Shown here: piece by piece, positions 1 to 64,000 of the stretch
How the letters are laid out: every line of letters starts with the position of its first letter
How positions within the stretch are numbered: position 1 is the stretch's first letter
From: Terrimonas pollutisoli
GTDB lineage: Bacteria; Bacteroidota; Bacteroidia; Chitinophagales; Chitinophagaceae
Direction of reading: 5' to 3'
Assembly (NCBI RefSeq): GCF_029360765.1
Contig: NZ_JARKNA010000001.1
Coordinates: 124,001 to 188,000 of the forward strand
DNA length: 64,000 nt
Program-made: the position numbers and the translations under genes
Notes under the pieces: generated by a model
Databases searched by the model: none
What the model was told of the DNA's origin: nothing
Seen by the model: the letters and a program-made list of their open reading frames with translations, nothing else

Positions 1-1519
1 TGAAAGCTTGCAATCGCAAAAGTTTTTTTTAGAAAATAAAGGATATGAAGTGCAAACTTTCACCAATGGTTTTGATGCCATCGATTTTGTGAAAGACAAT
101 TTGGTGGATGTGGTATTAATTGATGAGTCCATGCCTGGCATTACCGGTCTTGAAACATTAGCAAAAATCAAAGAAATAAACCAGTCACTTCCCGTTGTTC
201 TAATTACAAAGAATGAAACGGAAAACCTGATGGATGAAGCGATAGGTTCACAAATCAGTGATTACCTGATCAAGCCGGTCAATCCCAACCAGGTTTGGCT
301 GAGCCTCAAAAAGATCATTGACAACAAGCGTCTCGTAGCAGAAAAAACCACAACCGCTTATCAGCAACAATTTCGTAACCTGTTCATGGCGTTAAATAGC
401 AATCCTGACTATAATGAATGGATGGATATTTATAAAAAATTAGTGTATTGGGAATTGGAGATGCAAAAAAGTGATAGTCCTGAGATGCAGGAAATATTGC
501 AAAGCCAAAAAAGCGAAGCGAATACAGAGTTCTTTAAATTTATTTCCCGGAACTATGCAGGTTGGTTAAAATCAAAAACTGCAGATGGACCCGTGATGAG
601 TCATTCGCTGGTTCAATTCAAAGTTCTGCCGCATTTAGAAAAAGGGACGCCGTTATTTTTTGTGCTCATTGATAATCTTCGCTTCGATCAGTGGAAGGCC
701 ATTCAACCCATTTTCGCTGAGAGTTTCCGCATTTTGGAAGAAGACAGTTTTTATAGCATACTGCCTACAGCTACGCAATATTGTAGAAATGCAATTTTTG
801 CGGGGCTATTACCAGTTGATATTGAAAAACAATTCCCGGCCCAATGGAAGAATGATGAAGAGGAAGGGGGGAAGAATTTATATGAAGAAGAATTTTTCCG
901 GGCCCAGTTAAAACGGTTAGGAAAGGGAGATCTGAAAGTATCCTACACAAAAGTGGCGAATAATAATGCAGGACTGGATCTTGTTAACAATATCCATAAC
1001 CTGATGAACAATGACATTAATGTTATCGTGTACAATTTTGTGGATATGCTTAGCCATGCCAGGACGGAGATGGAAGTATTAAAAGAACTGGCGGGTGATG
1101 AAATGAGTTACCGGAGTATAACGACTTCCTGGTTTGAACATTCACCATTGCACCAGGCGTTAAAAAAGATTGCTGATAAAAATATCAAATTGATATTGGC
1201 CACCGATCATGGGAGTGTAAGAGTAAAAACACCCTATAAAGTGGTGGGTGATAAGCAAACAACTACTAATCTTCGCTATAAACATGGGCGGAATCTGAAC
1301 TACGAACCAAAAGAGGTGCTGGCATTCAGGGATCCCCGGGAGATAGGCCTGCCGGTTCCTACCATTAATTCATCCTTCATCTTTGCCAAAGAAGATAGCT
1401 TTTTATGCTATCCAAACAACTATAACTATTATGTAAATTATTATCGCAATACATTTCAGCATGGGGGCGTAAGCCTTGAGGAAATGATTGTGCCGGTGAT
1501 AAAAATGCAGAGTAAGTAA
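1..1519 (+). CDS. porX: PorX-like response regulator with C-terminal PglZ domain (5' end outside window)
   Basis: N-terminal receiver domain (VVLIDESMPGITGLETL, LIKPVNP) fused to an alkaline-phosphatase-like PglZ domain (FVLIDNLRFDQWK, LATDHGSVRV, KHGRNLNY). The frame stays open to base 2. Confidence 0.85.
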   Translation, partial: ESLQSQKFFLENKGYEVQTFTNGFDAIDFVKDNLVDVVLIDESMPGITGLETLAKIKEINQSLPVVLITKNETENLMDEAIGSQISDYLIKPVNPNQVWLSLKKIIDNKRLVAEKTTTAYQQQFRNLFMALNSNPDYNEWMDIYKKLVYWELEMQKSDSPEMQEILQSQKSEANTEFFKFISRNYAGWLKSKTADGPVMSHSLVQFKVLPHLEKGTPLFFVLIDNLRFDQWKAIQPIFAESFRILEEDSFYSILPTATQYCRNAIFAGLLPVDIEKQFPAQWKNDEEEGGKNLYEEEFFRAQLKRLGKGDLKVSYTKVANNNAGLDLVNNIHNLMNNDINVIVYNFVDMLSHARTEMEVLKELAGDEMSYRSITTSWFEHSPLHQALKKIADKNIKLILATDHGSVRVKTPYKVVGDKQTTTNLRYKHGRNLNYEPKEVLAFRDPREIGLPVPTINSSFIFAKEDSFLCYPNNYNYYVNYYRNTFQHGGVSLEEMIVPVIKMQSK

Positions 1520-1672
1520 ACCCCTGTCCCCTAAAGGGGAACTTAGACTGCGAACTTTTCACTTTTGTGGAAAAGTATTATAGAAGAAAGTAGTCGATGA
1601 TGTAGTTTCGCAAACGGTAAAGAATTTACAATAGTAAAACTCTAAACTCTCCGCCTTCGGCGGACTTGGGGT

Positions 1673-1951
1673 ATGAAGTATACACAAACAACATTGGATA
1701 AATTAGAGGCTATTCCTGAACAGTCAGGTTATGTGCTTCGCTATGAAAGAGGCACATTTCAAAGCGGATATTGTGTTTTAGAGGAAAAGAAAGTGGTTGT
1801 ATTGAATAAGTTTCTTCAACTGGAAGGACGCATCAATACACTGGTCGATCTCATTCCTCAATTAGACATCAACACGGAATTGTTAACGGAAGACGCGAAG
1901 AAATTATATATGGAGATAATTTCTAAGCTGCAGGCAGAGCCCCCAGAGTAG
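1673..1951 (+). CDS. conserved hypothetical protein, 92 aa
   Basis: Intact ORF with ATG start between two same-strand genes. Confidence 0.6.
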   Translation: MKYTQTTLDKLEAIPEQSGYVLRYERGTFQSGYCVLEEKKVVVLNKFLQLEGRINTLVDLIPQLDINTELLTEDAKKLYMEIISKLQAEPPE

Positions 1952-2015
1952 CTCACCCGGTGCAGTTGAATATTGATACTAAAAGTTTATTCTTCATACA
2001 CCTGACTTCGTACAT

Positions 2016-2801
2016 TTGATCGTGTCATATCCTCCTCTCAAAATAACTTTTCTTGGTACTGGTACCAGCAGTGGTGTGCCCATGATTACCTGTGATTGCG
2101 AAGTTTGCACATCGTCCGACAAAAAAGATAAACGTTTCAGATCAAGTATTTTGGTTCAGTCTGAAAAAACAACACTGGTGGTCGATGCCGGTCCCGATTT
2201 TCGTTGCCAGATGTTGCGACACAATGTAAAGTGGCTGGATGCTGTCGTTCTCACTCATTCCCACAAAGACCACATCGCGGGTATGGATGACCTGAAGGCT
2301 TTTAGTTGGTTTTCTAAAATGCCTATGCAGGTATATGCAGATACTTATACGGATGCAGCCGTCCGCCGTGAATTTTATTATGCTTTTGCTGACACAAGAT
2401 ATCCAGGTATCCCGCAGTTCGATATGCATGCGATTGGCGAAGAAACTTTTATTGTTGGAGATATCCCTGTCACCCCAATACTCGTTTGGCACTTGAATAT
2501 GCCCGTGAAGGGTTTTCGGTTTGGGAAGTTTACTTATATCACTGATGCCAACAGGATAGAAGATATAGAAAAGGAAAAAATTAAAGGGAGTGAAGTATTA
2601 GTTTTAAATGCACTTCGCAAGGAAAAGCATGTTTCACATTTTAGCCTGCTTGAAGCAGTAGACTTATCACAGGAGTTGGAAATTCCCATCACTTATTTTA
2701 CCCATATTTCCCACCAGTTAGGTAAGCACAATGACGTAGAAGGAGATTTACCTGCGGGTATTCACCTTGCATATGACGGATTAACTTTAGAATTTAGCTA
2801 G
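2016..2801 (+). CDS. MBL-fold metallo-hydrolase (PhnP/RNase Z-like)
   Basis: FLGTGTSSGVPMITCDCEVC and THSHKDHIAGMDDL metal-binding motifs. Confidence 0.85.
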   Translation: MIVSYPPLKITFLGTGTSSGVPMITCDCEVCTSSDKKDKRFRSSILVQSEKTTLVVDAGPDFRCQMLRHNVKWLDAVVLTHSHKDHIAGMDDLKAFSWFSKMPMQVYADTYTDAAVRREFYYAFADTRYPGIPQFDMHAIGEETFIVGDIPVTPILVWHLNMPVKGFRFGKFTYITDANRIEDIEKEKIKGSEVLVLNALRKEKHVSHFSLLEAVDLSQELEIPITYFTHISHQLGKHNDVEGDLPAGIHLAYDGLTLEFS

Positions 2802-2843
2802 CAGTATAATAATAAAATATCTAGCAGTATAATAATAAAATAT
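2798..2843. repeat. perfect 23-bp tandem duplication (ctagcagtataataataaaatat x2)
   Basis: Two identical adjacent units, the first covering the stop codon of the MBL-fold gene. Confidence 0.95.
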
Positions 2844-3119
2844 GTGGACTGTTTATTTAGAACTAACTAAATAGGTGTTCCTTTGGCAATATTTGCCTGG
2901 ATTTTTTATCGAGTTAGTTTTAAGAAGAAAGATGGTCGAAGGTCAAGCCGGATTTGCATTTAGCTCTTTTTGTCCGTGCTGTCTGGATCCTGGTTTATTT
3001 TGTTCTTTTAAGTAAATAAAGTAAAAATAAATAGCTAACGATTGTTAGTTTATTATTGAATTTAATTAACTTGCATTTGCCTTTAACGATTGCAAGCTGT
3101 TACAACATAACAGTAACAA

Positions 3120-3148
3120 ATGTGCCATCACAATCTGTGGTGGCACAT
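3120..3148 (+). promoter_or_regulatory. 13-bp stem hairpin in the leader upstream of the acyl-CoA dehydrogenase gene
   Basis: atgtgccatcaca-atc-tgtggtggcacat followed by ctttt; one G-T pair. Confidence 0.5.
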
Positions 3149-3173
3149 CTTTTAAACCTTTAACGTCAGGAAA

Positions 3174-4316
3174 ATGAATTTCGAGATTTCTGAAATAACG
3201 GGGCAGGTGGCTCAAACAGCCCGTGATTTTGCCCAGCAACATATAAAACCCAATGTAATGACCTGGGATGAAAGCCAGTTGTTTCCGCTACAGGTGTTTA
3301 AGGAAATGGGAAAACTTGGCTTCATGGGAGTACTGGTGCCGGAAGAATATGGCGGATCAGGTCTTGGATACTTTGAATATAAGACAGTGATAGAGGAAAT
3401 AGCAAAGGTCTGTGGCTCGATCGGCCTTAGCCTGGCAGCGCACAATTCACTTTGTAACAGTCATATCATGACATTTGGCAGTGAGGAGCAGAAGAAAAAA
3501 TATTTGCCGAAACTGGCGACCGCTGAATGGCTGGGCGCCTGGGGGTTAACGGAAGCTAACACCGGTAGTGATGCGGGGAATATGCGATGCACAGCGGTAA
3601 AAGATGGAAATGAATGGATCATTAACGGTACAAAAAACTGGATCACACATGGCAACAGCGGTGATATAGCAGTCGTCATTTGTCGTACAGGTGAGCCAAG
3701 GGCAAAAAATAATGCTACTGCCTTTATTGTAGAAAGAGGAACACGGGGTTTTAGTGCTGGAAAAAAAGAAAATAAGTTGGGAATGAGAGCAAGTGAAACC
3801 GCAGAAATGGTATTCGATAATTGTCGTATACCGGATGCCAATCGTTTAGGCGGAGTTGGAGAAGGATTCAGGCAGTCGATGGTGGTATTAGATGGTGGAA
3901 GAATCTCCATAGCTTCCCTTTCGTTAGGTATTGCAAAAGGCGCATATGAAGCGGCGCTGAAATATTCGCAGGAACGTCACCAGTTTGACAGGCCAATCTC
4001 CAGTTTCCAGGGAATATCTTTCAAACTGGCAGATATGGCTACTGAAATAGCCGCAGCTGAATTGCTGACACTACAAGCCTGTGATTTAAAAAACAGGAAA
4101 AAACCAGTGACAAAAGAGGCGGCAATGGCGAAATACTATGCCAGCGAAGTCGCTGTAAAAGTGGCAAACGATGCCGTGCAGGTCTTCGGCGGTTACGGTT
4201 ATACCAAAGATTTCCCGGTCGAAAAGCATTATCGCGACGCCAAGCTTTGTACAATAGGCGAGGGAACGAGTGAGATACAAAAGATCGTTATTTCGAGGGA
4301 GGTTTTAAGGAGTTAA
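3174..4316 (+). CDS. acyl-CoA dehydrogenase
   Basis: WGLTEANTGSDAGNM, FGGYGYTKDFPVEKHYRDAKLCTIGEGTSEIQ. Confidence 0.95.
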   Translation: MNFEISEITGQVAQTARDFAQQHIKPNVMTWDESQLFPLQVFKEMGKLGFMGVLVPEEYGGSGLGYFEYKTVIEEIAKVCGSIGLSLAAHNSLCNSHIMTFGSEEQKKKYLPKLATAEWLGAWGLTEANTGSDAGNMRCTAVKDGNEWIINGTKNWITHGNSGDIAVVICRTGEPRAKNNATAFIVERGTRGFSAGKKENKLGMRASETAEMVFDNCRIPDANRLGGVGEGFRQSMVVLDGGRISIASLSLGIAKGAYEAALKYSQERHQFDRPISSFQGISFKLADMATEIAAAELLTLQACDLKNRKKPVTKEAAMAKYYASEVAVKVANDAVQVFGGYGYTKDFPVEKHYRDAKLCTIGEGTSEIQKIVISREVLRS

Positions 4317-4352
4317 AGTTGGTTTAAAATTTAGTTGAAGAAAAAAGAGTTG

Positions 4353-6161
4353 TTATTTCACCTCCTGCATCTCCACTAATTTTTTATAAAATCCATTTTG
4401 CGCAATCAATCCTTCATGCGTTCCCCGCTCAACGATTTTCCCCTTTTGCAAGACAACGATTTCATCTGCATGACGGATAGTAGATAACCGGTGTGCAATG
4501 ACAATGCTGGTTCTGTTTTGCATCATATTGTTGATGGCATCCTGTACCAATCTTTCGCTTTCGGTGTCGAGTGATGAAGTAGCTTCGTCCAAGATCAATA
4601 TCGGTGGATTTTTTACGACAGCCCTTGCAATGGTCAGTCGCTGCCTTTCACCACCACTCAATTTGCTACCCCTGTCGCCAATATTGGAGTTATAATCTTT
4701 TTCTTTCTGAATAATGAAATTATGCGCATTCGCTACTTTAGCAGCATCAGTAATTTCTTCTTCAGTGGCCGATTGTTTGCCAATTCTGATGTTATTTGCA
4801 ATGCTGTCATTAAACAGAATAGGCTCCTGTGTTACAATACTCATCAGGCTGCGAATCGATTGCAAAGAATAATCCTTGATATTCACACCATCTATCAAAA
4901 CCTCACCCCCTGTTACATCATGAAAGCGGGGAACCAGGTCAGCCAGGGTTGACTTGCCTGCACCGGAAGATCCAACCAATGCGATAGTCTTTCCTTTTTT
5001 TATAGTGAGATTGATATTATCCAGTATCGTCGCATCACTGTAGGCAAAAGTTACGTTGCGAAACTCTATTTGATCATTGAAAGAATGCAACACTTTTCCA
5101 TTTATATTTTCATCAACAACTATTGGTGCTTTTAAGACTTCTTCTACTCTTATCAATGCAGCGGCGCCACGCTGAATATTAAAGAATGCGGTCGAAATAT
5201 TTTTTGCCGGGTTAATAAGCATAGCAAAGGAGGCGATATAAGCAATCAATTCCTTTGCTTCAAGCCCCTCATTTTCCAATACCAGGCGTCCACCAAAATA
5301 GAGAATGGTACTTAATACAATTACACCTAATAGTTCGGTAAGTGGAGAAGCCAGGTCTCTTCTCGCACCCATTTTTTTTCTGATCTCAAATAATTCAGCA
5401 TTGACAGCATGAAAACGGCTGCTTAACAGTTTTTCTACAAGAAATGCTTTTATCACTCTTAAGCCACCCAGTGTTTCGTCAAGTATAGATAGACCTTCAC
5501 CCAATTTTACGGCAGCATCCTGTGACTGGCGCTTTAATGTCCGGCTAACACGGCCAATCAAAAGACCTGTAACCGGTAGAAGGATAAGTAAGAATAGCGA
5601 AAGCTTGGGAGATATGATCACCAGAAAGATCAGGTAGCCTAATACAGTCAGGGGATCTTTGATCAGGCCATCAAATGTGCCTACCACTGAACCTTCAATT
5701 TCTGCAATATCGTTTGTCATCCTTGAAATAACATCGCCTTTTCTTTTTTCAGTAAAGTAACCGACCGGAAGGCGTAATATCTTCTCATATAAATCTCCCC
5801 GTAATTCAGTAATGATCGCACTGCGAACAGGTACCGAGATCCGGTTGGATAAATAAACAAACAGGTTTTTTAAAAAAGTGGCTGTGATAATAAAAATGCA
5901 GATCGCAGTAAGACCTCCCACTTTGCCTTTTTCGTTGATGATTTGTTCAAGCGTGTTGGTGATATATGAGCCAAGGACATTTGTACGAACCATTTCTGTT
6001 CCACCCGCTTGACCCGTGTCGAATATCAAACCAAAAAACGGGATAAGCATTCCTATGGAAACAACACCAAATATGGTAGCCAGTACGGTACAAAGAAAAT
6101 AAAGTGCAAGCTTGCCGGTATGTTTTTTTAAATAACTGAAAATCCTTGAATATTTCTTCAT
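4353..6161 (-). CDS. ABC transporter, fused permease/ATPase (MsbA-like lipid/multidrug exporter)
   Basis: Walker A GSSGAGKST, signature LSGGERQR, Walker B ILILDEATSSLD; N-terminal TM domain; no C39 peptidase domain. Confidence 0.92.
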   Translation of the reverse strand: MKKYSRIFSYLKKHTGKLALYFLCTVLATIFGVVSIGMLIPFFGLIFDTGQAGGTEMVRTNVLGSYITNTLEQIINEKGKVGGLTAICIFIITATFLKNLFVYLSNRISVPVRSAIITELRGDLYEKILRLPVGYFTEKRKGDVISRMTNDIAEIEGSVVGTFDGLIKDPLTVLGYLIFLVIISPKLSLFLLILLPVTGLLIGRVSRTLKRQSQDAAVKLGEGLSILDETLGGLRVIKAFLVEKLLSSRFHAVNAELFEIRKKMGARRDLASPLTELLGVIVLSTILYFGGRLVLENEGLEAKELIAYIASFAMLINPAKNISTAFFNIQRGAAALIRVEEVLKAPIVVDENINGKVLHSFNDQIEFRNVTFAYSDATILDNINLTIKKGKTIALVGSSGAGKSTLADLVPRFHDVTGGEVLIDGVNIKDYSLQSIRSLMSIVTQEPILFNDSIANNIRIGKQSATEEEITDAAKVANAHNFIIQKEKDYNSNIGDRGSKLSGGERQRLTIARAVVKNPPILILDEATSSLDTESERLVQDAINNMMQNRTSIVIAHRLSTIRHADEIVVLQKGKIVERGTHEGLIAQNGFYKKLVEMQEVK

Positions 6162-6252
6162 TGAGAGGTATAAATCGCTTAAACGGTGCAAAGTAAGTAA
6201 TTTTACAGCGTCTGCGTGGGTTTAGAAGTGCCAGGCAACAAATTATAACAAA

Positions 6253-6621
6253 ATGGAAGAAGGAAAACGTCAAAAACAGATAGCGGGTTTACTGCACGAA
6301 GAAATGAGCATTATTTTTCAGCGGTTGGGTTTGAATATGATTGATGGTGGAATGGTTTCCATTTCATCGGTGAAAGTGACACCGGATTTGCTGGAAGCCA
6401 GGTTTTACTTAAGTCTTTTTCAGGTCAAAGATGTTGAAGCGGCACTTAAAAAAATTGAAGAAAAGCATCATGAAATAAAAAAGGAATTGGCAGCCAAAGT
6501 AAGGCACCAGTTACGAAGTATTCCCGTTTTACGTTTTTACCAGGATGATACACTGGACCAGGTATTTAAACTGGAGGAAATATTTAAAAAGATGAAAGAC
6601 GAAAAACCGCCAAAGTCTTAA
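6253..6621 (+). CDS. rbfA: 30S ribosome-binding factor A
   Basis: Size and sequence (EGKRQKQIAGLLHEEMS, RSIPVLRFYQDDTLDQ). Confidence 0.9.
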   Translation: MEEGKRQKQIAGLLHEEMSIIFQRLGLNMIDGGMVSISSVKVTPDLLEARFYLSLFQVKDVEAALKKIEEKHHEIKKELAAKVRHQLRSIPVLRFYQDDTLDQVFKLEEIFKKMKDEKPPKS

Positions 6622-6678
6622 TCGGGAATAAGCCGCGTTAAATTTGGCTAACCTTAAACTCTTAAATCAGTAAACTTC

Positions 6679-7902
6679 TTGAACTTTCTTTTTGCCTGGC
6701 GATATTTCAAAGCAAAGAAGTCAATCAACGCCATTAATATCATTGCAAGAATAAGTATTGCTGCAATTGTCATTGGTACAGCTGCATTGATATTGGTGTT
6801 GAGTGTCTTCAATGGATTTGAAGGTTTGGTCAAATCATTATATTCTTCTTTCTACACCGATCTGAAAGTTTTGCCTGCTACGGGCAAAACGATAAACGTG
6901 ACGACGGAGCAATTGCAGCGATTAAAGGGGGTAATAGGTATAAAAAATTATTCGCTGGTTGCAGAAGAAAAAGCACTCATACAAAATGGCGATTTCCAGT
7001 CAGTGATGTATTTGAAGGGTGTGGATGATAACTATCGCTATGTGACAGGCGTTGCCAATCACATCATTAAAGGAGAGTATCAATTGGGGACAGAAGATGC
7101 GCCACAGGTCATTCTTGGCGGTGGTGTAGAAGGCGCTTTGGGAATCCAGGCCGATCGAAACATTTTTGTGTTGAAAGTTTACTTGCCCCGGAAAAGCAAT
7201 ACCGAACAGATAGACCCATTAAATGATATCAGTAACGATTCGATACGGACCTCCTCGGCTTTTATGATACAGCAGGATTTTGATAATAAATATGGCATTA
7301 CCAATATTGATTTTGTAAAAAAAGCATTAAAGCTCGGCGCTAATGAATACAGTGGGGTAGAGATAAGCCTCGTGGATCCGTCAAAGGCGGACGATATAAA
7401 AAAAGGAGTAGAAAAGATATTTGGCAACGGCTACCTGGTTCAAACCATTTACCAGCAAAATCAAAGTCTGTATGCGGTAATGAATTTGGAGCGCTGGGTA
7501 ATCTATGGGGTACTTTGTCTTATACTGGTAGTCGCCGCTTTTAATATGATCGGCGCATTGACTATGCTGGTGCTGGAAAAGCAAAAAGATATAAGTGTCT
7601 TGCATGCATTGGGAGCTAACAAAACATTTATTCAGAAAATATTCCTGAACGAAGGTTTGTTATTAGCGCTTATGGGTACAGCGGTAGGCATGTTGTTGGC
7701 CCTCGTAATTGCATTACTACAAATTAAATTTCATCTCATTCCCCTGCAGGGCGGCTCTTTTTTGATCGATTATTTTCCGGTCAAATTGCGCCTCATGGAT
7801 TTCATCCTGGTAACGGTGACTGTTTTTGTAATTGCCTTGATCGCTTCCTGGCTTCCATCCCGTAAGGCGGCCTCGCAGGAGTTTTCATTGAGAAGTGAAT
7901 AG
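6679..7902 (+). CDS. FtsX-like permease, LolE-type lipoprotein-releasing ABC permease
   Basis: NFLFAWRYFKAKKSINAINIIARIS N-terminus, FtsX domain (LVLEKQKDISVLHALGA); probable TTG start. Confidence 0.88.
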   Translation: MNFLFAWRYFKAKKSINAINIIARISIAAIVIGTAALILVLSVFNGFEGLVKSLYSSFYTDLKVLPATGKTINVTTEQLQRLKGVIGIKNYSLVAEEKALIQNGDFQSVMYLKGVDDNYRYVTGVANHIIKGEYQLGTEDAPQVILGGGVEGALGIQADRNIFVLKVYLPRKSNTEQIDPLNDISNDSIRTSSAFMIQQDFDNKYGITNIDFVKKALKLGANEYSGVEISLVDPSKADDIKKGVEKIFGNGYLVQTIYQQNQSLYAVMNLERWVIYGVLCLILVVAAFNMIGALTMLVLEKQKDISVLHALGANKTFIQKIFLNEGLLLALMGTAVGMLLALVIALLQIKFHLIPLQGGSFLIDYFPVKLRLMDFILVTVTVFVIALIASWLPSRKAASQEFSLRSE

Positions 7903-7904
7903 GA

Positions 7905-8048
7905 GAACCACGATTTTCAGGATTAAATTGGGGTTATTCGCAAATAGAAAATTGAAACTTTCTTGCCCTTCACACATCAGCCAATTGAAAAAAGAAAAGG
8001 ACTATGAGAATTTCTCATAATCCTTTAAAATCTTTTGAATCGTGGTTC
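7905..8048. repeat. inverted repeat (gaaccacgatt ... aatcgtggttc) enclosing an inner hairpin between convergent genes
   Basis: 11-bp perfect outer arms; inner stem aaaggactatgagaa-tttctcataatccttt. Confidence 0.7.
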
Positions 8049-8881
8049 TAATAATCTCCCAGGGTTTCAGGCAACTGGGTCAGGGCCTTTGCTAACTGCT
8101 CATCGTTGGGAGCAATGCCGTGCCATTCATGCGACCCTTCCATAAAGTCAACACCTTTGCCCATTTCTGTATGCATCATGATGCCGATAGGTTTTCCCTG
8201 CCCAGTCAATGTTCTCGCTTTTTCCAACGTCGCTACCACATCATCCATGTCATTGCCATTCATTTCAAGCGTTGTCCAGCCAAACGCGTCAAATTTTTGA
8301 CGGATATTACCCAATCCCATTACCTTATCGGTTGGGCCATCAATTTGCTGGCCGTTCCAGTCCACCGTTGAAATCAGGTTATCAACCTTGTGATGGGCTG
8401 CGAACATGATAGCTTCCCATACCTGTCCTTCATCAAGTTCCCCATCTCCATGCAGGGAAAAAACAAGATTTTTTTCTCCGTTTAATTTTTTGGCCAATGC
8501 CGCACCGATGGCCACACTCATGCCCTGACCCAAAGATCCGCTTGCAATTCTTACACCCGGAAGATGCTCATGAGTTGCCGGGTGACCCTGCAACCGGGAG
8601 TTTAGCTTCCGAAAAGTTGCCAGTTCTTTTACGTCAAAATAACCTGACCTGGCAAGTGTGGAATAAAAAACGGGTGAAATGTGACCATTGGATAAAAAGA
8701 ATACATCTTCGTTTGTAGCATCCATATTAAAGGATGGATCATGCTTCATGATCTTAAAATAAAGAGCCGTAAAATACTCAGTACATCCTAGTGATCCACC
8801 AGGGTGACCACTGCTGCTGCCATGTACCATTCTTACTATATCTCGCCTGATTTGCGATGCAATTGCCTTAAGTTCAGCCAT
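8048..8881 (-). CDS. transketolase N-terminal subunit
   Basis: MAELKAIASQIRRDIVRMVHGSSSGHPGGSLG and the ThDP-binding GDGELDEGQVWEA; only about 277 aa. Confidence 0.92.
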   Translation of the reverse strand: MAELKAIASQIRRDIVRMVHGSSSGHPGGSLGCTEYFTALYFKIMKHDPSFNMDATNEDVFFLSNGHISPVFYSTLARSGYFDVKELATFRKLNSRLQGHPATHEHLPGVRIASGSLGQGMSVAIGAALAKKLNGEKNLVFSLHGDGELDEGQVWEAIMFAAHHKVDNLISTVDWNGQQIDGPTDKVMGLGNIRQKFDAFGWTTLEMNGNDMDDVVATLEKARTLTGQGKPIGIMMHTEMGKGVDFMEGSHEWHGIAPNDEQLAKALTQLPETLGDY

Positions 8882-9115
8882 AAAAATTAGGAACTTTTTA
8901 AACTTTTTGTATCTTGCCGCCTCAAATAGCAGCAAGGGGACTGCAAAAATGCAGTTTTTTTGCACACAAAATCCATCCGTTGATATTAATCTGGTTTAAA
9001 TCACATAATCCTGATGGTCCTGAACAATTAATATTGACGTGGTAGCAGTTAATGGTTCAGTGCCAATGATGATCTGAATGGTTTAGACCTATTGTTGTAC
9101 CGTAAATCCCTGCTG

Positions 9116-10246
9116 ATGCTAGATGTATTATTGACAGCTTCTGTTTCCTTTATTATATCTTTCCTTGCGATACCGGTTGTAATGCAAATTGCAGAGCAAA
9201 AGAAATTATATGATATACCGGATGAACGCAAACTACATACACATACAGTTACATCTTTAGGCGGCGTTGGTATTTTTGGCGGTTTTTTATTAGCTGCTTT
9301 ATTATCTATCCAGGGTTATTTGAATCCTGAGTTTCAATATTTCTTCGCCGCAGCATTGGTAATTTTCTTCCTTGGGTTAAAGGATGACCTGATCGTATTA
9401 TCAGCCAGCAAAAAGTTTGTTGGGCAAGTGGTGGCTGCATCCATCATTATTCATCTGGGTGGAATTAAACTGGACAGCATGCATGGCTTGTTCGGATTTG
9501 ACCAATTGCCCGAAGCATTTGCACTGGCCCTGACTTATCTCACCATCATTGTCATTATTAATTCTTTTAATTTGATTGATGGTATCGATGGTTTGGCAGG
9601 AAGTTTAGGCGTGATGACCATGCTTGTTTTTGGAACCTACTTTTATATGGTAGGTTACCAGGCATACGCCTTATTAGCCTATTCGCTTGGAGGTAGCCTT
9701 ATCGCTTTTCTCATCTTTAATCATCATCCTGCCAAGATCTTTATGGGTGATTCGGGTTCTCTGATGATCGGCCTGGTAAATTCCATATTGGTCATTAAAT
9801 TTATAAATGTAGCCAGCGACCCGGCCATTGCCATTCCTATTGAGTCAGCAGTAGCAATTGGCTTTTCTATCATGATCGTTCCTTTGTTGGATACTTTGCG
9901 GGTATTTGCTATACGCATTTCTAAAGGATGCTCGCCTTTTACGCCTGATCGTAATCATATTCATCACTTATTACTTAACTGGGGTCTTGGGCATGCAGCT
10001 ATTGCCCTGTTTTGTGTGGGTATTAATGTGGCCTTTATCATATTCGCTTACACGTTTCGTTCCATCGGCTCTACTTATTTATTGTTAAGCATGTTGTGTA
10101 TTGCATTTGCGGGGTTTGGGTTTCTCTATTACCGGAGGCCGAAACGGACTGTTGTTACAAGGCGTATGAATGGCACTACCGAATTGAAAACAACTTCTAA
10201 AGTTGTTACACTAACACAGGAGGCAGCAGCGGCGGACAGCAAATAA
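9116..10246 (+). CDS. MraY/WecA family undecaprenyl-phosphate GlcNAc-1-phosphate transferase (GT4)
   Basis: NSFNLIDGIDGLAGSLG, FMGDSGSLMIG, HIHHLLLNWG; first ATG of the ORF is 9116. Confidence 0.9.
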   Translation: MLDVLLTASVSFIISFLAIPVVMQIAEQKKLYDIPDERKLHTHTVTSLGGVGIFGGFLLAALLSIQGYLNPEFQYFFAAALVIFFLGLKDDLIVLSASKKFVGQVVAASIIIHLGGIKLDSMHGLFGFDQLPEAFALALTYLTIIVIINSFNLIDGIDGLAGSLGVMTMLVFGTYFYMVGYQAYALLAYSLGGSLIAFLIFNHHPAKIFMGDSGSLMIGLVNSILVIKFINVASDPAIAIPIESAVAIGFSIMIVPLLDTLRVFAIRISKGCSPFTPDRNHIHHLLLNWGLGHAAIALFCVGINVAFIIFAYTFRSIGSTYLLLSMLCIAFAGFGFLYYRRPKRTVVTRRMNGTTELKTTSKVVTLTQEAAAADSK

Positions 10247-10267
10247 CCAGTTAGTGCAAAAAGAATT

Positions 10268-10302
10268 AGCCGGAAAAGAATAATTTTTCCGGCTTTTTTT
10301 TA
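10268..10302 (+). terminator. intrinsic terminator
   Basis: agccggaaaa-gaataat-ttttccggct plus T tract. Confidence 0.85.
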
Positions 10303-10344
10303 ACTGGCTGCTTTTATTAGCTTTGCCTTTCTCAAATTTTTACT

Positions 10345-10908
10345 ATGACGGAAGATGTTTCAAAAATTATTGCCGGCACAGATGAGCAAATGAAAAAAGC
10401 GATCAATCACCTGGAGGCCGAACTACTGAAGATAAGAGCAGGTAAAGCCAATCCCCAGATGCTTGACAGTATTGTGGTAGACTATTATGGTTCGCCGATG
10501 CCCATCAACCAGGTTGCTAATATCAGCGTATTAGATGCCCGTACGTTGACGATACAACCCTGGGAAAAGAACATGCTTCAACCCATCGAAAGAGCTATCA
10601 TTAATGCCAACATTGGCGTCACACCTCAAAACGACGGAGTGATTATCCGTTTGTTCTTACCGCCATTAACGGAAGAAAGAAGAAAAGAACTGGTAAAAAA
10701 ATGCCAGGCAGAAGGCGAGCATTCAAAAGTCGCCATTCGCAACATCCGCCGTGATGCCATTGAGGCAATTAAAAAATTACAGAAAAACGGGTTAAGCGAG
10801 GACGCTGCTAAAGACTCCGAAGCGGATGTTCAGGAAGTCACAGACAAGTTTATTTCCCAGATAGAAAAACACCTGGCTGCAAAGGAGAAGGAAATTATGT
10901 CGGTTTAA
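10345..10908 (+). CDS. frr: ribosome recycling factor
   Basis: LLKIRAGKANPQMLDSIVVDYYGSPMPINQVANISV, RNIRRDA. Confidence 0.95.
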   Translation: MTEDVSKIIAGTDEQMKKAINHLEAELLKIRAGKANPQMLDSIVVDYYGSPMPINQVANISVLDARTLTIQPWEKNMLQPIERAIINANIGVTPQNDGVIIRLFLPPLTEERRKELVKKCQAEGEHSKVAIRNIRRDAIEAIKKLQKNGLSEDAAKDSEADVQEVTDKFISQIEKHLAAKEKEIMSV

Positions 10909-10919
10909 TCTCTTGTCAA

Positions 10920-11831
10920 TTATACTTTTTGAGTCAGCGGAGCTTTAGCTCCGCTTTTTCTTTTATCAGGGAGATTGGCGAGGTAAACGCCCAACAAAAT
11001 TATCGGGAGACAGATGAACTCAACAATCGTGATAGCTTCCCCATCCAGGAATCCCCAAAACAAAGCGACAAATGGAATACCATAAGTAACTAAAGAGGCA
11101 AACAGGCCACTAGCCTTTTGAACAAGGATATAAAACAGAACAGTAGCGAAAGCACTTCCTACAAGACCGAGTAATAATGTATTAAGAATGGACCATTGTA
11201 CTATCTTGTCAGTAAAGTCTAGTTGAAAGAAATCCTGTTGCCATAATATAATGGCTGTAGGTAAAGCCATTAAAGCAAGCGAGACTGCAGCAATATGTAT
11301 CGGCTTTTGTTCTTTTAAAAAATGGCTGACGAGATTTACGTTTATACCGTACGATATCGTTCCAAGAATTACCAGAGAAGCATAGCCAAAATTATCAAGG
11401 CTGATATTTTTTTTAAAAAGCGTAAGGAGACAAAGACCCACAAAACCGATGACTATCCCGATAATTTTTTGCCTCCCTATTTTATCCCGGAAAAACAGGA
11501 CGCTAATGCCAACAACACAAATAGGTGTCAACGAATTGAGAATTCCTTCCAGGGAGCTATCGACTTTGGTAATAGCGATAGCAAAACAAAAAGCAGGTAG
11601 CAAATTACCGCAAAGGCCGGTAAAAAAAAGCAAGCCTATTTTTTTAAGGGGAATTTTTGATCCATGTATAAATGCAATAGGGATAAATACCAGGGATGAT
11701 GAAAAGATGCGTAAGGCTGCGATTTGTGAGCCACTTAAGCCTTCACTGCTCACTTTCATTAAAATAAAAGAGCTTCCCCAAATAAAACAAAGCAGTACGA
11801 AAATGCTCCAACTAATTACTTTATTATTCAT
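10920..11831 (-). CDS. DMT/EamA family transporter
   Basis: Two EamA repeats, FIWGSSFILMK. Confidence 0.88.
   Translation of the reverse strand: MNNKVISWSIFVLLCFIWGSSFILMKVSSEGLSGSQIAALRIFSSSLVFIPIAFIHGSKIPLKKIGLLFFTGLCGNLLPAFCFAIAITKVDSSLEGILNSLTPICVVGISVLFFRDKIGRQKIIGIVIGFVGLCLLTLFKKNISLDNFGYASLVILGTISYGINVNLVSHFLKEQKPIHIAAVSLALMALPTAIILWQQDFFQLDFTDKIVQWSILNTLLLGLVGSAFATVLFYILVQKASGLFASLVTYGIPFVALFWGFLDGEAITIVEFICLPIILLGVYLANLPDKRKSGAKAPLTQKV
10936..10960. terminator. terminator hairpin downstream of frr lying inside the 3' end of the EamA gene
   Basis: agcggagc-ttta-gctccgct followed by ttttt on + strand. Confidence 0.7.
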
Positions 11832-11900
11832 AAGCGAGGGGCGAAGGTCTTAAAACAAAATGAACAGGGGCAAATTTTTTATATTGTGAAACTAAATAAG

Positions 11901-12656
11901 ATGAATGCTATGAATAAAATCAGATTGAGTAATATAGACACCCGTGCACCCAGGAACCTCGATAAAAATGCGACCAAGGAAAAAACAGTTGCTATTCTTG
12001 AAGAACTCGATGAGCTCCAAAATCTGTTATATGCAGAAGGCAAACATTCCGTCTTGATTGTAATCCAGGGAATGGATGGAAGTGGAAAAGACGGCGTGAT
12101 CAGGAATGTGCTGGGTAATATGAACCCACAGGGAGTAACCGTACAATCTTTTAAAGTTCCCACACCTGAAGAAGCTTCGCATGATTTTCTCTGGCGTGTG
12201 CATAAATATGTACCTCAAAGAGGAATGATCCAGGTTTTTAACCGGTCGCATTATGAAGATATTCTTGTAACCCGGGTGCACAAATGGTGTGATGATAAAA
12301 CAGCACAGAAAAGAATAAAGGCAATCAATGACTTTGAAGAACTATTACAAGAGCACAACGACACGCATATCCTGAAATTTTATCTGCATGTATCACCGGA
12401 AGAGCAATATGAAAGATTGACTGAGCGATTGAAAGATCCTGCCAAGATGTGGAAATACAATGAAAAGGATTTGAGCGAAGCCAAACTTTGGAATGTATAT
12501 ATGCAGATGTACGAAGAGTGTTTTGAATATTGCAATAAGCCGGCCTGGATCATCGTACCTGCTGATCAAAACTGGTACAAAGAATTTATCATTGCTTCAG
12601 CATTGCGTGATATGCTCAGAAGTTTAAAAATGGAATATCCGGGATTAAAAAAGTAG
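11901..12656 (+). CDS. polyphosphate kinase 2 family protein
   Basis: IQGMDGSGKDGVIRNVLGNMNPQGV, VPQRGMIQVFNRSHYEDILVTRVH. Confidence 0.93.
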   Translation: MNAMNKIRLSNIDTRAPRNLDKNATKEKTVAILEELDELQNLLYAEGKHSVLIVIQGMDGSGKDGVIRNVLGNMNPQGVTVQSFKVPTPEEASHDFLWRVHKYVPQRGMIQVFNRSHYEDILVTRVHKWCDDKTAQKRIKAINDFEELLQEHNDTHILKFYLHVSPEEQYERLTERLKDPAKMWKYNEKDLSEAKLWNVYMQMYEECFEYCNKPAWIIVPADQNWYKEFIIASALRDMLRSLKMEYPGLKK

Positions 12657-12765
12657 TGCATCAGTGGAAAAGTTTCTATAAAATGGCGTTCGTAAAAAAC
12701 CGGTCATGTCCTTAAAGTAAATAACTTAGGGATACACTTTTATTAACACACAAAACCAACAAATT

Positions 12766-13134
12766 ATGAGCATGCTAAAAGAATTCAAAGAGTTTGCCAC
12801 CAAAGGCAATGTTGTAGAATTAGCCGTTGCTGTAATCATCGGCGGTGCATTTGGTAAGATCATTAACTCTTTGGTTGAAGATATTATTACGCCGGTGTTA
12901 TTAAAACCAGCTTTGGAGGCGGCCGGTGCGGCTAATATTGAAACCTGGGCTCCGGGTGGTGTGTTATTGGGAAAATTTATCGCAGCTATTCTTTCTTTTA
13001 TTGTAATTGCTTTCGTTTTATTCCTAATTATTAAGGGCATGAATAAAGTAGTGAGAAAAGAAGCCGCTGCCCCGCCACCTACACCCGAAGAAGTACTTTT
13101 ATTGCGCGAAATCAGGGACTCTTTAAAGAAATAA
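12766..13134 (+). CDS. mscL: large-conductance mechanosensitive channel
   Basis: [40 protein letters not shown]. Confidence 0.95.
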
Positions 13135-13161
13135 CCCGCAACCATATTTCCCTTATTTTTG

Positions 13162-13201
13162 AGCCCTGTTTCAGGTAACCCCTGCGACAGGGCTTAATTT
13201 T
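13162..13201 (+). terminator. intrinsic terminator
   Basis: agccctgt ... acagggct followed by T-rich tract. Confidence 0.65.
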
Positions 13202-13206
13202 TATAC

Positions 13207-13998
13207 ATGGTAAACTCTTCATCATACCAGATCAAACTGGCCCAGTTTGAGGGACCTTTTGACCTGCTTTTATTTTTTATAGAACGTGACGAGCTGGATA
13301 TATACAATATTCCTATCACTAAAATCACGAATGACTTCCTGGATTATATTCATCAGCAGCAGGCTGTGAACATTGAGCTTTCCAGTGAGTTCATCCTGTT
13401 TATATCTACGTTGATGCGGATCAAAGCCAAAATGCTGCTCCCCCGAAAAGAGCTGGATGCGCAAGGGAATGAGATCGATCCCCGCGAAGAATTGGTGAAT
13501 AAAATACTGGAGTATAAAAAATTCAAGGAGGCGTCGGCTCAAATGGCTGAAATGGAAGCCATGCGAATGCTGATGGTGAAAAGAGGAAATATCCAGAAAG
13601 AATTATCACAAATAGGCGAAGAAGCAGGTGAGGGAACCGAGATACAGAATATCACCGTATTCAAACTGATGAAGGCTTTTGAAAAAGCCATGCAGAAATA
13701 TTCTGACCGGGTCAATAAACCGGTGCATACGGTCGTACAGTATCGCTATACCATGGAAAATAGCCGCCAGGATATGCTGGCGCTTTCACAAAAAGAAAAG
13801 ACGTTGGCATTTGAGAAAATATTTGAAAGAGCGGAAAACAGGGTTCATGCCATTTTTCTTTTCCTTTCATTATTAGAACTGGTACAGGGAAAATTCTTGA
13901 AGATCATTATCGGCGAAGGCAAGAATAATTTTATCATTGAATATAATGAGCCTGAAAACCGGCTGGCCGAATTGGAAGAAGTCAATCAACCACAATAA
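13207..13998 (+). CDS. scpA: segregation and condensation protein A
   Basis: YQIKLAQFEGPFDLLLFFIERDELDIYNIPI. Confidence 0.93.
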   Translation: MVNSSSYQIKLAQFEGPFDLLLFFIERDELDIYNIPITKITNDFLDYIHQQQAVNIELSSEFILFISTLMRIKAKMLLPRKELDAQGNEIDPREELVNKILEYKKFKEASAQMAEMEAMRMLMVKRGNIQKELSQIGEEAGEGTEIQNITVFKLMKAFEKAMQKYSDRVNKPVHTVVQYRYTMENSRQDMLALSQKEKTLAFEKIFERAENRVHAIFLFLSLLELVQGKFLKIIIGEGKNNFIIEYNEPENRLAELEEVNQPQ

Positions 13999-14018
13999 AC
14001 AAACTAAAAATTTTTATT

Positions 14019-14429
14019 ATGAAAAGCTTTGCAACTGCAAATTGGAAAGGCTCTGGTAAAGAGGGGTCCGGAACGTTATCAACCGGAAAAGGTGCTATAA
14101 AAAATACATCTTATGATTACAAAAGCCGGTTCGAAGACGGGCAATACACTAACCCTGAAGAATTAATTGCAGCGGCACATTCGGGATGTTTTTCAATGAA
14201 ATTGAGTTTTGTTTTGGGTGCTGCCGGTTTTACACCTGATAGTATTGATACCAAGTGTACCGTCACTTTAGAAAACGGTTCTGTTACATCGAGCCATCTC
14301 GAAGTAAAAGCCAATGTTCCGGGTATTGATGCGGCAAAATTTGCGGAGTGTGCAGCTGATGCAAAAGCAAATTGCCCCATTAGCAAACTGTTGAATACAA
14401 ATATTACTATGGACGCCAGCTTGGCGTAA
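14019..14429 (+). CDS. OsmC family protein
   Basis: NPEELIAAAHSGCFSMKLSF; NCPISKLLN. Confidence 0.92.
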   Translation: MKSFATANWKGSGKEGSGTLSTGKGAIKNTSYDYKSRFEDGQYTNPEELIAAAHSGCFSMKLSFVLGAAGFTPDSIDTKCTVTLENGSVTSSHLEVKANVPGIDAAKFAECAADAKANCPISKLLNTNITMDASLA

Positions 14430-14448
14430 GCATGTTAGAGTTTTAAAA

Positions 14449-14490
14449 GGCGCAAACAAGAAACTAAATTTTCGGGTTTGCGTCTTTTTT
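14449..14490 (+). terminator. intrinsic terminator after osmC-like gene
   Basis: cgcaaac ... gtttgcg plus tcttttttct. Confidence 0.65.
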
Positions 14491-14518
14491 CTATTAAGCA
14501 AGCTTGACTGAAAAAGAC

Positions 14519-15154
14519 TCAATCATATATCCACAACAACACCGGTTTCCCGGATGCATCGATTATCGGCTTCAGGTATTGCAGATAATTGATAGATACA
14601 GTTGGGCATCCATCACTTTGACAAATGTCCTCCTTCACTTCCGATTCGGGTACACAATCATGTGCATGTAGTACTACAAATCGTTGAAATGCTTTGTCAT
14701 TTGTTTTGTCTAGGCCATATAGTTTATAAGCCAGGCCAAACCTGCCGTTGTAAGCATTCCCGATTTTATATTTTCCCAGCGAAGTGCAGCCACAACCCAC
14801 CGTGTTACCATATTTTCTGCCTTCCAGCCAATATTGATTACAACGACCGTGGGTGACCAGGCCTGAGTTTCTGATTGTATCCCTTTTTAGGTCGTAGACA
14901 AAAAACCTGTTTTGTCCGGAATGCAGGCTCATATCGATCAGGAAACAAATAATATCATTATATCCTTTTTGTTGAGCAAACGCCCTGGCTTCGCTTGCTT
15001 TTAATTGAAGCTTTTTCGCCGATGCGGTTGTTAAAGTATAATTGGAGCGGTTGGGTTTACCGGCTTTTGCTTTTTCTATTAATCCCGAAGAAAATAGCCA
15101 GGTAAAGGAAACCAAAAGAAAAAAGATAAGTAGCAGTATCCTGGTTTTAAACAT
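14519..15154 (-). CDS. murein L,D-transpeptidase catalytic domain (YkuD_2-like) protein
   Basis: Signal peptide; IDMSLHSGQNRFFVYDL, VLHAHDCVPE, SDGCPTVS. Confidence 0.8.
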   Translation of the reverse strand: MFKTRILLLIFFLLVSFTWLFSSGLIEKAKAGKPNRSNYTLTTASAKKLQLKASEARAFAQQKGYNDIICFLIDMSLHSGQNRFFVYDLKRDTIRNSGLVTHGRCNQYWLEGRKYGNTVGCGCTSLGKYKIGNAYNGRFGLAYKLYGLDKTNDKAFQRFVVLHAHDCVPESEVKEDICQSDGCPTVSINYLQYLKPIIDASGKPVLLWIYD

Positions 15155-15251
15155 ATGCTATGTTTTAAAAAAGGAAGACACAATTCTAACTCAAATCCAT
15201 ACTTGAAAATTGTGAAAGGTTGTTAATAATAGTTGAAATTATCAAAAAGCA

Positions 15252-15280
15252 AAAGGCCAACCTGAATAAGGTTGGCCTTT
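15252..15280 (-). terminator. intrinsic terminator of dxs
   Basis: Perfect 12-bp stem aaaggccaacct / aggttggccttt. Confidence 0.85.
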
Positions 15281-15303
15281 CATAAAAAAACAAGATAAAA
15301 AGT

Positions 15304-17238
15304 TTATTGGAAAAAAGAAGTTGCCGTTACTGTGTCCTTCATCATATCGCGGATTGTTTCAATTATGGCGGTTGTATCATAACCACATTCATGATGCAAT
15401 TCCTTCGGCGTACCATGTTCAACAATCCTGTCCGGAATTCCCAGAATACGAATATCATTTTTGTAGCCATGCTGAGCCATAAACTCCAATATAGCACTAC
15501 CAAAACCTCCATCCACACAGCCGTCTTCAACAGTCACTATCTTTTCATAATTGCCCAGAACTTCATGCAATAGCTCTTCGTCAAGTGGTTTTACAAAACG
15601 AATGTCGTAATGACCTGGGTTCAACCCATCATTTTTTAACTCACGTATGGCGGCAGCAGCAAAATTGCCGGGATGACCCAATGAAAGAATAGCAATGTCC
15701 TTACCGTCTTTTAATTTTCTGCCTTTGCCGATCTCAATCTCTTTCATTTCAGTTTTCCATTCGGGCATTACACCTTCACCCCTGGGATAACGAATCACAA
15801 ACGGAAGCTTCGTGCTTTCTAATTGTGCGGTATACATCAGGTTGCGTAATTCGCTTTCATTCATTGGTGCGCTAACGATCATATTGGGTATGCAACGCAT
15901 ATAGGCAATATCATAAGCGCCATGGTGTGTAGGACCATCATCGCCTACTATACCCGCACGATCCAAACAAAAGACAACCGGCAATTTTTGAATGGCTACA
16001 TCATGTATCACCTGGTCGTAGGCCCGTTGCATGAACGAGGAATAGATATTGCAAAACACTTTCAAGCCCTGCGTAGCCATACCAGCACTCACCGTGACGG
16101 CATGTTGCTCTGCGATGCCAACATCAAATGCCCTGTCCGGCATTTTTTCCATCATATATTTTAACGATGAGCCGGATGGCATTGCCGGTGTTATTCCAAA
16201 TATTCTTTCGTTCTTTTCTGCCAGTTCAATAATGGTATGTCCAAACACATCCTGGTATTTAGGAGGTTGAGGCAGATCATATTTTTTCTTTTGAATTTCT
16301 CCGGTTATTTTATCAAACAAGCCCGGGGCGTGCCACTTGGTCTGATCTTTTTCGGCCAATGCATATCCCTTTCCTTTTACAGTAACTATGTGCAAGAGTT
16401 TAGGACCCGGTATTTCACGAAGGTCAGTAAGCGTATCTACCAGTTTAGCCACATTATGTCCGTCGATTGGACCGAAGTAGCGAAGTTTCAATGATTCAAA
16501 AAGGTTGGCGCTGCTGCTTACCATTCCCTTTAATCCCTCTGCCAGTTTGTGCCCCATTGCCCGGCTAAAGTTTTTACCAACAGGTAATTTGCCCAGCAAT
16601 TTCCAAACGTCATCTTTTACTTTATTGTAGGTTGGAGAAGTGGTAATATCTGTCAGGTATTCTTTTAATGCGCCAACATTAGGATCAATGCCCATATTAT
16701 TATCGTTGAGGATAATAAGCATGTCCGTATCAGCTACACCGGCATGGTTCATCCCTTCAAAGGCAAGGCCCGCCGTCATAGCGCCGTCGCCGATCACGGC
16801 AATACATTTCCGGTCTGTTTCTCCCTTATATTTCGCCGCCATAGCCATGCCCAATGCAGCCGAAATAGAAGTAGAAGAGTGGCCCACGCCAAATGTATCG
16901 TACTCGCTTTCACTTCGCTTGGGAAAACCACTGAGGCCATTATACTTTCTGTTGCTAATAAAATTATCGCGGCGACCCGTCAATATTTTATGACCATAAG
17001 CCTGGTGACCCACATCCCATACCAACTGATCATAAGGCGTATTGTACACGTAATGAAGAGCAGTGGTTAATTCTACTACACCGAGGCTGGCGCCAAAATG
17101 ACCACCATGTACGCTTACAACGTCAATGATATACTGGCGTAATTCATCGCACAGTTGATGCAGCTTTTCGCGGGGGAGCTTTTTAAGGTCAGCAGGTGAA
17201 TCGATGGTTTTTAATAACGGTCCGGGTGTAATTTCCAT
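15304..17238 (-). CDS. dxs: 1-deoxy-D-xylulose-5-phosphate synthase
   Basis: Full-length; GHQAYGHKILTGRR, GDGAMTAGLAFEGMNHAG, DRAGIVGDDGPTHHGAYD. Confidence 0.96.
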   Translation of the reverse strand: MEITPGPLLKTIDSPADLKKLPREKLHQLCDELRQYIIDVVSVHGGHFGASLGVVELTTALHYVYNTPYDQLVWDVGHQAYGHKILTGRRDNFISNRKYNGLSGFPKRSESEYDTFGVGHSSTSISAALGMAMAAKYKGETDRKCIAVIGDGAMTAGLAFEGMNHAGVADTDMLIILNDNNMGIDPNVGALKEYLTDITTSPTYNKVKDDVWKLLGKLPVGKNFSRAMGHKLAEGLKGMVSSSANLFESLKLRYFGPIDGHNVAKLVDTLTDLREIPGPKLLHIVTVKGKGYALAEKDQTKWHAPGLFDKITGEIQKKKYDLPQPPKYQDVFGHTIIELAEKNERIFGITPAMPSGSSLKYMMEKMPDRAFDVGIAEQHAVTVSAGMATQGLKVFCNIYSSFMQRAYDQVIHDVAIQKLPVVFCLDRAGIVGDDGPTHHGAYDIAYMRCIPNMIVSAPMNESELRNLMYTAQLESTKLPFVIRYPRGEGVMPEWKTEMKEIEIGKGRKLKDGKDIAILSLGHPGNFAAAAIRELKNDGLNPGHYDIRFVKPLDEELLHEVLGNYEKIVTVEDGCVDGGFGSAILEFMAQHGYKNDIRILGIPDRIVEHGTPKELHHECGYDTTAIIETIRDMMKDTVTATSFFQ

Positions 17239-17423
17239 GTACCAATTTTAACGCTGTAAAAGTAATATTTTCTTGCGAGCCCTTGCCGATTAAGGGCTTT
17301 AACAATTAATTGCAGGCACTTATATAGCTTTTGTAGCTCAAAACCAGTCAAAATATCCCATTTGTAAAAGTTATTTTCCACTGATATATTTATAAAGTTC
17401 AGGGGTGAATAAAACAGTTAGCT

Positions 17424-18512
17424 TTGACGACTATGCGTATAGGTAACTCAAGGTACTGGCTCTTTCAGTTTATTGGCTGGGGCTCTTTTGCCCTCATCAA
17501 TACCTTTTTTGCCTTTTCCTTTGACCGTCTTACGCCTGATTTTTTTAAACGATTGGGTGTTTTTTTAGCGTTGGGTATTTTCTTTTCCCACTTGATGCGG
17601 ATCATCATCATCCAGCTCGGCTTATTACAAAAAAGTTTGAATAAGCAGATACTCCAGTTTTTCCTTATCACTTTTTGCCTGGCAGTGCTGGTATCCTATA
17701 TCAGTGTGGAAGCGTTAATTGCATTTAAATTAATTAAGAAGGATGAAATGGATCTGTTGGCGAGAACGGATGTACACTATTGGGTCAGCAAGCTTTTGCT
17801 GGTATTGAGCAGTGCTTTTTCATATTTCATCCTATTCTTCATCTGGAGCCTTATCTATTTTGTGTATCATTATGTAGCTAAAAGCCGGAAGCAGCAAATG
17901 GATACCCTGCAGTTGGAGTCGCTGGTCAAAGAGCTGGAACTAAAAACGATCAAAGCGCATATAAACCCCCATTTTATTTTTAATTCGTTAAATAGTATCA
18001 GGGCCTTGGTAGATGAGAACCCGGAAAGAGCCAGAAGAGCTATTACAGAATTAAGCAATATTCTTCGCAGTAGTATGCAGGCAGATAAATCGGAAGCGGT
18101 TCCGTTTGAAAAGGAGTTATATATCGTAAAGGACTACCTGGCCCTGGAAAACATGCGGTTTGAAGACAGGCTGAAGATCGAATATAAGATCGATGAAAAT
18201 ACATTGAGCTTACCAGTGCCACCCATGATGTTGCAAACATTGGTGGAAAATGCGATAAAGCATGGTATCAACAAACAAATACTAGGTGGCGTAGTGCGAA
18301 TCATTTCAACTATAAATAATAATTTTCATGAACTCTCAGTGGAGAATACTGGTTATTTGAACGGCCAGTCATCGGCTGAAGGTTTTGGTTTGTCGAGTAC
18401 AACCAACCGCCTTAGCCTGTTATACGGAAATAAAGCTAAATTTGAGATAAAGCAGGCCGCACCTTCGCTGGTAGAAGCGAAAGTGCTGATACCTGTGGCA
18501 GATGATTATTAA
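17424..18512 (+). CDS. LytS-like sensor histidine kinase (His_kinase family)
   Basis: INPHFIFNSLNSIRALVDENPERARRAITELSNILRSSM. Confidence 0.92.
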   Translation: MTTMRIGNSRYWLFQFIGWGSFALINTFFAFSFDRLTPDFFKRLGVFLALGIFFSHLMRIIIIQLGLLQKSLNKQILQFFLITFCLAVLVSYISVEALIAFKLIKKDEMDLLARTDVHYWVSKLLLVLSSAFSYFILFFIWSLIYFVYHYVAKSRKQQMDTLQLESLVKELELKTIKAHINPHFIFNSLNSIRALVDENPERARRAITELSNILRSSMQADKSEAVPFEKELYIVKDYLALENMRFEDRLKIEYKIDENTLSLPVPPMMLQTLVENAIKHGINKQILGGVVRIISTINNNFHELSVENTGYLNGQSSAEGFGLSSTTNRLSLLYGNKAKFEIKQAAPSLVEAKVLIPVADDY

Positions 18513-18522
18513 AACAATTCAC

Positions 18523-19251
18523 ATGAGAGCAATTATCATTGATGATGAACGCCTGGCCAGGGCTGAATTAAAAAAACTCTTGCAAGATTTTCCCGAAGTC
18601 GAAGTGATCGATGAAGCTGCAAACGCCGAAGAAGGTGTTTCCAAAATTGAAACACAGCAACCCGATCTTATTTTTCTCGACATTCAGATGCCTGGTAAGA
18701 CTGGCTTTGATATGCTGGCCGAATTAGAACGTTCGCCCCAGGTAATTTTTACAACAGCTTATGACGAGTTTGCGCTGAAAGCATTTGAGGTAAATGCGCT
18801 GGATTATTTATTAAAGCCCGTGGAGCCAAAGCGTTTGGCAGATGCCATTCAAAAATTACAACACTCCGAACACCGTGAGAACAAGACGACAGAAGAATTT
18901 ACCAACAACAGCATATTGAGTGAGCATGACCAGGTGTTTGTAAAAGATGGTGAACGCTGCTGGTTTGTAAAGCTGAGTGATATCCGCCTCTTTGAGAGTG
19001 TGGGCAATTATGCAAAAGTTTTCTTTGGACTCAACAAGCCATTAATCCTAAAATCGCTCAATGCATTGGAAGAAAGGCTGGATGAAAAATTTTTCTTCCG
19101 TGCCAACAGGAAGCATATAGTGAATCTGAGAATGATCGATAAGATCGAGCCTTATTTCAATGGTGGGTTACTGCTGGAGTTAAAAGGTGGCGAAAAGATA
19201 GAAGTAAGCCGGAGACAAACGGTGAAGTTTAAGGAGATGATGAGTTTATAG
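18523..19251 (+). CDS. LytTR family response regulator
   Basis: MRAIIIDDERLARAELKKLL receiver plus LytTR domain; immediately follows the kinase. Confidence 0.93.
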   Translation: MRAIIIDDERLARAELKKLLQDFPEVEVIDEAANAEEGVSKIETQQPDLIFLDIQMPGKTGFDMLAELERSPQVIFTTAYDEFALKAFEVNALDYLLKPVEPKRLADAIQKLQHSEHRENKTTEEFTNNSILSEHDQVFVKDGERCWFVKLSDIRLFESVGNYAKVFFGLNKPLILKSLNALEERLDEKFFFRANRKHIVNLRMIDKIEPYFNGGLLLELKGGEKIEVSRRQTVKFKEMMSL

Positions 19252-19272
19252 TAAAATAGACAATAAACAATA

Positions 19273-19330
19273 GACAATAGGCAATTTACAATTTGAGTGC
19301 GGCTTTGCTGATTGCCAATTGCCTATTGAC
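19273..19330. repeat. intergenic inverted repeat (gacaataggcaatt / aattgcctattgac)
   Basis: 14-nt arms with one mismatch, preceded by degenerate caataaacaatagacaatag units. Confidence 0.75.
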
Positions 19331-19342
19331 TAAGAAAAAAAT

Positions 19343-20626
19343 ATGAAAAAACTTTTAATGGCGGGGTTATTCACAGCAATAACCTCTTTTTTATTGGCGC
19401 AAAAAACGGATGCTATTATCAATGCTAAAGAAGTAAAGAGGATTGAAATGGTGTTGGCATCTGATGAAATGAAAGGAAGAAAAGTGTACAGCCCTGAGCT
19501 TGATAAAGCTGCGGATTTTATTGCGGCCGAGTTCAAGTCTGCAGGGTTGAAAACATGGAACGGGGGAAGCAGTTTTCGCCAGGAGTTTGCAATGGTGAGT
19601 CCTAAACAAACAAGCCTTGTGGCAACCTTCGATAATGTGGAAGTAGATCCTTCAAAAGTGTTGGTGGTTACCTGTCAGCCGGAAATTACCATCAATCAAT
19701 TGTCAGGGTATGAAACAGGATCGATCAAGGCGGGTGGTAATATTTTTCAGCAAGCTATGGACTTTGCAGAAGCTAAAAAGAATATGATTATAACGGTCGA
19801 TTCAAGCTATGCTAAAAACTTTCCGAGGCTTAGTTTCCTGAAACGCAGTCTTTTTAAGACGGATAAAAACCTCGTATTTATCTTAGGTAATGCGCTTCCA
19901 AAAAATTTTACTATCACAGCAAGGCATGACATTAAGGAACAAAAGTTGGCTAACGTGGTGGGCATATTACCAGGCAAAGGAAAGAAAGACGAATACGTGA
20001 TATTCTCGGGTCATTATGATCATATCGGAATTGGAAAAGCACAAAATGGTGATTCAATTTATAACGGCGCCAATGATGACGCAGCGGGTACAACGGCAGT
20101 GATCATGCTGGCTAAATATTTTGCTGCACAAAAAAATAATGAACGCACCCTGGTGTTTGCAGCATTTACCGCGGAAGAATCGGGCGGATATGGGTCACAA
20201 TATTTTTCAAAACAACTTTCGCCGGATAAAGTGGTGGCGATGTTCAATATCGAAATGATCGGCACGGAAAGTAAATGGGGAAAGAACTCAGCATACATAA
20301 CAGGTTATGAAAAAACCAATATGGGGTCTATCCTGCAAAAAAATTTAGAAGGTACAGGTTTTACTTTTCACCCCGATCCTTATCCCGACCAACAATTGTT
20401 TTATCGTTCGGATAATGCAACGCTTGCCCGCCTGGGTGTGCCTGCACATACCATTTCTACTTCAAAAATGGATAACGAACCTAATTATCATAAAGTAACC
20501 GATCATGTGGAAACGCTGGATCTTGAGAATATGGCAATGATCATTAAATCCATTGCGCTAAGTTCAACGAGCATTGTCGCTGGTAAAGAAACACCCAGCC
20601 GGGTGAAGAAAGAAGATTTGAGATAG
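19343..20626 (+). CDS. M28 family zinc peptidase (copy 1)
   Basis: Signal peptide; SGHYDHIGIG, NGANDDAAGTTAVI, AAFTAEESGGYGS. Confidence 0.9.
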   Translation: MKKLLMAGLFTAITSFLLAQKTDAIINAKEVKRIEMVLASDEMKGRKVYSPELDKAADFIAAEFKSAGLKTWNGGSSFRQEFAMVSPKQTSLVATFDNVEVDPSKVLVVTCQPEITINQLSGYETGSIKAGGNIFQQAMDFAEAKKNMIITVDSSYAKNFPRLSFLKRSLFKTDKNLVFILGNALPKNFTITARHDIKEQKLANVVGILPGKGKKDEYVIFSGHYDHIGIGKAQNGDSIYNGANDDAAGTTAVIMLAKYFAAQKNNERTLVFAAFTAEESGGYGSQYFSKQLSPDKVVAMFNIEMIGTESKWGKNSAYITGYEKTNMGSILQKNLEGTGFTFHPDPYPDQQLFYRSDNATLARLGVPAHTISTSKMDNEPNYHKVTDHVETLDLENMAMIIKSIALSSTSIVAGKETPSRVKKEDLR

Positions 20627-20634
20627 GAATTAAA

Positions 20635-21918
20635 ATGATGAAGAAAATAACTTTCATACTGGCTGTGCTGCTATCAGTGCAGCCAGTTGTTTTTGCCCAG
20701 CATGCAACGGATACAATTAAAGAAAGTGAGGCCCGGCGTATCATGCAATATCTTGCGGCTGATTCTATGAAAGGTCGCGGCAATGGCAGTACTGAACTAT
20801 TAAAGGCGGGGATGTTTATAGGCAATGAATTTTACAAAAGCGGCCTGCGTCCGTGGCCGGGCTACTTCAGTTACTATATGCCCTTTCGGCCTTTTGGCGG
20901 TCAAAAAAATGTGGTCACCGATGAACTGGTATGGAACGGTCAAAAAATGTTGCCCGAAGCATTTCTATACATGCATCCAACACCCGGCAACTACGCTCCA
21001 AGAACCCTTGATGGTTTCACTGTTATAAAAATCGATTCATTTTTTACAGAGGATGTGTTAGCCTCCTATGATCATATCAAAACAGATCTGCTTCTATGGA
21101 GCAATCAGCCACAGCCGGATAAGGAAAATTATTTTCCCTCCCGTATTAAAACCGCACCGGATGGATTAAGGAGAAATGTATTGTTGGTTTGTGCACTTGC
21201 ACCGCCTGATTCTATTATGCTTTCAGGTGTCAACAATTATTATTCAAATGTGGAGTATAATGTAGCAGCTATCTTACCGGGTCGGTCTAAAAAGCATGAG
21301 GTCGTTTTGTTTTCAGCGCATTACGATCATGAAGGAGTATATGCCCGGAAAAGAAAAGATGGGATCCTTAACGGCGCCAATGATAATGCGTCGGGTGTTA
21401 CCGCTTTATTGTTACTGGCCGACTATTTTACAAAGAGGAATGACAATGAGCGAACGCTCTTGTTTTGCGCCTTTGCCGGAGAGGAATTGGGCCTATTAGG
21501 TTCAAAACACTTTGCAGATGTCATCAACACAAAACCGATCGTGGCCGGCATTAATATCGAAATGATCGGTATTCCTCAATACGGTAAGAATAATATTTTT
21601 ATAACGGGTTACAACCGCTCTTCATTGCCGGATATTCTGGAAAAACAGTTTCGTTCAACTCCGGTAGCTGTGAAAGCAGGCCCATCAGAAGAAGAGAAGG
21701 AGCTTTTTAAAAGAAGTGACAATTTCCCTTTTGTTGAAAAAGGTATACCGGCTCATAGCATCATGAGCAGTGATGATGATGATAAGTGTTATCACCAGCC
21801 ATGCGATGAAATAAAACGGATCAATATTCCGCATATGACAACGGTGATCAAAGCTATCGCCATAGCGGCGCAGTCGTTAATAAATGGAGAAGATACACCG
21901 GCGAGGATAAAAATGTAA
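20635..21918 (+). CDS. M28 family zinc peptidase (copy 2)
   Basis: Signal peptide; FSAHYDHEGVY, NGANDNASGVTALLLLA, CAFAGEELGLLGS. Confidence 0.9.
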   Translation: MMKKITFILAVLLSVQPVVFAQHATDTIKESEARRIMQYLAADSMKGRGNGSTELLKAGMFIGNEFYKSGLRPWPGYFSYYMPFRPFGGQKNVVTDELVWNGQKMLPEAFLYMHPTPGNYAPRTLDGFTVIKIDSFFTEDVLASYDHIKTDLLLWSNQPQPDKENYFPSRIKTAPDGLRRNVLLVCALAPPDSIMLSGVNNYYSNVEYNVAAILPGRSKKHEVVLFSAHYDHEGVYARKRKDGILNGANDNASGVTALLLLADYFTKRNDNERTLLFCAFAGEELGLLGSKHFADVINTKPIVAGINIEMIGIPQYGKNNIFITGYNRSSLPDILEKQFRSTPVAVKAGPSEEEKELFKRSDNFPFVEKGIPAHSIMSSDDDDKCYHQPCDEIKRINIPHMTTVIKAIAIAAQSLINGEDTPARIKM

Positions 21919-21965
21919 GAGCTTGGTATAAGCGATATGCAGTATTATTTTTTAAATTTGTGCAG

Positions 21966-22202
21966 ATGCCCACCGTATTTTACTTTAAAGGTTACCGGTT
22001 TTATTTTTTTAGTCAGGAAAGTGATGAACCAGTTCATATACATGTAGAAAAAGCGGAAGCATCAGCTAAATTCTGGCTTGAACCCGAAATAAGAGAAGAG
22101 TATTCTTATGGTTTTTCCGGAAGGCAGCGAAAAGAAATTAAGCAGATCATTATTGATAACCTGGATACACTTAAAAGAGCCTGGCATGAACATTTCAAAT
22201 AA
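21966..22202 (+). CDS. DUF4160 domain protein
   Basis: MPTVFYFKGYRFYFFSQESDEPVHIHVEKAEASAKFWL. Confidence 0.85.
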   Translation: MPTVFYFKGYRFYFFSQESDEPVHIHVEKAEASAKFWLEPEIREEYSYGFSGRQRKEIKQIIIDNLDTLKRAWHEHFK

Positions 22203-22539
22203 AATACAGAATAAACGGAGTTCCGATCCTTTCGATATCCTGATTTTTGAAAAAGGATTGAGAATTAAAAATGTAATGATTGATAAAGACCTTGATCTGA
22301 TGCTTGTTGTTTTAAACAACGGGTTTGTTGTTAAAGAGATGCTTTCAGATTACCCGTCTCTGAAAAATGCGTCTATTAAAAACCTTAACGACTGGCGGCT
22401 TATTTCCGGAGGCATTGGCATTTCATGGAAGAAAGTCAACGAAGATCTTTCATTGAAAGGTTTTTTAAAAAATGGCGCTTTACAGGAAACACTCAGGCTT
22501 TTACAGGGAAAAGGAGCTTTAAAAAAGATAATTGCCTGA
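22186..22539 (+). CDS. DUF2442 domain protein
   Basis: In-frame ATG at 22186 overlaps the upstream gene by 17 nt; LVVLNNGFVVKEMLSDYPSLKNAS...DWRLISGGIGISW. Confidence 0.8.
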   Translation: MNISNKIQNKRSSDPFDILIFEKGLRIKNVMIDKDLDLMLVVLNNGFVVKEMLSDYPSLKNASIKNLNDWRLISGGIGISWKKVNEDLSLKGFLKNGALQETLRLLQGKGALKKIIA

Positions 22540-22547
22540 CCAGTTTA

Positions 22548-23303
22548 TTACGCTTTAACAGCTACCGAATGCACCGCATCGCTCATTTCTTTAATTAGTG
22601 ATGCGTTTTTTTCAATCGCATTGCCGACAACAATCACATCAGCACCGGCTTTGCAATTCAAATAAGCTTTTTCGGGATCATTAATACCGCCACCAACGAT
22701 CAGGGGAGTGTCAATATGTTTTGCTACTGCTGCGATCATAGTTTCGCTGATGGCTCTTTTGGCGCCACTACCGGCATCCATATAGATTAATTTCATGCCC
22801 AGCATTTCTCCGGCCATAGCTGTACACATGGCAATCTCATTTTTATCGGCTGGAACGGGTGTCGCATTACTGATATACGAAACGGTAGTAGGAGCACCGC
22901 CATCCACGACAATATAACCCGTAGGCATTATTTCCAGTCCACTCTGTTTTACAAATGGCGCTGATACCACATGTTGCCCGATTAGCAACTCGGGATTACG
23001 GCCGGAGATCAGGGAGAGATATAATAATGCATCGGCATATTTGCTTACCTGCGAGGGGCTACCGGGAAAAAGGATAACGGGGATGGAACAATTTTTTTTA
23101 ATGTGCTGCACACATTCATCCAGGTGATTGGAAATAACCAAGCTGCCACCTACCAGCAGGTAATCGACTTTTGCATCTGCCGCCAGGTTGGTCAGTTCGT
23201 CCAGCATTGATGGGCTAACCTTGTCGGGATCAATGAGTACGGCAAAAGATTTCTTTCCCAGTTTTTTCTTCTCTGTCAATGAATGGTAAATAGCTGACTT
23301 CAT
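22548..23303 (-). CDS. geranylgeranylglyceryl/heptaprenylglyceryl phosphate synthase family (PcrB/GGGPS)
   Basis: FAVLIDPDKVSPSML, LYMDAGSGAKRAIS, PLIVGGGINDPEKA. Confidence 0.92.
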   Translation of the reverse strand: MKSAIYHSLTEKKKLGKKSFAVLIDPDKVSPSMLDELTNLAADAKVDYLLVGGSLVISNHLDECVQHIKKNCSIPVILFPGSPSQVSKYADALLYLSLISGRNPELLIGQHVVSAPFVKQSGLEIMPTGYIVVDGGAPTTVSYISNATPVPADKNEIAMCTAMAGEMLGMKLIYMDAGSGAKRAISETMIAAVAKHIDTPLIVGGGINDPEKAYLNCKAGADVIVVGNAIEKNASLIKEMSDAVHSVAVKA

Positions 23304-23516
23304 CCGGTACCGGTTGGTTAGCTGCAAAAATGCAAAAAGTTTTTGGGTTTTAAACAGTTAATTTACAAAGAAATGCAGTCGAAAGTGTAGCACCAAATTA
23401 ACTATTGCTAGTTCTTTTATTTTATTTATTCAAAAAATCTAAAAAAAGATAATTTAGAAACAATTAAATCAACAACAATTTTTCTTGGAGCTGTTAATTT
23501 GCTTGCTAAAAAATAA

Positions 23517-24518
23517 TGTAGTTATTATGAAAACTTTGGTTACAGAAAGGTTATAGGTCAGGAAAAGGGTTATGTTTCCCTCTCTTATGTCAATAGTGAA
23601 GGGAAAAAGATAAAGGATAGCTGTTTGCTTATGAAAGGACGTTTTGCCTTCACTGGAAAGATCACAGAGCCTACTATGGGTTTTCTAAGAGGACAGGTAA
23701 GTTCAATGGAAGATAACGATCCTAATGCGACAAGTTTTTATCTTGAACCGACCCGAATGAAGATAGTGGTTAAATTTAATCTATTCAAAAAGGCTAAAGT
23801 GGCCGGTTCAAAAACTCAGGTTGAGAATGAAAAATTGAATGCTCAAATCAGTCAAATAAAAGACACAGGCGCTGTGTATATAGCTAAAGTGAATAGAGTG
23901 TTGAAAAGTTTCATATATAATCACTCCAATTCCTATGTAAGTGTTTTTAAACTTTTGCTTAATAGGTATCGATGGCCCTTTGACACAGTTCGATTGCTTT
24001 ATGAAAGACTAGACCCTGGATTAGTGAAGAGTTATTATGGGATTCCTTTGACTGCTTCCGTTAATGAAATGCGTGAGAATTCAGCTGGTAGACCTGCTAA
24101 AGAATTTTCCACTTTAGATATTAACAACAGTCCATTACAATTGACAATGTTTAAAGGTAAATATATCTTATTAGATTTTTGGGCTAGTTGGTGCGTCCCA
24201 TGTAGAATATCAGTTCCCAATTTTTTGAAGTTGTATGATAAATATCATACTAAAGGACTTGAAATAATAGCAATATCTGTAGACAAGGACAGCACTGCAT
24301 GGAGAAACGCCGTGCGAGTTGACCATACTGAAATCTGGTACCATATCCGCAGCGACGGCGGTACAAAAGATACTGTCAATATCGCTAACAAATATGGTGT
24401 TCGGTTTTACCCAACAAAAATGCTTATTAACAGAGAAGGAACGATTATTGGCCGCTATTCAGGCACAGAAGAAGATCACTTATTGAATAGTAAGCTTAGT
24501 GAATTGATGGGTGAGTAA
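23517..24518 (+). pseudogene. DUF4369/TlpA-like thioredoxin protein lacking start codon and signal peptide
   Basis: Frame open from 23517 reads YRKVIGQEKGYVSLSYVNSEGKKIKDSCLLMKGRFAFTGKITEP (DUF4369-like) with no ATG before 23631. C-terminal thioredoxin domain has WASWCVPC. Confidence 0.65.
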
Positions 24519-24570
24519 AATTGAAATAGTAAAAATATTAAGGGATCGTAGATAAAATGAATGAATAAGT

Positions 24571-24654
24571 GTTTTTCCTTTCTACAAACAGCCCGACATC
24601 ATGGACTGCGGCCCAACTTGCATTGAGGACTTACAATATTTTCTTTTGGAATAG
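24571..24654 (+). pseudogene. remnant of N-terminal C39 peptidase domain of a bacteriocin-type ABC exporter (PCAT)
   Basis: Translation VFPFYKQPDIMDCGPTCIEDLQYFLLE*, matching the C39 N-terminal block with the catalytic-Cys motif DCGPTC. The ATG at 24561 is in a different frame. Confidence 0.75.
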
Positions 24655-24774
24655 TACCCTGAAAGAAAAGCCCGGCGGTACTAAACTGATGTGGCCACAT
24701 TGGTTGCCGGGCAGCCAAAGCCTTTGAAGCTTAAAACTAAGGCAGACACAATTTTTAAACTTTAAATTTCAAAA

Positions 24775-24978
24775 ATGAAAATGCAAAAAATGAGCCTTGC
24801 CAGCATCACGGGAAAGTTAAGCAGGGCGGAAATGAAAAAAATTATGGCGGGAAGTGGAGCAGGATGTGGCACTGCATGTAATACCACCTGTACACATTCC
24901 GACGGCAGGGCAGGTAACTGTCATATGCCAACTGAAGGGCCTAATATGGGAAAGTGTTTTTGCGTTTCTGGGTATTAA
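24775..24978 (+). CDS. small Cys-rich precursor peptide with GG-type leader (Bacteroidetes natural-product precursor type)
   Basis: MKMQKMSLASITGKLSRAEMKKIMAGSGAGCGTACNTTCTHSDGRAGNCHMPTEGPNMGKCFCVSGY; leader motif KLSRAEMKKIMAG; six core cysteines. Confidence 0.85.
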   Translation: MKMQKMSLASITGKLSRAEMKKIMAGSGAGCGTACNTTCTHSDGRAGNCHMPTEGPNMGKCFCVSGY

Positions 24979-24998
24979 TATTTTGATATTTTGGTTTA

Positions 24999-25033
24999 AG
25001 CTGCAGTACTTAATTAGGTGTACTGCAGCTTTG
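24999..25033 (+). terminator. terminator after the precursor peptide gene
   Basis: Perfect 11-bp stem agctgcagtac / gtactgcagct followed by ttgtt. Confidence 0.8.
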
Positions 25034-25126
25034 TTAGTTGTTTCCTAAAAGAAAATCAAGCTTAGTGTTTTAGAAACAACAAATGTTTTGCCTTTCAGAA
25101 TAAAAAGATAAACCAATCAAATAGGT

Positions 25127-26251
25127 ATGCGATTACATATTAGTTTTGTGATAGTATTATGCCTGACAACCATTGCTGCTGTTCATGCGCAAAAGTATCG
25201 GGCTCCCTCAGTAAACATAGGTGATCCCGCTCCGCCTATGCGGGTGTATAGTTGGATAAAAGGGACACCTGTCAATATTTTTGAGAAGGGGAATATCTAT
25301 GTTGTGGATTTATGGGCAACATGGTGCCAGCCTTGTATCGCCGAAATGCCTCGTCTTTCCGCTTTGGCCCGTAAATACAGAGGTCATGTTACTGTTCTTG
25401 GTGTAGATGTTTTGGAGAGGAAAACTACAACACTGCGCAAAATAAAAACCTTTGTTGACAGTATGGGTGCGCAAATGGACTATAATGTGATTATGGCAGA
25501 CAGCGGTCAGATAGAGAAAGACTGGCTCAGTGCCACTGAGGAAATGGGTATTCCTACAACTTTCATAGTAGATAGGGAAGGAAGGCTTGGATGGATGGGC
25601 CATCCCTGCGATAATTTCGAAGATGCTCTATCCAAAATTGTGAATGGTAGTTGGGATATTAATAAGGCATTGGCGAAAAGAAATTTAGAATTTCGATTGA
25701 GAAACCTGGAGGATTCATTAAAAGAGCAATTAGAGTTTGCACCAAATGGGAATTATAGAAACGATAGTTGGAAACGGGATTCCGCATTATTACTGGTAGA
25801 TGAAGTGGCGAAAGCCGAACCCCTGGTAAAATATACTCCCATGGTAGCTTCTCAAATATTCTCTACATTACTTAAGACAAATACGAAAAAAGCCTACGAA
25901 TATGGTAAAGAGGTTCTTGAAACAACCACTTACGAGAAACCTGCTGGCTTTATTATCAGTGGAGCCATAGAGAGATTATCAAGCGAGATTAATTTCCCTC
26001 CGGAAATCTATCAATTGGGCCTTGATGCTATTCAGGTAGAATTAGATGAAGTTCTCTCCTGCTATCCGGAAATTAGAAAAGTCTATAAACATTATTACAA
26101 AAGGGCAAAGTGGTATGGGGTCTTGGGTAATAAATCAAAAGCAGTTGAGGCATTGGAAAAAGCTATTGAAATTATGAAATCTCAAAACGACTATCTGGAA
26201 ACAGATCTGGCTCTGTGTGAGGCATGGTTAAAACAATATAAAAAAATGTAG
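25127..26251 (+). CDS. TlpA-like thioredoxin family protein with C-terminal helical (TPR-like) region
   Basis: Signal peptide; VVDLWATWCQPCIAEMPRL; GIPTTFIVDREGRLGW. Confidence 0.88.
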   Translation: MRLHISFVIVLCLTTIAAVHAQKYRAPSVNIGDPAPPMRVYSWIKGTPVNIFEKGNIYVVDLWATWCQPCIAEMPRLSALARKYRGHVTVLGVDVLERKTTTLRKIKTFVDSMGAQMDYNVIMADSGQIEKDWLSATEEMGIPTTFIVDREGRLGWMGHPCDNFEDALSKIVNGSWDINKALAKRNLEFRLRNLEDSLKEQLEFAPNGNYRNDSWKRDSALLLVDEVAKAEPLVKYTPMVASQIFSTLLKTNTKKAYEYGKEVLETTTYEKPAGFIISGAIERLSSEINFPPEIYQLGLDAIQVELDEVLSCYPEIRKVYKHYYKRAKWYGVLGNKSKAVEALEKAIEIMKSQNDYLETDLALCEAWLKQYKKM

Positions 26252-26277
26252 TGATAGGATAAGGGGCGTATGAATTT

Positions 26278-26661
26278 ATGAAACAACATTTCTCCATTGG
26301 TCATGCTCAGCTGCTAGTAACGGACCATATTAACCCGGGGAATACCAATTATTACGTAGAAGCGCTGATACAACAATATATTTTTGGGAAAGTAAAAAAA
26401 GGGCAGCAGGTGCTTTTAAAGTTTCCAGCATATACCTGCCATGAATTTGGCACTGGGAAGGGAGTTGTTGAATTGATCAACGCAACGCCTTCAGACAGTG
26501 GTTATCTTGCAAAAGTTTCTTTGCAGGGGGGATTAATCACTAACTATAAAAAACAACTCCGTTATAATGACAAGCTTCCTGTGCAGGCGGATATTATTAC
26601 TGAAAACCTGAACCTGCTTCAAAGAGTTTTTTATAATCTCAGAAAAAATATATCCCGATAA
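26278..26661 (+). pseudogene. C-terminal remnant of HlyD-family membrane fusion protein (bacteriocin secretion type)
   Basis: NYYVEALIQQYIFGKVKKGQQVLLKFPAYTCHEFGTGKGVVELINATPSDSGYLAKVSL...LQRVFYNLRK; no N-terminal TM or coiled-coil portion present. Confidence 0.8.
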
Positions 26662-26709
26662 ACCTGCAGTTCCCAGCCACGCTTTTCGTTACCAATGTTT
26701 ATGTTTAAT

Positions 26710-27438
26710 TCAAAGTCTCAGATACCCCGCCAACTGCCACACATGACTATTCGTAAAGCTGCTATTCCTTCCGTTAATATACTGGTTGAGATACCCTGTT
26801 TCCAGGTCAAACGCCGGATTCACCCGGTAACCCAGCGCCAGGTAAAGCCGGTTCTGGTCAAAATATTTACCATTTACATTAGCCTTATTGCCAATATTCA
26901 CAAATACCTCGTTTTGTAAAGCTGCAAATAATCCCTTGCCGAATGATTTTTGCTGTTGAAAGGGAATGACATTTCTTATAAAATAGCGAATACGGTTGGC
27001 GTAGAGCGAGCCATCTTTTTTCAGTTCTTCATCTGCAATAAAAGTTTTTGCCATAAAACGCTGCTCAAGCCGGAGCCGGTGACTGATGGCGACATGTTTT
27101 ACTTTATGATTATACAGCAGTTGTTCCCATATCCGGTGTTCCGGCGCATAGCCACTGACATCTGCCAATACCCGACGATTGTGTATAAAGGCATAGCCGC
27201 CGGTAATGGTAAAATGTTTATTCAAATGCACATTCAACGCCGATCGCAACAGTAAGGTTTGCGTATGTTTCCACTCGTCCGAGCTGCGCCATTGCACATC
27301 GGCATGAATGCTTGTTCTTTTGCCGGTTTTAAACGTATTAAAAGAAGCCAGCCAGCCGGAGAATTGTGACTGCGCATTTAACTCAAGAAATGAAAGACTT
27401 GAGAGAAGAGATAGAAAACAAATGATTAATTTTTGCAT
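26710..27438 (-). CDS. DUF2490 domain outer-membrane protein
   Basis: Signal peptide from the ATG at 27438; beta-rich, WEQLLYNHKVKHVAISHRLRLEQRF. Confidence 0.8.
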   Translation of the reverse strand: MQKLIICFLSLLSSLSFLELNAQSQFSGWLASFNTFKTGKRTSIHADVQWRSSDEWKHTQTLLLRSALNVHLNKHFTITGGYAFIHNRRVLADVSGYAPEHRIWEQLLYNHKVKHVAISHRLRLEQRFMAKTFIADEELKKDGSLYANRIRYFIRNVIPFQQQKSFGKGLFAALQNEVFVNIGNKANVNGKYFDQNRLYLALGYRVNPAFDLETGYLNQYINGRNSSFTNSHVWQLAGYLRL

Positions 27439-27735
27439 GGCTGCAAAAAAACAAAATCTCGGGTTAAATTGTTTTATTAATTTATAGAAAGTAGTTAATC
27501 TGAAATGCCGGACTAGTATTTTAACGAAATATGACCAAAAAAATATGTAAATGAGCGGAAAAAGTGTGCAAAAATCAGCAAACTCAATACAGGTACGAAT
27601 TTTGACATTATTCACATTGCTTTTCCACACAATGTGCATATTTGAGAGGTCAAAAATATCGCAGCAAAAAATATATTCGTGAACGCCTCCCACCTAAGGC
27701 TTAATCCTAATCTTAACCCGTTAAATAGTTTTGTT

Positions 27736-30700
27736 ATGGCTGATAAAAAGCAACCAACCGCCGCAAGCGGATTGAAATTCCATCGTCGCTATACAAGTGA
27801 TACGGTGAATGTGTTTGATCAGTTCGAGTATGATTACCGTACTTCTGTGATCAAAAATCCTTCGGGTGAAAAAGTGTTTGAAATGACCAATGTGGAAGTG
27901 CCCAAACAATGGAGCCAGATTGCCACGGACATTTTAGCTCAAAAATATTTTCGCAAAGCCGGCGTGCCACAACCCGATGGCAGTCTTGGTCGGGAGACAT
28001 CAGCCAAACAGGTGGCGCATCGGATGGCCAATTGCTGGAAAGCCTGGGGCGAACGATATGGTTACTTCGCTTCGGCCAACGATGCACAAATTTTTTATGA
28101 AGAATTAGTGTATAGCATTTTGAATCAGATGTGTGTACCTAATTCACCGCAATGGTTTAATACCGGCTTGCATGAAAGTTATGGCATCAAAGGAAAACCG
28201 CAGGGACATTATTATGTTGACCAGGCAGATGGTGAATTAAAAAAATCTACATCAGCTTATGAACGTCCGCAACCGCATGCCTGCTTTATTTTAAGTGTGA
28301 ATGATGACCTTGTGAATGATGGCGGCATCATGGATCTCTGGGTTCGTGAAGCAAGAATATTCAAATATGGCTCGGGTGTGGGAACCAACTATTCCAACCT
28401 GCGTGGTGAAGGAGAGAAATTAAGCGGTGGCGGTACCTCCAGTGGTTTGATGAGTTTTTTAAAAATTGGTGACCGTGCTGCAGGAGCTATTAAAAGCGGT
28501 GGTACAACCCGTCGTGCCGCTAAAATGGTTTGTCTCGACCTGGATCATCCGGAAATAGTTGAGTTCATCAACTGGAAAGTAGAAGAAGAAAAGAAAGTAG
28601 CGGCATTGATTGATGCAGGCTATGCATCGGATTACGAAGGCGAAGCCTACAAAACGGTAAGCGGACAAAACTCTAATAATTCGGTTCGCATTCCCAATTC
28701 ATTTTTTGAAAGATTAAAGCACAATGAAGATTGGGAATTGACTGCCCGCACTGATGGCAGGGTAATGAAGAAAGTTCCTTCCAAGGAGCTATGGAGCCAG
28801 ATATCGTATGCAGCATGGCGTTGTGCAGATCCCGGTACGCAGTACAATACCACTATCAACGAATGGCATACCTGCCCGGAAGGCGGTGAAATAAGAGCAT
28901 CCAATCCTTGTAGCGAATACATGTTTTTGGATAACACCGCCTGCAACCTTGCATCAGCCAACCTGATGAAGTTTTATGATACTGAAAAAAATCATTTTGA
29001 TGTAGAAGGGTATGAATACAATTGCCGTCTTTGGACAGTAGTGTTGGAAATATCCGTGTTGATGGCGCAATTCCCATCCCAGGAAGTAGCTCAATTGAGT
29101 TATGAGTATAGGACATTGGGATTGGGTTATGCTAACCTGGGCACATTGCTGATGGTAAGTGGCATCCCTTATGACAGCGAAGAAGCGAGAGGTATTGCCG
29201 GTGCTATTACAGCTATCATGACGGGTGTTGCTTACAAAACTTCGGCTGAGATGGCACAGGCATTGGGTGCTTTTCCAAGATACGAAGAAAACAAAGCCCA
29301 CATGATGCGGGTAATGCGTAATCATCGGTTGGCGGCTTATGACGCTGATGAATACGAAGGACTGAGCTTAAAACCACAGGGATTAAAAGCAGAACATTGC
29401 CCAGATTATTTATTAAAGGCTGCCTGCAAAGCATGGGATGATGCTGTAGAATTGGGTGAGAAATATGGCTATCGCAATGCACAGGCAACAGTGATCGCAC
29501 CCACTGGTACTATTGGATTAGTAATGGATTGTGACACTACCGGCGTTGAACCTGATTTTGCTTTGGTGAAATTTAAAAAGCTATCGGGTGGGGGCTACTT
29601 TAAAATCATCAATCAATCTGTACCTGCCGCACTGAAAAATTTAGGTTATACAGAAAAAGAAATCGAAGCGATCATCAAATACGCAGTCGGTGCTAAAAGC
29701 TTTGCAGGCGCTCCGTTTATTAATCACCAGTCGTTGAGCGAAAAAGGTTTTATTGCAGATGAGATTAAAAAATTAGATGCGGCCGTAAATACTGCGTTTG
29801 AAATCGGTTTTGTTTTCAATAAGTATACACTGGGCGAAGAATGTTTGCAACGCCTTGGTTTTATGCCGGAGCAATACAATGACTTTGAATGGAGCCTGCT
29901 GGATGCACTTGGTTTTAGCGATGAACAAATTGAAGCGGCCAATGATTATGTCTGCGGTACGATGATGCTGGAAGGCGCACCTCATTTGAAAGAACAACAT
30001 CTTGCCGTTTTTGACTGTGCAAACAAATGCGGCAAAAAAGGCCAGCGCTTTATTCATGCGCATGGACATATCCGCATGATGGGGGCCACACAACCTTTTA
30101 TCAGTGGCGCCATATCCAAAACAATTAACCTGCCGAATGAAGCAACTGTGAATGAAATCGCAGACGCTTATTTATTAAGCTGGGAGCTTGGGTTAAAGGC
30201 TTGCGCATTGTATCGGGATGGTTCTAAACTTTCCCAACCGTTAAGTACGAAGTCAGATAGGAAGAAGAAGTCAGAGGTCGGAAGTGAGAAGTCAGAAGTG
30301 AAAAGTGAAAAGGCAGATGAATCATCAACAATTATTGAATCGAATATTGTTGATATGAGCAAGCTGACAGTGGAAGAACTGTTGGAAGAAGTGCAAAAGC
30401 GGGTGCAATCATCACCTGATACGAAGTTGAAAAGAAAACTGGCAAGTATTGTTGAACGGCGTTCATTGCCGGCCAAGCGTCGTGGTTTTACCCAAAAGGC
30501 AAAGATCAATGGACAGGCTATCTTCCTTCGTACCGGAGAGTATGGTGATGGCACATTAGGCGAAATATTTATTGATATGGCAAAGGAAGGTGCAACCATG
30601 CGTAGCATGATGAACTGTTTTGCTATTTCTATCTCTATCGGATTACAATACGGTGTGCCGCTGGAAGAGTTTGTTGACAAGTTCGCCTTTACCAAATTTG

Positions 30701-31125
30701 ATCCATCCGGTTTTGTAGAACACCCGAATATCAAATCAACTACTTCTATTGTTGACTTTATATTCCGTGTATTGGGTTATGAATACCTCGGACGCACTGA
30801 CCTGGTGCATGTATTGGACAAACCTGAGGTGATGAATACAGGAGCAGATGATTGGGACGATGTGCCATCGGGTTTGGAATATGAAAAAGCTCCTGAATTA
30901 TCCAGCATTCGGATAACACCTGTACCTGTCACAACAACGACAGCCCAAGTCAAAACGCAGTATGGAGTAAAAGCAAAAACAGATACCGCCTTGGACGCTG
31001 TTAATGCGGCTGCAAAGAATATGCAAAGTGATGCACCGGCTTGCAATGTATGTGGTCATATCATGATGCGAAGCGGCACTTGTTATAAGTGTAACAACTG
31101 CGGCAACCAGGGTGGATGCAGTTAA
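27736..31125 (+). CDS. nrdJ: vitamin B12-dependent (class II) ribonucleotide reductase
   Basis: About 1130 aa; CVPNSPQWFNTGL, NPCSEYMFLDNTACNLAS, CNVCGHIMMRSGTCYKCNNCGNQGGCS tail. Confidence 0.95.
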   Translation: MADKKQPTAASGLKFHRRYTSDTVNVFDQFEYDYRTSVIKNPSGEKVFEMTNVEVPKQWSQIATDILAQKYFRKAGVPQPDGSLGRETSAKQVAHRMANCWKAWGERYGYFASANDAQIFYEELVYSILNQMCVPNSPQWFNTGLHESYGIKGKPQGHYYVDQADGELKKSTSAYERPQPHACFILSVNDDLVNDGGIMDLWVREARIFKYGSGVGTNYSNLRGEGEKLSGGGTSSGLMSFLKIGDRAAGAIKSGGTTRRAAKMVCLDLDHPEIVEFINWKVEEEKKVAALIDAGYASDYEGEAYKTVSGQNSNNSVRIPNSFFERLKHNEDWELTARTDGRVMKKVPSKELWSQISYAAWRCADPGTQYNTTINEWHTCPEGGEIRASNPCSEYMFLDNTACNLASANLMKFYDTEKNHFDVEGYEYNCRLWTVVLEISVLMAQFPSQEVAQLSYEYRTLGLGYANLGTLLMVSGIPYDSEEARGIAGAITAIMTGVAYKTSAEMAQALGAFPRYEENKAHMMRVMRNHRLAAYDADEYEGLSLKPQGLKAEHCPDYLLKAACKAWDDAVELGEKYGYRNAQATVIAPTGTIGLVMDCDTTGVEPDFALVKFKKLSGGGYFKIINQSVPAALKNLGYTEKEIEAIIKYAVGAKSFAGAPFINHQSLSEKGFIADEIKKLDAAVNTAFEIGFVFNKYTLGEECLQRLGFMPEQYNDFEWSLLDALGFSDEQIEAANDYVCGTMMLEGAPHLKEQHLAVFDCANKCGKKGQRFIHAHGHIRMMGATQPFISGAISKTINLPNEATVNEIADAYLLSWELGLKACALYRDGSKLSQPLSTKSDRKKKSEVGSEKSEVKSEKADESSTIIESNIVDMSKLTVEELLEEVQKRVQSSPDTKLKRKLASIVERRSLPAKRRGFTQKAKINGQAIFLRTGEYGDGTLGEIFIDMAKEGATMRSMMNCFAISISIGLQYGVPLEEFVDKFAFTKFDPSGFVEHPNIKSTTSIVDFIFRVLGYEYLGRTDLVHVLDKPEVMNTGADDWDDVPSGLEYEKAPELSSIRITPVPVTTTTAQVKTQYGVKAKTDTALDAVNAAAKNMQSDAPACNVCGHIMMRSGTCYKCNNCGNQGGCS

Positions 31126-31175
31126 AAAAGCACAAGGACGGAAAACCACCATATAAAAGGTATGTACCCACCTCT

Positions 31176-31204
31176 ATCCCGCTGCTTGCAGCGGGATTTT
31201 TTTA
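31176..31204 (+). terminator. intrinsic terminator of nrdJ
   Basis: atcccgctgc-tt-gcagcgggat plus ttttttt. Confidence 0.9.
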
Positions 31205-31214
31205 TGGAGTAATC

Positions 31215-32093
31215 CTATATAAACACCCTGTTACCGTAACTGTAATTTTCTCTGAACTCTTTTGGCGTGCAGCCTTTTTTCTTTTTAAAAAGACGATTGA
31301 AGTTGGAGATATTGTTGAAGCCGCAGTTATAGGCAACCTCAGCTACCGATTGTGTTGTATCAATGAGTAACCGGGAGGCATGCCCAAGCCGCATTTCCAG
31401 CAAGCTATCCATAAAGGTGATGCCAGTTCTTGCTTTGAAAAAGCGACTGAATGAAGCATCCGTCATGTTGGCCAGCCTGGATACTTCGGTTAGGGTGATC
31501 TGCTTTTGAAAACTTTGGTTCATGTATTCGATAGCTTTTTCAATGCGACGGCTATTGTAAGATAGTTCTGCATTGTTGAAAGTAGCATCAGACAAAGTGT
31601 GCATATTGCGGGATATGGAAAGATCATGCAGTATAGACAATAATTCAAGCACCGAGTCAAATCCCTGTTTTTGACTCAATATGGTTAACCGTGGAGCAAT
31701 TTGTTCAATCACGGGGCGGGAGAATAAAATTCCCTTAGCTGATTTCTCAAGCATGTTTCGAATAAAGCTCAGCTGGTTTCGGCGTAAAAATTTTTCATCA
31801 AAAAGGTCTTTGTGAAATTGTATAGTGACCTCGCGGATCTCTTTGCTTTTGCACTTATGAGTTTGCCACACATGCGGCAGGTTGGAACCTACCAATACCA
31901 ATTCAAGGTCATCTATTTCACCGATATGATCTCCAACCACCCGCTTTGCTCCCCTGGCATTCATGATAAAATTCAGTTCCAATTCTTCATGGCTGTGGAG
32001 AGGAAAGTCGAACTCTGATTTAATACGGGTGAAGATGGTAAAGCAATCACTGCTGGTCAGCGGAGTGATTTCCCTCATTATATTTTTTTGCAT
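31215..32093 (-). CDS. AraC family transcriptional regulator (cupin-type sensor domain)
   Basis: C-terminal double HTH: LTEVSRLANMTDASFSRFFKARTGITF...SVAEVAYNCGFNNISNFNRLFKKKKGCTPKEFREN. Confidence 0.93.
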   Translation of the reverse strand: MQKNIMREITPLTSSDCFTIFTRIKSEFDFPLHSHEELELNFIMNARGAKRVVGDHIGEIDDLELVLVGSNLPHVWQTHKCKSKEIREVTIQFHKDLFDEKFLRRNQLSFIRNMLEKSAKGILFSRPVIEQIAPRLTILSQKQGFDSVLELLSILHDLSISRNMHTLSDATFNNAELSYNSRRIEKAIEYMNQSFQKQITLTEVSRLANMTDASFSRFFKARTGITFMDSLLEMRLGHASRLLIDTTQSVAEVAYNCGFNNISNFNRLFKKKKGCTPKEFRENYSYGNRVFI

Positions 32094-32307
32094 ATGGCGA
32101 TATTAAGAGAGCTAAATTATTAAAATACAGATAAAAAAGTATCAGGTGGTATTTTTAAAGTTTATAATTGTTTCCTTTAAACCACTGTAACAATCGTGTG
32201 TTTGTCATTCTTACATTTATTGATGTGAGAAAAAGCATTATAATGTGATAAAATAGTATTAGTTTATAGTTTGTTGGTGCAAGACATTTGGCGAAATAAC
32301 TTGCTAT

Positions 32308-35300
32308 ATGAGAATAAAAGTATTTCTACAGGTACTCATGCTCACGGTATGTGTATTTTCCCTCTCTCCAGTTGTTGCGCAGGAAAAAAAATTAACAGGT
32401 GTAGTAGCAGATGAAAAAGGTACTACGCTTCCGGGTGCGACAGTTTCTGTTAAAGGCACAACCAATGCCGTTACCACTGATGTCAATGGAAAATTTTCCA
32501 TTACAGCCGGCGCTAATGCCAAAACACTCCAAATATCCTTTGTTGGTATGGAGCCAAAGGATGTGGCGATTGGTAAACAAACCGATTTCAAAATTTCGCT
32601 TCGTTCTGTAGCTACCGCAATGAATGAGGTTGTTGTTATCGGCTACGGTACTGCTAAAAAAGCGAATGTGTCTTCAGCCATTTCTTCTGTAAGCGCAAAG
32701 GATTTGAAAGATTTGCCGGTAGCCGGTGTGGACCAGGCGATACAAGGTAAGCTGGCAGGTGTTACTGTCACCAACAACAGCGGCCAGCCCGGTGGTGGTG
32801 TGTCTATAAAGGTACGGGGTGTTACTACTATCAACAGCAACGATCCGCTGATTGTAATTGATGGTGTTCCTTTTGTAAGTAATACAGCTTCCAGTTCCGG
32901 TTATGCAGGGCTGGGTGGCGCCAACGGACAAACCGGCAATAGCGTGATGGCAAGCATCAACCCCAATGATATTGAAACAATAGATGTATTAAAGGATGCA
33001 TCGGCACAGGCCATTTACGGATCACAGGCAGCCAATGGTGTAATATTGATAACTACCAAAAAAGGAAAATCTGGCGAAGGAAAAATAAACTATGATGTTT
33101 ATTATGGCCAATCACAGATTGCCAAAAAATTAGATTTGATGAACCTGCAGGAGTTCGCTACCTATCAAAACCAGGTGGCCATTACCCCTACTGCTGAATT
33201 CGCGGACCCTTCCGTGTTGGGCAAGGGCACCGACTGGCAGGATGCCATGTTTAGAAATGGCCAGGTGCAAAATCACCAGTTGAGTTTTTCAGGTGGTAGT
33301 GACAAGACCAACTATTATTTCTCTCTAAACTATTTCAATCAAACTGGTACATTGATTGGCTCCGACTTTAAACGTTATTCAACAAGATTTAACCTGGATC
33401 ACCAGCTTAAGAGCTGGATAAAAGTGGGAATCAGCTCCAATGCTTCAAAAAGCATTCAATACGTAGCATTAGCCGATGCAGCGCCTGGCGCTATCTGGGA
33501 TATGGCAATTTTAAACCCATTGATCCCTGTAAAAAATATTGATGGTAGCTGGGGTGGTGGAAACTCCAACCTGATCCCCGGTATTCAATCAGGCATTGAT
33601 AACCCCGTTGCAAACACGGAATACCGCCGTAATAAAAGAAACAACACACAGGTATTTGGAAATATCTATGCTGATGTAAAACTGTATAAAGACCTGAGTA
33701 TAAAAAATGAAGTTTCCTATTCTTTTGGTATCAATGGCAACCTGGCTTATCAGCTTGCCGGAAACGTTGGGCCCCGTACGCTTGCATCCAAACTGTCTGA
33801 TTACAGGGGCAACAGTTATTATTATGCATTGCGTAATTATCTTAACTATAATAAAAATGTTGGCAAACACAATGTATCAGCTACTGCAGGTCATGAGTCG
33901 CAGTATTCCTACTATGAAGCTATCAGCGGAACGAAACTAAACCTGGCCAATAATATCCTCGACCTGAATGCAGGTAGCAGCACACAAACAGAATGGGAAC
34001 TGAATGGTGGTAAGAATGAATGGGCAATGGAATCCTGGTTTGCAAGGGCTAATTATTCTTATGATAACCGTTATGCTCTTTCATTAAGTATAAGGGCTGA
34101 TGGCTCATCCAATTTTGGTACCAACAATAAATGGGGTTATTTCCCCGGTGCATCGCTTGCATGGACAATAACCAATGAATCCTTTGCAGAGAATATCAAA
34201 TCTGTTGTAAATAATCTGAAACTCAGAATTGGCTATGGAGCAGTTGGTAATCAAAATCTGCCATCCGGCGCACAAAACCCACCTTACACTTCTGCTATTG
34301 GTTTCTGGCCCGGCCCTGTTGGTTTCGGTACATCCAGTTATTTAAATGGTATTGCCAATCCTGATCTGAGCTGGGAATCTGTGATCACAAAAAACATAGG
34401 ACTTGACGCATCTTTCTTAAACGGGAAAATTGATCTGTCAGTTGATGTGTATAATAAAACTACCAGCGACATGTTGTTGTTCCTTACCGGTCCCAGGTTG
34501 ATCGGCGTAGGTGATAGCTGGGATGATTTGAAAGCACCGATAGGTAACGTGGGAGAAATGTCGAACAAAGGCGTTGATTTAAGCATCAACACTCATAATA
34601 TCAAAACAAAAGATTTCACCTGGAAAACCAATCTTATATTTTCCTCTTTCAAAAACAAGCTGGAAAAAATGGCCAATTCTACAGCCGGCTTAAATGGTAA
34701 AGTGTATTTTGATAACTACATCATTACTTATACCAAAGTTGGGTTCCCTGTTGGTTCGTTTTATGGATTAGTAACGGATGGTTTATTCCGTACACAGGAA
34801 GATCTTAATAACAGCCTTCCTCAATTTGGCTACCCGGTTGACGAATCGCATACCTGGTTGGGTGATGTCAGGTTTAAAGATATCAATGGAGATAAAGTGA
34901 TTGATGCAAATGATATCACGAATATCGGAAGCCCTCTTCCCAAATTCACCTATGGTTTTACCAATACCTTTCAGTATAAGGATTTTGATGCTTCTGTTTT
35001 TTTACAGGGAAGTTATGGAGCCAAGATCTTCAACTTCCTTCGTTGGAGACTGGAAAAAATGGATGAGCCCTATTTCAACCAGTTAAAATCGGTGATGAAC
35101 CGCTACACTGCCACCAATACGAATGGTGAACTACCAAGATTTGTTTCAGGCCAGGTAAATAACATCGCTATGTCTGATCGGTATGTGGAGGATGGTTCTT
35201 ACCTGCGCATCCAAAATATTACGGTAGGATACCGTCTTCCGAAAAACCTGTTAAACAAAGCAAGAATTAGTAATGCCAGGCTTTACATCTCCATCCAGAA

Positions 35301-35439
35301 TCTGAAAACCTTTTCTGATTACACAGGCATGGATCCCGAAGTGGGTGCCTTTAATAACAATATCCGTCTGATGAATGTTGACCAGGGGCACTATCCCAAC
35401 CCACGTTCATTCACCGCAGGTATTAATATTGAACTTTAA
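32308..35439 (+). CDS. SusC/RagA family TonB-linked outer membrane protein
   Basis: CarboxypepD_reg-like N-terminus (LTGVVADEKGTTLPGATVSVKGT), plug domain, about 1043 aa. Confidence 0.96.
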   Translation: MRIKVFLQVLMLTVCVFSLSPVVAQEKKLTGVVADEKGTTLPGATVSVKGTTNAVTTDVNGKFSITAGANAKTLQISFVGMEPKDVAIGKQTDFKISLRSVATAMNEVVVIGYGTAKKANVSSAISSVSAKDLKDLPVAGVDQAIQGKLAGVTVTNNSGQPGGGVSIKVRGVTTINSNDPLIVIDGVPFVSNTASSSGYAGLGGANGQTGNSVMASINPNDIETIDVLKDASAQAIYGSQAANGVILITTKKGKSGEGKINYDVYYGQSQIAKKLDLMNLQEFATYQNQVAITPTAEFADPSVLGKGTDWQDAMFRNGQVQNHQLSFSGGSDKTNYYFSLNYFNQTGTLIGSDFKRYSTRFNLDHQLKSWIKVGISSNASKSIQYVALADAAPGAIWDMAILNPLIPVKNIDGSWGGGNSNLIPGIQSGIDNPVANTEYRRNKRNNTQVFGNIYADVKLYKDLSIKNEVSYSFGINGNLAYQLAGNVGPRTLASKLSDYRGNSYYYALRNYLNYNKNVGKHNVSATAGHESQYSYYEAISGTKLNLANNILDLNAGSSTQTEWELNGGKNEWAMESWFARANYSYDNRYALSLSIRADGSSNFGTNNKWGYFPGASLAWTITNESFAENIKSVVNNLKLRIGYGAVGNQNLPSGAQNPPYTSAIGFWPGPVGFGTSSYLNGIANPDLSWESVITKNIGLDASFLNGKIDLSVDVYNKTTSDMLLFLTGPRLIGVGDSWDDLKAPIGNVGEMSNKGVDLSINTHNIKTKDFTWKTNLIFSSFKNKLEKMANSTAGLNGKVYFDNYIITYTKVGFPVGSFYGLVTDGLFRTQEDLNNSLPQFGYPVDESHTWLGDVRFKDINGDKVIDANDITNIGSPLPKFTYGFTNTFQYKDFDASVFLQGSYGAKIFNFLRWRLEKMDEPYFNQLKSVMNRYTATNTNGELPRFVSGQVNNIAMSDRYVEDGSYLRIQNITVGYRLPKNLLNKARISNARLYISIQNLKTFSDYTGMDPEVGAFNNNIRLMNVDQGHYPNPRSFTAGINIEL

Positions 35440-35466
35440 TCAGTAAAATTTCAAAACGTATTTGAC

Positions 35467-37044
35467 ATGAAAAATAAAAATAAATATATAGGCGCCGTGT
35501 TAAGTGTTGTAGTAATGCTGGCATCCTGTAAAAAAGATTATATAGAAAGAGCCTCTTTAGATGGCACCACACTTTCTAACTATTATAATACGGCGGAAGA
35601 AGTAAGAACGCTTACCAGCACATTGTACGGATTGCCCTGGTCGGGTTATGAAAACCGGGCGATGGATGTGATAGGTGATGTAATGGCAGGAAATGAATTT
35701 ACCGGAAGTGGTAATGCCGATGACTATCCGTTTCAGAATTTCAGTCTTGCTTCTACAGCCGTTCGCCTCGCCGATGCCTGGAAAGTGTTTTATAAGATCG
35801 GCGGTTGGACAAGTGAGTATATGAAAGCATTGGAATTAAAAAAAGCTGCGGGTGGCAATGCAAGTTTTCTTGATCCTGCCATTGCAGAGTGTCACTTCTT
35901 CCGCGGCACTGTATATTTTTATATTGCCCGTATCTGGGGTGATGCACCTATTGTAACAGACCCGGGAGCTACAGCTTTATCAGGCAACTTTAATATACCA
36001 CGTTATATCAAATCAGATGTTTTCAAATTCGCATTGGAAGAATTGAAACTGGCTGAGGCGGGTTTACCTGAAACAGATGTGCCAGGCAGGCTTACAAAAT
36101 ATTCCGCTAAAGGAATGATGGCGAAATTGTATTTGCAACTGAAAGATTATGCCAATGCGAAAGCAAAAGCGCAGGAAGTGATCAGTTCAGGTAAATATGA
36201 TTTGGTTACTAATTATGCGGGCATGTTTAATTCAAGTGCAAACAACAACAATAAGGAATCTCTTTTTTCAGTTCAGCACCAGTTGACACAAAACCCATGG
36301 GGTTCGGGCAATCAGAAAAATCCCGACCGCGGCCCCGGCAACTTGCAAACATCTGAAGCTAATATGTGGGAACTATACATACCCACCATTGATATGAGAA
36401 ATGCTTATGAATCCGGAGACCTGCGCCGCGGCGGTTCTATGATGGAGCATGGATGGAGCAGATCCGCCTGGAAACCGCAGGGTTCGGTAGCCGCTTATAA
36501 TGCGTTTATGGCAAATGGCTATAAATACGACACGATACAGCCTGTTGGTGATGGCGGCCAGAAAAACAGTACCCGTTCCAATATCGCCAAATATGTAGTT
36601 GGCCCCGGTGCTGCATTTGGCGGTGAGAAAGTAATAGGCATGAATACCGGTATCAATACTATGTTATTGCGTTATGCCGATGTTTTATTGATCTATGCGG
36701 AAGCTGTGTTGGGTACCGATGCATCCACTACTGATGCATCGGCATTAAGCGCTTTTAATAAAGTTCGCACCCGTGCGGGTTTGTTGGTCAAAACTTCAAT
36801 TACTGCCGACGATATCTTACATGAACGCAGGGTGGAATTTGCTTTTGAAGGCGATTATTGGTTTGATCTGCAAAGACAGGGATTTGCCAAAGCAAAAGCC
36901 ATCATCCAGGCACAAAACAGGGGCACAAATGAATATCCTTATTATGTTACCACGTTTACCGAAAATATGATGCACCTGCCTATTCCTGCCGGAGAGATAG
37001 TACAGGATCCTGCATTGGCGCAACCACCTGTACCATACTATTAA
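35467..37044 (+). CDS. SusD/RagB family nutrient-binding lipoprotein
   Basis: Lipobox MLASCKK; IAECHFFRGTVYFYIARIWGDAPIVT; ERRVEFAFEGDYWFDLQR. Confidence 0.95.
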   Translation: MKNKNKYIGAVLSVVVMLASCKKDYIERASLDGTTLSNYYNTAEEVRTLTSTLYGLPWSGYENRAMDVIGDVMAGNEFTGSGNADDYPFQNFSLASTAVRLADAWKVFYKIGGWTSEYMKALELKKAAGGNASFLDPAIAECHFFRGTVYFYIARIWGDAPIVTDPGATALSGNFNIPRYIKSDVFKFALEELKLAEAGLPETDVPGRLTKYSAKGMMAKLYLQLKDYANAKAKAQEVISSGKYDLVTNYAGMFNSSANNNNKESLFSVQHQLTQNPWGSGNQKNPDRGPGNLQTSEANMWELYIPTIDMRNAYESGDLRRGGSMMEHGWSRSAWKPQGSVAAYNAFMANGYKYDTIQPVGDGGQKNSTRSNIAKYVVGPGAAFGGEKVIGMNTGINTMLLRYADVLLIYAEAVLGTDASTTDASALSAFNKVRTRAGLLVKTSITADDILHERRVEFAFEGDYWFDLQRQGFAKAKAIIQAQNRGTNEYPYYVTTFTENMMHLPIPAGEIVQDPALAQPPVPYY

Positions 37045-37067
37045 TTTAATTTTTTAAAAAAATAATT

Positions 37068-38105
37068 ATGAGGAATATATTTTTTAATAAAGCATCATTG
37101 CTGTTCGTCCTCCTGGCGGCGACGGTATTATTGATTAGTTCATGTGAAAAGGATGGAGATGGCAGTCCCGGTTACAAAGCAGGCAATCCAATAGCCACAA
37201 ATGGTATTAAACCCGATTCAGGTTCAGGCGGCGCCGTGCTGACACTGGTTGGTTCGGGGCTTGGAGAAATGCGGAGCATTGTCTTTAGTAATAAGAATGT
37301 GCCAGCTCCCTTTCAAACAACACTGAATACGGAAACATCTTTGGTATTCCGGGTACCCGATACTGCATTTGGCGGGCCACAAAATATCATTTTCACTAAC
37401 AGCGAAGGAAAAACCTTAACGGTTCCTTTCCGGGTATTGGCTTATCCTGTTGTGTCAACAGTTTTTCCAACTGATTTTGAAGCTGGCTCCACTGTTACTT
37501 TAACGGGAAGCAACCTGGATGATGTGACCAATGTAGTAATTGATGGCACCACTGATGCAGCAACGATCGTCTCCCAAACAAGAAGTGAGTTGGTGATTAT
37601 CATGCCTGCTTCTAATGTTGACAGGGGCTTTCTCAAAATAACGAATGCCACAGGTTCGATAGTGGCTTCCCAGGAGTTTATTAATGTAGCTAAAGCAATA
37701 CCTGTTTTCAATGATGCATTGCAAAGTGGTTTTCAAAGCTGGAGCTGGGGCGGAAACTTTGATGCATCTACTGATGATAAAATAACTGGTACCAGTTCAA
37801 TGAAAGCAGCCTATGATCCGGCCGGTTCCTGGGGCGGTATGCAACTAGGCGGGGGTTCGATTAACCTGGCCGGCCTTAAATATTTTACCTTTTGGGCCAA
37901 AGGCACTGATGTAGACAAGAACGTTCAGTTCTGGCTCAACTGGCAGAACCAGAAAGTGGTTACCATACCAGCAAATAAATGGACTTATTTTAAATATGCG
38001 CTGGCTACTGAGTTTCCTGGCACCACGACAGTTGACAATGTTACGTTTCAGATCCAGGGAGATGGTAAAACCATTTATTTTGACAACATCATGTTCATTA
38101 AGTAA
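37068..38105 (+). CDS. IPT/TIG-domain surface glycan-binding lipoprotein (SusE/SGBP position)
   Basis: Lipobox LISSCEK; two IPT-like repeats; C-terminal carbohydrate-binding-like domain. Confidence 0.85.
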   Translation: MRNIFFNKASLLFVLLAATVLLISSCEKDGDGSPGYKAGNPIATNGIKPDSGSGGAVLTLVGSGLGEMRSIVFSNKNVPAPFQTTLNTETSLVFRVPDTAFGGPQNIIFTNSEGKTLTVPFRVLAYPVVSTVFPTDFEAGSTVTLTGSNLDDVTNVVIDGTTDAATIVSQTRSELVIIMPASNVDRGFLKITNATGSIVASQEFINVAKAIPVFNDALQSGFQSWSWGGNFDASTDDKITGTSSMKAAYDPAGSWGGMQLGGGSINLAGLKYFTFWAKGTDVDKNVQFWLNWQNQKVVTIPANKWTYFKYALATEFPGTTTVDNVTFQIQGDGKTIYFDNIMFIK

Positions 38106-38429
38106 CAAATTTGATTGATCAGTTATTTGAAAAGGTCCGGTTTCATTTCCAATGTTTTTAAAGGTGGATGAGCCGGACTTATTAATCAAATGCAGAGAGA
38201 AAAACATCAGGAGAGTTTGAACTTTATGTTCCCATAAAGACCATGCATCGGCCGATGATTGCAAACGATTTTATCAAAACGAGCGAACACTAAGATCTTT
38301 TAAAAAAAAGATATACGAATGATTCATTAATAAGCAGTGATCGTTGAAGTAAGAGGTCTGCGGGTTGATTTTTCTTTCTGCAGCCTCTTTTTAAGAGAAA
38401 TTGCTCATCTTGGTCGGAAAAAACAAACA

Positions 38430-40286
38430 ATGAGATTAGGCTGGATAGACATTAGCATGGTGCTGGCATACCTTATCACAATGATCCTTGTAGGTTGGTA
38501 TTATCGTAAGAAAGCAAGGTTGAATAAGGAGAGTTATTTGCTGGGAAGCAAAAGCCTTCCCTGGTATAAACTTGGTTTAAGTGATGCCAGCGATATGTTT
38601 GATATCAGCGGCACTATGTGGATGGTGGCTCTTTGTTTTGTGTATGGATTAAAAAGCATTTGGATTCCTTGGTTATGGCCAGTGTTTAACCAGGTGTTCA
38701 TGATGATGTTTTTGAGCAAATGGTTACGGCGCAGCAACGCCAACACCGGCGCTGAATGGTTGCAGACAAGGTTTGGAGTGGAAGGCAAAGGTGTGCGGGG
38801 CTCCCATATCATCGTCATTGCCTTTGCGCTGATCAGCTGCCTTGGTTTTTTGGCTTATGGTTTTGTTGGGCTTGGCAAATTTATGCAGGTGTTCATACCA
38901 TGGGATGTGGTGAAGGGTTATGTGCCTTTTGATATAGCCGGCAAATATGTTCCGCATTTTTATGGTATTGTATTCACCCTGTTTGCCATGTTCTATTCCA
39001 TCATTGGTGGTATGCATAGCATTGTAACGGGCGATGTGATCAAGTACATGATAATGACCCTTGCCTGTATTGCCATAGCCTGTATTGCGATGATGCATTT
39101 ACAGGGTAAGCCGTTGGACGTTCCCCCGGGATGGAGTGATCCTTTTTTTAGTTGGAAGCTAGACCTTGACTGGACGGCGATAGCTGCAGATGCTAATAAA
39201 AAAATTGCCTCAGATGGCTTCAGTTTATTTGGAGCTTTTTTTATGATGATGTTATTCAAAGGTGTGTTTGCATCCTTAGCCGGGCCGGCACCTAATTATG
39301 ATATGCAAAAAATATTGAGTACAAGAAGCCCAAAGGAGGCAAGTAAGATGACGGGTTTTGTCAGTATTATATTGTTGCCGATAAGATATTCTATGGTGAT
39401 AGGATTGACTGTGCTGGCATTGTTGTATTACAACCAGCTTTACCTGAAAGGACCAGATGGCATCACTGATTTTGAACGGGTGTTGCCAGCTACGATCAAT
39501 ACTTTTTTGCCTGTTGGTGTTCTTGGGTTGGTGCTTACAGGTTTGCTGGGAGCTTTTATGGGAACCTTTAGCGGTACATTAAATGCGGCACAGGCTTATA
39601 TTATCAATGACATTTATCTTAAGTATGTGAATCCAAATGCCGGAACAAGAAGGGTGATCACCATGAATTATATCGTGGGGATCGTGGTGGTAGCGGTAGG
39701 AATCTTCTTTGGTTTTATGACGGATAATGTAAATGCTATCCTGCAATGGATCGTCGGTGGTTTATATGGTGGCTATGTGGCAGCTAATTGTTTAAAATGG
39801 TATTGGTGGCGCTTCAATGCAAATGGTTTTTTCTGGGGAATGGCAACGGGGATAGTTGGCGCATTGATCATGCCTTATGCTATTGAGTGGGGCTTGCAAA
39901 AAGGATATATCACCCAGGGCTTGCCTTTGTATTGGTGGCCGGTTCTTTTCATTTTATCACTGCTCGGCTGCTTTATCGGTACTTACACCGCTCCGCCAAC
40001 AGAAACCGGGGTATTGAAAACATTTTATAAAACAGTAAGGCCATGGGGTTTTTGGAAACCCGTGAATGAACTGGTGATAGCAGATGATCCGGCATTTCAA
40101 CCAAATAAACGTTTCAAGCTGGATATGTTCAATGTGGTATTGGGAATTATTGCCCAATGTTGCCTGACGATATTGCCTATGTATATCGTGCTGTGGATGA
40201 AACTACCCTTGCTGATTACAATAGTTATTTTGACCATTATTGTTATTATACTAAAAAGAACATGGTGGAATAAGTTGGAAGATTAG
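38430..40286 (+). CDS. sodium:solute symporter family protein
   Basis: Multi-TM; KARLNKESYLLGSKSLPWYKLGLSDASDMFDISGTMWMV. Confidence 0.9.
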   Translation: MRLGWIDISMVLAYLITMILVGWYYRKKARLNKESYLLGSKSLPWYKLGLSDASDMFDISGTMWMVALCFVYGLKSIWIPWLWPVFNQVFMMMFLSKWLRRSNANTGAEWLQTRFGVEGKGVRGSHIIVIAFALISCLGFLAYGFVGLGKFMQVFIPWDVVKGYVPFDIAGKYVPHFYGIVFTLFAMFYSIIGGMHSIVTGDVIKYMIMTLACIAIACIAMMHLQGKPLDVPPGWSDPFFSWKLDLDWTAIAADANKKIASDGFSLFGAFFMMMLFKGVFASLAGPAPNYDMQKILSTRSPKEASKMTGFVSIILLPIRYSMVIGLTVLALLYYNQLYLKGPDGITDFERVLPATINTFLPVGVLGLVLTGLLGAFMGTFSGTLNAAQAYIINDIYLKYVNPNAGTRRVITMNYIVGIVVVAVGIFFGFMTDNVNAILQWIVGGLYGGYVAANCLKWYWWRFNANGFFWGMATGIVGALIMPYAIEWGLQKGYITQGLPLYWWPVLFILSLLGCFIGTYTAPPTETGVLKTFYKTVRPWGFWKPVNELVIADDPAFQPNKRFKLDMFNVVLGIIAQCCLTILPMYIVLWMKLPLLITIVILTIIVIILKRTWWNKLED

Positions 40287-40305
40287 AGAATTTAAAATTT
40301 AAGTG

Positions 40306-41517
40306 ATGCATAAGAAATTTGTCAAACGATTGCAACAACTAGAGCTGGCGCATGATGAACTGTTGAAAAAAACAAACGAAACAGTAGAGGAGAGCAACGG
40401 CATAGTTCAACGTTATAAGAATCCGGTATTAACCGCAAAGCATACTCCTTTATTTTGGCGCTACGACCTGGATGAGCAAAGAAACCCTTACCTGATGGAA
40501 CGTTTTGGTATTAATGCGGTATTGAATGCAGGCGCCATCAAGTTTAACGACAAATACCTTGTGGTAGCAAGAGTTGAAGGAAATGACCGGAAATCCTTTT
40601 TTGCTATTGCCCAAAGCGATAATGGTATTGACAATTTTCAATTTTGGGAATATCCTGTGGTGATGCCTGAAACAGGTGATCCGGATACCAATGTGTACGA
40701 CATGCGCCTGGTGCAACATGAAGATGGTTGGATCTACGGATTGTTTTGTACTGAGCGAAGGGATCCCAATGCATCACTGGCTGATCAATCTGCGGCCATT
40801 GCACAATGTGGAATAGCCCGGACAAAGAATCTTAAGAACTGGGAGCGGTTAGATGACCTCATTACCAGGTCACCACAGCAACGAAATGTGGTATTGCATC
40901 CTGAATTTGTAAATGGAAATTATGGATTTTATACCCGGCCACAGGATGGATTCATCAATGCAGGTAGTGGTGGCGGTATTGGGTTTGGTGTAAGCAATTC
41001 CATTACCCACGCAATAGTCGAAGATGAAATGATCGTCGACAGAAAAATATATCATACCGTCTATGAATTGAAGAATGGTTTGGGGCCTGCGCCGATCAAA
41101 ACAAAATATGGATGGCTTCACCTGGCCCATGGTGTACGAAACACGGCAGCAGGATTACGCTATGTACTGTATTTATTTATGACCGATCTTCATGATCTTG
41201 CGAAAGTCATTTATCAGCCTGCCGGTTATTTTATGGCGCCGGAAGGTGAGGAAAGGATAGGAGATGTTTCGAATGTATTATTCAGTAATGGCTGGATACT
41301 GGATGATGACGGTACTGTCTTCATTTACTATGCATCTTCAGACACCCGTTTGCACGTAGCAACCTCTACTCTTGATAAACTATTAGACTATGTGATGAAT
41401 ACACCGGCAGACGGATTCCGTTCAGCTACATCTGTTCAAACACTGATTGGCATCATTGAAAAAAATAGGCGGGACAATAACATATCGAAGGAGAAAGTAT
41501 TTTCATCAATACTGTGA
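40306..41517 (+). CDS. GH130 family mannosyl phosphorylase (probable 4-O-beta-D-mannosyl-D-glucose phosphorylase)
   Basis: [44 protein letters not shown]-type active-site context; PUL neighbourhood. Confidence 0.9.
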
Positions 41518-41531
41518 TAAGAAGGAGGCCA

Positions 41532-42734
41532 ATGATAAATAACACGTCTGCAAGCCTGACCCAATTGAAGGAGGAACTCCGGCAGGAATTAGACAATATT
41601 CTTCAGTTCTGGAAGGATCATGCGATTGATGAAAGTTTCGGTGGATTTTATGGCAGAGTAGATAACGACAACCGTGTCGACACAGATGCGCCGAAGGGAC
41701 TGGTACTAAATGCCCGGATTCTCTGGACATTCTCTGCTGCATTCAATTTTACGCAGGAAAAAAAATGGCTGACGATTGCAGACAGGGCATTTCGATTTCT
41801 TATGCAATATTTCCATGATCCTGTATACGGCGGTTTTTATTGGTCCGTTGATAAAGCCGGAGCCATAGTTGAGAGCAGAAAGCAAGTATATGGAATCGCT
41901 TTTTGTATCTATGCTTTTGCCGGGTATTACAAGGCGGCAGAAAATAATGATGCACTGCAACATGCGAAAAATTGTTATCATTTACTCGAACAGTATAGTT
42001 TCGATTTTGGCAAAGGCGGCTACCTGGAGGCATTTACACATGACTGGCAACCTATCCGGGATCTTCGGTTGAGCAACAAGGATGCAAATGAAAAAAAAAC
42101 GATGAACACTCATTTGCATGTACTGGAAGCATATACCAATTTATACCGCGTATGGAAAGATCCAGGCTTAGAAAAAAGTATTGAGCTGCTACTGGAAAAT
42201 TTTATAGACCACATTATTGATCACAGCTCAGGTCATTTGCAATTATTTTTTGATGAAGACTGGTGCAATAAGGGAGATATTATTTCCTATGGACACGATA
42301 TAGAAGCAGCCTGGTTATTATTAGAATCCGCTGAAGTGATTGCTAGCAAAAGTTTTGTTGAAAAAATAAAAAAGATTTCCTTTCAGTTGGCCCATGCTGC
42401 CGAAGAGGGCCTGGATAAAGATGGTGGTCTATGGTATGAAATTGAGGATGGGGTAATGGTAAAACAAAAGCACTCATGGCCGCAGGCAGAGGCAATGATA
42501 GGTTTTTTCAATGCCTGGCAGATTAGCGGTGATAAAAGGTACCTTCAACATGTATTTAGAAGCTGGCAATTTATTCAACGGCATATTCTGGATAAAGAAC
42601 GGGGTGAATGGTTTTGGGGCGTGAATGCGGATTATAGCATAATGGAAAAGCAGGATAAAATAGGTTTTTGGAAGTGCCCTTATCATAACTCAAGGGCATG
42701 CATAGAGATTATCAAAAGAGTTCAATCTAAATAG
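41532..42734 (+). CDS. N-acylglucosamine 2-epimerase family, probable cellobiose/mannobiose 2-epimerase
   Basis: FWKDHAIDESFGGFYGRVDNDNRVD, SYGHDIEAAWLLLE, KHSWPQAEAMIGFFNAWQ. Confidence 0.9.
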   Translation: MINNTSASLTQLKEELRQELDNILQFWKDHAIDESFGGFYGRVDNDNRVDTDAPKGLVLNARILWTFSAAFNFTQEKKWLTIADRAFRFLMQYFHDPVYGGFYWSVDKAGAIVESRKQVYGIAFCIYAFAGYYKAAENNDALQHAKNCYHLLEQYSFDFGKGGYLEAFTHDWQPIRDLRLSNKDANEKKTMNTHLHVLEAYTNLYRVWKDPGLEKSIELLLENFIDHIIDHSSGHLQLFFDEDWCNKGDIISYGHDIEAAWLLLESAEVIASKSFVEKIKKISFQLAHAAEEGLDKDGGLWYEIEDGVMVKQKHSWPQAEAMIGFFNAWQISGDKRYLQHVFRSWQFIQRHILDKERGEWFWGVNADYSIMEKQDKIGFWKCPYHNSRACIEIIKRVQSK

Positions 42735-42748
42735 TCAGCCGTAATAAC

Positions 42749-44494
42749 ATGAAAAAATTATTGTCCCTTCACCTCCCTGTGATTATTGTCATAGTAATAT
42801 CCGGCAGTTGCAAGAAAAGTAAAACGACGGAAACACCACCGCCTTCTCCACCCGTAGTACCCGGCGATACGGTCATTGTTCCGGGTACAGATCCGGCTAT
42901 TGCGAATACAATTGGTTTTTTTCTTGATGATTGGCAACCTAAAAGTTTTGCAGCGCCGTCATACGTTGAATCTTCTGTCGCCGCCAGTGCTGATAACACC
43001 GTAACCGTTGATGCCACTTCTATCATCACCAAAATTCCACTATCCGAATTTGGACAAAATGCCGTGTGGTGGATGGGGCCTGTCGCCAATGAGCCAAAGT
43101 TTATTGATCCTGTTACCAAATTACATCCTATTATTATTCGCTTTCCGGGAGGCAGCACCAGCGATGTTTATTTTTGGAATGCGCAACAGGGAACCACACC
43201 GGCCGATGCACCCGCTATGATAACTGATGAGTTCGGCGTTAAAAAAAATCCATCTTATATCTATGGAAAGTCAAATTTAAACTGGCAGTGCAACCTGGAT
43301 AATTACTATTCCATGTTGCAGCAAACAAATAACAAAGGGATCATCACGATTAATTATGGCTATGCCCGGTATGGCACCAGCAATGATCCCGTAGCCACTG
43401 CAGCACATCTTGCGGCCGACTGGGTTCGCTATGATAATGGGCGGACAAAATTGTGGGAGATAGGCAATGAAAATTTTGGAAGCTGGGAATGGGGGTACCG
43501 CATCGATCCGGCTTTAAACAAAGATGGGCAGCCCGAATTTGTCACTGGAGCTTTATATGCACAGCATTTTAAAGTGTTTGCCGATTCCATGCGCAAAGCG
43601 GCAATGGAAGTAGGCAGCACCATACATATTGGTGCGGTGGTATTTGACAACCCCGCCACCGAGGCGTGGCAGACCAATACAACCAAAACATGGAATACCG
43701 GAGTGATATCAGGTGTGAAGAATATCGCTGATTTTTATGTGGTTCATAATTATTTTACTCCATACAATGAAAATTCGAATGCTTCTGTGATCTTTTCATC
43801 GGCATTATCGGTGCCATCAACGCAAATTAGTTTTCTGACACAGGCACTGCAGGCCAATGGGGCCACTATCAAACCGATCGTCATGGATGAATGGAACATG
43901 TGGGCAAAAGATTCAAAGCAACAGGTGTCAAATGCCAGTGGTGTTTTTGCAGTGTTGGTGTTGGGTGAAGCGATAAAAAATAAATACGGTATGGCTGCCC
44001 GCTGGGATTTGATAAATGGATGGAACAATGGAGATGATCATGGCCTTTTTAGTCCCGGTGATGAACCAGGAATCAGTAAGTGGAGTCCACGTCCCAGTTT
44101 TTACTATACGTATTTTTTTCAAAAAATGTTAGGCGATAGAATGGTGAATTCTTCGGTAACGGGAAGCAGTAATATCAACGCTTATGCTTCTACTTATTCA
44201 TCAGGTGAATTGAATGTAACATTGGTAAATACATCATCCTCTCCATTGAATGTAGAAGTAAAAATGAAAAATTTTTATAGCGGCAAACAATTTTATTGGT
44301 ATACGCTTGAAGGAAGTAATGACAATGGTGAGTTCTCCCGGAAGGTATTGGTAAATGGGGCAGGGCCTGCTTTTGATGCCGGCGGACCTGCTGATTATGC
44401 TACGCTCAAAGCCCGGTCAGCACTTACAGCAAATGGAATAAAAGTTTCCATACCTGCCCGTGGTGCGGTTATAATGGCCATTGACAAAAAATAA
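42749..44494 (+). CDS. clan GH-A-like glycoside hydrolase lipoprotein (family not certain; GH51-like appearance)
   Basis: Lipobox IVISGSCKK, Pro-rich linker; putative acid/base WEIGNENFGSWEWG and nucleophile IVMDEWNMW. Confidence 0.7.
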   Translation: MKKLLSLHLPVIIVIVISGSCKKSKTTETPPPSPPVVPGDTVIVPGTDPAIANTIGFFLDDWQPKSFAAPSYVESSVAASADNTVTVDATSIITKIPLSEFGQNAVWWMGPVANEPKFIDPVTKLHPIIIRFPGGSTSDVYFWNAQQGTTPADAPAMITDEFGVKKNPSYIYGKSNLNWQCNLDNYYSMLQQTNNKGIITINYGYARYGTSNDPVATAAHLAADWVRYDNGRTKLWEIGNENFGSWEWGYRIDPALNKDGQPEFVTGALYAQHFKVFADSMRKAAMEVGSTIHIGAVVFDNPATEAWQTNTTKTWNTGVISGVKNIADFYVVHNYFTPYNENSNASVIFSSALSVPSTQISFLTQALQANGATIKPIVMDEWNMWAKDSKQQVSNASGVFAVLVLGEAIKNKYGMAARWDLINGWNNGDDHGLFSPGDEPGISKWSPRPSFYYTYFFQKMLGDRMVNSSVTGSSNINAYASTYSSGELNVTLVNTSSSPLNVEVKMKNFYSGKQFYWYTLEGSNDNGEFSRKVLVNGAGPAFDAGGPADYATLKARSALTANGIKVSIPARGAVIMAIDKK

Positions 44495-44526
44495 TGCTGT
44501 AAATTTCACTGATCAAACAAAAGAAC

Positions 44527-45192
44527 ATGAAAAAATTACTCATCCTTCCATTTTTACTGATTTTGATTTCTATGTACACGGTTAAAAAAACAAAGATTGT
44601 TTTCTTCGGTGATTCCATTACGCAGGCCGGTGTAAAAAAAGGTGGCTATATCGATCGTATTCAAAAGTCAATTGACGATGCTAAACTTACGGCTAACTAT
44701 GAGCTGATAGGTGCAGGTATTGGTGGCAATAAAGTGTATGATCTTTATTTACGGATGGATGATGATGTGCTGGCCAAAGACCCGCAGGTGGTCGTTGTCT
44801 ATGTCGGCATCAATGATGTCTGGCACAAAACAACTTCCGGCACGGGTACGGATAAGGATAAGTATGAAAAATTCTATATTGCCCTTATAAAAAAATTGCA
44901 GGCGAAAAATATAAAAGTGGCGCTGTGCACGCCGACTGTTATTGGTGAAAAGAAAGATAATGCAAATCCCCAGGATGCAGACCTGAACGCCTACTCCGAT
45001 GTGATTCGCAAATTAGCGACTTCCTATAATTGTACATTGATAGATCTGCGCAAAGCATTCCAGGATTACGAACAAGCGAATAATGGAGACAATAAAGAGT
45101 CTGGCTTACTAACCACTGACCGGGTGCATCTGACAGATGCCGGTAATCAGCTGGTGGCCGACGAGATGACCAGGGCTTTAGCTATTCGATAA
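44527..45192 (+). CDS. SGNH/GDSL hydrolase (putative carbohydrate acetylesterase)
   Basis: Block I FFGDSITQAG, block III YVGINDVWH, block V DRVHLTDAGN. Confidence 0.88.
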   Translation: MKKLLILPFLLILISMYTVKKTKIVFFGDSITQAGVKKGGYIDRIQKSIDDAKLTANYELIGAGIGGNKVYDLYLRMDDDVLAKDPQVVVVYVGINDVWHKTTSGTGTDKDKYEKFYIALIKKLQAKNIKVALCTPTVIGEKKDNANPQDADLNAYSDVIRKLATSYNCTLIDLRKAFQDYEQANNGDNKESGLLTTDRVHLTDAGNQLVADEMTRALAIR

Positions 45193-45266
45193 TTTGGCGA
45201 ATGAGCTCTAACAATCTGTATTCCTATAAATTTTTATATCCCTACATCTTCCTTTAGGCAACCAAA

Positions 45267-45876
45267 ATGATTTTGCAAATGATCAAGCTCACACTAACAA
45301 AAAAGCAATTCGTCGTGTATGCCTTGGGCCTGATCTGCCTGTTCTTTCAGCAGTTAGCACATGGTCAGAACTCAACTCGTTACAAACTGGAGAATGATGG
45401 GGTATTGATCTATCCTGATCCGCGTTTTATCGGTCTTATACATAGTTGCTGCAATATGAATGTAATCATGCCGCAGGATAAGATTAGTATTCGCAACGAT
45501 ACGATAACCTGGAATTTTAGCCGCTATCAACCGGATGTAGTGACCATTTGCCTTGGGCAAAATGACGGAGTACAGGACTCCGCTTTGTTTGTCAGCAATT
45601 ATGTTAGTTTTCTTGATCAGTTGAGACTGCATTACCCGGATGCAGCTTTTATTTGTCTTACCAGCCCGATGGCTGATGGAGAATTAAAACGATATATGAA
45701 AAAGACCATTAAAACTACAGTCGGTATTCAGCATAAAAAAAGGGGATAAAAAAGTTTATTTTTTTTCTTTTTCGAAGCAATACCATAATGGTTGCGACGG
45801 GCATCCCGATCTTACTAAGCATAAGCTTATAGCCGGAGAATTGATGAGTTTTGTCAAAAGAGTAATGAAATGGTAA
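45267..45876 (+). pseudogene. SGNH-hydrolase/CE2-like esterase pseudogene (internal deletion and frameshift)
   Basis: Frame 1 (45267-45749) has signal peptide, GLIHSCCNMNVIMPQ and VVTICLGQNDG but no GDS block. The C-terminus SKQYHNGCDGHPDLTKHKLIAGELMSFVKRVMKW continues in another frame after an A7 run at 45735-45741. Confidence 0.8.
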
Positions 45877-45948
45877 ATCTTCAACAAAATCAGTTGATAT
45901 TTGAATGGATATTTTTTTTAATCAAAGCCTAATCACTACAATTATTTT

Positions 45949-46947
45949 ATGTATAACCCTTCATCAACGCGTTATGATAGTATGCAATACAACCGCTGTG
46001 GTAAAAGCGGTTTAAAACTACCTGCTATTTCATTAGGCCTGTGGCACAATTTCGGCTCGGTAGATGTGTATGAAAACGGAAAACAAATAATCCGGCGGGC
46101 TTTCGACAGGGGCATTACTCATTTTGATCTGGCGAATAATTATGGCCCGGCTCCCGGCTCGGCAGAAGAAAATTTCGGAAAAATATTGAAACAAGATTTC
46201 TCCGGCAATCTCCGTGATGAGTTGATCATCTCAACAAAGGCTGGTTATTTGATGTGGCCCGGTCCTTATGGTGAATGGGGTTCGAGGAAATATTTATTGT
46301 CAAGCCTTGATCAGAGCCTGAAGAGAATGCAAATAGACTACGTTGATATTTTCTACTCCCATCGTCCCGATCCTGATACACCTTTAGAAGAAACGATGAT
46401 GGCATTGGATACAGCCGTTCGCAGTGGCCGGGCATTGTACGCAGGTATTTCCAATTACCAGGCGCCTGAGGCCAAAAAGGCTATTGAAATCCTGAAACAA
46501 TTGGGAACGCCTTGTTTAATTCACCAACCAAAATATTCAATGTTTGAAAGGTGGGTTGAAGGCGGTTTGCTGGATATACTGGAGCAGTATGGAGTAGGGT
46601 GCATTCCATTTTCGCCTTTGGCGCAGGGTATGCTGACTGATAAATATCTGAAGGGTATACCAACTGATTCAAGGGCTGCGAAAGCTCATGGTTTTTTACA
46701 AACATCAGAACTAACGGATACACGGTTGCAACAAATCAGGGAGCTAAATGAAATAGCTAAACAAAGAAATCAGTCGCTGGCTCAAATGGCGCTGGCATGG
46801 CTGTTGAAAGACAAACGGGTAACTACAGTATTGATTGGTGCGAGTTCTGTTGCCCAGTTGGATAATAACATTGATGCGTTGAATAATCTGTCATTTAGCA
46901 ATGACGAATTAACAGCAATTGAAAACGTTCTGCAGAAAAAGGGATGA
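45949..46947 (+). CDS. aldo/keto reductase (YghZ-like)
   Basis: NNYGPAPGSAEENFG, STKAGYLMWPGPYGEWGSRKYLLSSLDQSLKRMQIDYVDIFYSHR. Confidence 0.93.
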   Translation: MYNPSSTRYDSMQYNRCGKSGLKLPAISLGLWHNFGSVDVYENGKQIIRRAFDRGITHFDLANNYGPAPGSAEENFGKILKQDFSGNLRDELIISTKAGYLMWPGPYGEWGSRKYLLSSLDQSLKRMQIDYVDIFYSHRPDPDTPLEETMMALDTAVRSGRALYAGISNYQAPEAKKAIEILKQLGTPCLIHQPKYSMFERWVEGGLLDILEQYGVGCIPFSPLAQGMLTDKYLKGIPTDSRAAKAHGFLQTSELTDTRLQQIRELNEIAKQRNQSLAQMALAWLLKDKRVTTVLIGASSVAQLDNNIDALNNLSFSNDELTAIENVLQKKG

Positions 46948-46969
46948 GGACATTAGCTAAGGAGACTAT

Positions 46970-48094
46970 ATGAAGCAAGTTCTTATTTATTTTTTATTGT
47001 TGATATCAGTAGCCGGGGTTGGCCAAAATAAAAAGCTGATTGATCAAACGGCCACAAATGAAACAAAAGCATTATTCCGGAATCTTGATAAACTATCACA
47101 AAGCCACATTCTCTTTGGTCACCAACATGCAACGGAATACGGTCATGGCTGGTCGGGTGATGCAGACAGATCGGATGTAAAATCAGTTACGGGTTCTCAT
47201 CCGGCCGTGATCGGTGTCGACTTTAGTGGCCTTTCCGGCAGGTCTGAAAGCGAGATTGAAAACAACAAATCAGCATTAAGAAAAAATATCGCAGATACTT
47301 ACAACCGGGGAGGCATTACCACTATTTCCTGGCATTTCTCCAATCCAGTATCACCTGGAGACTTTTATTGGAAAGACAGTGTCTCAGCCCCGGCAGTGAA
47401 ATACATCATACCGGGTGGCTCACATCATGACAAATACAAAGCAATACTTAGCACTATTGGAAGTTTTGTAAAATCAATAAAGGGGAGGGATGGTAAGATG
47501 GTGCCAATGATTTTCCGTCCCTATCATGAGTTTGACGGCGATTGGTTTTGGTGGGGCAGGAGCCATTGTACCACAGAAGAGTTTAAGCGGCTTTGGAGGT
47601 TTACCGTTTCTTATTTAAGAGATAGTATGGGTGTGCATAATTTCATTTATGCGTTTTCTCCCGATAATCTGTTTATTACGGAAGAACAATTTTTAGAACG
47701 ATATCCTGGTGATGAATGGGTAGATATGGTAGGCATGGATAACTATGGCGACTTTGGAAGGGATGGAAAATATAATGTGGAGGCCGGATTGACGAAATTA
47801 AAAATTGTTTCAGCGTATGCTATCAAAGCCGGCAAACTCGCAGCTTTTACTGAAACGGGCCTGGAGTCTATACCCAATGCAACCTGGTGGACCAATATTT
47901 TGCTGAAAACAGTAAAGTCAGAAAACCTGAAACTAGCTTATGTGCTGGTTTGGAGAAATGATACAAGAAGCCCTACTCATTACTATGCGCCATTTCCCGG
48001 CCATACCAGTGAAGCCGATTTTATTAAGTTTTACAACGATCCATTTACGCTCTTCGAAAAAGATTTGGGAAATATCTATTCTATTAAAAAGTGA
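46970..48094 (+). CDS. GH26 family beta-mannanase
   Basis: HILFGHQHATEYGHGW, MIFRPYHEFDGDWFWWG (acid/base E), AAFTETGLES (nucleophile E). Confidence 0.92.
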   Translation: MKQVLIYFLLLISVAGVGQNKKLIDQTATNETKALFRNLDKLSQSHILFGHQHATEYGHGWSGDADRSDVKSVTGSHPAVIGVDFSGLSGRSESEIENNKSALRKNIADTYNRGGITTISWHFSNPVSPGDFYWKDSVSAPAVKYIIPGGSHHDKYKAILSTIGSFVKSIKGRDGKMVPMIFRPYHEFDGDWFWWGRSHCTTEEFKRLWRFTVSYLRDSMGVHNFIYAFSPDNLFITEEQFLERYPGDEWVDMVGMDNYGDFGRDGKYNVEAGLTKLKIVSAYAIKAGKLAAFTETGLESIPNATWWTNILLKTVKSENLKLAYVLVWRNDTRSPTHYYAPFPGHTSEADFIKFYNDPFTLFEKDLGNIYSIKK

Positions 48095-48231
48095 TTAGCT
48101 ATGTTTAGTGTGAGTATATTTTCTATAAATCGAAAAGAGTTTTCACTTAAACGCCGTAGCGTTTTTCAGGCGTGTATTATCTTTTCATTTTTATATTAAA
48201 ATAATTATCATTGCTCTACAAATCAATAGTT

Positions 48232-48357
48232 ATGAAAACCCGATACTTCTTTTGGAGCCTGATCCTGATAATTTTTTTAGAATCCTGCAGCAGGGCAATG
48301 ACTCCTTTTGAAGCTGCCAATCACCCCCGTGGTAGAAAATGCCGCAATATTCGCTAG
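48232..48357 (+). CDS. 41-aa small lipoprotein
   Basis: MKTRYFFWSLILIIFLESCSRAMTPFEAANHPRGRKCRNIR; lipobox-like FLESC; below the ORF-track length cutoff. Confidence 0.6.
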   Translation: MKTRYFFWSLILIIFLESCSRAMTPFEAANHPRGRKCRNIR

Positions 48358-48361
48358 GCAA

Positions 48362-48508
48362 TTAATCTTGTCCAAAAAGACTACCAACAGCACCTTCCAG
48401 CATTGGGAATTTTTCTACAACAAAATTTTTAATAGCTGCAATGGCTTTTTGCGCCTGCTCGTCTGTAAGTCCTGCTTCGGCTTTTAGTCTATCTATCAGT
48501 TCCTGCAT
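48362..48508 (-). CDS. 48-aa conserved small protein
   Basis: MQELIDRLKAEAGLTDEQAQKAIAAIKNFVVEKFPMLEGAVGSLFGQD from the internal ATG at 48508. Confidence 0.65.
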   Translation of the reverse strand: MQELIDRLKAEAGLTDEQAQKAIAAIKNFVVEKFPMLEGAVGSLFGQD

Positions 48509-48600
48509 GGTAAAAAGTTTAAAAGTTTTAAAAGTTCCACAAGTTAAGAAAAGCAAAACCGTTTGTTTTATTGAAATTATTTTTAGTTGTCTTATAATGT

Positions 48601-48639
48601 AAAAAGGTTTCAGAATTAGAAAACTTCTGAAACCTTTTT
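48601..48639 (-). terminator. terminator downstream of clpX
   Basis: 15-bp perfect stem aaaaaggtttcagaa / ttctgaaaccttttt. Confidence 0.85.
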
Positions 48640-48664
48640 AACCTATTAAACATTTTGAACCTTT

Positions 48665-49906
48665 TTACGCCACTTTCAACAGGCTCAATTTGCTCTTATC
48701 AAACTTATGTTTGGCATAGTCAAGATCGAGAGCAAAATGTGTTTGCCTTGACGATGGCAATTCAAACATGGCATCAGTAAGGATACCTTCACAGATGCTT
48801 CTCAATCCTCTTGCGCCCAATTTATATTCCAATGCTTTTTCAACCATGAAATCCAACACATCTTCTTCAATTGTCAATTTAATTCCTTCCAATTCGAACA
48901 ACCGGGTATATTGTTTAACCAATGCATTTTTTGGTTGAGTGAGAATGGCGCGGAGTGTCGGTGCATCCAGGGGATCGAGGTGTGTCGCAACAGGTAAGCG
49001 GCCGAGCAGTTCCGGAATTAATCCAAATGCTTTTAAATCCTGTGCATTGACATATCGCAACAGGTTTTTCTTCATGCTCTCCTGTTGTTCCTTGTCTACA
49101 TTAAATCCGATCGTGTTTGTTTGCACCCGGCGGGCAATGATCTTATCAATACCACCAAAAGCCCCACCGCAGACAAACAATATATTTTGTGTGTTGATCT
49201 TTATAAGTTTTTGTTCAGGGTGCTTACGACCACCTTGTGGCGGAACCAGTACATCTGTTCCTTCTAATAGTTTCAGCATTCCCTGTTGTACTCCTTCTCC
49301 GCTTACATCACGGGTGATAGAAGGATTATCGCCTTTGCGGGCAATTTTATCTATTTCGTCAATATATACAATACCACGTTCAGCTGCAGCTACATCATAG
49401 TTGCATACCTGCAACAATCTTGTCAGGATACTTTCTACATCCTCACCCACATAACCTGCTTCAGTAAATACAGTTGCGTCCACAATGGCAAAAGGAACGT
49501 TCAACATGCGGGCAATGCTCTTTGCGAGCAATGTTTTACCGGTTCCTGTTTCACCTACCATGATGATATTACTCTTTTCGATTTCTACGTCATTACCACC
49601 AACCGTGTCGCCTTTTTGTTGCAGGCGTTTATAGTGATTATAAACCGCTACTGCTAAAACCTTTTTAGCTTCATCCTGGCCTATTACATATTCATCCAGG
49701 AACTTTTTGATTTCTAAAGGTTTCTTTATCGTGAGTTTGAACGAAGAAGAAGTTTTATCATCCTTAACCATCAGTTCCTGCTCGATGATCTCTCTTGCAT
49801 GCTCTACACAATTCTCACAAATATGTCCCTCCTGGCCGGCGATCAGAATTTTTACTTCGTCACGACTACGTCCACAAAATGAACAATGTAAAATGTTTTT
49901 TGCCAT
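48665..49906 (-). CDS. clpX: ATP-dependent Clp protease ATP-binding subunit ClpX
   Basis: Zinc-finger [11 protein letters not shown]...[27 protein letters not shown]-type motif. Confidence 0.97.
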
Positions 49907-50022
49907 GTTTTATCCTGGAATTATCCCGCTTTTTCTTTATCAACGATACAAAAATAGAAAACCGTCCTGATAAAGACGATTTTCTATTAATTCGGATATC
50001 TATAATCCTGATTGGTAGCGTA

Positions 50023-50661
50023 TTACAACTTGGTAATAACCTTATCTACAATACCGTACTTCATTGCCTCTTCCGCATTCATCCAATAATCCCGGTCGAA
50101 GTCGATCAAAATTTGTTCAACTGTTTTACCGCAATTCTCGGCCAATATTTTCGCTCCCATATCTTTTACCCGTTTCGTCTGGCGGGCTTGTATTTCAAGA
50201 TCCGTACTTACTCCCCTGATAAATCCTCCCAATGATGGTTGGTGAATCATCACTTCGCCACTTGGGTAAATAAAGCGCTTACCCTTTTTACCGCCGCTTA
50301 ACAATATGCTTCCCATCGAAGCTGCCAATCCCATACAGATGGTGCTCACCGGGCTTTTTACCATTTGCATTGTATCATACATCACCATACCGCTGGTAAC
50401 CACACCGCCGGGGCTATTGATATAAAATTTGATTTCTTCACCAGGCTTGTCAGCGTCCAGTAAAAGCATTTTGCTGACTACATCCCGTGCACTTTTATCA
50501 TCTACCACGCCCCATAGGTAGATACTTCGGCTTTCAAAAAAATATTTTTCCAGCTTTTTACTGAACATCATGAGGTCAGATTTCGGGGTCTCTTCCTTTT
50601 CATCTTCATCAGGTTCCTCTTCTGCTCTCCAATCGTTGTATAAAAAATGGTTGCGATTCAT
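50023..50661 (-). CDS. clpP: ATP-dependent Clp protease proteolytic subunit (copy A)
   Basis: YINSPGGVVTSGMVMYDTM, GLAASMGSILL, MIHQPS, FDRDYWM. Confidence 0.94.
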   Translation of the reverse strand: MNRNHFLYNDWRAEEEPDEDEKEETPKSDLMMFSKKLEKYFFESRSIYLWGVVDDKSARDVVSKMLLLDADKPGEEIKFYINSPGGVVTSGMVMYDTMQMVKSPVSTICMGLAASMGSILLSGGKKGKRFIYPSGEVMIHQPSLGGFIRGVSTDLEIQARQTKRVKDMGAKILAENCGKTVEQILIDFDRDYWMNAEEAMKYGIVDKVITKL

Positions 50662-50806
50662 ATCTCGAAATAATTTGTAGTTTATGATTTATTTTTTTAT
50701 TGGCTTCAGTTGTATGATCAACGTTGCTGCATCACACATTTCATCGTCATTTCACTAATTGCCTTTCCTCACGATCAATTAAAATCCTGTCAATCGTGGT
50801 TCCATC

Positions 50807-51499
50807 TTAATCTTTCTTGTCTTTACGGTGATTCACCAATAATACTTCATCAACGAGACCATACTCTTTTGCTTCTATCGAGGTCATCCATTTATCCCGG
50901 TCAAAATCTTTTTCAATTTGCTCAACAGTTTTTCCGGTATGATGGTTTACCACCGCGTATAATTCATTTTTTAATTTCCTGATCTCATTCACTGTAATTT
51001 CTATATCACTGGCCTGTCCGCCGATTGCTCCGCTCGGTTGGTGCATCATGATGCGTGAGTGTTTTAAGGCGGCTCTTTTTCCTTTGGTACCGGCGCCTAA
51101 TAACACGCAAGCCATCGATGCTGCCATGCCAATGCAGATGGTGGCCACGTCAGGGCTCACGTATTGCATCGTGTCATATACACCGAGTCCGGCATATACA
51201 CTACCGCCCGGACTGTTAATGTACATATTGATGTCTCTTGCCCTATCAGATGAATCCAGGAATAATAATTGGGCAGTTATGATATTAGCAACCTCATCAT
51301 TAACGGGGTAACCCAGAAATATGATCCTGTCCATCATAAGGCGGCTATAAACATCCATCACAGCTACATTCATCGGACGCTCTTCAATGATATTGGGCGT
51401 CATGCCAGTAACAAGATGTGATGCATAGCTATGTAATGTGTTGCTGGAAAGACCGCGGTGCTTGACCGCATATTTTTCAAACTCTGAATTATAATTCAT
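50807..51499 (-). CDS. clpP: ATP-dependent Clp protease proteolytic subunit (copy B)
   Basis: YINSPGGSVYAGLGVYDTMQ, GMAASMACVLL, MMHQPSG, FDRDKWM. Confidence 0.94.
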   Translation of the reverse strand: MNYNSEFEKYAVKHRGLSSNTLHSYASHLVTGMTPNIIEERPMNVAVMDVYSRLMMDRIIFLGYPVNDEVANIITAQLLFLDSSDRARDINMYINSPGGSVYAGLGVYDTMQYVSPDVATICIGMAASMACVLLGAGTKGKRAALKHSRIMMHQPSGAIGGQASDIEITVNEIRKLKNELYAVVNHHTGKTVEQIEKDFDRDKWMTSIEAKEYGLVDEVLLVNHRKDKKD

Positions 51500-51690
51500 A
51501 GATATTTTTTGTTTGCAGGTGAAAACGAAGTTCACGGGTGCCGGAATCTTCGCTAAGATAGGTTAAGTCATCAAATATCCGTCCAAATGATAAAACAGCA
51601 AAACGGGGTGACAGTATAGCAGGAACAGTTGGTTTTTAAAGCCTTCCGTTTTGCCGTCACATTGGCGAAATGACAGATGTGCGAAATAAA

Positions 51691-51719
51691 AAAAGCCTAC
51701 CAGGATGCAGGTAAGCTTT
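51691..51719 (-). terminator. terminator downstream of dnaJ
   Basis: On - strand agcttacc...ggtaggct followed by ttttttt. Confidence 0.75.
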
Positions 51720-51737
51720 ACTCAATTAAAAAATTAT

Positions 51738-52901
51738 TTATGAAAACATCTCCCTTATTTTATCAAAGAAGCCCTTTTCGCTTTTATCAGGTTGTGGTTT
51801 GAAATTGGGAGATTCACTCATTTTTTCCAGTGCTGCTTTTTCTTCAGCAGATACATGCTGAGGTGTCCATACGTTCACATGAATAAGCTGATCACCTTTT
51901 TCGTATGAATTGACAGCAGGAAATCCCTTTCCCTTTAGCCTGAAAATTTTTCCGCTCTGTGTTCCGGCAGGAATTTTAATTTTTGCACGGCCGTCAATAG
52001 TCGGAACCTCCACTTGTATACCTGCTACCGCATCGGGGAAGGAGATATAAAGATCATAAGCGACGTTCAATCCATCCCTTTGTAATTCTTTGTGCGGTTC
52101 TTCCTCAATAAGGATAATAAGGTCACCATTCGTGCCACCTCTTTCCCCTGCATTACCTTTCCCCGTTACATTTAATTGCATTCCTTCCTGCACACCAGCT
52201 GGTATATCGATGCTTACGGTCTCTTCGCCATAGACACGACCCTCACCTTTACAGTTTCCGCATTTGGCGGTAATCGTTGACCCTTCACCATTGCAGGAGG
52301 GGCAGGTAGTCACTGTTTGCATTTGGCCAAGGAAAGTATTTTGCACTTTTCTTACCTGGCCACTGCCACCACAAGTCTTACACGTTTGTATACTACCCCT
52401 ATCTTTTGCACCGCTACCATTACAAGTGGTGCACTGAACATATTTCTTTACCTTGATATTCTTCTTAACACCTTTGGCTATTTCTTCATAAGTGAGTTTT
52501 AATTTAACCCGAAGATTGCTGCCTCTTATTCCCTGGCTACGCTGGCCACCACGGGCTCTGTGTCCGCCGCCAAAAAAGTTGCCGAACACATCGTCTCCGA
52601 AAATGTCTCCGAATTGGCTGAAGATATCATCCATGTTCATGCCACCGCTAAATCCACCGGGCCCTCTGCCATTACCACTTACGCCGGCATGGCCATATCG
52701 ATCATACTGTGACTTCTTGTCTGCATCACTTAATATTTCGTAAGCTTCCGCGGCTTCTTTGAACTTCTCTTCCGCGGCTTTGTCGCCGGGATTGCGGTCA
52801 GGATGGTACTGCATGGCGACCTTGCGGTATGCTTTCTTTATTTCATCTGCAGCGGCCCCTTTTCCAACACCTAATACTTCGTAATAATCTCTTTTTGACA
52901 T
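51738..52901 (-). CDS. dnaJ: chaperone DnaJ
   Basis: J domain [14 protein letters not shown]...HPDRNPGD, four CxxCxGxG zinc-binding repeats. Confidence 0.97.
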
Positions 52902-52984
52902 ATGAATAAGCGATGAGCTTTACACTACGAGTTGAGTAAATTCCATAAACCGGCTCGTAGTACGCGGCCTATGGCTCAAAGCTT

Positions 52985-53557
52985 TTATTTTCCTACCACC
53001 ACCTTTGCGTGCCGAATAATCTTATCGTTGAGATAATAGCCTTTCACAACTTCATCTACCACCTTACCTTTTAGTTCTTCTGAAGGAGCTGGTATTTCGG
53101 TGATTGCTTCATGCAGGTCGGCATTAAAATCTTTGCCTTTTGTTTCCATGGCTTTTAGCCCCCTGGATTGCAATTTGCTTTTAAGTTTATTGAAGATCAG
53201 GCTAACACCTTCTTTTATTTGTTGGCTATCTTCAGTGCTTTCCATCTGTTGCTGAGCCCGGTCACAATCATCCAGCACGTCCAGCATTTCAGCGATCACA
53301 TCCTTACCGGCTGTTTGAATCAGCTCAATTCTTTCTTTAGCGTTTCTTCTCTTAAAATTGTCAAATTCAGCAGCTAAACGCAGATACTTATCTTTAGCTT
53401 CTTTAAGTTCTTCTTTGGTTTTTTCCAAAAGCGACTCTTCCGCAACCGGTTCGTTCAGATGAGTCGAACCACTTAATGAGTCGTCTGAATTGATATCCAC
53501 TCCCACACTATTTTCCGGGGTTTCATTGATTTTTTCTTTCACGTCTTTTTCTGCCAT
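52985..53557 (-). CDS. grpE: nucleotide exchange factor GrpE
   Basis: KYLRLAAEFDNFKRRNAKERIELIQTAGKDVI; upstream of dnaJ. Confidence 0.95.
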   Translation of the reverse strand: MAEKDVKEKINETPENSVGVDINSDDSLSGSTHLNEPVAEESLLEKTKEELKEAKDKYLRLAAEFDNFKRRNAKERIELIQTAGKDVIAEMLDVLDDCDRAQQQMESTEDSQQIKEGVSLIFNKLKSKLQSRGLKAMETKGKDFNADLHEAITEIPAPSEELKGKVVDEVVKGYYLNDKIIRHAKVVVGK

Positions 53558-53588
53558 TTTTTACAAATTGTTTGCAAAGGTAAGCCTG

Positions 53589-53604
53589 TCAAGAATATTG
53601 CCAA
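53589..53604 (-). promoter_or_regulatory. -24/-12 (sigma-54-like) element upstream of grpE
   Basis: TTGGCAATATTCTTGA on - strand; TTGGCA and TTG at the spacing of the sigma-54 consensus, with A replacing the -12 C. Confidence 0.4.
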
Positions 53605-53716
53605 GAGGCAGTTTTGGACAAAATGACCTGATAAGAGCCTGCCGGGCAAGGATTGGTGACAATAAAGCCCTTACGTGATGATCGCTTGGGCTTGTTTTGT
53701 ACCTTGCAGCCCCATT

Positions 53717-54889
53717 ATGAACAAGGTCTACCTGAAAAGAAAAATTGCACAGCGGATCGCCAATGGCCATCCGTGGATATTTAACAACGAAGTTGAAACG
53801 ATTGAGGGTGAAATAGAAGGAGGCGAAACAGTTGAAGTATTTACCTATGACAAAAAATTTGTCGGCAAAGGCTACATTAACCCTAAATCGCAGATAATCG
53901 TTCGTCTTTTAACAAGGCAAAAAAACGATGAGATTAATGATGCTTTTTTTCTAAACCGGATTCGTGAATGCTGGGATTATCGCCAAAAGTTGGGTTATAC
54001 AGAAAACTGCAGGCTTGTTTTCGGGGAAGCTGATTCACTACCGCAATTGATTATTGATAAGTTCAATGACTATTTTGTTATACAGACACTTGCCTTAGGT
54101 ATTGACAAATGGAAACCGGCGATTGTCGCCGCTTTAAATCAGCTATTTAAACCAAAAGGTATTTATGAAAGAAATGATGTGCCGGTCAGGGAACTCGAAG
54201 GCTTGTCTCAACAAAAAGGTTTTTTGTCCGAACCATTTGATACCAAAATAATCATCAATGAAAATGGTTTGAAATTTCATGTTGACATAGAAAATGGACA
54301 AAAAACAGGTTATTTTTTAGATCAAAGAGATAACCGAAGGGCTATTCAACATATTGTAAATGGAGCCGAAGTATTAGGCGCTTTTACTTATACAGGAACA
54401 TTTGAGATACATGCCGGATACTACGGGGCCAAGTCGGTGTTAGGATTGGATATTTCAGAAAATGCTGTACAGCAGGCCAATCGAAATGCGAAACTGAATG
54501 GATTGGAAAATATATGCAGGTTTGAAGCAGCCAATGCTTTCGATGTTTTAAAGCAATGGTCAAAAGAGGGAAAACAATTCGATGTTGTGATGCTTGACCC
54601 GCCAGCTTTTACAAAAAGCAGGGAGACGATTCAAAAGGCCATCACGGGTTATAAAGAAATCAATCTTAGGGGAATGAAATTGGTACGACCAGGCGGTTTT
54701 TTAGTAACCTCCTCTTGCACGAATCTTGTTAACCCGGAATTGTTCCTGCAGATAATTGATATGGCAGCAAAAGATGCAAGAAGAAAAATAAGGCAGGTAA
54801 CTTTCCAGGCACAAGCGTCAGATCATCCTATTATCTGGGGTATGGATAATACGCAATACCTTAAATTCCTCATTATACAAGTCAGCTAA
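53717..54889 (+). CDS. class I SAM-dependent rRNA methyltransferase (RlmI/RlmCD-like, PUA + MTase)
   Basis: MNKVYLKRKIAQRIANGHPWIFNNEV, VLGAFTYTGTFEIHA, VMLDPPAFTKSRE. Confidence 0.92.
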   Translation: MNKVYLKRKIAQRIANGHPWIFNNEVETIEGEIEGGETVEVFTYDKKFVGKGYINPKSQIIVRLLTRQKNDEINDAFFLNRIRECWDYRQKLGYTENCRLVFGEADSLPQLIIDKFNDYFVIQTLALGIDKWKPAIVAALNQLFKPKGIYERNDVPVRELEGLSQQKGFLSEPFDTKIIINENGLKFHVDIENGQKTGYFLDQRDNRRAIQHIVNGAEVLGAFTYTGTFEIHAGYYGAKSVLGLDISENAVQQANRNAKLNGLENICRFEAANAFDVLKQWSKEGKQFDVVMLDPPAFTKSRETIQKAITGYKEINLRGMKLVRPGGFLVTSSCTNLVNPELFLQIIDMAAKDARRKIRQVTFQAQASDHPIIWGMDNTQYLKFLIIQVS

Positions 54890-54902
54890 AAAGAAATGCA
54901 AA

Positions 54903-55268
54903 TTATTTAGACACCTGGAATTTTCCTGTGTCGATTACCTTCCCGCTTTGATCCGTGAGGTGATAAATATAAGTACCGCGGCTAAAATCAGTAAGAGATA
55001 AAATTGTTTTTTCACTTACCGATTGTTTCTCCGACATTTTTTTGCCCATAAAATTGAAAACGGTAATCGTTAGGCCCTTTTGATAATTTTTTTGAATATC
55101 GAAGGTAATGTAGGCTGTAGCGGGGTTAGGATAAAGGCTCAGTTTTTTCACGCCATCGGGCAACGGATTGCGGGAATCCTGGGCCGTAGAAGCGATGACT
55201 GAAAACAATAAAAGAAATAGTATAGGTAAAATTCTTTTCAATGAAACAAATTTACTTTTATTTTTCAA
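54903..55268 (-). CDS. T9SS type A sorting domain-containing protein (signal peptide plus sorting domain only, 121 aa)
   Basis: LSLYPNPATAYITFDIQ...FSRGTYIYHLTDQSGKVIDTGKFQVSK. Confidence 0.85.
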   Translation of the reverse strand: MKNKSKFVSLKRILPILFLLLFSVIASTAQDSRNPLPDGVKKLSLYPNPATAYITFDIQKNYQKGLTITVFNFMGKKMSEKQSVSEKTILSLTDFSRGTYIYHLTDQSGKVIDTGKFQVSK

Positions 55269-55372
55269 TAATATACCGTTTTCCTGAGATGTGCAACGTA
55301 AATTTCCGATAAATTTTTACTACTTCATTTTCAGTGTCTTAATGAAATGTATCTCAGGGTTTTAGTTTAGGT

Positions 55373-55843
55373 TTAATTTATTGAAGCCAGTATTTTTTGG
55401 ATCTCAGCATAATCGGGCTCCTCGCTGGAATTTTCCAAGACCTCAGCATACCTCGCAATACCCGTTTTGTCTATAATAAAAGCCGATCTTTTCGACACTC
55501 CATGCATGTCCAATATCCAGGTATCATAAAGACATCCATATAAAGCTGATACCACTTTATTAAAATCACTCAGTAGCGTAAAGCTATACTCCTGTACTTC
55601 CTTGTATTTAGCTAATGTAAAAACCGAATCTACTGAGATGCCCAGTACCGTGGCACTTGCATTCTGATACATCCCAATATTATCCCGAACAGAGCAAAGC
55701 TCCTTTGTACAGACACGACTAAATGCCTGCGGAAAGAAGAGCAGCAAAATATTTTTTCCTTTAAAATCTGAAAGGGAAATCTTCGTTCTTGTGGTATCAT
55801 ACAATGTAAAGGCTGGCGCCAATTGTCCAACTTCAATTGCCAT
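55373..55843 (-). CDS. peroxiredoxin (AhpC/TSA, AhpE-like)
   Basis: LLLFFPQAFSRVCTKELCSVRD. Confidence 0.9.
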   Translation of the reverse strand: MAIEVGQLAPAFTLYDTTRTKISLSDFKGKNILLLFFPQAFSRVCTKELCSVRDNIGMYQNASATVLGISVDSVFTLAKYKEVQEYSFTLLSDFNKVVSALYGCLYDTWILDMHGVSKRSAFIIDKTGIARYAEVLENSSEEPDYAEIQKILASIN

Positions 55844-55911
55844 ATCTATAGTTTTTTATAAAACTAAACTTGTATGAAAACCTGGCAAAAATAAAAGAGG
55901 AAGTCAAAAGA

Positions 55912-56925
55912 TCAGAATCGCGGACATTTTACAGCATTTAAACTTGAATTATCACGATCGAGAAAGCCGATATAGGAAACAGATAATTCAAATCCACCAC
56001 GTCCATTACTGTAAGGTTTCAATTTTGATATGTTTACATCATAGCTCAATGCAAAAGCAAATGGTGCATAATCAAGTTTGACTACAGGTATTAAAGCGTC
56101 ATCCCACCTGATAAAAGATCCTGCATGTATTGTATACTTTGGATTATCCAACTCGGGTCCAATTTTCAACCCATATAGCGCACCAACAACTGCTTCTTTG
56201 TAATTTTCCTGGATTGAATAATCAGCAAGAATAGACACATAAGCGTATTCGGACACTCCAAAACGAAATCCCGCTGACCCTGTCCATTTAGGATTTAGTT
56301 TAACGGAAGGATCCCTGAAAAAAGTATTTTTAGGTTTTGTGAAATGATGGTACGCTACGCCTATATAGAAATTATCGTCAGGCTTCTTATTGAGGTTTGA
56401 ATTATAACTTAATCCTACACTGCCATCGAGGTATGTGTATCTTGGAATAGCTGTAGGTTCGCCATTTGGATCATCTGTAATGACTTTAGATTGGTCAAAA
56501 TGCCTGTTGACAACACCGCCCATAAAACCTAACGAAAGGTAACGGTTACTTTCATCATCGCTTAGTGATTTGTGATAATTTACTACCGGCAAAATACTTG
56601 TTTGAGTTAATGCAGCAGTGCCGGCCCGGTCAAATAATACCTGGCCACCGACAGTTATAAAATCATCAGCTTTTCCTATTGGTAATTTATATTCACCATT
56701 TAGAGATCCTGTTTTGTAGCCATCCGTCACGCTGCCCCATTGTTCCCGGTAAACCATTTGTACACGAATGTCCCCGGTGTATATTCCGGCCAATGCCGGG
56801 TTTCTTAAAAGTGGTGTTTCAAAAAACTGTGAAAAGTGAATGTCCTGGGCATGCACGATGGCTTTCAAACTGACAAATAAGATTGTCAATACCATTTTGC
56901 TATTTATTATCCTTTTCATCATCAC
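55912..56925 (-). CDS. PorP/SprF family type IX secretion system membrane protein
   Basis: AQDIHFSQFFETPLLRNPALAGIYTGDIRVQMVYREQWGSV. Confidence 0.93.
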   Translation of the reverse strand: MMMKRIINSKMVLTILFVSLKAIVHAQDIHFSQFFETPLLRNPALAGIYTGDIRVQMVYREQWGSVTDGYKTGSLNGEYKLPIGKADDFITVGGQVLFDRAGTAALTQTSILPVVNYHKSLSDDESNRYLSLGFMGGVVNRHFDQSKVITDDPNGEPTAIPRYTYLDGSVGLSYNSNLNKKPDDNFYIGVAYHHFTKPKNTFFRDPSVKLNPKWTGSAGFRFGVSEYAYVSILADYSIQENYKEAVVGALYGLKIGPELDNPKYTIHAGSFIRWDDALIPVVKLDYAPFAFALSYDVNISKLKPYSNGRGGFELSVSYIGFLDRDNSSLNAVKCPRF

Positions 56926-56932
56926 AGTATTT

Positions 56933-59900
56933 CTATCTTAAAAGGGTTACGTTTCCTTTCACAGGTATAACGGTATTGTTATCGCAAAGAATTTCCATTG
57001 TATAGATATAAGCGTCCGGGCTGGCAGGTTTTCCATCATACATACCATTCCAACCAGCCGACGGATCGTTGGGCGCAAAATCTTTCTTTTCAAAGACTAC
57101 CTGTCCCCAACGGTTAAATATTCTCATTGATTTTATCCTGAATAATCCGGTCCCCTTGGGATAAAAAACTTCGTTTCGTCCATCGCCGTTGGGTGAAAAA
57201 GTATTAGGGATAAAAAAGTTTTGATTATTGCAGACTACTACAACTGTTACATCACCCGAATTTTTACAACCATAGCTATCCTCGATTTGTACAGTGTATT
57301 TTGTGGACCACCTGGGATTGGCATACGGAGACGGGCAATCAGTACAGCTTAAGTTCGTGGCTGGCATCCAGTTGTAGGAAGTAATGTTTCCTGTGTAATT
57401 CATTAGAATATTTGCACCAGAACCAACTATTATGGTAGTGGGTTCCTGTACGGGAATAGCAGTAGGTAATGGAGCAACATAGATATTCTTTGTTGCAGTT
57501 GAACTGCAGCCAATTTTATTGGATGTCACCAACTGAATGGGAAAACTGCCCGAAGCGTTATATATAACGCTATTATTTTGCTGAGATGAACTTTGCCCGT
57601 TGCCAAAATTCCATTGCCACTTGGTAAGTGTATCCGCAGTTGTTAATACACCATTAATTGGTTCAGCTATATTAAGGCATATCGTATCCCTGCTTTGAAT
57701 AGTGGCAGTGGGAGTTCTATAAACAAATACTGTATCTGAAAAAGACTTGGTACAATTGTTTTGAGTGGTAACAGTAAGTGTGACAACATAAGTACCAGGT
57801 TGAGTAAAATTGTGCGATGGCTCCAGATCAGTAGAAGTGGTATTATCTCCAAAAGTCCATACTGTTGAGATGATAGGATCGTTTTTGGTGGTGAAATTTT
57901 TGAAATTCACGACACCCTGGTCACAAAACTCCTTTTTATCTTTTCCAAATAGTGGAATAGCACCGAGGATATCAATTCTTTGACGTCCATTTATTACAAC
58001 CCTGCAACCGGAAATTGTATCAATAATTTCTATCCTGGGACGGTTAAAGCTTGGTCGTGAGTAAAAATGACTCAATGTTGTTGCACCGGAAGAATCAGCT
58101 GCACCATCTCCGAAATAGAAAATAAATTTAAATGAAGGCGGTACTACCAGGTTAAAATCTACATTCAACGAGTTACAGGTGGGCGGCACCAGTCCATAAT
58201 TAATTTTGGTAAATGCTTCAGGATCGTAAAGGGATACAGAAGCCTGAGCTGAGTCTACACATCCTCCCGGACCAGTCAAATAAAGCTTAGGTGTGTAGTG
58301 TCCATAGTCGCCATAAAAATAACTTGGATTCTGTAAAGTACTGCTGCCCCCATCTCCAAAAACCCAACGGAACGACTTGTAATCGGAACCCTTAAAAGTA
58401 AAAGTAGTTCGCAACGGAGGACAAATAGTTGTTGTATCCTGTATGTCAAAAGCTGCCTTCGGGCTCCTGATTTTTATGTAGTCGTTTTTTGTAATCGAAT
58501 CTTCACAACCTGAGATGTCAGTAATCTTCAACTTGACTGAATATACTGCATCCCCGGCAGGATAACTGTGTCTTGGATTTTGCAAATTGGAGGTACTTCC
58601 ATCACCAAATTCCCATAAATATTTTAGTCCGGCACCTGAAGAAGTATCTGCAAATTGAAGTGGCGATTGTGGACAATAAAAGGTGTCAGCCCGAAAACCT
58701 ACCTGTGGATTTGTAATAAGCAGATTGCCCGGAAGCCTATATCTGTCTGTGCATCCGTTGGCATCGGTCACTACCAAGGTAACTGGAAATCTGCCAGCCT
58801 TTGTATAGACATGTGTGAACGGAGGTGCATTAAATGTTTGCACTGGTGTGCTGTCACCAAAATTCCATTCCCATTTTACAATTGCTGCAGAAGCAGGAGC
58901 CGGAGTGGAAAGATCATTAAATGTAACCGCCTTATTCAAACATCCGCCCGTAGTTGCAGGCTCAAATCTTGCACTCGGACCATAGACAGTTATATAATTT
59001 GCAACAGTTTTAGTATTTGTGCATCCGTTTATGTCAGTAATTGTTAAGCTTACATCGTAAGTTCCATTGGTTGATAGTCGATCTCTCACCGAACGATCGG
59101 TCTCAGCAAGTATAGTTGAACCCACTGTCCATTCATAATTCGTGATATTGTTTGCATTATTGTTTATGGAACTTAGCGTAAACACAGAGTTTTTACAAAC
59201 AGGATTTTCATTTATCGTAAAATCTGCCTTTTCATCAACAAGGGTAACAGGCTTTGTTACTGTATGTGTACAAGTACCATTCGTAATTGTTAACGTTACA
59301 TTATATGTTCCCGGCCCGGGATAAGTAAAGAGCGGTGGTGTTGCAACAGTAAATTGGGTATTGGCAGGATCTCCCATTTGCCATAAATACGTTAAAGGAC
59401 TAACGGCAGCGTCAACGGAACTGGTATTATTGAAGCTCACAGACCGATTTGCGCAGTTTACTGAGTATTCAAACTTAGCAATTGGTGGACGAATGGTTAC
59501 TGTTGAGGCGTACGATGTAGGACAACCATTGTTTGAGACAGTCAGGGTAACCGTTAGGATACCTGTTTCCTTAAACAAATGCGTAGTGTTTTGACCACTA
59601 CCTGTCGTCCCATCACCGAAATCCCAATTCCATTCAACATCGGCGCCAGGAGAAGTAATCGCCTGACCAGAAAAAGATATAGTTTCGCTGGCACATGCAT
59701 TAGTGGGGTTTGCTGTATAAGTGATTGCCTGTGCCGGTGTTCCCGCAACGACGGTGTTTGGCACCGTTACCGTTTTTGCGCAGCCGCTTACTGTTGTTAT
59801 CGTGAGTGAAACAGTATATTTTCCTTCGGTCGGGTAGCTGTGTGGCGGAGGAGATTTTACATTGGATGTGGTACCATCACCAAAATCCCACAAATAAGTG

Positions 59901-61309
59901 GCTATCGAATCTAAGGTTTGTATTGTCGCCTTCGGAGTATAAGTAAAAGGTATACATCCGCTGGCACGATTAATTGAAACGGTTGTTTCCTGGATCTTAA
60001 TCAAATCTGTTTTAGTAATAGTGCTGGCGCAATCAGCCGAAGTGCCTGCAGTTAAAGTAACAGTATAATTTCCCAAACTGTTATATTGATGAGTCGGATT
60101 TTGCAGTGAGGAGGTGGTCCCATCGCCAAAATCCCATAACCAGGAAGTAGCGCCGGGTGTCATGTCAGTGAATTGAACATTAAATGGCGCCTGGCAGGAT
60201 GCACTATCATTTGCGGTAAAATTCACGACAGGCTTGTTTATTACCGTCACAGTTTTTGTGATAGAGTCAGTACAACTGCTATAGTTGTTGATCAATTTGA
60301 CGTTATAAGTTCCTGCAGTTAAAAAGGTTTTAATAGGATTTATTTGAGCCGACATTGTTCCATCGCCAAAATTCCACGAGGATGTCGCCGGCGCTGCGGA
60401 AGAATTATTCTGAAATGTTACCGGTTGTTCCAGGCAAATCGTTGAAGGGCTGGAAAAATCCGTATTGGTTTGCGTAATGGTAACATCTTTCTGTATTGAC
60501 CCCGAGCAGCCCAAATCACTTCTTGCATTCAGGCGAACATTGTAGGTACCGGGAGCATTATAAATTGTTGTCGGGTTTTTTACAGTTGACGTTTGGCCAT
60601 TCCCGAAATTCCAGGTATAAGTAATGTTACCAGGCCCGCTGGATTGGTTTTGAAAATTAATGGCAAAAGGTGCTTTACAAGAACTTGGATCAGAAAAATT
60701 AAAATTTGTTTCCACGCCATCTACCACTCTTATGTATCGACCTCTTGAAATTCTGCGTTCGCAACCATTGCTGCTGATTACCTTTAAGGTTACGGTGTAA
60801 AAGCCGGTAGTGGCATACGTATGTGAAGGATTTTGTTGTGAGGAAGTACCACCATCTCCAAATTCCCATTCCCAGGAGGCGATCGTTCCAACAGGAGAAG
60901 ATGAAAGATCGGTAAACCGAACAGTAGCTGGCACACAAGCCAGCCGTATATTGGCGTCAAAGTCTGCAATGGGCGAAGGATAGACTGTTATATAGTCGAT
61001 TTTCTCGATTTGGTCTATCCCGTTCGCATTTCGTACTACCAACTTCACGGAGTAAGTGCCAGGAGTTGCAAAAGAAACAGTGGGATTTTGCGCATTGGAT
61101 AATGTTCCATTGCTGAATTCCCAATTCCATTCGGTGGGACTGCCACTTGATTGATCGGTAAATTTTACAGCCAAGGGAGCACAACCAGATGTAGTGTTGG
61201 CAGTAAAATTAGCAACAGGATTTTGTCCAAAAGCATGGGGCATTCCGGAGATAGCAAATATGAAAACAACTAGCGTTTTCCTGAGAGTATTGTAAAATTG
61301 AGTTTTCAG
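56933..61309 (-). CDS. multi-PKD-domain adhesin with gliding-motility/CHU_C (T9SS type B) C-terminal domain
   Basis: More than ten repeats of the type WDFGDGTTSS..NPTHxY; C-terminus FIPNTFSPNGDGRNEVFYPKG...MRIFNRWGQVVFE. Signal peptide requires the CTG at 61309; the first ATG is 61243. Confidence 0.9.
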   Translation of the reverse strand: MKTQFYNTLRKTLVVFIFAISGMPHAFGQNPVANFTANTTSGCAPLAVKFTDQSSGSPTEWNWEFSNGTLSNAQNPTVSFATPGTYSVKLVVRNANGIDQIEKIDYITVYPSPIADFDANIRLACVPATVRFTDLSSSPVGTIASWEWEFGDGGTSSQQNPSHTYATTGFYTVTLKVISSNGCERRISRGRYIRVVDGVETNFNFSDPSSCKAPFAINFQNQSSGPGNITYTWNFGNGQTSTVKNPTTIYNAPGTYNVRLNARSDLGCSGSIQKDVTITQTNTDFSSPSTICLEQPVTFQNNSSAAPATSSWNFGDGTMSAQINPIKTFLTAGTYNVKLINNYSSCTDSITKTVTVINKPVVNFTANDSASCQAPFNVQFTDMTPGATSWLWDFGDGTTSSLQNPTHQYNSLGNYTVTLTAGTSADCASTITKTDLIKIQETTVSINRASGCIPFTYTPKATIQTLDSIATYLWDFGDGTTSNVKSPPPHSYPTEGKYTVSLTITTVSGCAKTVTVPNTVVAGTPAQAITYTANPTNACASETISFSGQAITSPGADVEWNWDFGDGTTGSGQNTTHLFKETGILTVTLTVSNNGCPTSYASTVTIRPPIAKFEYSVNCANRSVSFNNTSSVDAAVSPLTYLWQMGDPANTQFTVATPPLFTYPGPGTYNVTLTITNGTCTHTVTKPVTLVDEKADFTINENPVCKNSVFTLSSINNNANNITNYEWTVGSTILAETDRSVRDRLSTNGTYDVSLTITDINGCTNTKTVANYITVYGPSARFEPATTGGCLNKAVTFNDLSTPAPASAAIVKWEWNFGDSTPVQTFNAPPFTHVYTKAGRFPVTLVVTDANGCTDRYRLPGNLLITNPQVGFRADTFYCPQSPLQFADTSSGAGLKYLWEFGDGSTSNLQNPRHSYPAGDAVYSVKLKITDISGCEDSITKNDYIKIRSPKAAFDIQDTTTICPPLRTTFTFKGSDYKSFRWVFGDGGSSTLQNPSYFYGDYGHYTPKLYLTGPGGCVDSAQASVSLYDPEAFTKINYGLVPPTCNSLNVDFNLVVPPSFKFIFYFGDGAADSSGATTLSHFYSRPSFNRPRIEIIDTISGCRVVINGRQRIDILGAIPLFGKDKKEFCDQGVVNFKNFTTKNDPIISTVWTFGDNTTSTDLEPSHNFTQPGTYVVTLTVTTQNNCTKSFSDTVFVYRTPTATIQSRDTICLNIAEPINGVLTTADTLTKWQWNFGNGQSSSQQNNSVIYNASGSFPIQLVTSNKIGCSSTATKNIYVAPLPTAIPVQEPTTIIVGSGANILMNYTGNITSYNWMPATNLSCTDCPSPYANPRWSTKYTVQIEDSYGCKNSGDVTVVVVCNNQNFFIPNTFSPNGDGRNEVFYPKGTGLFRIKSMRIFNRWGQVVFEKKDFAPNDPSAGWNGMYDGKPASPDAYIYTMEILCDNNTVIPVKGNVTLLR

Positions 61310-61462
61310 TACGTTTGGTTTTATTTGCTACCTAAGAACGGCCTTAGCCGGAAAAAATTATTCAGGGAAAAACGAAAATAAAATATCTTTTCTAAGTGAT
61401 CGGGTTTTCCGCAGGAATTATAGATTAAATGTGTTAATTACTCTGGTCATAAGTGGTGGCGC

Positions 61463-61882
61463 TTATAACTTTTCTAATCGCAAAGACTTGGTTTCCGTGG
61501 TGGTGTTTTGAGATGCTACTACATAAGTCCAACTATTGTTATCTACATGCCAGGCGCCATTGAGTAAACTAAGTGGGGGAACGGAATTGGAAAAATTCGC
61601 CGTGATTGTCATCGTTGTGGCATCTCCGTCCCATGTCCCCGTTTTTTCGACCACTCCGTCTTTTATCGCATCGACGGTTCTGTTGCTGTAATATTGAAAT
61701 TTGTAACCTGTGAAATCCGAAGTGATAACTGCTCCGTCCTTTTTGAAACTCGTAATTACCCATTGCCCATCCGTCATTGCGGAAATGACAGCATTTTCCT
61801 TGATCTTATCAACCGTTTTTTTACAGCCAACGGTCATCAGAAAGAATAATAAAGCGGGAATGGGGAAAATGATCTTTCTCAT
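61463..61882 (-). CDS. lipocalin-like lipoprotein
   Basis: Lipobox FLMTVGCKK; GQWVITSFKKDGAVITSDFTGYKFQYYSNRTVDA. Confidence 0.75.
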   Translation of the reverse strand: MRKIIFPIPALLFFLMTVGCKKTVDKIKENAVISAMTDGQWVITSFKKDGAVITSDFTGYKFQYYSNRTVDAIKDGVVEKTGTWDGDATTMTITANFSNSVPPLSLLNGAWHVDNNSWTYVVASQNTTTETKSLRLEKL

Positions 61883-61989
61883 AGGTTAAGTTGTGTCGCC
61901 AATTTAAGGTTATCCTTCGAAATATACAATAGTAGTTTAACCTGATTTTGAGTTGATTTAAGCCAAAGCAATTAAAACCTGAAAAAGAA

Positions 61990-62610
61990 TCAATTAGCCG
62001 GGAAACCAGGCTGGTTCATCATGGCATTGATTTTTTGAAAGTACCGATCTGTATTGCTTTGAATAAAAATGATCAATTGATAGTTGTCGAGCCAGCCAAA
62101 TGGAAGATGTGTAAAATGATTTCGAATGTCACTTGTGGTCGTTCTCAGGTATTTAAGCCGCTTGGTCCGTGAAAATTTAAAGGCTGAAGCCGCCTTGTCC
62201 ATTGATTCCCAGGTATTTGATAACGGGCTTATTATAAATGCATTGTTGTTTTCGGGATTTTCGCAAGCATATCGCTGAATTGCTTCATCACTCAAAATAA
62301 CTTCAGCACGTCTTTCCGGCGCAACAGGCAAAGCCATGGATGCATCAAATTTTTTCCATAAATATTCTTCTGTCGAAACTAATCGATAAAAACACTCCTT
62401 TATGCTTAATTGATCAGCGGTCTTTTTATAATTAAGCTGCTCAGGCGATAGTCCCTTAATGGTTTTTAAAAGTTCGGTTCTGGTGTCCTTGAAATTAGTG
62501 ATAACAAATTTTCTTTCCTGGGAAGTAAGAGTGTTGTTTTTTAAAGTTCCTGCGAAGCCTGTAACTACTAAAAGTGTAAGTAGAATGCGGCCTTTGGTTC
62601 TTTTTAGCAT
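61990..62610 (-). CDS. DinB-like domain protein with N-terminal signal sequence
   Basis: TRTELLKTIKGLSPEQLNYKKTADQLSIKECFYRLVSTEEYLW. Confidence 0.8.
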   Translation of the reverse strand: MLKRTKGRILLTLLVVTGFAGTLKNNTLTSQERKFVITNFKDTRTELLKTIKGLSPEQLNYKKTADQLSIKECFYRLVSTEEYLWKKFDASMALPVAPERRAEVILSDEAIQRYACENPENNNAFIISPLSNTWESMDKAASAFKFSRTKRLKYLRTTTSDIRNHFTHLPFGWLDNYQLIIFIQSNTDRYFQKINAMMNQPGFPAN

Positions 62611-62699
62611 CGTTGTTTATTAAATGAATAAAACGGCGGCTATTAACTTCAGAATCAAAAACGAAAGTAAAGTTAAGTATCCTGAGATTTCTAGCGTCG

Positions 62700-63674
62700 T
62701 TATTCTTTTAGTGGTCTTTTTTTTACCATTCCTCCTTTAGTGTCGCGAATGCTTTGCATGACGATAAAAGCGTTAGGGTCGATTTTTTCTATTTCATTCG
62801 TAAGCCGGCTTATTTCTAGCCTGGTGACCACTGTGAAAAGAATATCGGTGGCTACAAAGTTTTCACCTCTCTTGCCAAAGCCTCTTCTGCCTGAATAAAT
62901 AGTAAGACCCCGCCCCATTCCTTGCTTGATAAATTCTGCTATTTCATCACTTCTGTTTGAGATGATAGTTACCCCGGTAAATTCTTCAACTCCTTCCAAC
63001 ACAAAGTCAACTGTTTTTGATGCGGCCAAATAAGTAAGCATGGCATACATCGCTATTTCAACAGAAAGAAGATAAGCCGCTGCAGAAAAGATAAGGATAT
63101 TAAAAACAAGTATGAAATCACCAACACTCAGGCTCTGTTTGCGGCTAAAAAAAATAGCCAGGATCTCTGTGCCATCAATCACAGCCCCGCCGCGGATAGT
63201 AAAACCAATACCGGCCCCCAAAAAAAATCCACCAAATACCGCCACTAATAATTTGTCATCTGTCACCATGGGATAAGGAATGACTACAACAGCCAATGCC
63301 AGCAAAGTGATAGCAACAACACTTTTTAAGCTGAACCCTTTACTGATTTGTTTCCACCCCAATAAAATGAAGGGTAAATTAAAGATGATGATCAATGCCG
63401 CGAAAGGAAGTCCTGTTTTTGCATTTACCAGAAGTGATATACCCGTTACTCCACCATCGATAAAGTTATTAGGCATTAAAAAGCTTTTTAATCCAAAGCC
63501 GGCAGATAGTACACCCAACGCCACCAAAACTGCACTACGGATGTAATCTTTTATGGTCCTCTGCACCCGCCAGGAATGCTTGGCCTTTTGATAACGGCTT
63601 ACTGGCTGGAATTCAGTTTTGCCCAGCGCAACTTCTACTTTTTCCCGAAGATTACTGAGAATGCGGTTAGTCAT
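62700..63674 (-). CDS. YitT family (DUF161/DUF2179) membrane protein
   Basis: FLMPNNFIDGGVTGISLLVNAKTGLPFA, GAGIGFTIRGGAVIDGTEILAIFFSRK. Confidence 0.92.
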   Translation of the reverse strand: MTNRILSNLREKVEVALGKTEFQPVSRYQKAKHSWRVQRTIKDYIRSAVLVALGVLSAGFGLKSFLMPNNFIDGGVTGISLLVNAKTGLPFAALIIIFNLPFILLGWKQISKGFSLKSVVAITLLALAVVVIPYPMVTDDKLLVAVFGGFFLGAGIGFTIRGGAVIDGTEILAIFFSRKQSLSVGDFILVFNILIFSAAAYLLSVEIAMYAMLTYLAASKTVDFVLEGVEEFTGVTIISNRSDEIAEFIKQGMGRGLTIYSGRRGFGKRGENFVATDILFTVVTRLEISRLTNEIEKIDPNAFIVMQSIRDTKGGMVKKRPLKE

Positions 63675-63764
63675 CTTTCCAAAGTTAGTTGAAAGAAATT
63701 TTATTAGTGTAGCTCACATTTGTTCAAATGGTTAACTTGCTGTACTCTTTTTAAAAATGATTAT

Positions 63765-64000
63765 ATGCTGATAGCCGAACTAATTTCTTTTTTGGAATCA
63801 ATAGCTAATCGGTCTCTCCAGGAAAGTTATGATAATGCGGGTCTCATTACGGGCGATCCGGGATGGGAGTGCAGTGGGGTTATTTGTTGCCTGGACTCTA
63901 CGGAAGAAGTAATCGACGAAGCAATTAAAAAAAAATGCAACCTCGTAATTGCACATCACCCTATAATTTTCAAGGGGCTTAAAAAGATCAATGGGAGAAG
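63765..64000 (+). CDS. Nif3-like dinuclear metal centre hexameric protein (truncated by window end)
   Basis: MLIAELISFLESIANRSLQESYDNAGLITGDPGWECSGVICCLDSTEEVIDEAIKKKCNLVIAHHPIIFKGLKKING. Confidence 0.9.
   Translation, partial: MLIAELISFLESIANRSLQESYDNAGLITGDPGWECSGVICCLDSTEEVIDEAIKKKCNLVIAHHPIIFKGLKKINGR

Follow-up and report, generated by a model that had tools for sequence, protein, structure and literature searches.

A probable relic of a peptide maturation and export cluster in Terrimonas pollutisoli retains an apparently undescribed structured RNA

We describe a locus of Terrimonas pollutisoli which is, with good confidence, what remains of a cluster for peptide maturation and export that has lost its exporter and its VKOR/thioredoxin oxidase and in which an RNA leader, a peptide precursor and a TlpA-like gene are structurally intact. 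The locus lies in a stretch of 64,000 nucleotides (contig NZ_JARKNA010000001.1, positions 124,001 to 188,000), here called the window, which we compared with other genomes; G and L numbers are our handles for these genomes and their sequences.

Results

A preliminary description of the window had listed five pieces on the + strand: a DUF4369/TlpA gene without its start, a C39 peptidase remnant, an intact precursor, an intact TlpA-like gene and the end of a HlyD gene. All five are found in the window in that order, with the corrections given below, and the features of the locus are as follows.

23517–24518, + strand: remnant of a DUF4369/TlpA gene (Pfam; alignment with eight intact homologues)
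24574–24621, + strand: first codons of a C39 ABC exporter, FPFYKQPDIMDCGPTC (score 85 against 25 for the next best; profile E=2e-5)
24622–24654, + strand: last ten codons and stop of a VKOR/thioredoxin oxidase, IEDLQYFLLE-stop (VKOR ends of G351 and G364; VKOR alignment)
24640–24745, + strand: structured RNA element (covariation; covariance-model match of 113 bits; no Rfam family)
24775–24978, + strand: intact precursor of 67 residues (alignment; homologues in 41 of the 399 genomes of the family sample)
24998–25031, + strand: terminator-like stem-loop of 12 bp, 3' of the precursor (fold of -19.5 kcal/mol, z -3.6)
25127–26251, + strand: intact TlpA-like gene whose C-terminal part is helical and possibly TPR (Pfam; 43% identical relative in G109/L069)
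26317–26658, + strand: C-terminal remnant of a HlyD adaptor, the last ~114 of ~445 residues (profile E=1e-55; alignment; full-length protein matches)

The frame of the DUF4369/TlpA gene is open and matches DUF4369 (E=4.6e-10) and Thioredoxin_8 (E=3.4e-18) in Pfam. Its start is indeed missing: the signal peptide of the intact homologues is absent from the alignment, as are about 45 internal residues, and the CXXC thioredoxin domain is still open. The TlpA-like gene further downstream is intact as described (AhpC-TSA, E=1.5e-11), with a TPR match (E=0.003) that falls under Pfam's cut-off. According to these Pfam matches, TlpA-like genes flank the precursor on both sides, placing a thiol oxidoreductase beside it.

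A contig scan with the TlpA-like protein recovered a relative in a single genome. This close relative (L069:10001-11121, MAG SZAS-21, G109) is frameshifted and sits after an RNA and a precursor of the same kind. The terminator-like hairpin is absent from the list of the consensus terminator scan, and a DUF4160 and a DUF2442 gene lie next to each other on the upstream side of the relic (window 21960–22539).

The HlyD remnant is real and covers positions 322–435 of the 435-position profile, with up to 55% identity to full-length proteins of ~445 residues. Its homology begins at 26317, and the start proposed earlier, 26278, is therefore about 40 nt early. No complete HlyD-type adaptor is present, only these last residues, and the genome holds no further copy of the type.

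The C39 remnant is likewise confirmed, as the 16-codon N-terminus of an exporter. Compared with the consensus 16-mer of exporters, FPFYKQPDIMDCGPTC scores 85, and no other place in any of the six frames of the window scores above 25, on which ground chance similarity was rejected. A profile built from four exporters also recovers the fragment, at positions 3–21 of 736. The nearest upstream ATG (24561) is out of frame.

The ten codons which follow GPTC are not C39 sequence. They are the C-terminus of a VKOR/thioredoxin oxidase, fused in frame (GPTC directly followed by IEDLQYFLLE and the stop), and are identical letter for letter to the VKOR end in G351 (L079/L132) and G364 (L087/L126). The VKOR ends of G081, G030, G104 and others match closely in the VKOR alignment. 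In relatives with a matching VKOR end the precursor follows directly after VKOR, as it does in the window. VKOR normally precedes the precursor, and the first codons of the exporter are here joined in frame to the last codons of VKOR. The earlier reading was right about the loss of the exporter and missed the VKOR fusion and loss, the RNA leader and a possible history of cassette replacement.

The VKOR protein of relatives (for example L045:1246-2853) combines a VKOR domain with a C39-like one at the N-terminus and a DsbA-like thioredoxin domain. The C39-like domain aligns with no more than the latter portion of the C39 profile (46–130 of 133), and this domain may dock leaders without cutting them. 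The protein lies in two frames at L126:10180-11794 (G364), L129:8451-10051 (G104) and L130:9037-10635 (G102), which are split genes or frameshifts.

A C39 exporter and a related HlyD that might act in trans, as the preliminary description had suggested looking for, were found nowhere else in the genome. The genome contains no PF03412 match for a C39 peptidase, no VKOR gene and no second HlyD of the same type, and its precursor of this type is a single copy. None of its 44 ABC ATPase matches belongs to a frame as long as an exporter (~730 aa), and of a C39 ABC exporter with all its domains only the FPFYKQPDIMDCGPTC codons are left in the window. An exporter or oxidase acting in trans was rejected on the absence of C39 and VKOR from the genome, and no C39-type rescue is visible. 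Because there is no C39, no VKOR and no ATPase frame of ~730 aa, we conclude that exporter and oxidase have been lost, unless they are missing from the assembly, which consists of 74 contigs (6.3 Mb) and in which misassembly or an unassembled exporter or VKOR could mimic loss.

Complete homologous loci pairing these families are present in relatives, and neither of the two outcomes that had been named as counting against the preliminary description (no such loci, or no significant profile hits for the C39 and HlyD fragments) occurred. Full VKOR-precursor-TlpA-C39 ABC-HlyD loci are found in other genomes of the family; a C39 ABC exporter and HlyD adjoin precursor or TlpA genes in G062 (L045), G081 (L046), G041 (L048), G017 (L049), G364, G369, G351, G140 and G352, and most such loci also carry the VKOR/thioredoxin protein. 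One frequent arrangement runs VKOR, precursor, TlpA, C39 exporter, HlyD, and several precursor-TlpA pairs are often present.

The cassettes within one genome are nearly identical in one part and divergent in the other: at the DNA level the RNA is 82–98% and the leader 83–96% identical (~90%), whereas the protein identity of the cores is 24–41% and that of the TlpA partners 21–31%. This pattern agrees with an exporter and an RNA-level control common to the cassettes, each of which has its own core and partner, and possibly also with recombination where RNA and leader are shared. Fragments of C39 or VKOR lie beside the RNA element at L133:5434-5511 (G352), L132:3252-3317 (the second copy in G351) and L069 ~9500-9570 (G109). 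Since gene fragments occur at this spot in all three genomes, decay or cassette exchange at the RNA element is, as far as these sequences tell, recurrent.

Such exchange offers a plausible, though not our favoured, account of the window itself, in which a unit of VKOR tail, RNA, precursor and TlpA recombined into a C39-HlyD pair and took the place of its central part in one step, the unit being the arrival and the exporter pair the victim. On either side of the unit stand the C39 start and the HlyD end, like the two ends of one neighbouring pair, units beginning inside the VKOR tail exist elsewhere (the second copy in G351 and an isolated unit in G109), and RNA and leaders ~90% identical next to cores and TlpA partners of 21–41% identity are what a recombination seam would be expected to leave. 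However, the same order is also accounted for by two deletions that arose independently in a tandem cluster, and neither flanking repeats nor recombinase genes were seen at the borders of the unit; the search there for repeats as a sign of transposition gave none that was convincing.

The precursor is intact, as claimed, and has six Cys, but its leader ends in MAG and not in GG, an ending shared by many homologues in the alignment. It is made up of a conserved leader, MKMQKMSLASITGKLSRAEMKKIMAG, and a 6-Cys core. In an alignment of the leader with 13 homologues G26 is invariant, consistent with a cleavable leader of the GG/AG type, and this leader is common to precursors in other genomes of the family. 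Two NCBIfam families, TIGR04149 and NF047798, resemble it in their conserved helix and AG/GG cleavage site; the precursor scores 15.1 of 25 and 14.6 of 23.5 bits, respectively, and reaches neither cut-off. Its Cys content and the neighbouring oxidoreductases suggest that the peptide product would be disulfide-bonded.

Other conserved elements stand upstream of precursors in some relatives. In G062 and G145, precursors whose leader is MKPLTKEEMKQIKGG have in front of them a different element of ~120 nt (AAAATTGTAGGGCTTCCCCTAC...), located 5' of 16980 and 18761 in L045 and 5' of 13285, 15251 and 16979 in L051. A third, of ~210 nt, precedes three precursors of G041 (L048:268-479, 2316-2527 and 4639-4850), its copies being 68–91% identical.

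Between the VKOR stop, which its first hairpin overlaps, and the precursor ATG lies an RNA element of ~106 nt, which recurs in relatives. Its predicted helices, all on the + strand, are:

24640–24649/24659–24668, + strand: P1, a 10-bp hairpin overlapping the VKOR stop
24670–24676/24706–24712, + strand: P2, enclosing the 3' strand of the pseudoknot
24685–24692/24697–24704, + strand: P3
24652–24658/24677–24683, + strand: 7-bp covarying pseudoknot, pairing the P1 loop
about 24720–24743, + strand: 3' hairpin of the element

Because MAFFT displaced the G062/G145 and G081-type rows when all groups of the element were aligned together, nine rows that aligned well were taken to build the covariance model, and the set was then extended with this model. 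On the nine sequences 90.8% of the cells pair, compared with 32–52% when the partners are slid. In the covariance-model alignment of 25 sequences 189 cells are doubly changed, compared with 16–50 in slid controls, and the pseudoknot, although left out of the model, has 24 such cells compared with 2–9. Its variants include UAGUACC/GGUACUA, UAGUUCC/GGAACUA, UAGCUC/GAGCUA, UAGGCGA/UUGCCUA and UAAGCAA/UUGCUUA. Compensatory changes exceed both shuffled and slid controls, as in a conserved structured RNA. Constraint on VKOR coding as the sole cause of the conservation was rejected, G250 keeping the motif, including UAG, without a VKOR frame.

The model finds the element in 18 genomes of the family, namely 16 of the 399 in the family sample and two more in the order sample, and, among 386 genomes sampled across the phylum, in none outside the family. 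Every copy inspected lies within a peptide locus, nearly always immediately 5' of a precursor or TlpA gene; a TlpA gene follows in two cases in G352, and the contig ends first after the copy in G102. No Rfam family matches at gathering, all matches by E-value being far under threshold. In a search of Rfam matches with E up to 10 the Pistol ribozyme was not found in the window; its topology, with a 5' hairpin loop that pairs with a strand between P2 and P3, is presumably alike, and its linker, catalytic and cleavage-site bases are, we assume, not those of the window RNA. Searches of the open-access literature found no published account of the gene arrangement or of the RNA. The element looks like an undescribed cis-acting family, and its position and conservation suggest that it may be a leader which governs the first gene of every cassette, in its expression or its stability.

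That the element acts as DNA, as a recombination or repeat element at cassette borders, would suit its marking of those borders and its near-identity between the cassettes of one genome. We nevertheless consider this improbable: the 6.3-Mb genome of the window has one copy, which also led us to reject a dispersed repeat; the inspected copies are on the coding strand, nearly all directly upstream of a start codon; and the G-U pairs and the covarying pseudoknot are in keeping with single-stranded RNA.

Discussion

We therefore return to the reading of the locus as a remnant. In the complete form, the order would be VKOR/thioredoxin oxidase, RNA leader, precursor, dedicated TlpA, C39 ABC exporter and HlyD. 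From what is known of these families, VKOR would oxidise the Cys-rich peptide, the TlpA partner would adjust its disulfides as an isomerase or reductase, and the C39 exporter with HlyD would cleave the leader and export the peptide, with the RNA leader presumably acting on the first gene cassette by cassette. In this genome the precursor is now an orphan, and it was probably stranded not long ago, because all remaining pieces are still open frames; precursor and RNA may be dead in this genome. It is very unlikely that an unrelated exporter, such as an ordinary ABC or RND pump, now serves the precursor and the TlpA-like gene, the loss of C39 being a change of route and not decay, for although precursor, RNA and TlpA-like gene are intact and ABC ATPases are many, no C39 peptidase is there to remove the leader and the adjacent TlpA copy has no signal peptide.

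In the bacteroidetocin loci of Bacteroidales (Coyne et al. 2019, PMC6671954) a C39-peptidase ABC transporter and a thiol oxidoreductase accompany a short peptide that contains Cys and has a leader of the double-Gly type. The complete relatives described here are alike in leader type, Cys-containing peptide, thiol oxidoreductase and C39 transporter, and differ in adding DUF4369/TlpA partners, HlyD, a VKOR/thioredoxin oxidase that carries a C39-like domain, several precursor-TlpA cassettes and the RNA leader. Bacteroidetocin loci also have a five-TM protein. The window copy has no transporter, and the likeness is one of gene content. The relatives also match C39 ABC exporter and HlyD systems (type I peptide secretion, colicin V- or NHLP-type) over their full length, whereas the window keeps terminal fragments of both, its peptidase, membrane and ATPase domains being gone. 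The window copy is a non-functional member of the C39 export systems, since neither a complete exporter nor a complete adaptor is present.

More speculatively, we tentatively propose that the element represents a pseudoknotted cis-acting RNA of a new class, either riboswitch-like or active in processing, which has whole families of disulfide-peptide cassettes under its control within one Bacteroidetes family, that its near-identity between cassettes also makes it the seam of cassette exchange, and that relics like the one in the window are by-products.

Within one bacterial family, a defined covarying RNA that goes with a single kind of peptide locus can guide genome mining for hidden Cys-rich peptides and is at the same time a candidate regulatory element open to direct testing. 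The relic shows what survives once exporter and oxidase go, and the near-identical RNA and leaders next to divergent cores and TlpA partners suggest how peptide repertoires diversify. The locus represents a known kind of system in a decayed state and keeps what looks like a new cis-acting RNA family.

What the first reader, a model, noticed from the sequence alone, without database searches (positions are those of the whole stretch)
24775..24978. 67-aa precursor with KLSRAEMKKIMAG leader and six-cysteine core
The leader resembles Bacteroidetes GG-type natural-product precursors. Cleavage after AG would release a core of about 40 aa, SGAGCGTACNTTCTHSDGRAGNCHMPTEGPNMGKCFCVSGY, with six cysteines (possibly three disulfides). 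It has its own strong terminator (24999-25033), so it looks like a discrete transcription unit.
Basis: partly seen in the sequence, partly recalled or inferred. Interest (0 to 1): 0.7.

Follow-up and report, generated by a model that had tools for sequence, protein, structure and literature searches.

The report
Orphaned disulfide-peptide gene under pseudoknotted RNA
The small gene is a real precursor of a secreted, disulfide-rich peptide whose export and folding machinery has been deleted from this genome, and it sits right behind an apparently undescribed, pseudoknotted RNA structure that precedes almost all of its relatives and probably controls how much peptide is made.

Summary
The ORF (24775-24978) is real. 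Its 26-residue leader (KMSLxxxxGKLSRAEMKxIMAG) recurs in 16 of 299 same-family genomes in front of hypervariable cores; 25 of 27 cores sampled have an even cysteine number. Relatives sit in intact cassettes: C39-like/VKOR/DsbA fusion, precursor(s), TlpA, C39-peptidase ABC exporter, HlyD. Here the cassette is wrecked. Only 18 codons of the C39 exporter remain, fused to the last 10 codons of the VKOR-DsbA gene; HlyD keeps its last quarter; the upstream TlpA gene has lost its signal peptide; the genome has no C39 peptidase and no VKOR.

The main new result lies just upstream. Window 24635-24746 is a conserved structured RNA: four helices plus a pseudoknot. Over 38 distinct sequences, 91% of pairs form and 31 of 39 show compensatory changes; the pseudoknot was left out of the search model and still covaries. 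35 of 41 copies in 23 loci lie just before such a precursor; several others precede cassette genes. It matches no Rfam family and was confined to one bacterial family in about 1,000 genomes. Its biochemical role is inferred, not shown.

The parts
24775..24978 (+). Precursor gene, 67 aa: leader residues 1-26 (ends IMAG), core 27-67 with six cysteines (C-x3-C-x3-C-x9-C-x11-C-x-C, with G two before the fourth)
24635..24746 (+). Structured RNA element, 28 nt before the start codon; covariance-model match 122.5 bits, the only copy in the genome
24639..24669 (+). Helix P1: 24639-24649 with 24659-24669 (11 pairs)
24652..24683 (+). Pseudoknot helix P2: 24652-24658 (in the P1 loop, begins with the UAG stop of the upstream remnant) with 24677-24683 (7 pairs)
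   Evidence: not in the search model
24670..24712 (+). Helix P3: 24670-24676 with 24706-24712, enclosing hairpin P4 (24685-24692 with 24697-24704)
24713..24743 (+). 3' module: helix P5 (24720-24724 with 24739-24743) and candidate pseudoknot P6 (24713-24715 with 24729-24731)
24568..24621 (+). Remnant: 18 codons (SVFPFYKQPDIMDCGPTC) matching the N terminus of C39-peptidase ABC exporters
24622..24654 (+). Remnant: last 10 codons and stop (IEDLQYFLLE*) of a VKOR-DsbA fusion gene, joined directly to the exporter remnant; overlaps P1 and P2 of the RNA
24998..25031 (+). Terminator-like hairpin after the precursor, weak T tract
   Evidence: not scored
25127..26251 (+). Intact TlpA-like thioredoxin with TPR-like C terminus, 374 aa, signal peptide-like start; 45% identical to the cassette TlpA of Niastella vici
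26278..26661 (+). HlyD adaptor remnant: only the last 111 residues (335-445 of the N. vici protein, 48% identity)
23625..24518 (+). TlpA/ResA-like thioredoxin with DUF4369 N-terminal region; homology extends upstream to a stop without signal peptide: 5'-truncated

Best explanation
This is what is left of a Chitinophagaceae peptide-secretion cassette: one precursor gene plus its own cis-acting structured RNA leader. SHOWN by comparison: conserved leader with hypervariable even-cysteine cores; relatives' cassettes with C39-like/VKOR/DsbA fusion, TlpA, C39 ABC exporter and HlyD; a conserved pseudoknotted RNA 25-71 nt before the start codon, often directly after the VKOR-DsbA gene; loss of the exporter and VKOR here. 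INFERRED: in intact relatives the peptide is cut after the AG/GG, exported as a peptide of 30-60 residues and oxidised to 2-4 disulfides, acting as an antagonistic (bacteriocin-like) peptide. INFERRED: the RNA acts on the polycistronic message at the junction between the oxidase gene and the precursor, folding into a compact stack that sets precursor yield, either as a 5' barrier stabilising the precursor part of the message or by changing translation on binding something. No terminator and no start-site-sequestering stem lies between the RNA and the ATG, so stability or translation control fits better than transcription attenuation. In this strain the precursor is an orphan: it may be made, but no cognate C39 peptidase can process and export it.
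For: Leader conservation. Even cysteines in 25/27 cores, none in leaders. Intact cassette in Niastella vici (L032) with Pfam VKOR, Thioredoxin_4, Peptidase_C39, ABC domains. RNA: 89% paired and 0/500 shuffles in the starting alignment; 91% paired, 31/39 pairs with two-sided change, covariation 0.543 vs 0.195 shuffled and at most 0.130 slid; pseudoknot P2 outside the model 92% paired, 6/7 pairs compensated; RNAalifold finds P1 and P3 unaided; MFE of the window copy alone gives P1, P3, P4, P5 and leaves both P2 strands free. Location: one copy in the 6.3 Mb genome; 35 of 41 copies precede a precursor, 18 follow a VKOR-DsbA gene. The RNA model found precursors in genomes that the precursor search had missed (G030, G053, G102, G140). 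Decay.
Against: No expression, processing or activity data. The 3' module (P5/P6) is less well supported than P1-P3 (83% paired for P5, gap-prone alignment). In 12 loci the P1/P2 5' strands overlap the end of the VKOR-DsbA coding sequence, so part of the conservation there is coding; but copies lying wholly after the stop keep the same helices (L092-L095, L040). If the cassette is dead, it is odd that this RNA copy scores highest; it was however in the seed alignment, and the loss may be recent.
Confidence: 0.68

Rival explanations
1. The RNA is a riboswitch or protein-binding leader: it senses a metabolite, redox state or the cassette's own product and switches translation of the precursor and of some cassette genes.
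For: Compact pseudoknotted fold, near-invariant unpaired stretches in the 3' module, occurrence before precursors and before other cassette genes (TlpA/DUF4369 in L092 and L094, C39 exporter in L085). GCU 24729-24731 can pair with AGC 24713-24715 or, in relatives, with a second AGC, a possible switch.
Against: No visible expression platform: no terminator and no stem occluding the start codon in the 28 nt before the ATG. No ligand lead. Confined to one bacterial family.
Confidence: 0.3
2. The element is a self-cleaving or processing RNA that cuts the message between VKOR-DsbA and the precursor.
For: Intercistronic position; helix order (P1, P2 5' strand, P1', P3, P2 3' strand, P4, P3') is, from memory, the order in the pistol ribozyme.
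Against: No Rfam match to any ribozyme even at E 10 or over eight member loci; almost no unpaired nucleotides between P4 and P3 on the 3' side, where pistol holds its cleavage site (from memory).
Confidence: 0.08
3. The conserved stretch is a DNA site (recombination or duplication boundary) that helps tandem precursor copies spread, not an RNA.
For: Tandem precursors each carry a copy (L036, L042, L045, L095); some copies bring along the end of the VKOR-DsbA gene (L036:3307).
Against: Pseudoknot covariation is not expected of a duplex DNA site; copies keep similar distance and the same strand relative to the ATG; no integrase noted beside it.
Confidence: 0.07
4. The precursor is still functional here, exported by another system or acting inside the cell.
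For: Precursor, RNA and downstream TlpA are intact; two other RNA-positive genomes (G053, G250) also lack C39.
Against: No C39 peptidase or VKOR in a 100%-complete genome; in G250 precursors are also truncated (29 and 41 aa), which looks like decay.
Confidence: 0.2

Closest known systems
Bacteroidetocins (Coyne et al. 2019, PMC6671954)
   Same: Bacteroidota, GG-type leader, cysteine core with presumed disulfides, linked thiol oxidoreductase and C39-peptidase ABC exporter
   Different: Leader 15-16 aa there, 26 aa here; unrelated 42-aa class IIa-like core; TM protein and thiol oxidoreductase instead of VKOR-DsbA fusion; no RNA element found in the text searched
NCBIfam NF047798 (leader_Chryseo, bacteriocin-like protein) and NF047792 (CCPGW family putative bacteriocin)
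   Same: Leader core motif; NF047798 matches all 27 precursors tested weakly (best 2e-5), NF047792 matches 9
   Different: Window protein scores 14.6 bits against NF047798, cut-off 23.5
TIGR04149 GG_sam_targ_CFB
   Same: KLSRxEMKxIxGG-type leader
   Different: 15.1 bits vs cut-off 25; only 4 of 27 relatives match at E<1; no radical SAM enzyme among the cassette genes scanned in L032
Downstream-peptide motif RNA (RF01704; PMC2864571)
   Same: Structured RNA in the 5' UTR of short ORFs of unknown family
   Different: Cyanobacterial, different motif; no Rfam match to our element
Defensin-like (CS-alpha-beta) bacteriocins such as actifensins (PMC6989792)
   Same: Cysteine spacing C-x3-C ... GxC ... 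CxC (comparison from memory)
   Different: Low-confidence AlphaFold models show three strands and no helix in the core; Pfam Toxin_3 E 0.14, below cut-off

Membership tests
Double-glycine-leader peptides exported by C39 ABC transporters | Conserved leader ending in GG/AG with hypervariable core across homologues | tested here: met
Double-glycine-leader peptides exported by C39 ABC transporters | Linked C39-peptidase ABC exporter | tested here: not met
   In this genome only an 18-codon remnant and no C39 anywhere; C39 found in 15 of 18 RNA-positive genomes
Double-glycine-leader peptides exported by C39 ABC transporters | Cleavage after the AG and export | not testable with these tools
   needs mass spectrometry
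TIGR04149 rSAM-modified RiPP precursors | Score over curated cut-off (25 bits) | tested here: not met
   15.1 bits
TIGR04149 rSAM-modified RiPP precursors | Radical SAM maturase in the locus | tested here: not met
   none among seven cassette proteins of L032 scanned nor in the flanking window genes scanned
NF047798 bacteriocin-like protein leader | Score over curated cut-off (23.5 bits) | tested here: not met
   14.6 bits
Disulfide-bonded peptides | Even number of core cysteines across the family | tested here: met
   25/27
Disulfide-bonded peptides | Disulfide-forming enzymes linked | tested here: inconclusive
   VKOR-DsbA fusion upstream in relatives; deleted here, TlpA retained
CS-alpha-beta defensin-like peptides | Helix plus two-stranded sheet fold | tested here: inconclusive
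   models of pLDDT 63 and 76 show strands only in the core; Foldseek finds nothing significant
Known Rfam RNA families | Match to any of 4227 models | tested here: not met
Cis-acting structured RNA | Compensatory changes supporting the fold | tested here: met
Cis-acting structured RNA | Consistent position and strand before one gene class | tested here: met
   35/41
Cis-acting structured RNA | Effect on expression of the downstream gene | not testable with these tools
   needs reporter assay

The most novel reading that the evidence does not exclude
A previously undescribed class of pseudoknotted RNA governs a whole family of disulfide-rich secreted peptides in Chitinophagaceae, sensing a signal (for example redox state, the maturation machinery or the peptide itself) and switching peptide production at the oxidase-precursor junction.
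Probability: 0.35. Interest if true: 0.78.

Novelty: new variant of a known kind. Interest (0 to 1): 0.62.

Why it matters
The peptide alone is a new member of a known kind. The RNA in front of it is the surprise: a well-covarying pseudoknotted RNA without an Rfam match, tied to one class of secreted peptides and their disulfide machinery. It gives a search handle that finds precursors the protein search had missed, as it did in four genomes here, and raises a directly testable question of what it senses or does. The decayed locus also warns that genome mining for antimicrobial peptides can pick up precursors that their host can no longer mature or export.

Tried and rejected
TIGR04149/radical-SAM RiPP: below cut-off, no rSAM gene seen. 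CS-alpha-beta defensin fold: attractive cysteine spacing, but AlphaFold models (pLDDT 63 and 76) show a three-stranded sheet and Foldseek against PDB gives nothing significant; left as a lead. Second precursor in this genome: the C23 match (E 0.84) is chance level. RNA outside the family: one hit in a same-class genome (E 1.4e-4, L084) lies inside an outer-membrane efflux protein gene, read as chance. Bacteroidota -33/-7 promoter pattern: no exact match in the window. Sigma-70-type promoter scan: no excess over shuffles. Pistol ribozyme: same helix order from memory, but no Rfam match and no room for the catalytic loop. No same-genus genome is held other than the window's own, so the decay could not be dated. 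Literature: eight searches found neither this RNA nor this cassette described; the library lacks most subscription papers.

Full report
OBSERVATION. The ORF at 24775-24978 exists as described. Its 26-residue leader ends in IMAG and the 41-residue core has six cysteines. The leader pattern occurs once in the six-frame window against 5e-7 expected from composition. The 3' hairpin is real (24998-25031, -19.5 kcal/mol, z -3.5) although its T tract is weak and the terminator scan does not report it.

RELATIVES. A protein search over 299 same-family genomes finds matches in 16, the window's own included, and a scan of GTDB contigs gives 17 loci, most of them titled Chitinophagaceae or relatives: Niastella, Ferruginibacter and metagenome-assembled genomes. 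They share the leader (KxMSLxxxxGKLSRAEMKxIMAG) and differ almost completely in the core. Of 27 cores, 25 have 4, 6 or 8 cysteines; leaders have none. Several cores, including the window's, share C...C...GxC...CxC. Many genomes carry several copies. In curated libraries the window protein stays below every cut-off (TIGR04149 15.1/25 bits, NF047798 14.6/23.5), while NF047798 ('bacteriocin-like protein') matches all 27 sequences weakly.

THE INTACT CASSETTE. In Niastella vici (L032) the order is: C39-like/VKOR/DsbA fusion (541 aa), two precursors, TlpA-like protein (45% identical to window 25127-26251), C39-peptidase ABC exporter (733 aa), a DUF6625 gene, HlyD (445 aa), then further genes including a glycosyltransferase. 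Fifteen of 18 genomes with the RNA element have C39 domains.

THE WINDOW CASSETTE IS WRECKED. (a) 24568-24654 reads SVFPFYKQPDIMDCGPTC-IEDLQYFLLE*: the first 18 codons of a C39 exporter joined to the last 10 codons and stop of the VKOR-DsbA gene. (b) HlyD keeps only residues 335-445. (c) The upstream TlpA/DUF4369 gene has homology running 5' of its first start codon into a stop, without signal peptide (intact relative). (d) The 100%-complete genome has no Peptidase_C39 and no VKOR. The precursor, its RNA leader and the downstream TlpA are intact. Export and maturation of the core by the cognate route is therefore unlikely in this strain. Two other RNA-positive genomes (G053, G250) also lack C39, and G250 has truncated precursors, so such decay recurs.

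THE RNA ELEMENT. Translating the stretch between the remnant and the precursor in three frames gave matches in all three frames to non-coding DNA before other precursors, which means DNA-level conservation. blastn gives 70-89% identity upstream of many precursors. An alignment of 16 shows P1 (11 pairs), P3 (7), P4 and P5, plus a pseudoknot P2 between the P1 loop and the segment after P3's 5' strand. Counted on that MAFFT alignment: 89% of cells paired, 19 pairs with two-sided changes, none of 500 shuffles as good, slid controls 35-52% paired. RNAalifold proposes P1 and P3 by itself and a further pairing P6. Folding the window copy alone gives P1, P3, P4 and P5 with both P2 strands unpaired. 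A covariance model without P2 found more members; on 38 distinct sequences 91% of cells pair, 31 of 39 pairs have two-sided changes, and the covariation score is 0.543 against 0.195 shuffled and at most 0.130 slid. P2, unseen by the model, is 92% paired with 6 of 7 pairs compensated, and P6 95% paired. Related sequences inflate shuffle tests, but the slid controls keep relatedness and stay far below.

WHERE IT OCCURS. One copy in the 6.3 Mb genome. 13 of 299 genomes of the family and 14 of 399 of the order have it, all in the same family; in 396 phylum genomes the only hit outside the family is inside an unrelated protein gene. Large scans used strict filters, so divergent copies may be missed. 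Of 41 copies in 23 loci, 35 precede a precursor, with the start codon 25-71 nt (mostly 27-45) after the element; 18 follow a VKOR-DsbA gene, and in 12 of these the stop codon lies at element position 18-20, where P2 begins; other copies lie wholly after the upstream gene. Exceptions precede a TlpA/DUF4369 gene (two), the C39 exporter (a truncated copy), or other genes. The model found precursors in G030, G053, G102 and G140, which the protein search had not. No Rfam 15 family matches: the window copy gave only chance-level matches at E up to 10, and eight loci holding members gave none at E up to 0.5.

HOW IT MOST LIKELY WORKS. Shown: conserved fold, position and gene association. Inferred: it is transcribed with the cassette and tunes precursor yield. 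There is no terminator and no start-codon-sequestering stem between the element and the ATG, so message stability or translation is more likely than transcription attenuation. Ligand or protein sensing, self-cleavage and a DNA role are kept as rivals with the tests named. The overlap with the VKOR-DsbA stop codon suggests that ribosomes finishing the oxidase gene could disturb P1/P2, coupling precursor output to oxidase translation; this is speculation.

WHAT IT IS LIKE. It works like bacteroidetocin loci (GG leader, cysteine core, thiol oxidoreductase, C39 exporter; PMC6671954) but with a different leader length, core and enzymes, and with the RNA. The nearest precedent for the RNA's setting is the cyanobacterial Downstream-peptide motif (PMC2864571), a 5'-UTR RNA before short ORFs in another phylum. 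Fold predictions of the core are low confidence and match nothing significant.

VERDICT. Observation confirmed; interpretation right about the kind of gene, probably wrong about a working product in this strain; the undescribed RNA leader is the part worth pursuing. Novelty of the RNA rests on absence from Rfam 15 and from a limited open literature.

Noticed in passing
window 24713-24743: GCU at 24729-24731 can pair with AGC at 24713-24715 (P6); in most relatives a second AGC downstream offers a mutually exclusive partner. The window has lost the second partner. Possible switch element.
   Followed up: partly
L044:11706-11785, same place as L085:4146-4225: Truncated copy of the RNA element (P1 kept, P3-P4 lost) about 150 nt before the C39 exporter gene.
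   Followed up: partly
L092:10748-10859, L094:2063-2174: Full RNA elements directly before TlpA/DUF4369 genes rather than precursors, hinting at a cassette-wide regulon.
   Followed up: partly
L003, L007, L012, L018, L027, L037: A diverged sub-group of elements (TTTTCTGCAGGAGTAGTGCCCTGTGGAAAA...) keeps P1, P2, P3 and P4 by eye with different sequences and a shifted register; not modelled separately.
   Followed up: partly
L038 (G250): Another exporter-less array with several TlpA-like genes, several RNA elements and two truncated precursors (29 and 41 aa).
   Followed up: no
L032:13903-20072: DUF6625, UDPGT-like and other putative glycosyltransferase-related genes interleaved with or following the exporter genes in Niastella vici; a possible further modification of the peptides.
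   Followed up: no
L036:3307-3418: The tandem second element carries along a copy of the VKOR-DsbA gene end, showing that 'gene end + RNA + precursor' duplicates as one unit.
   Followed up: partly
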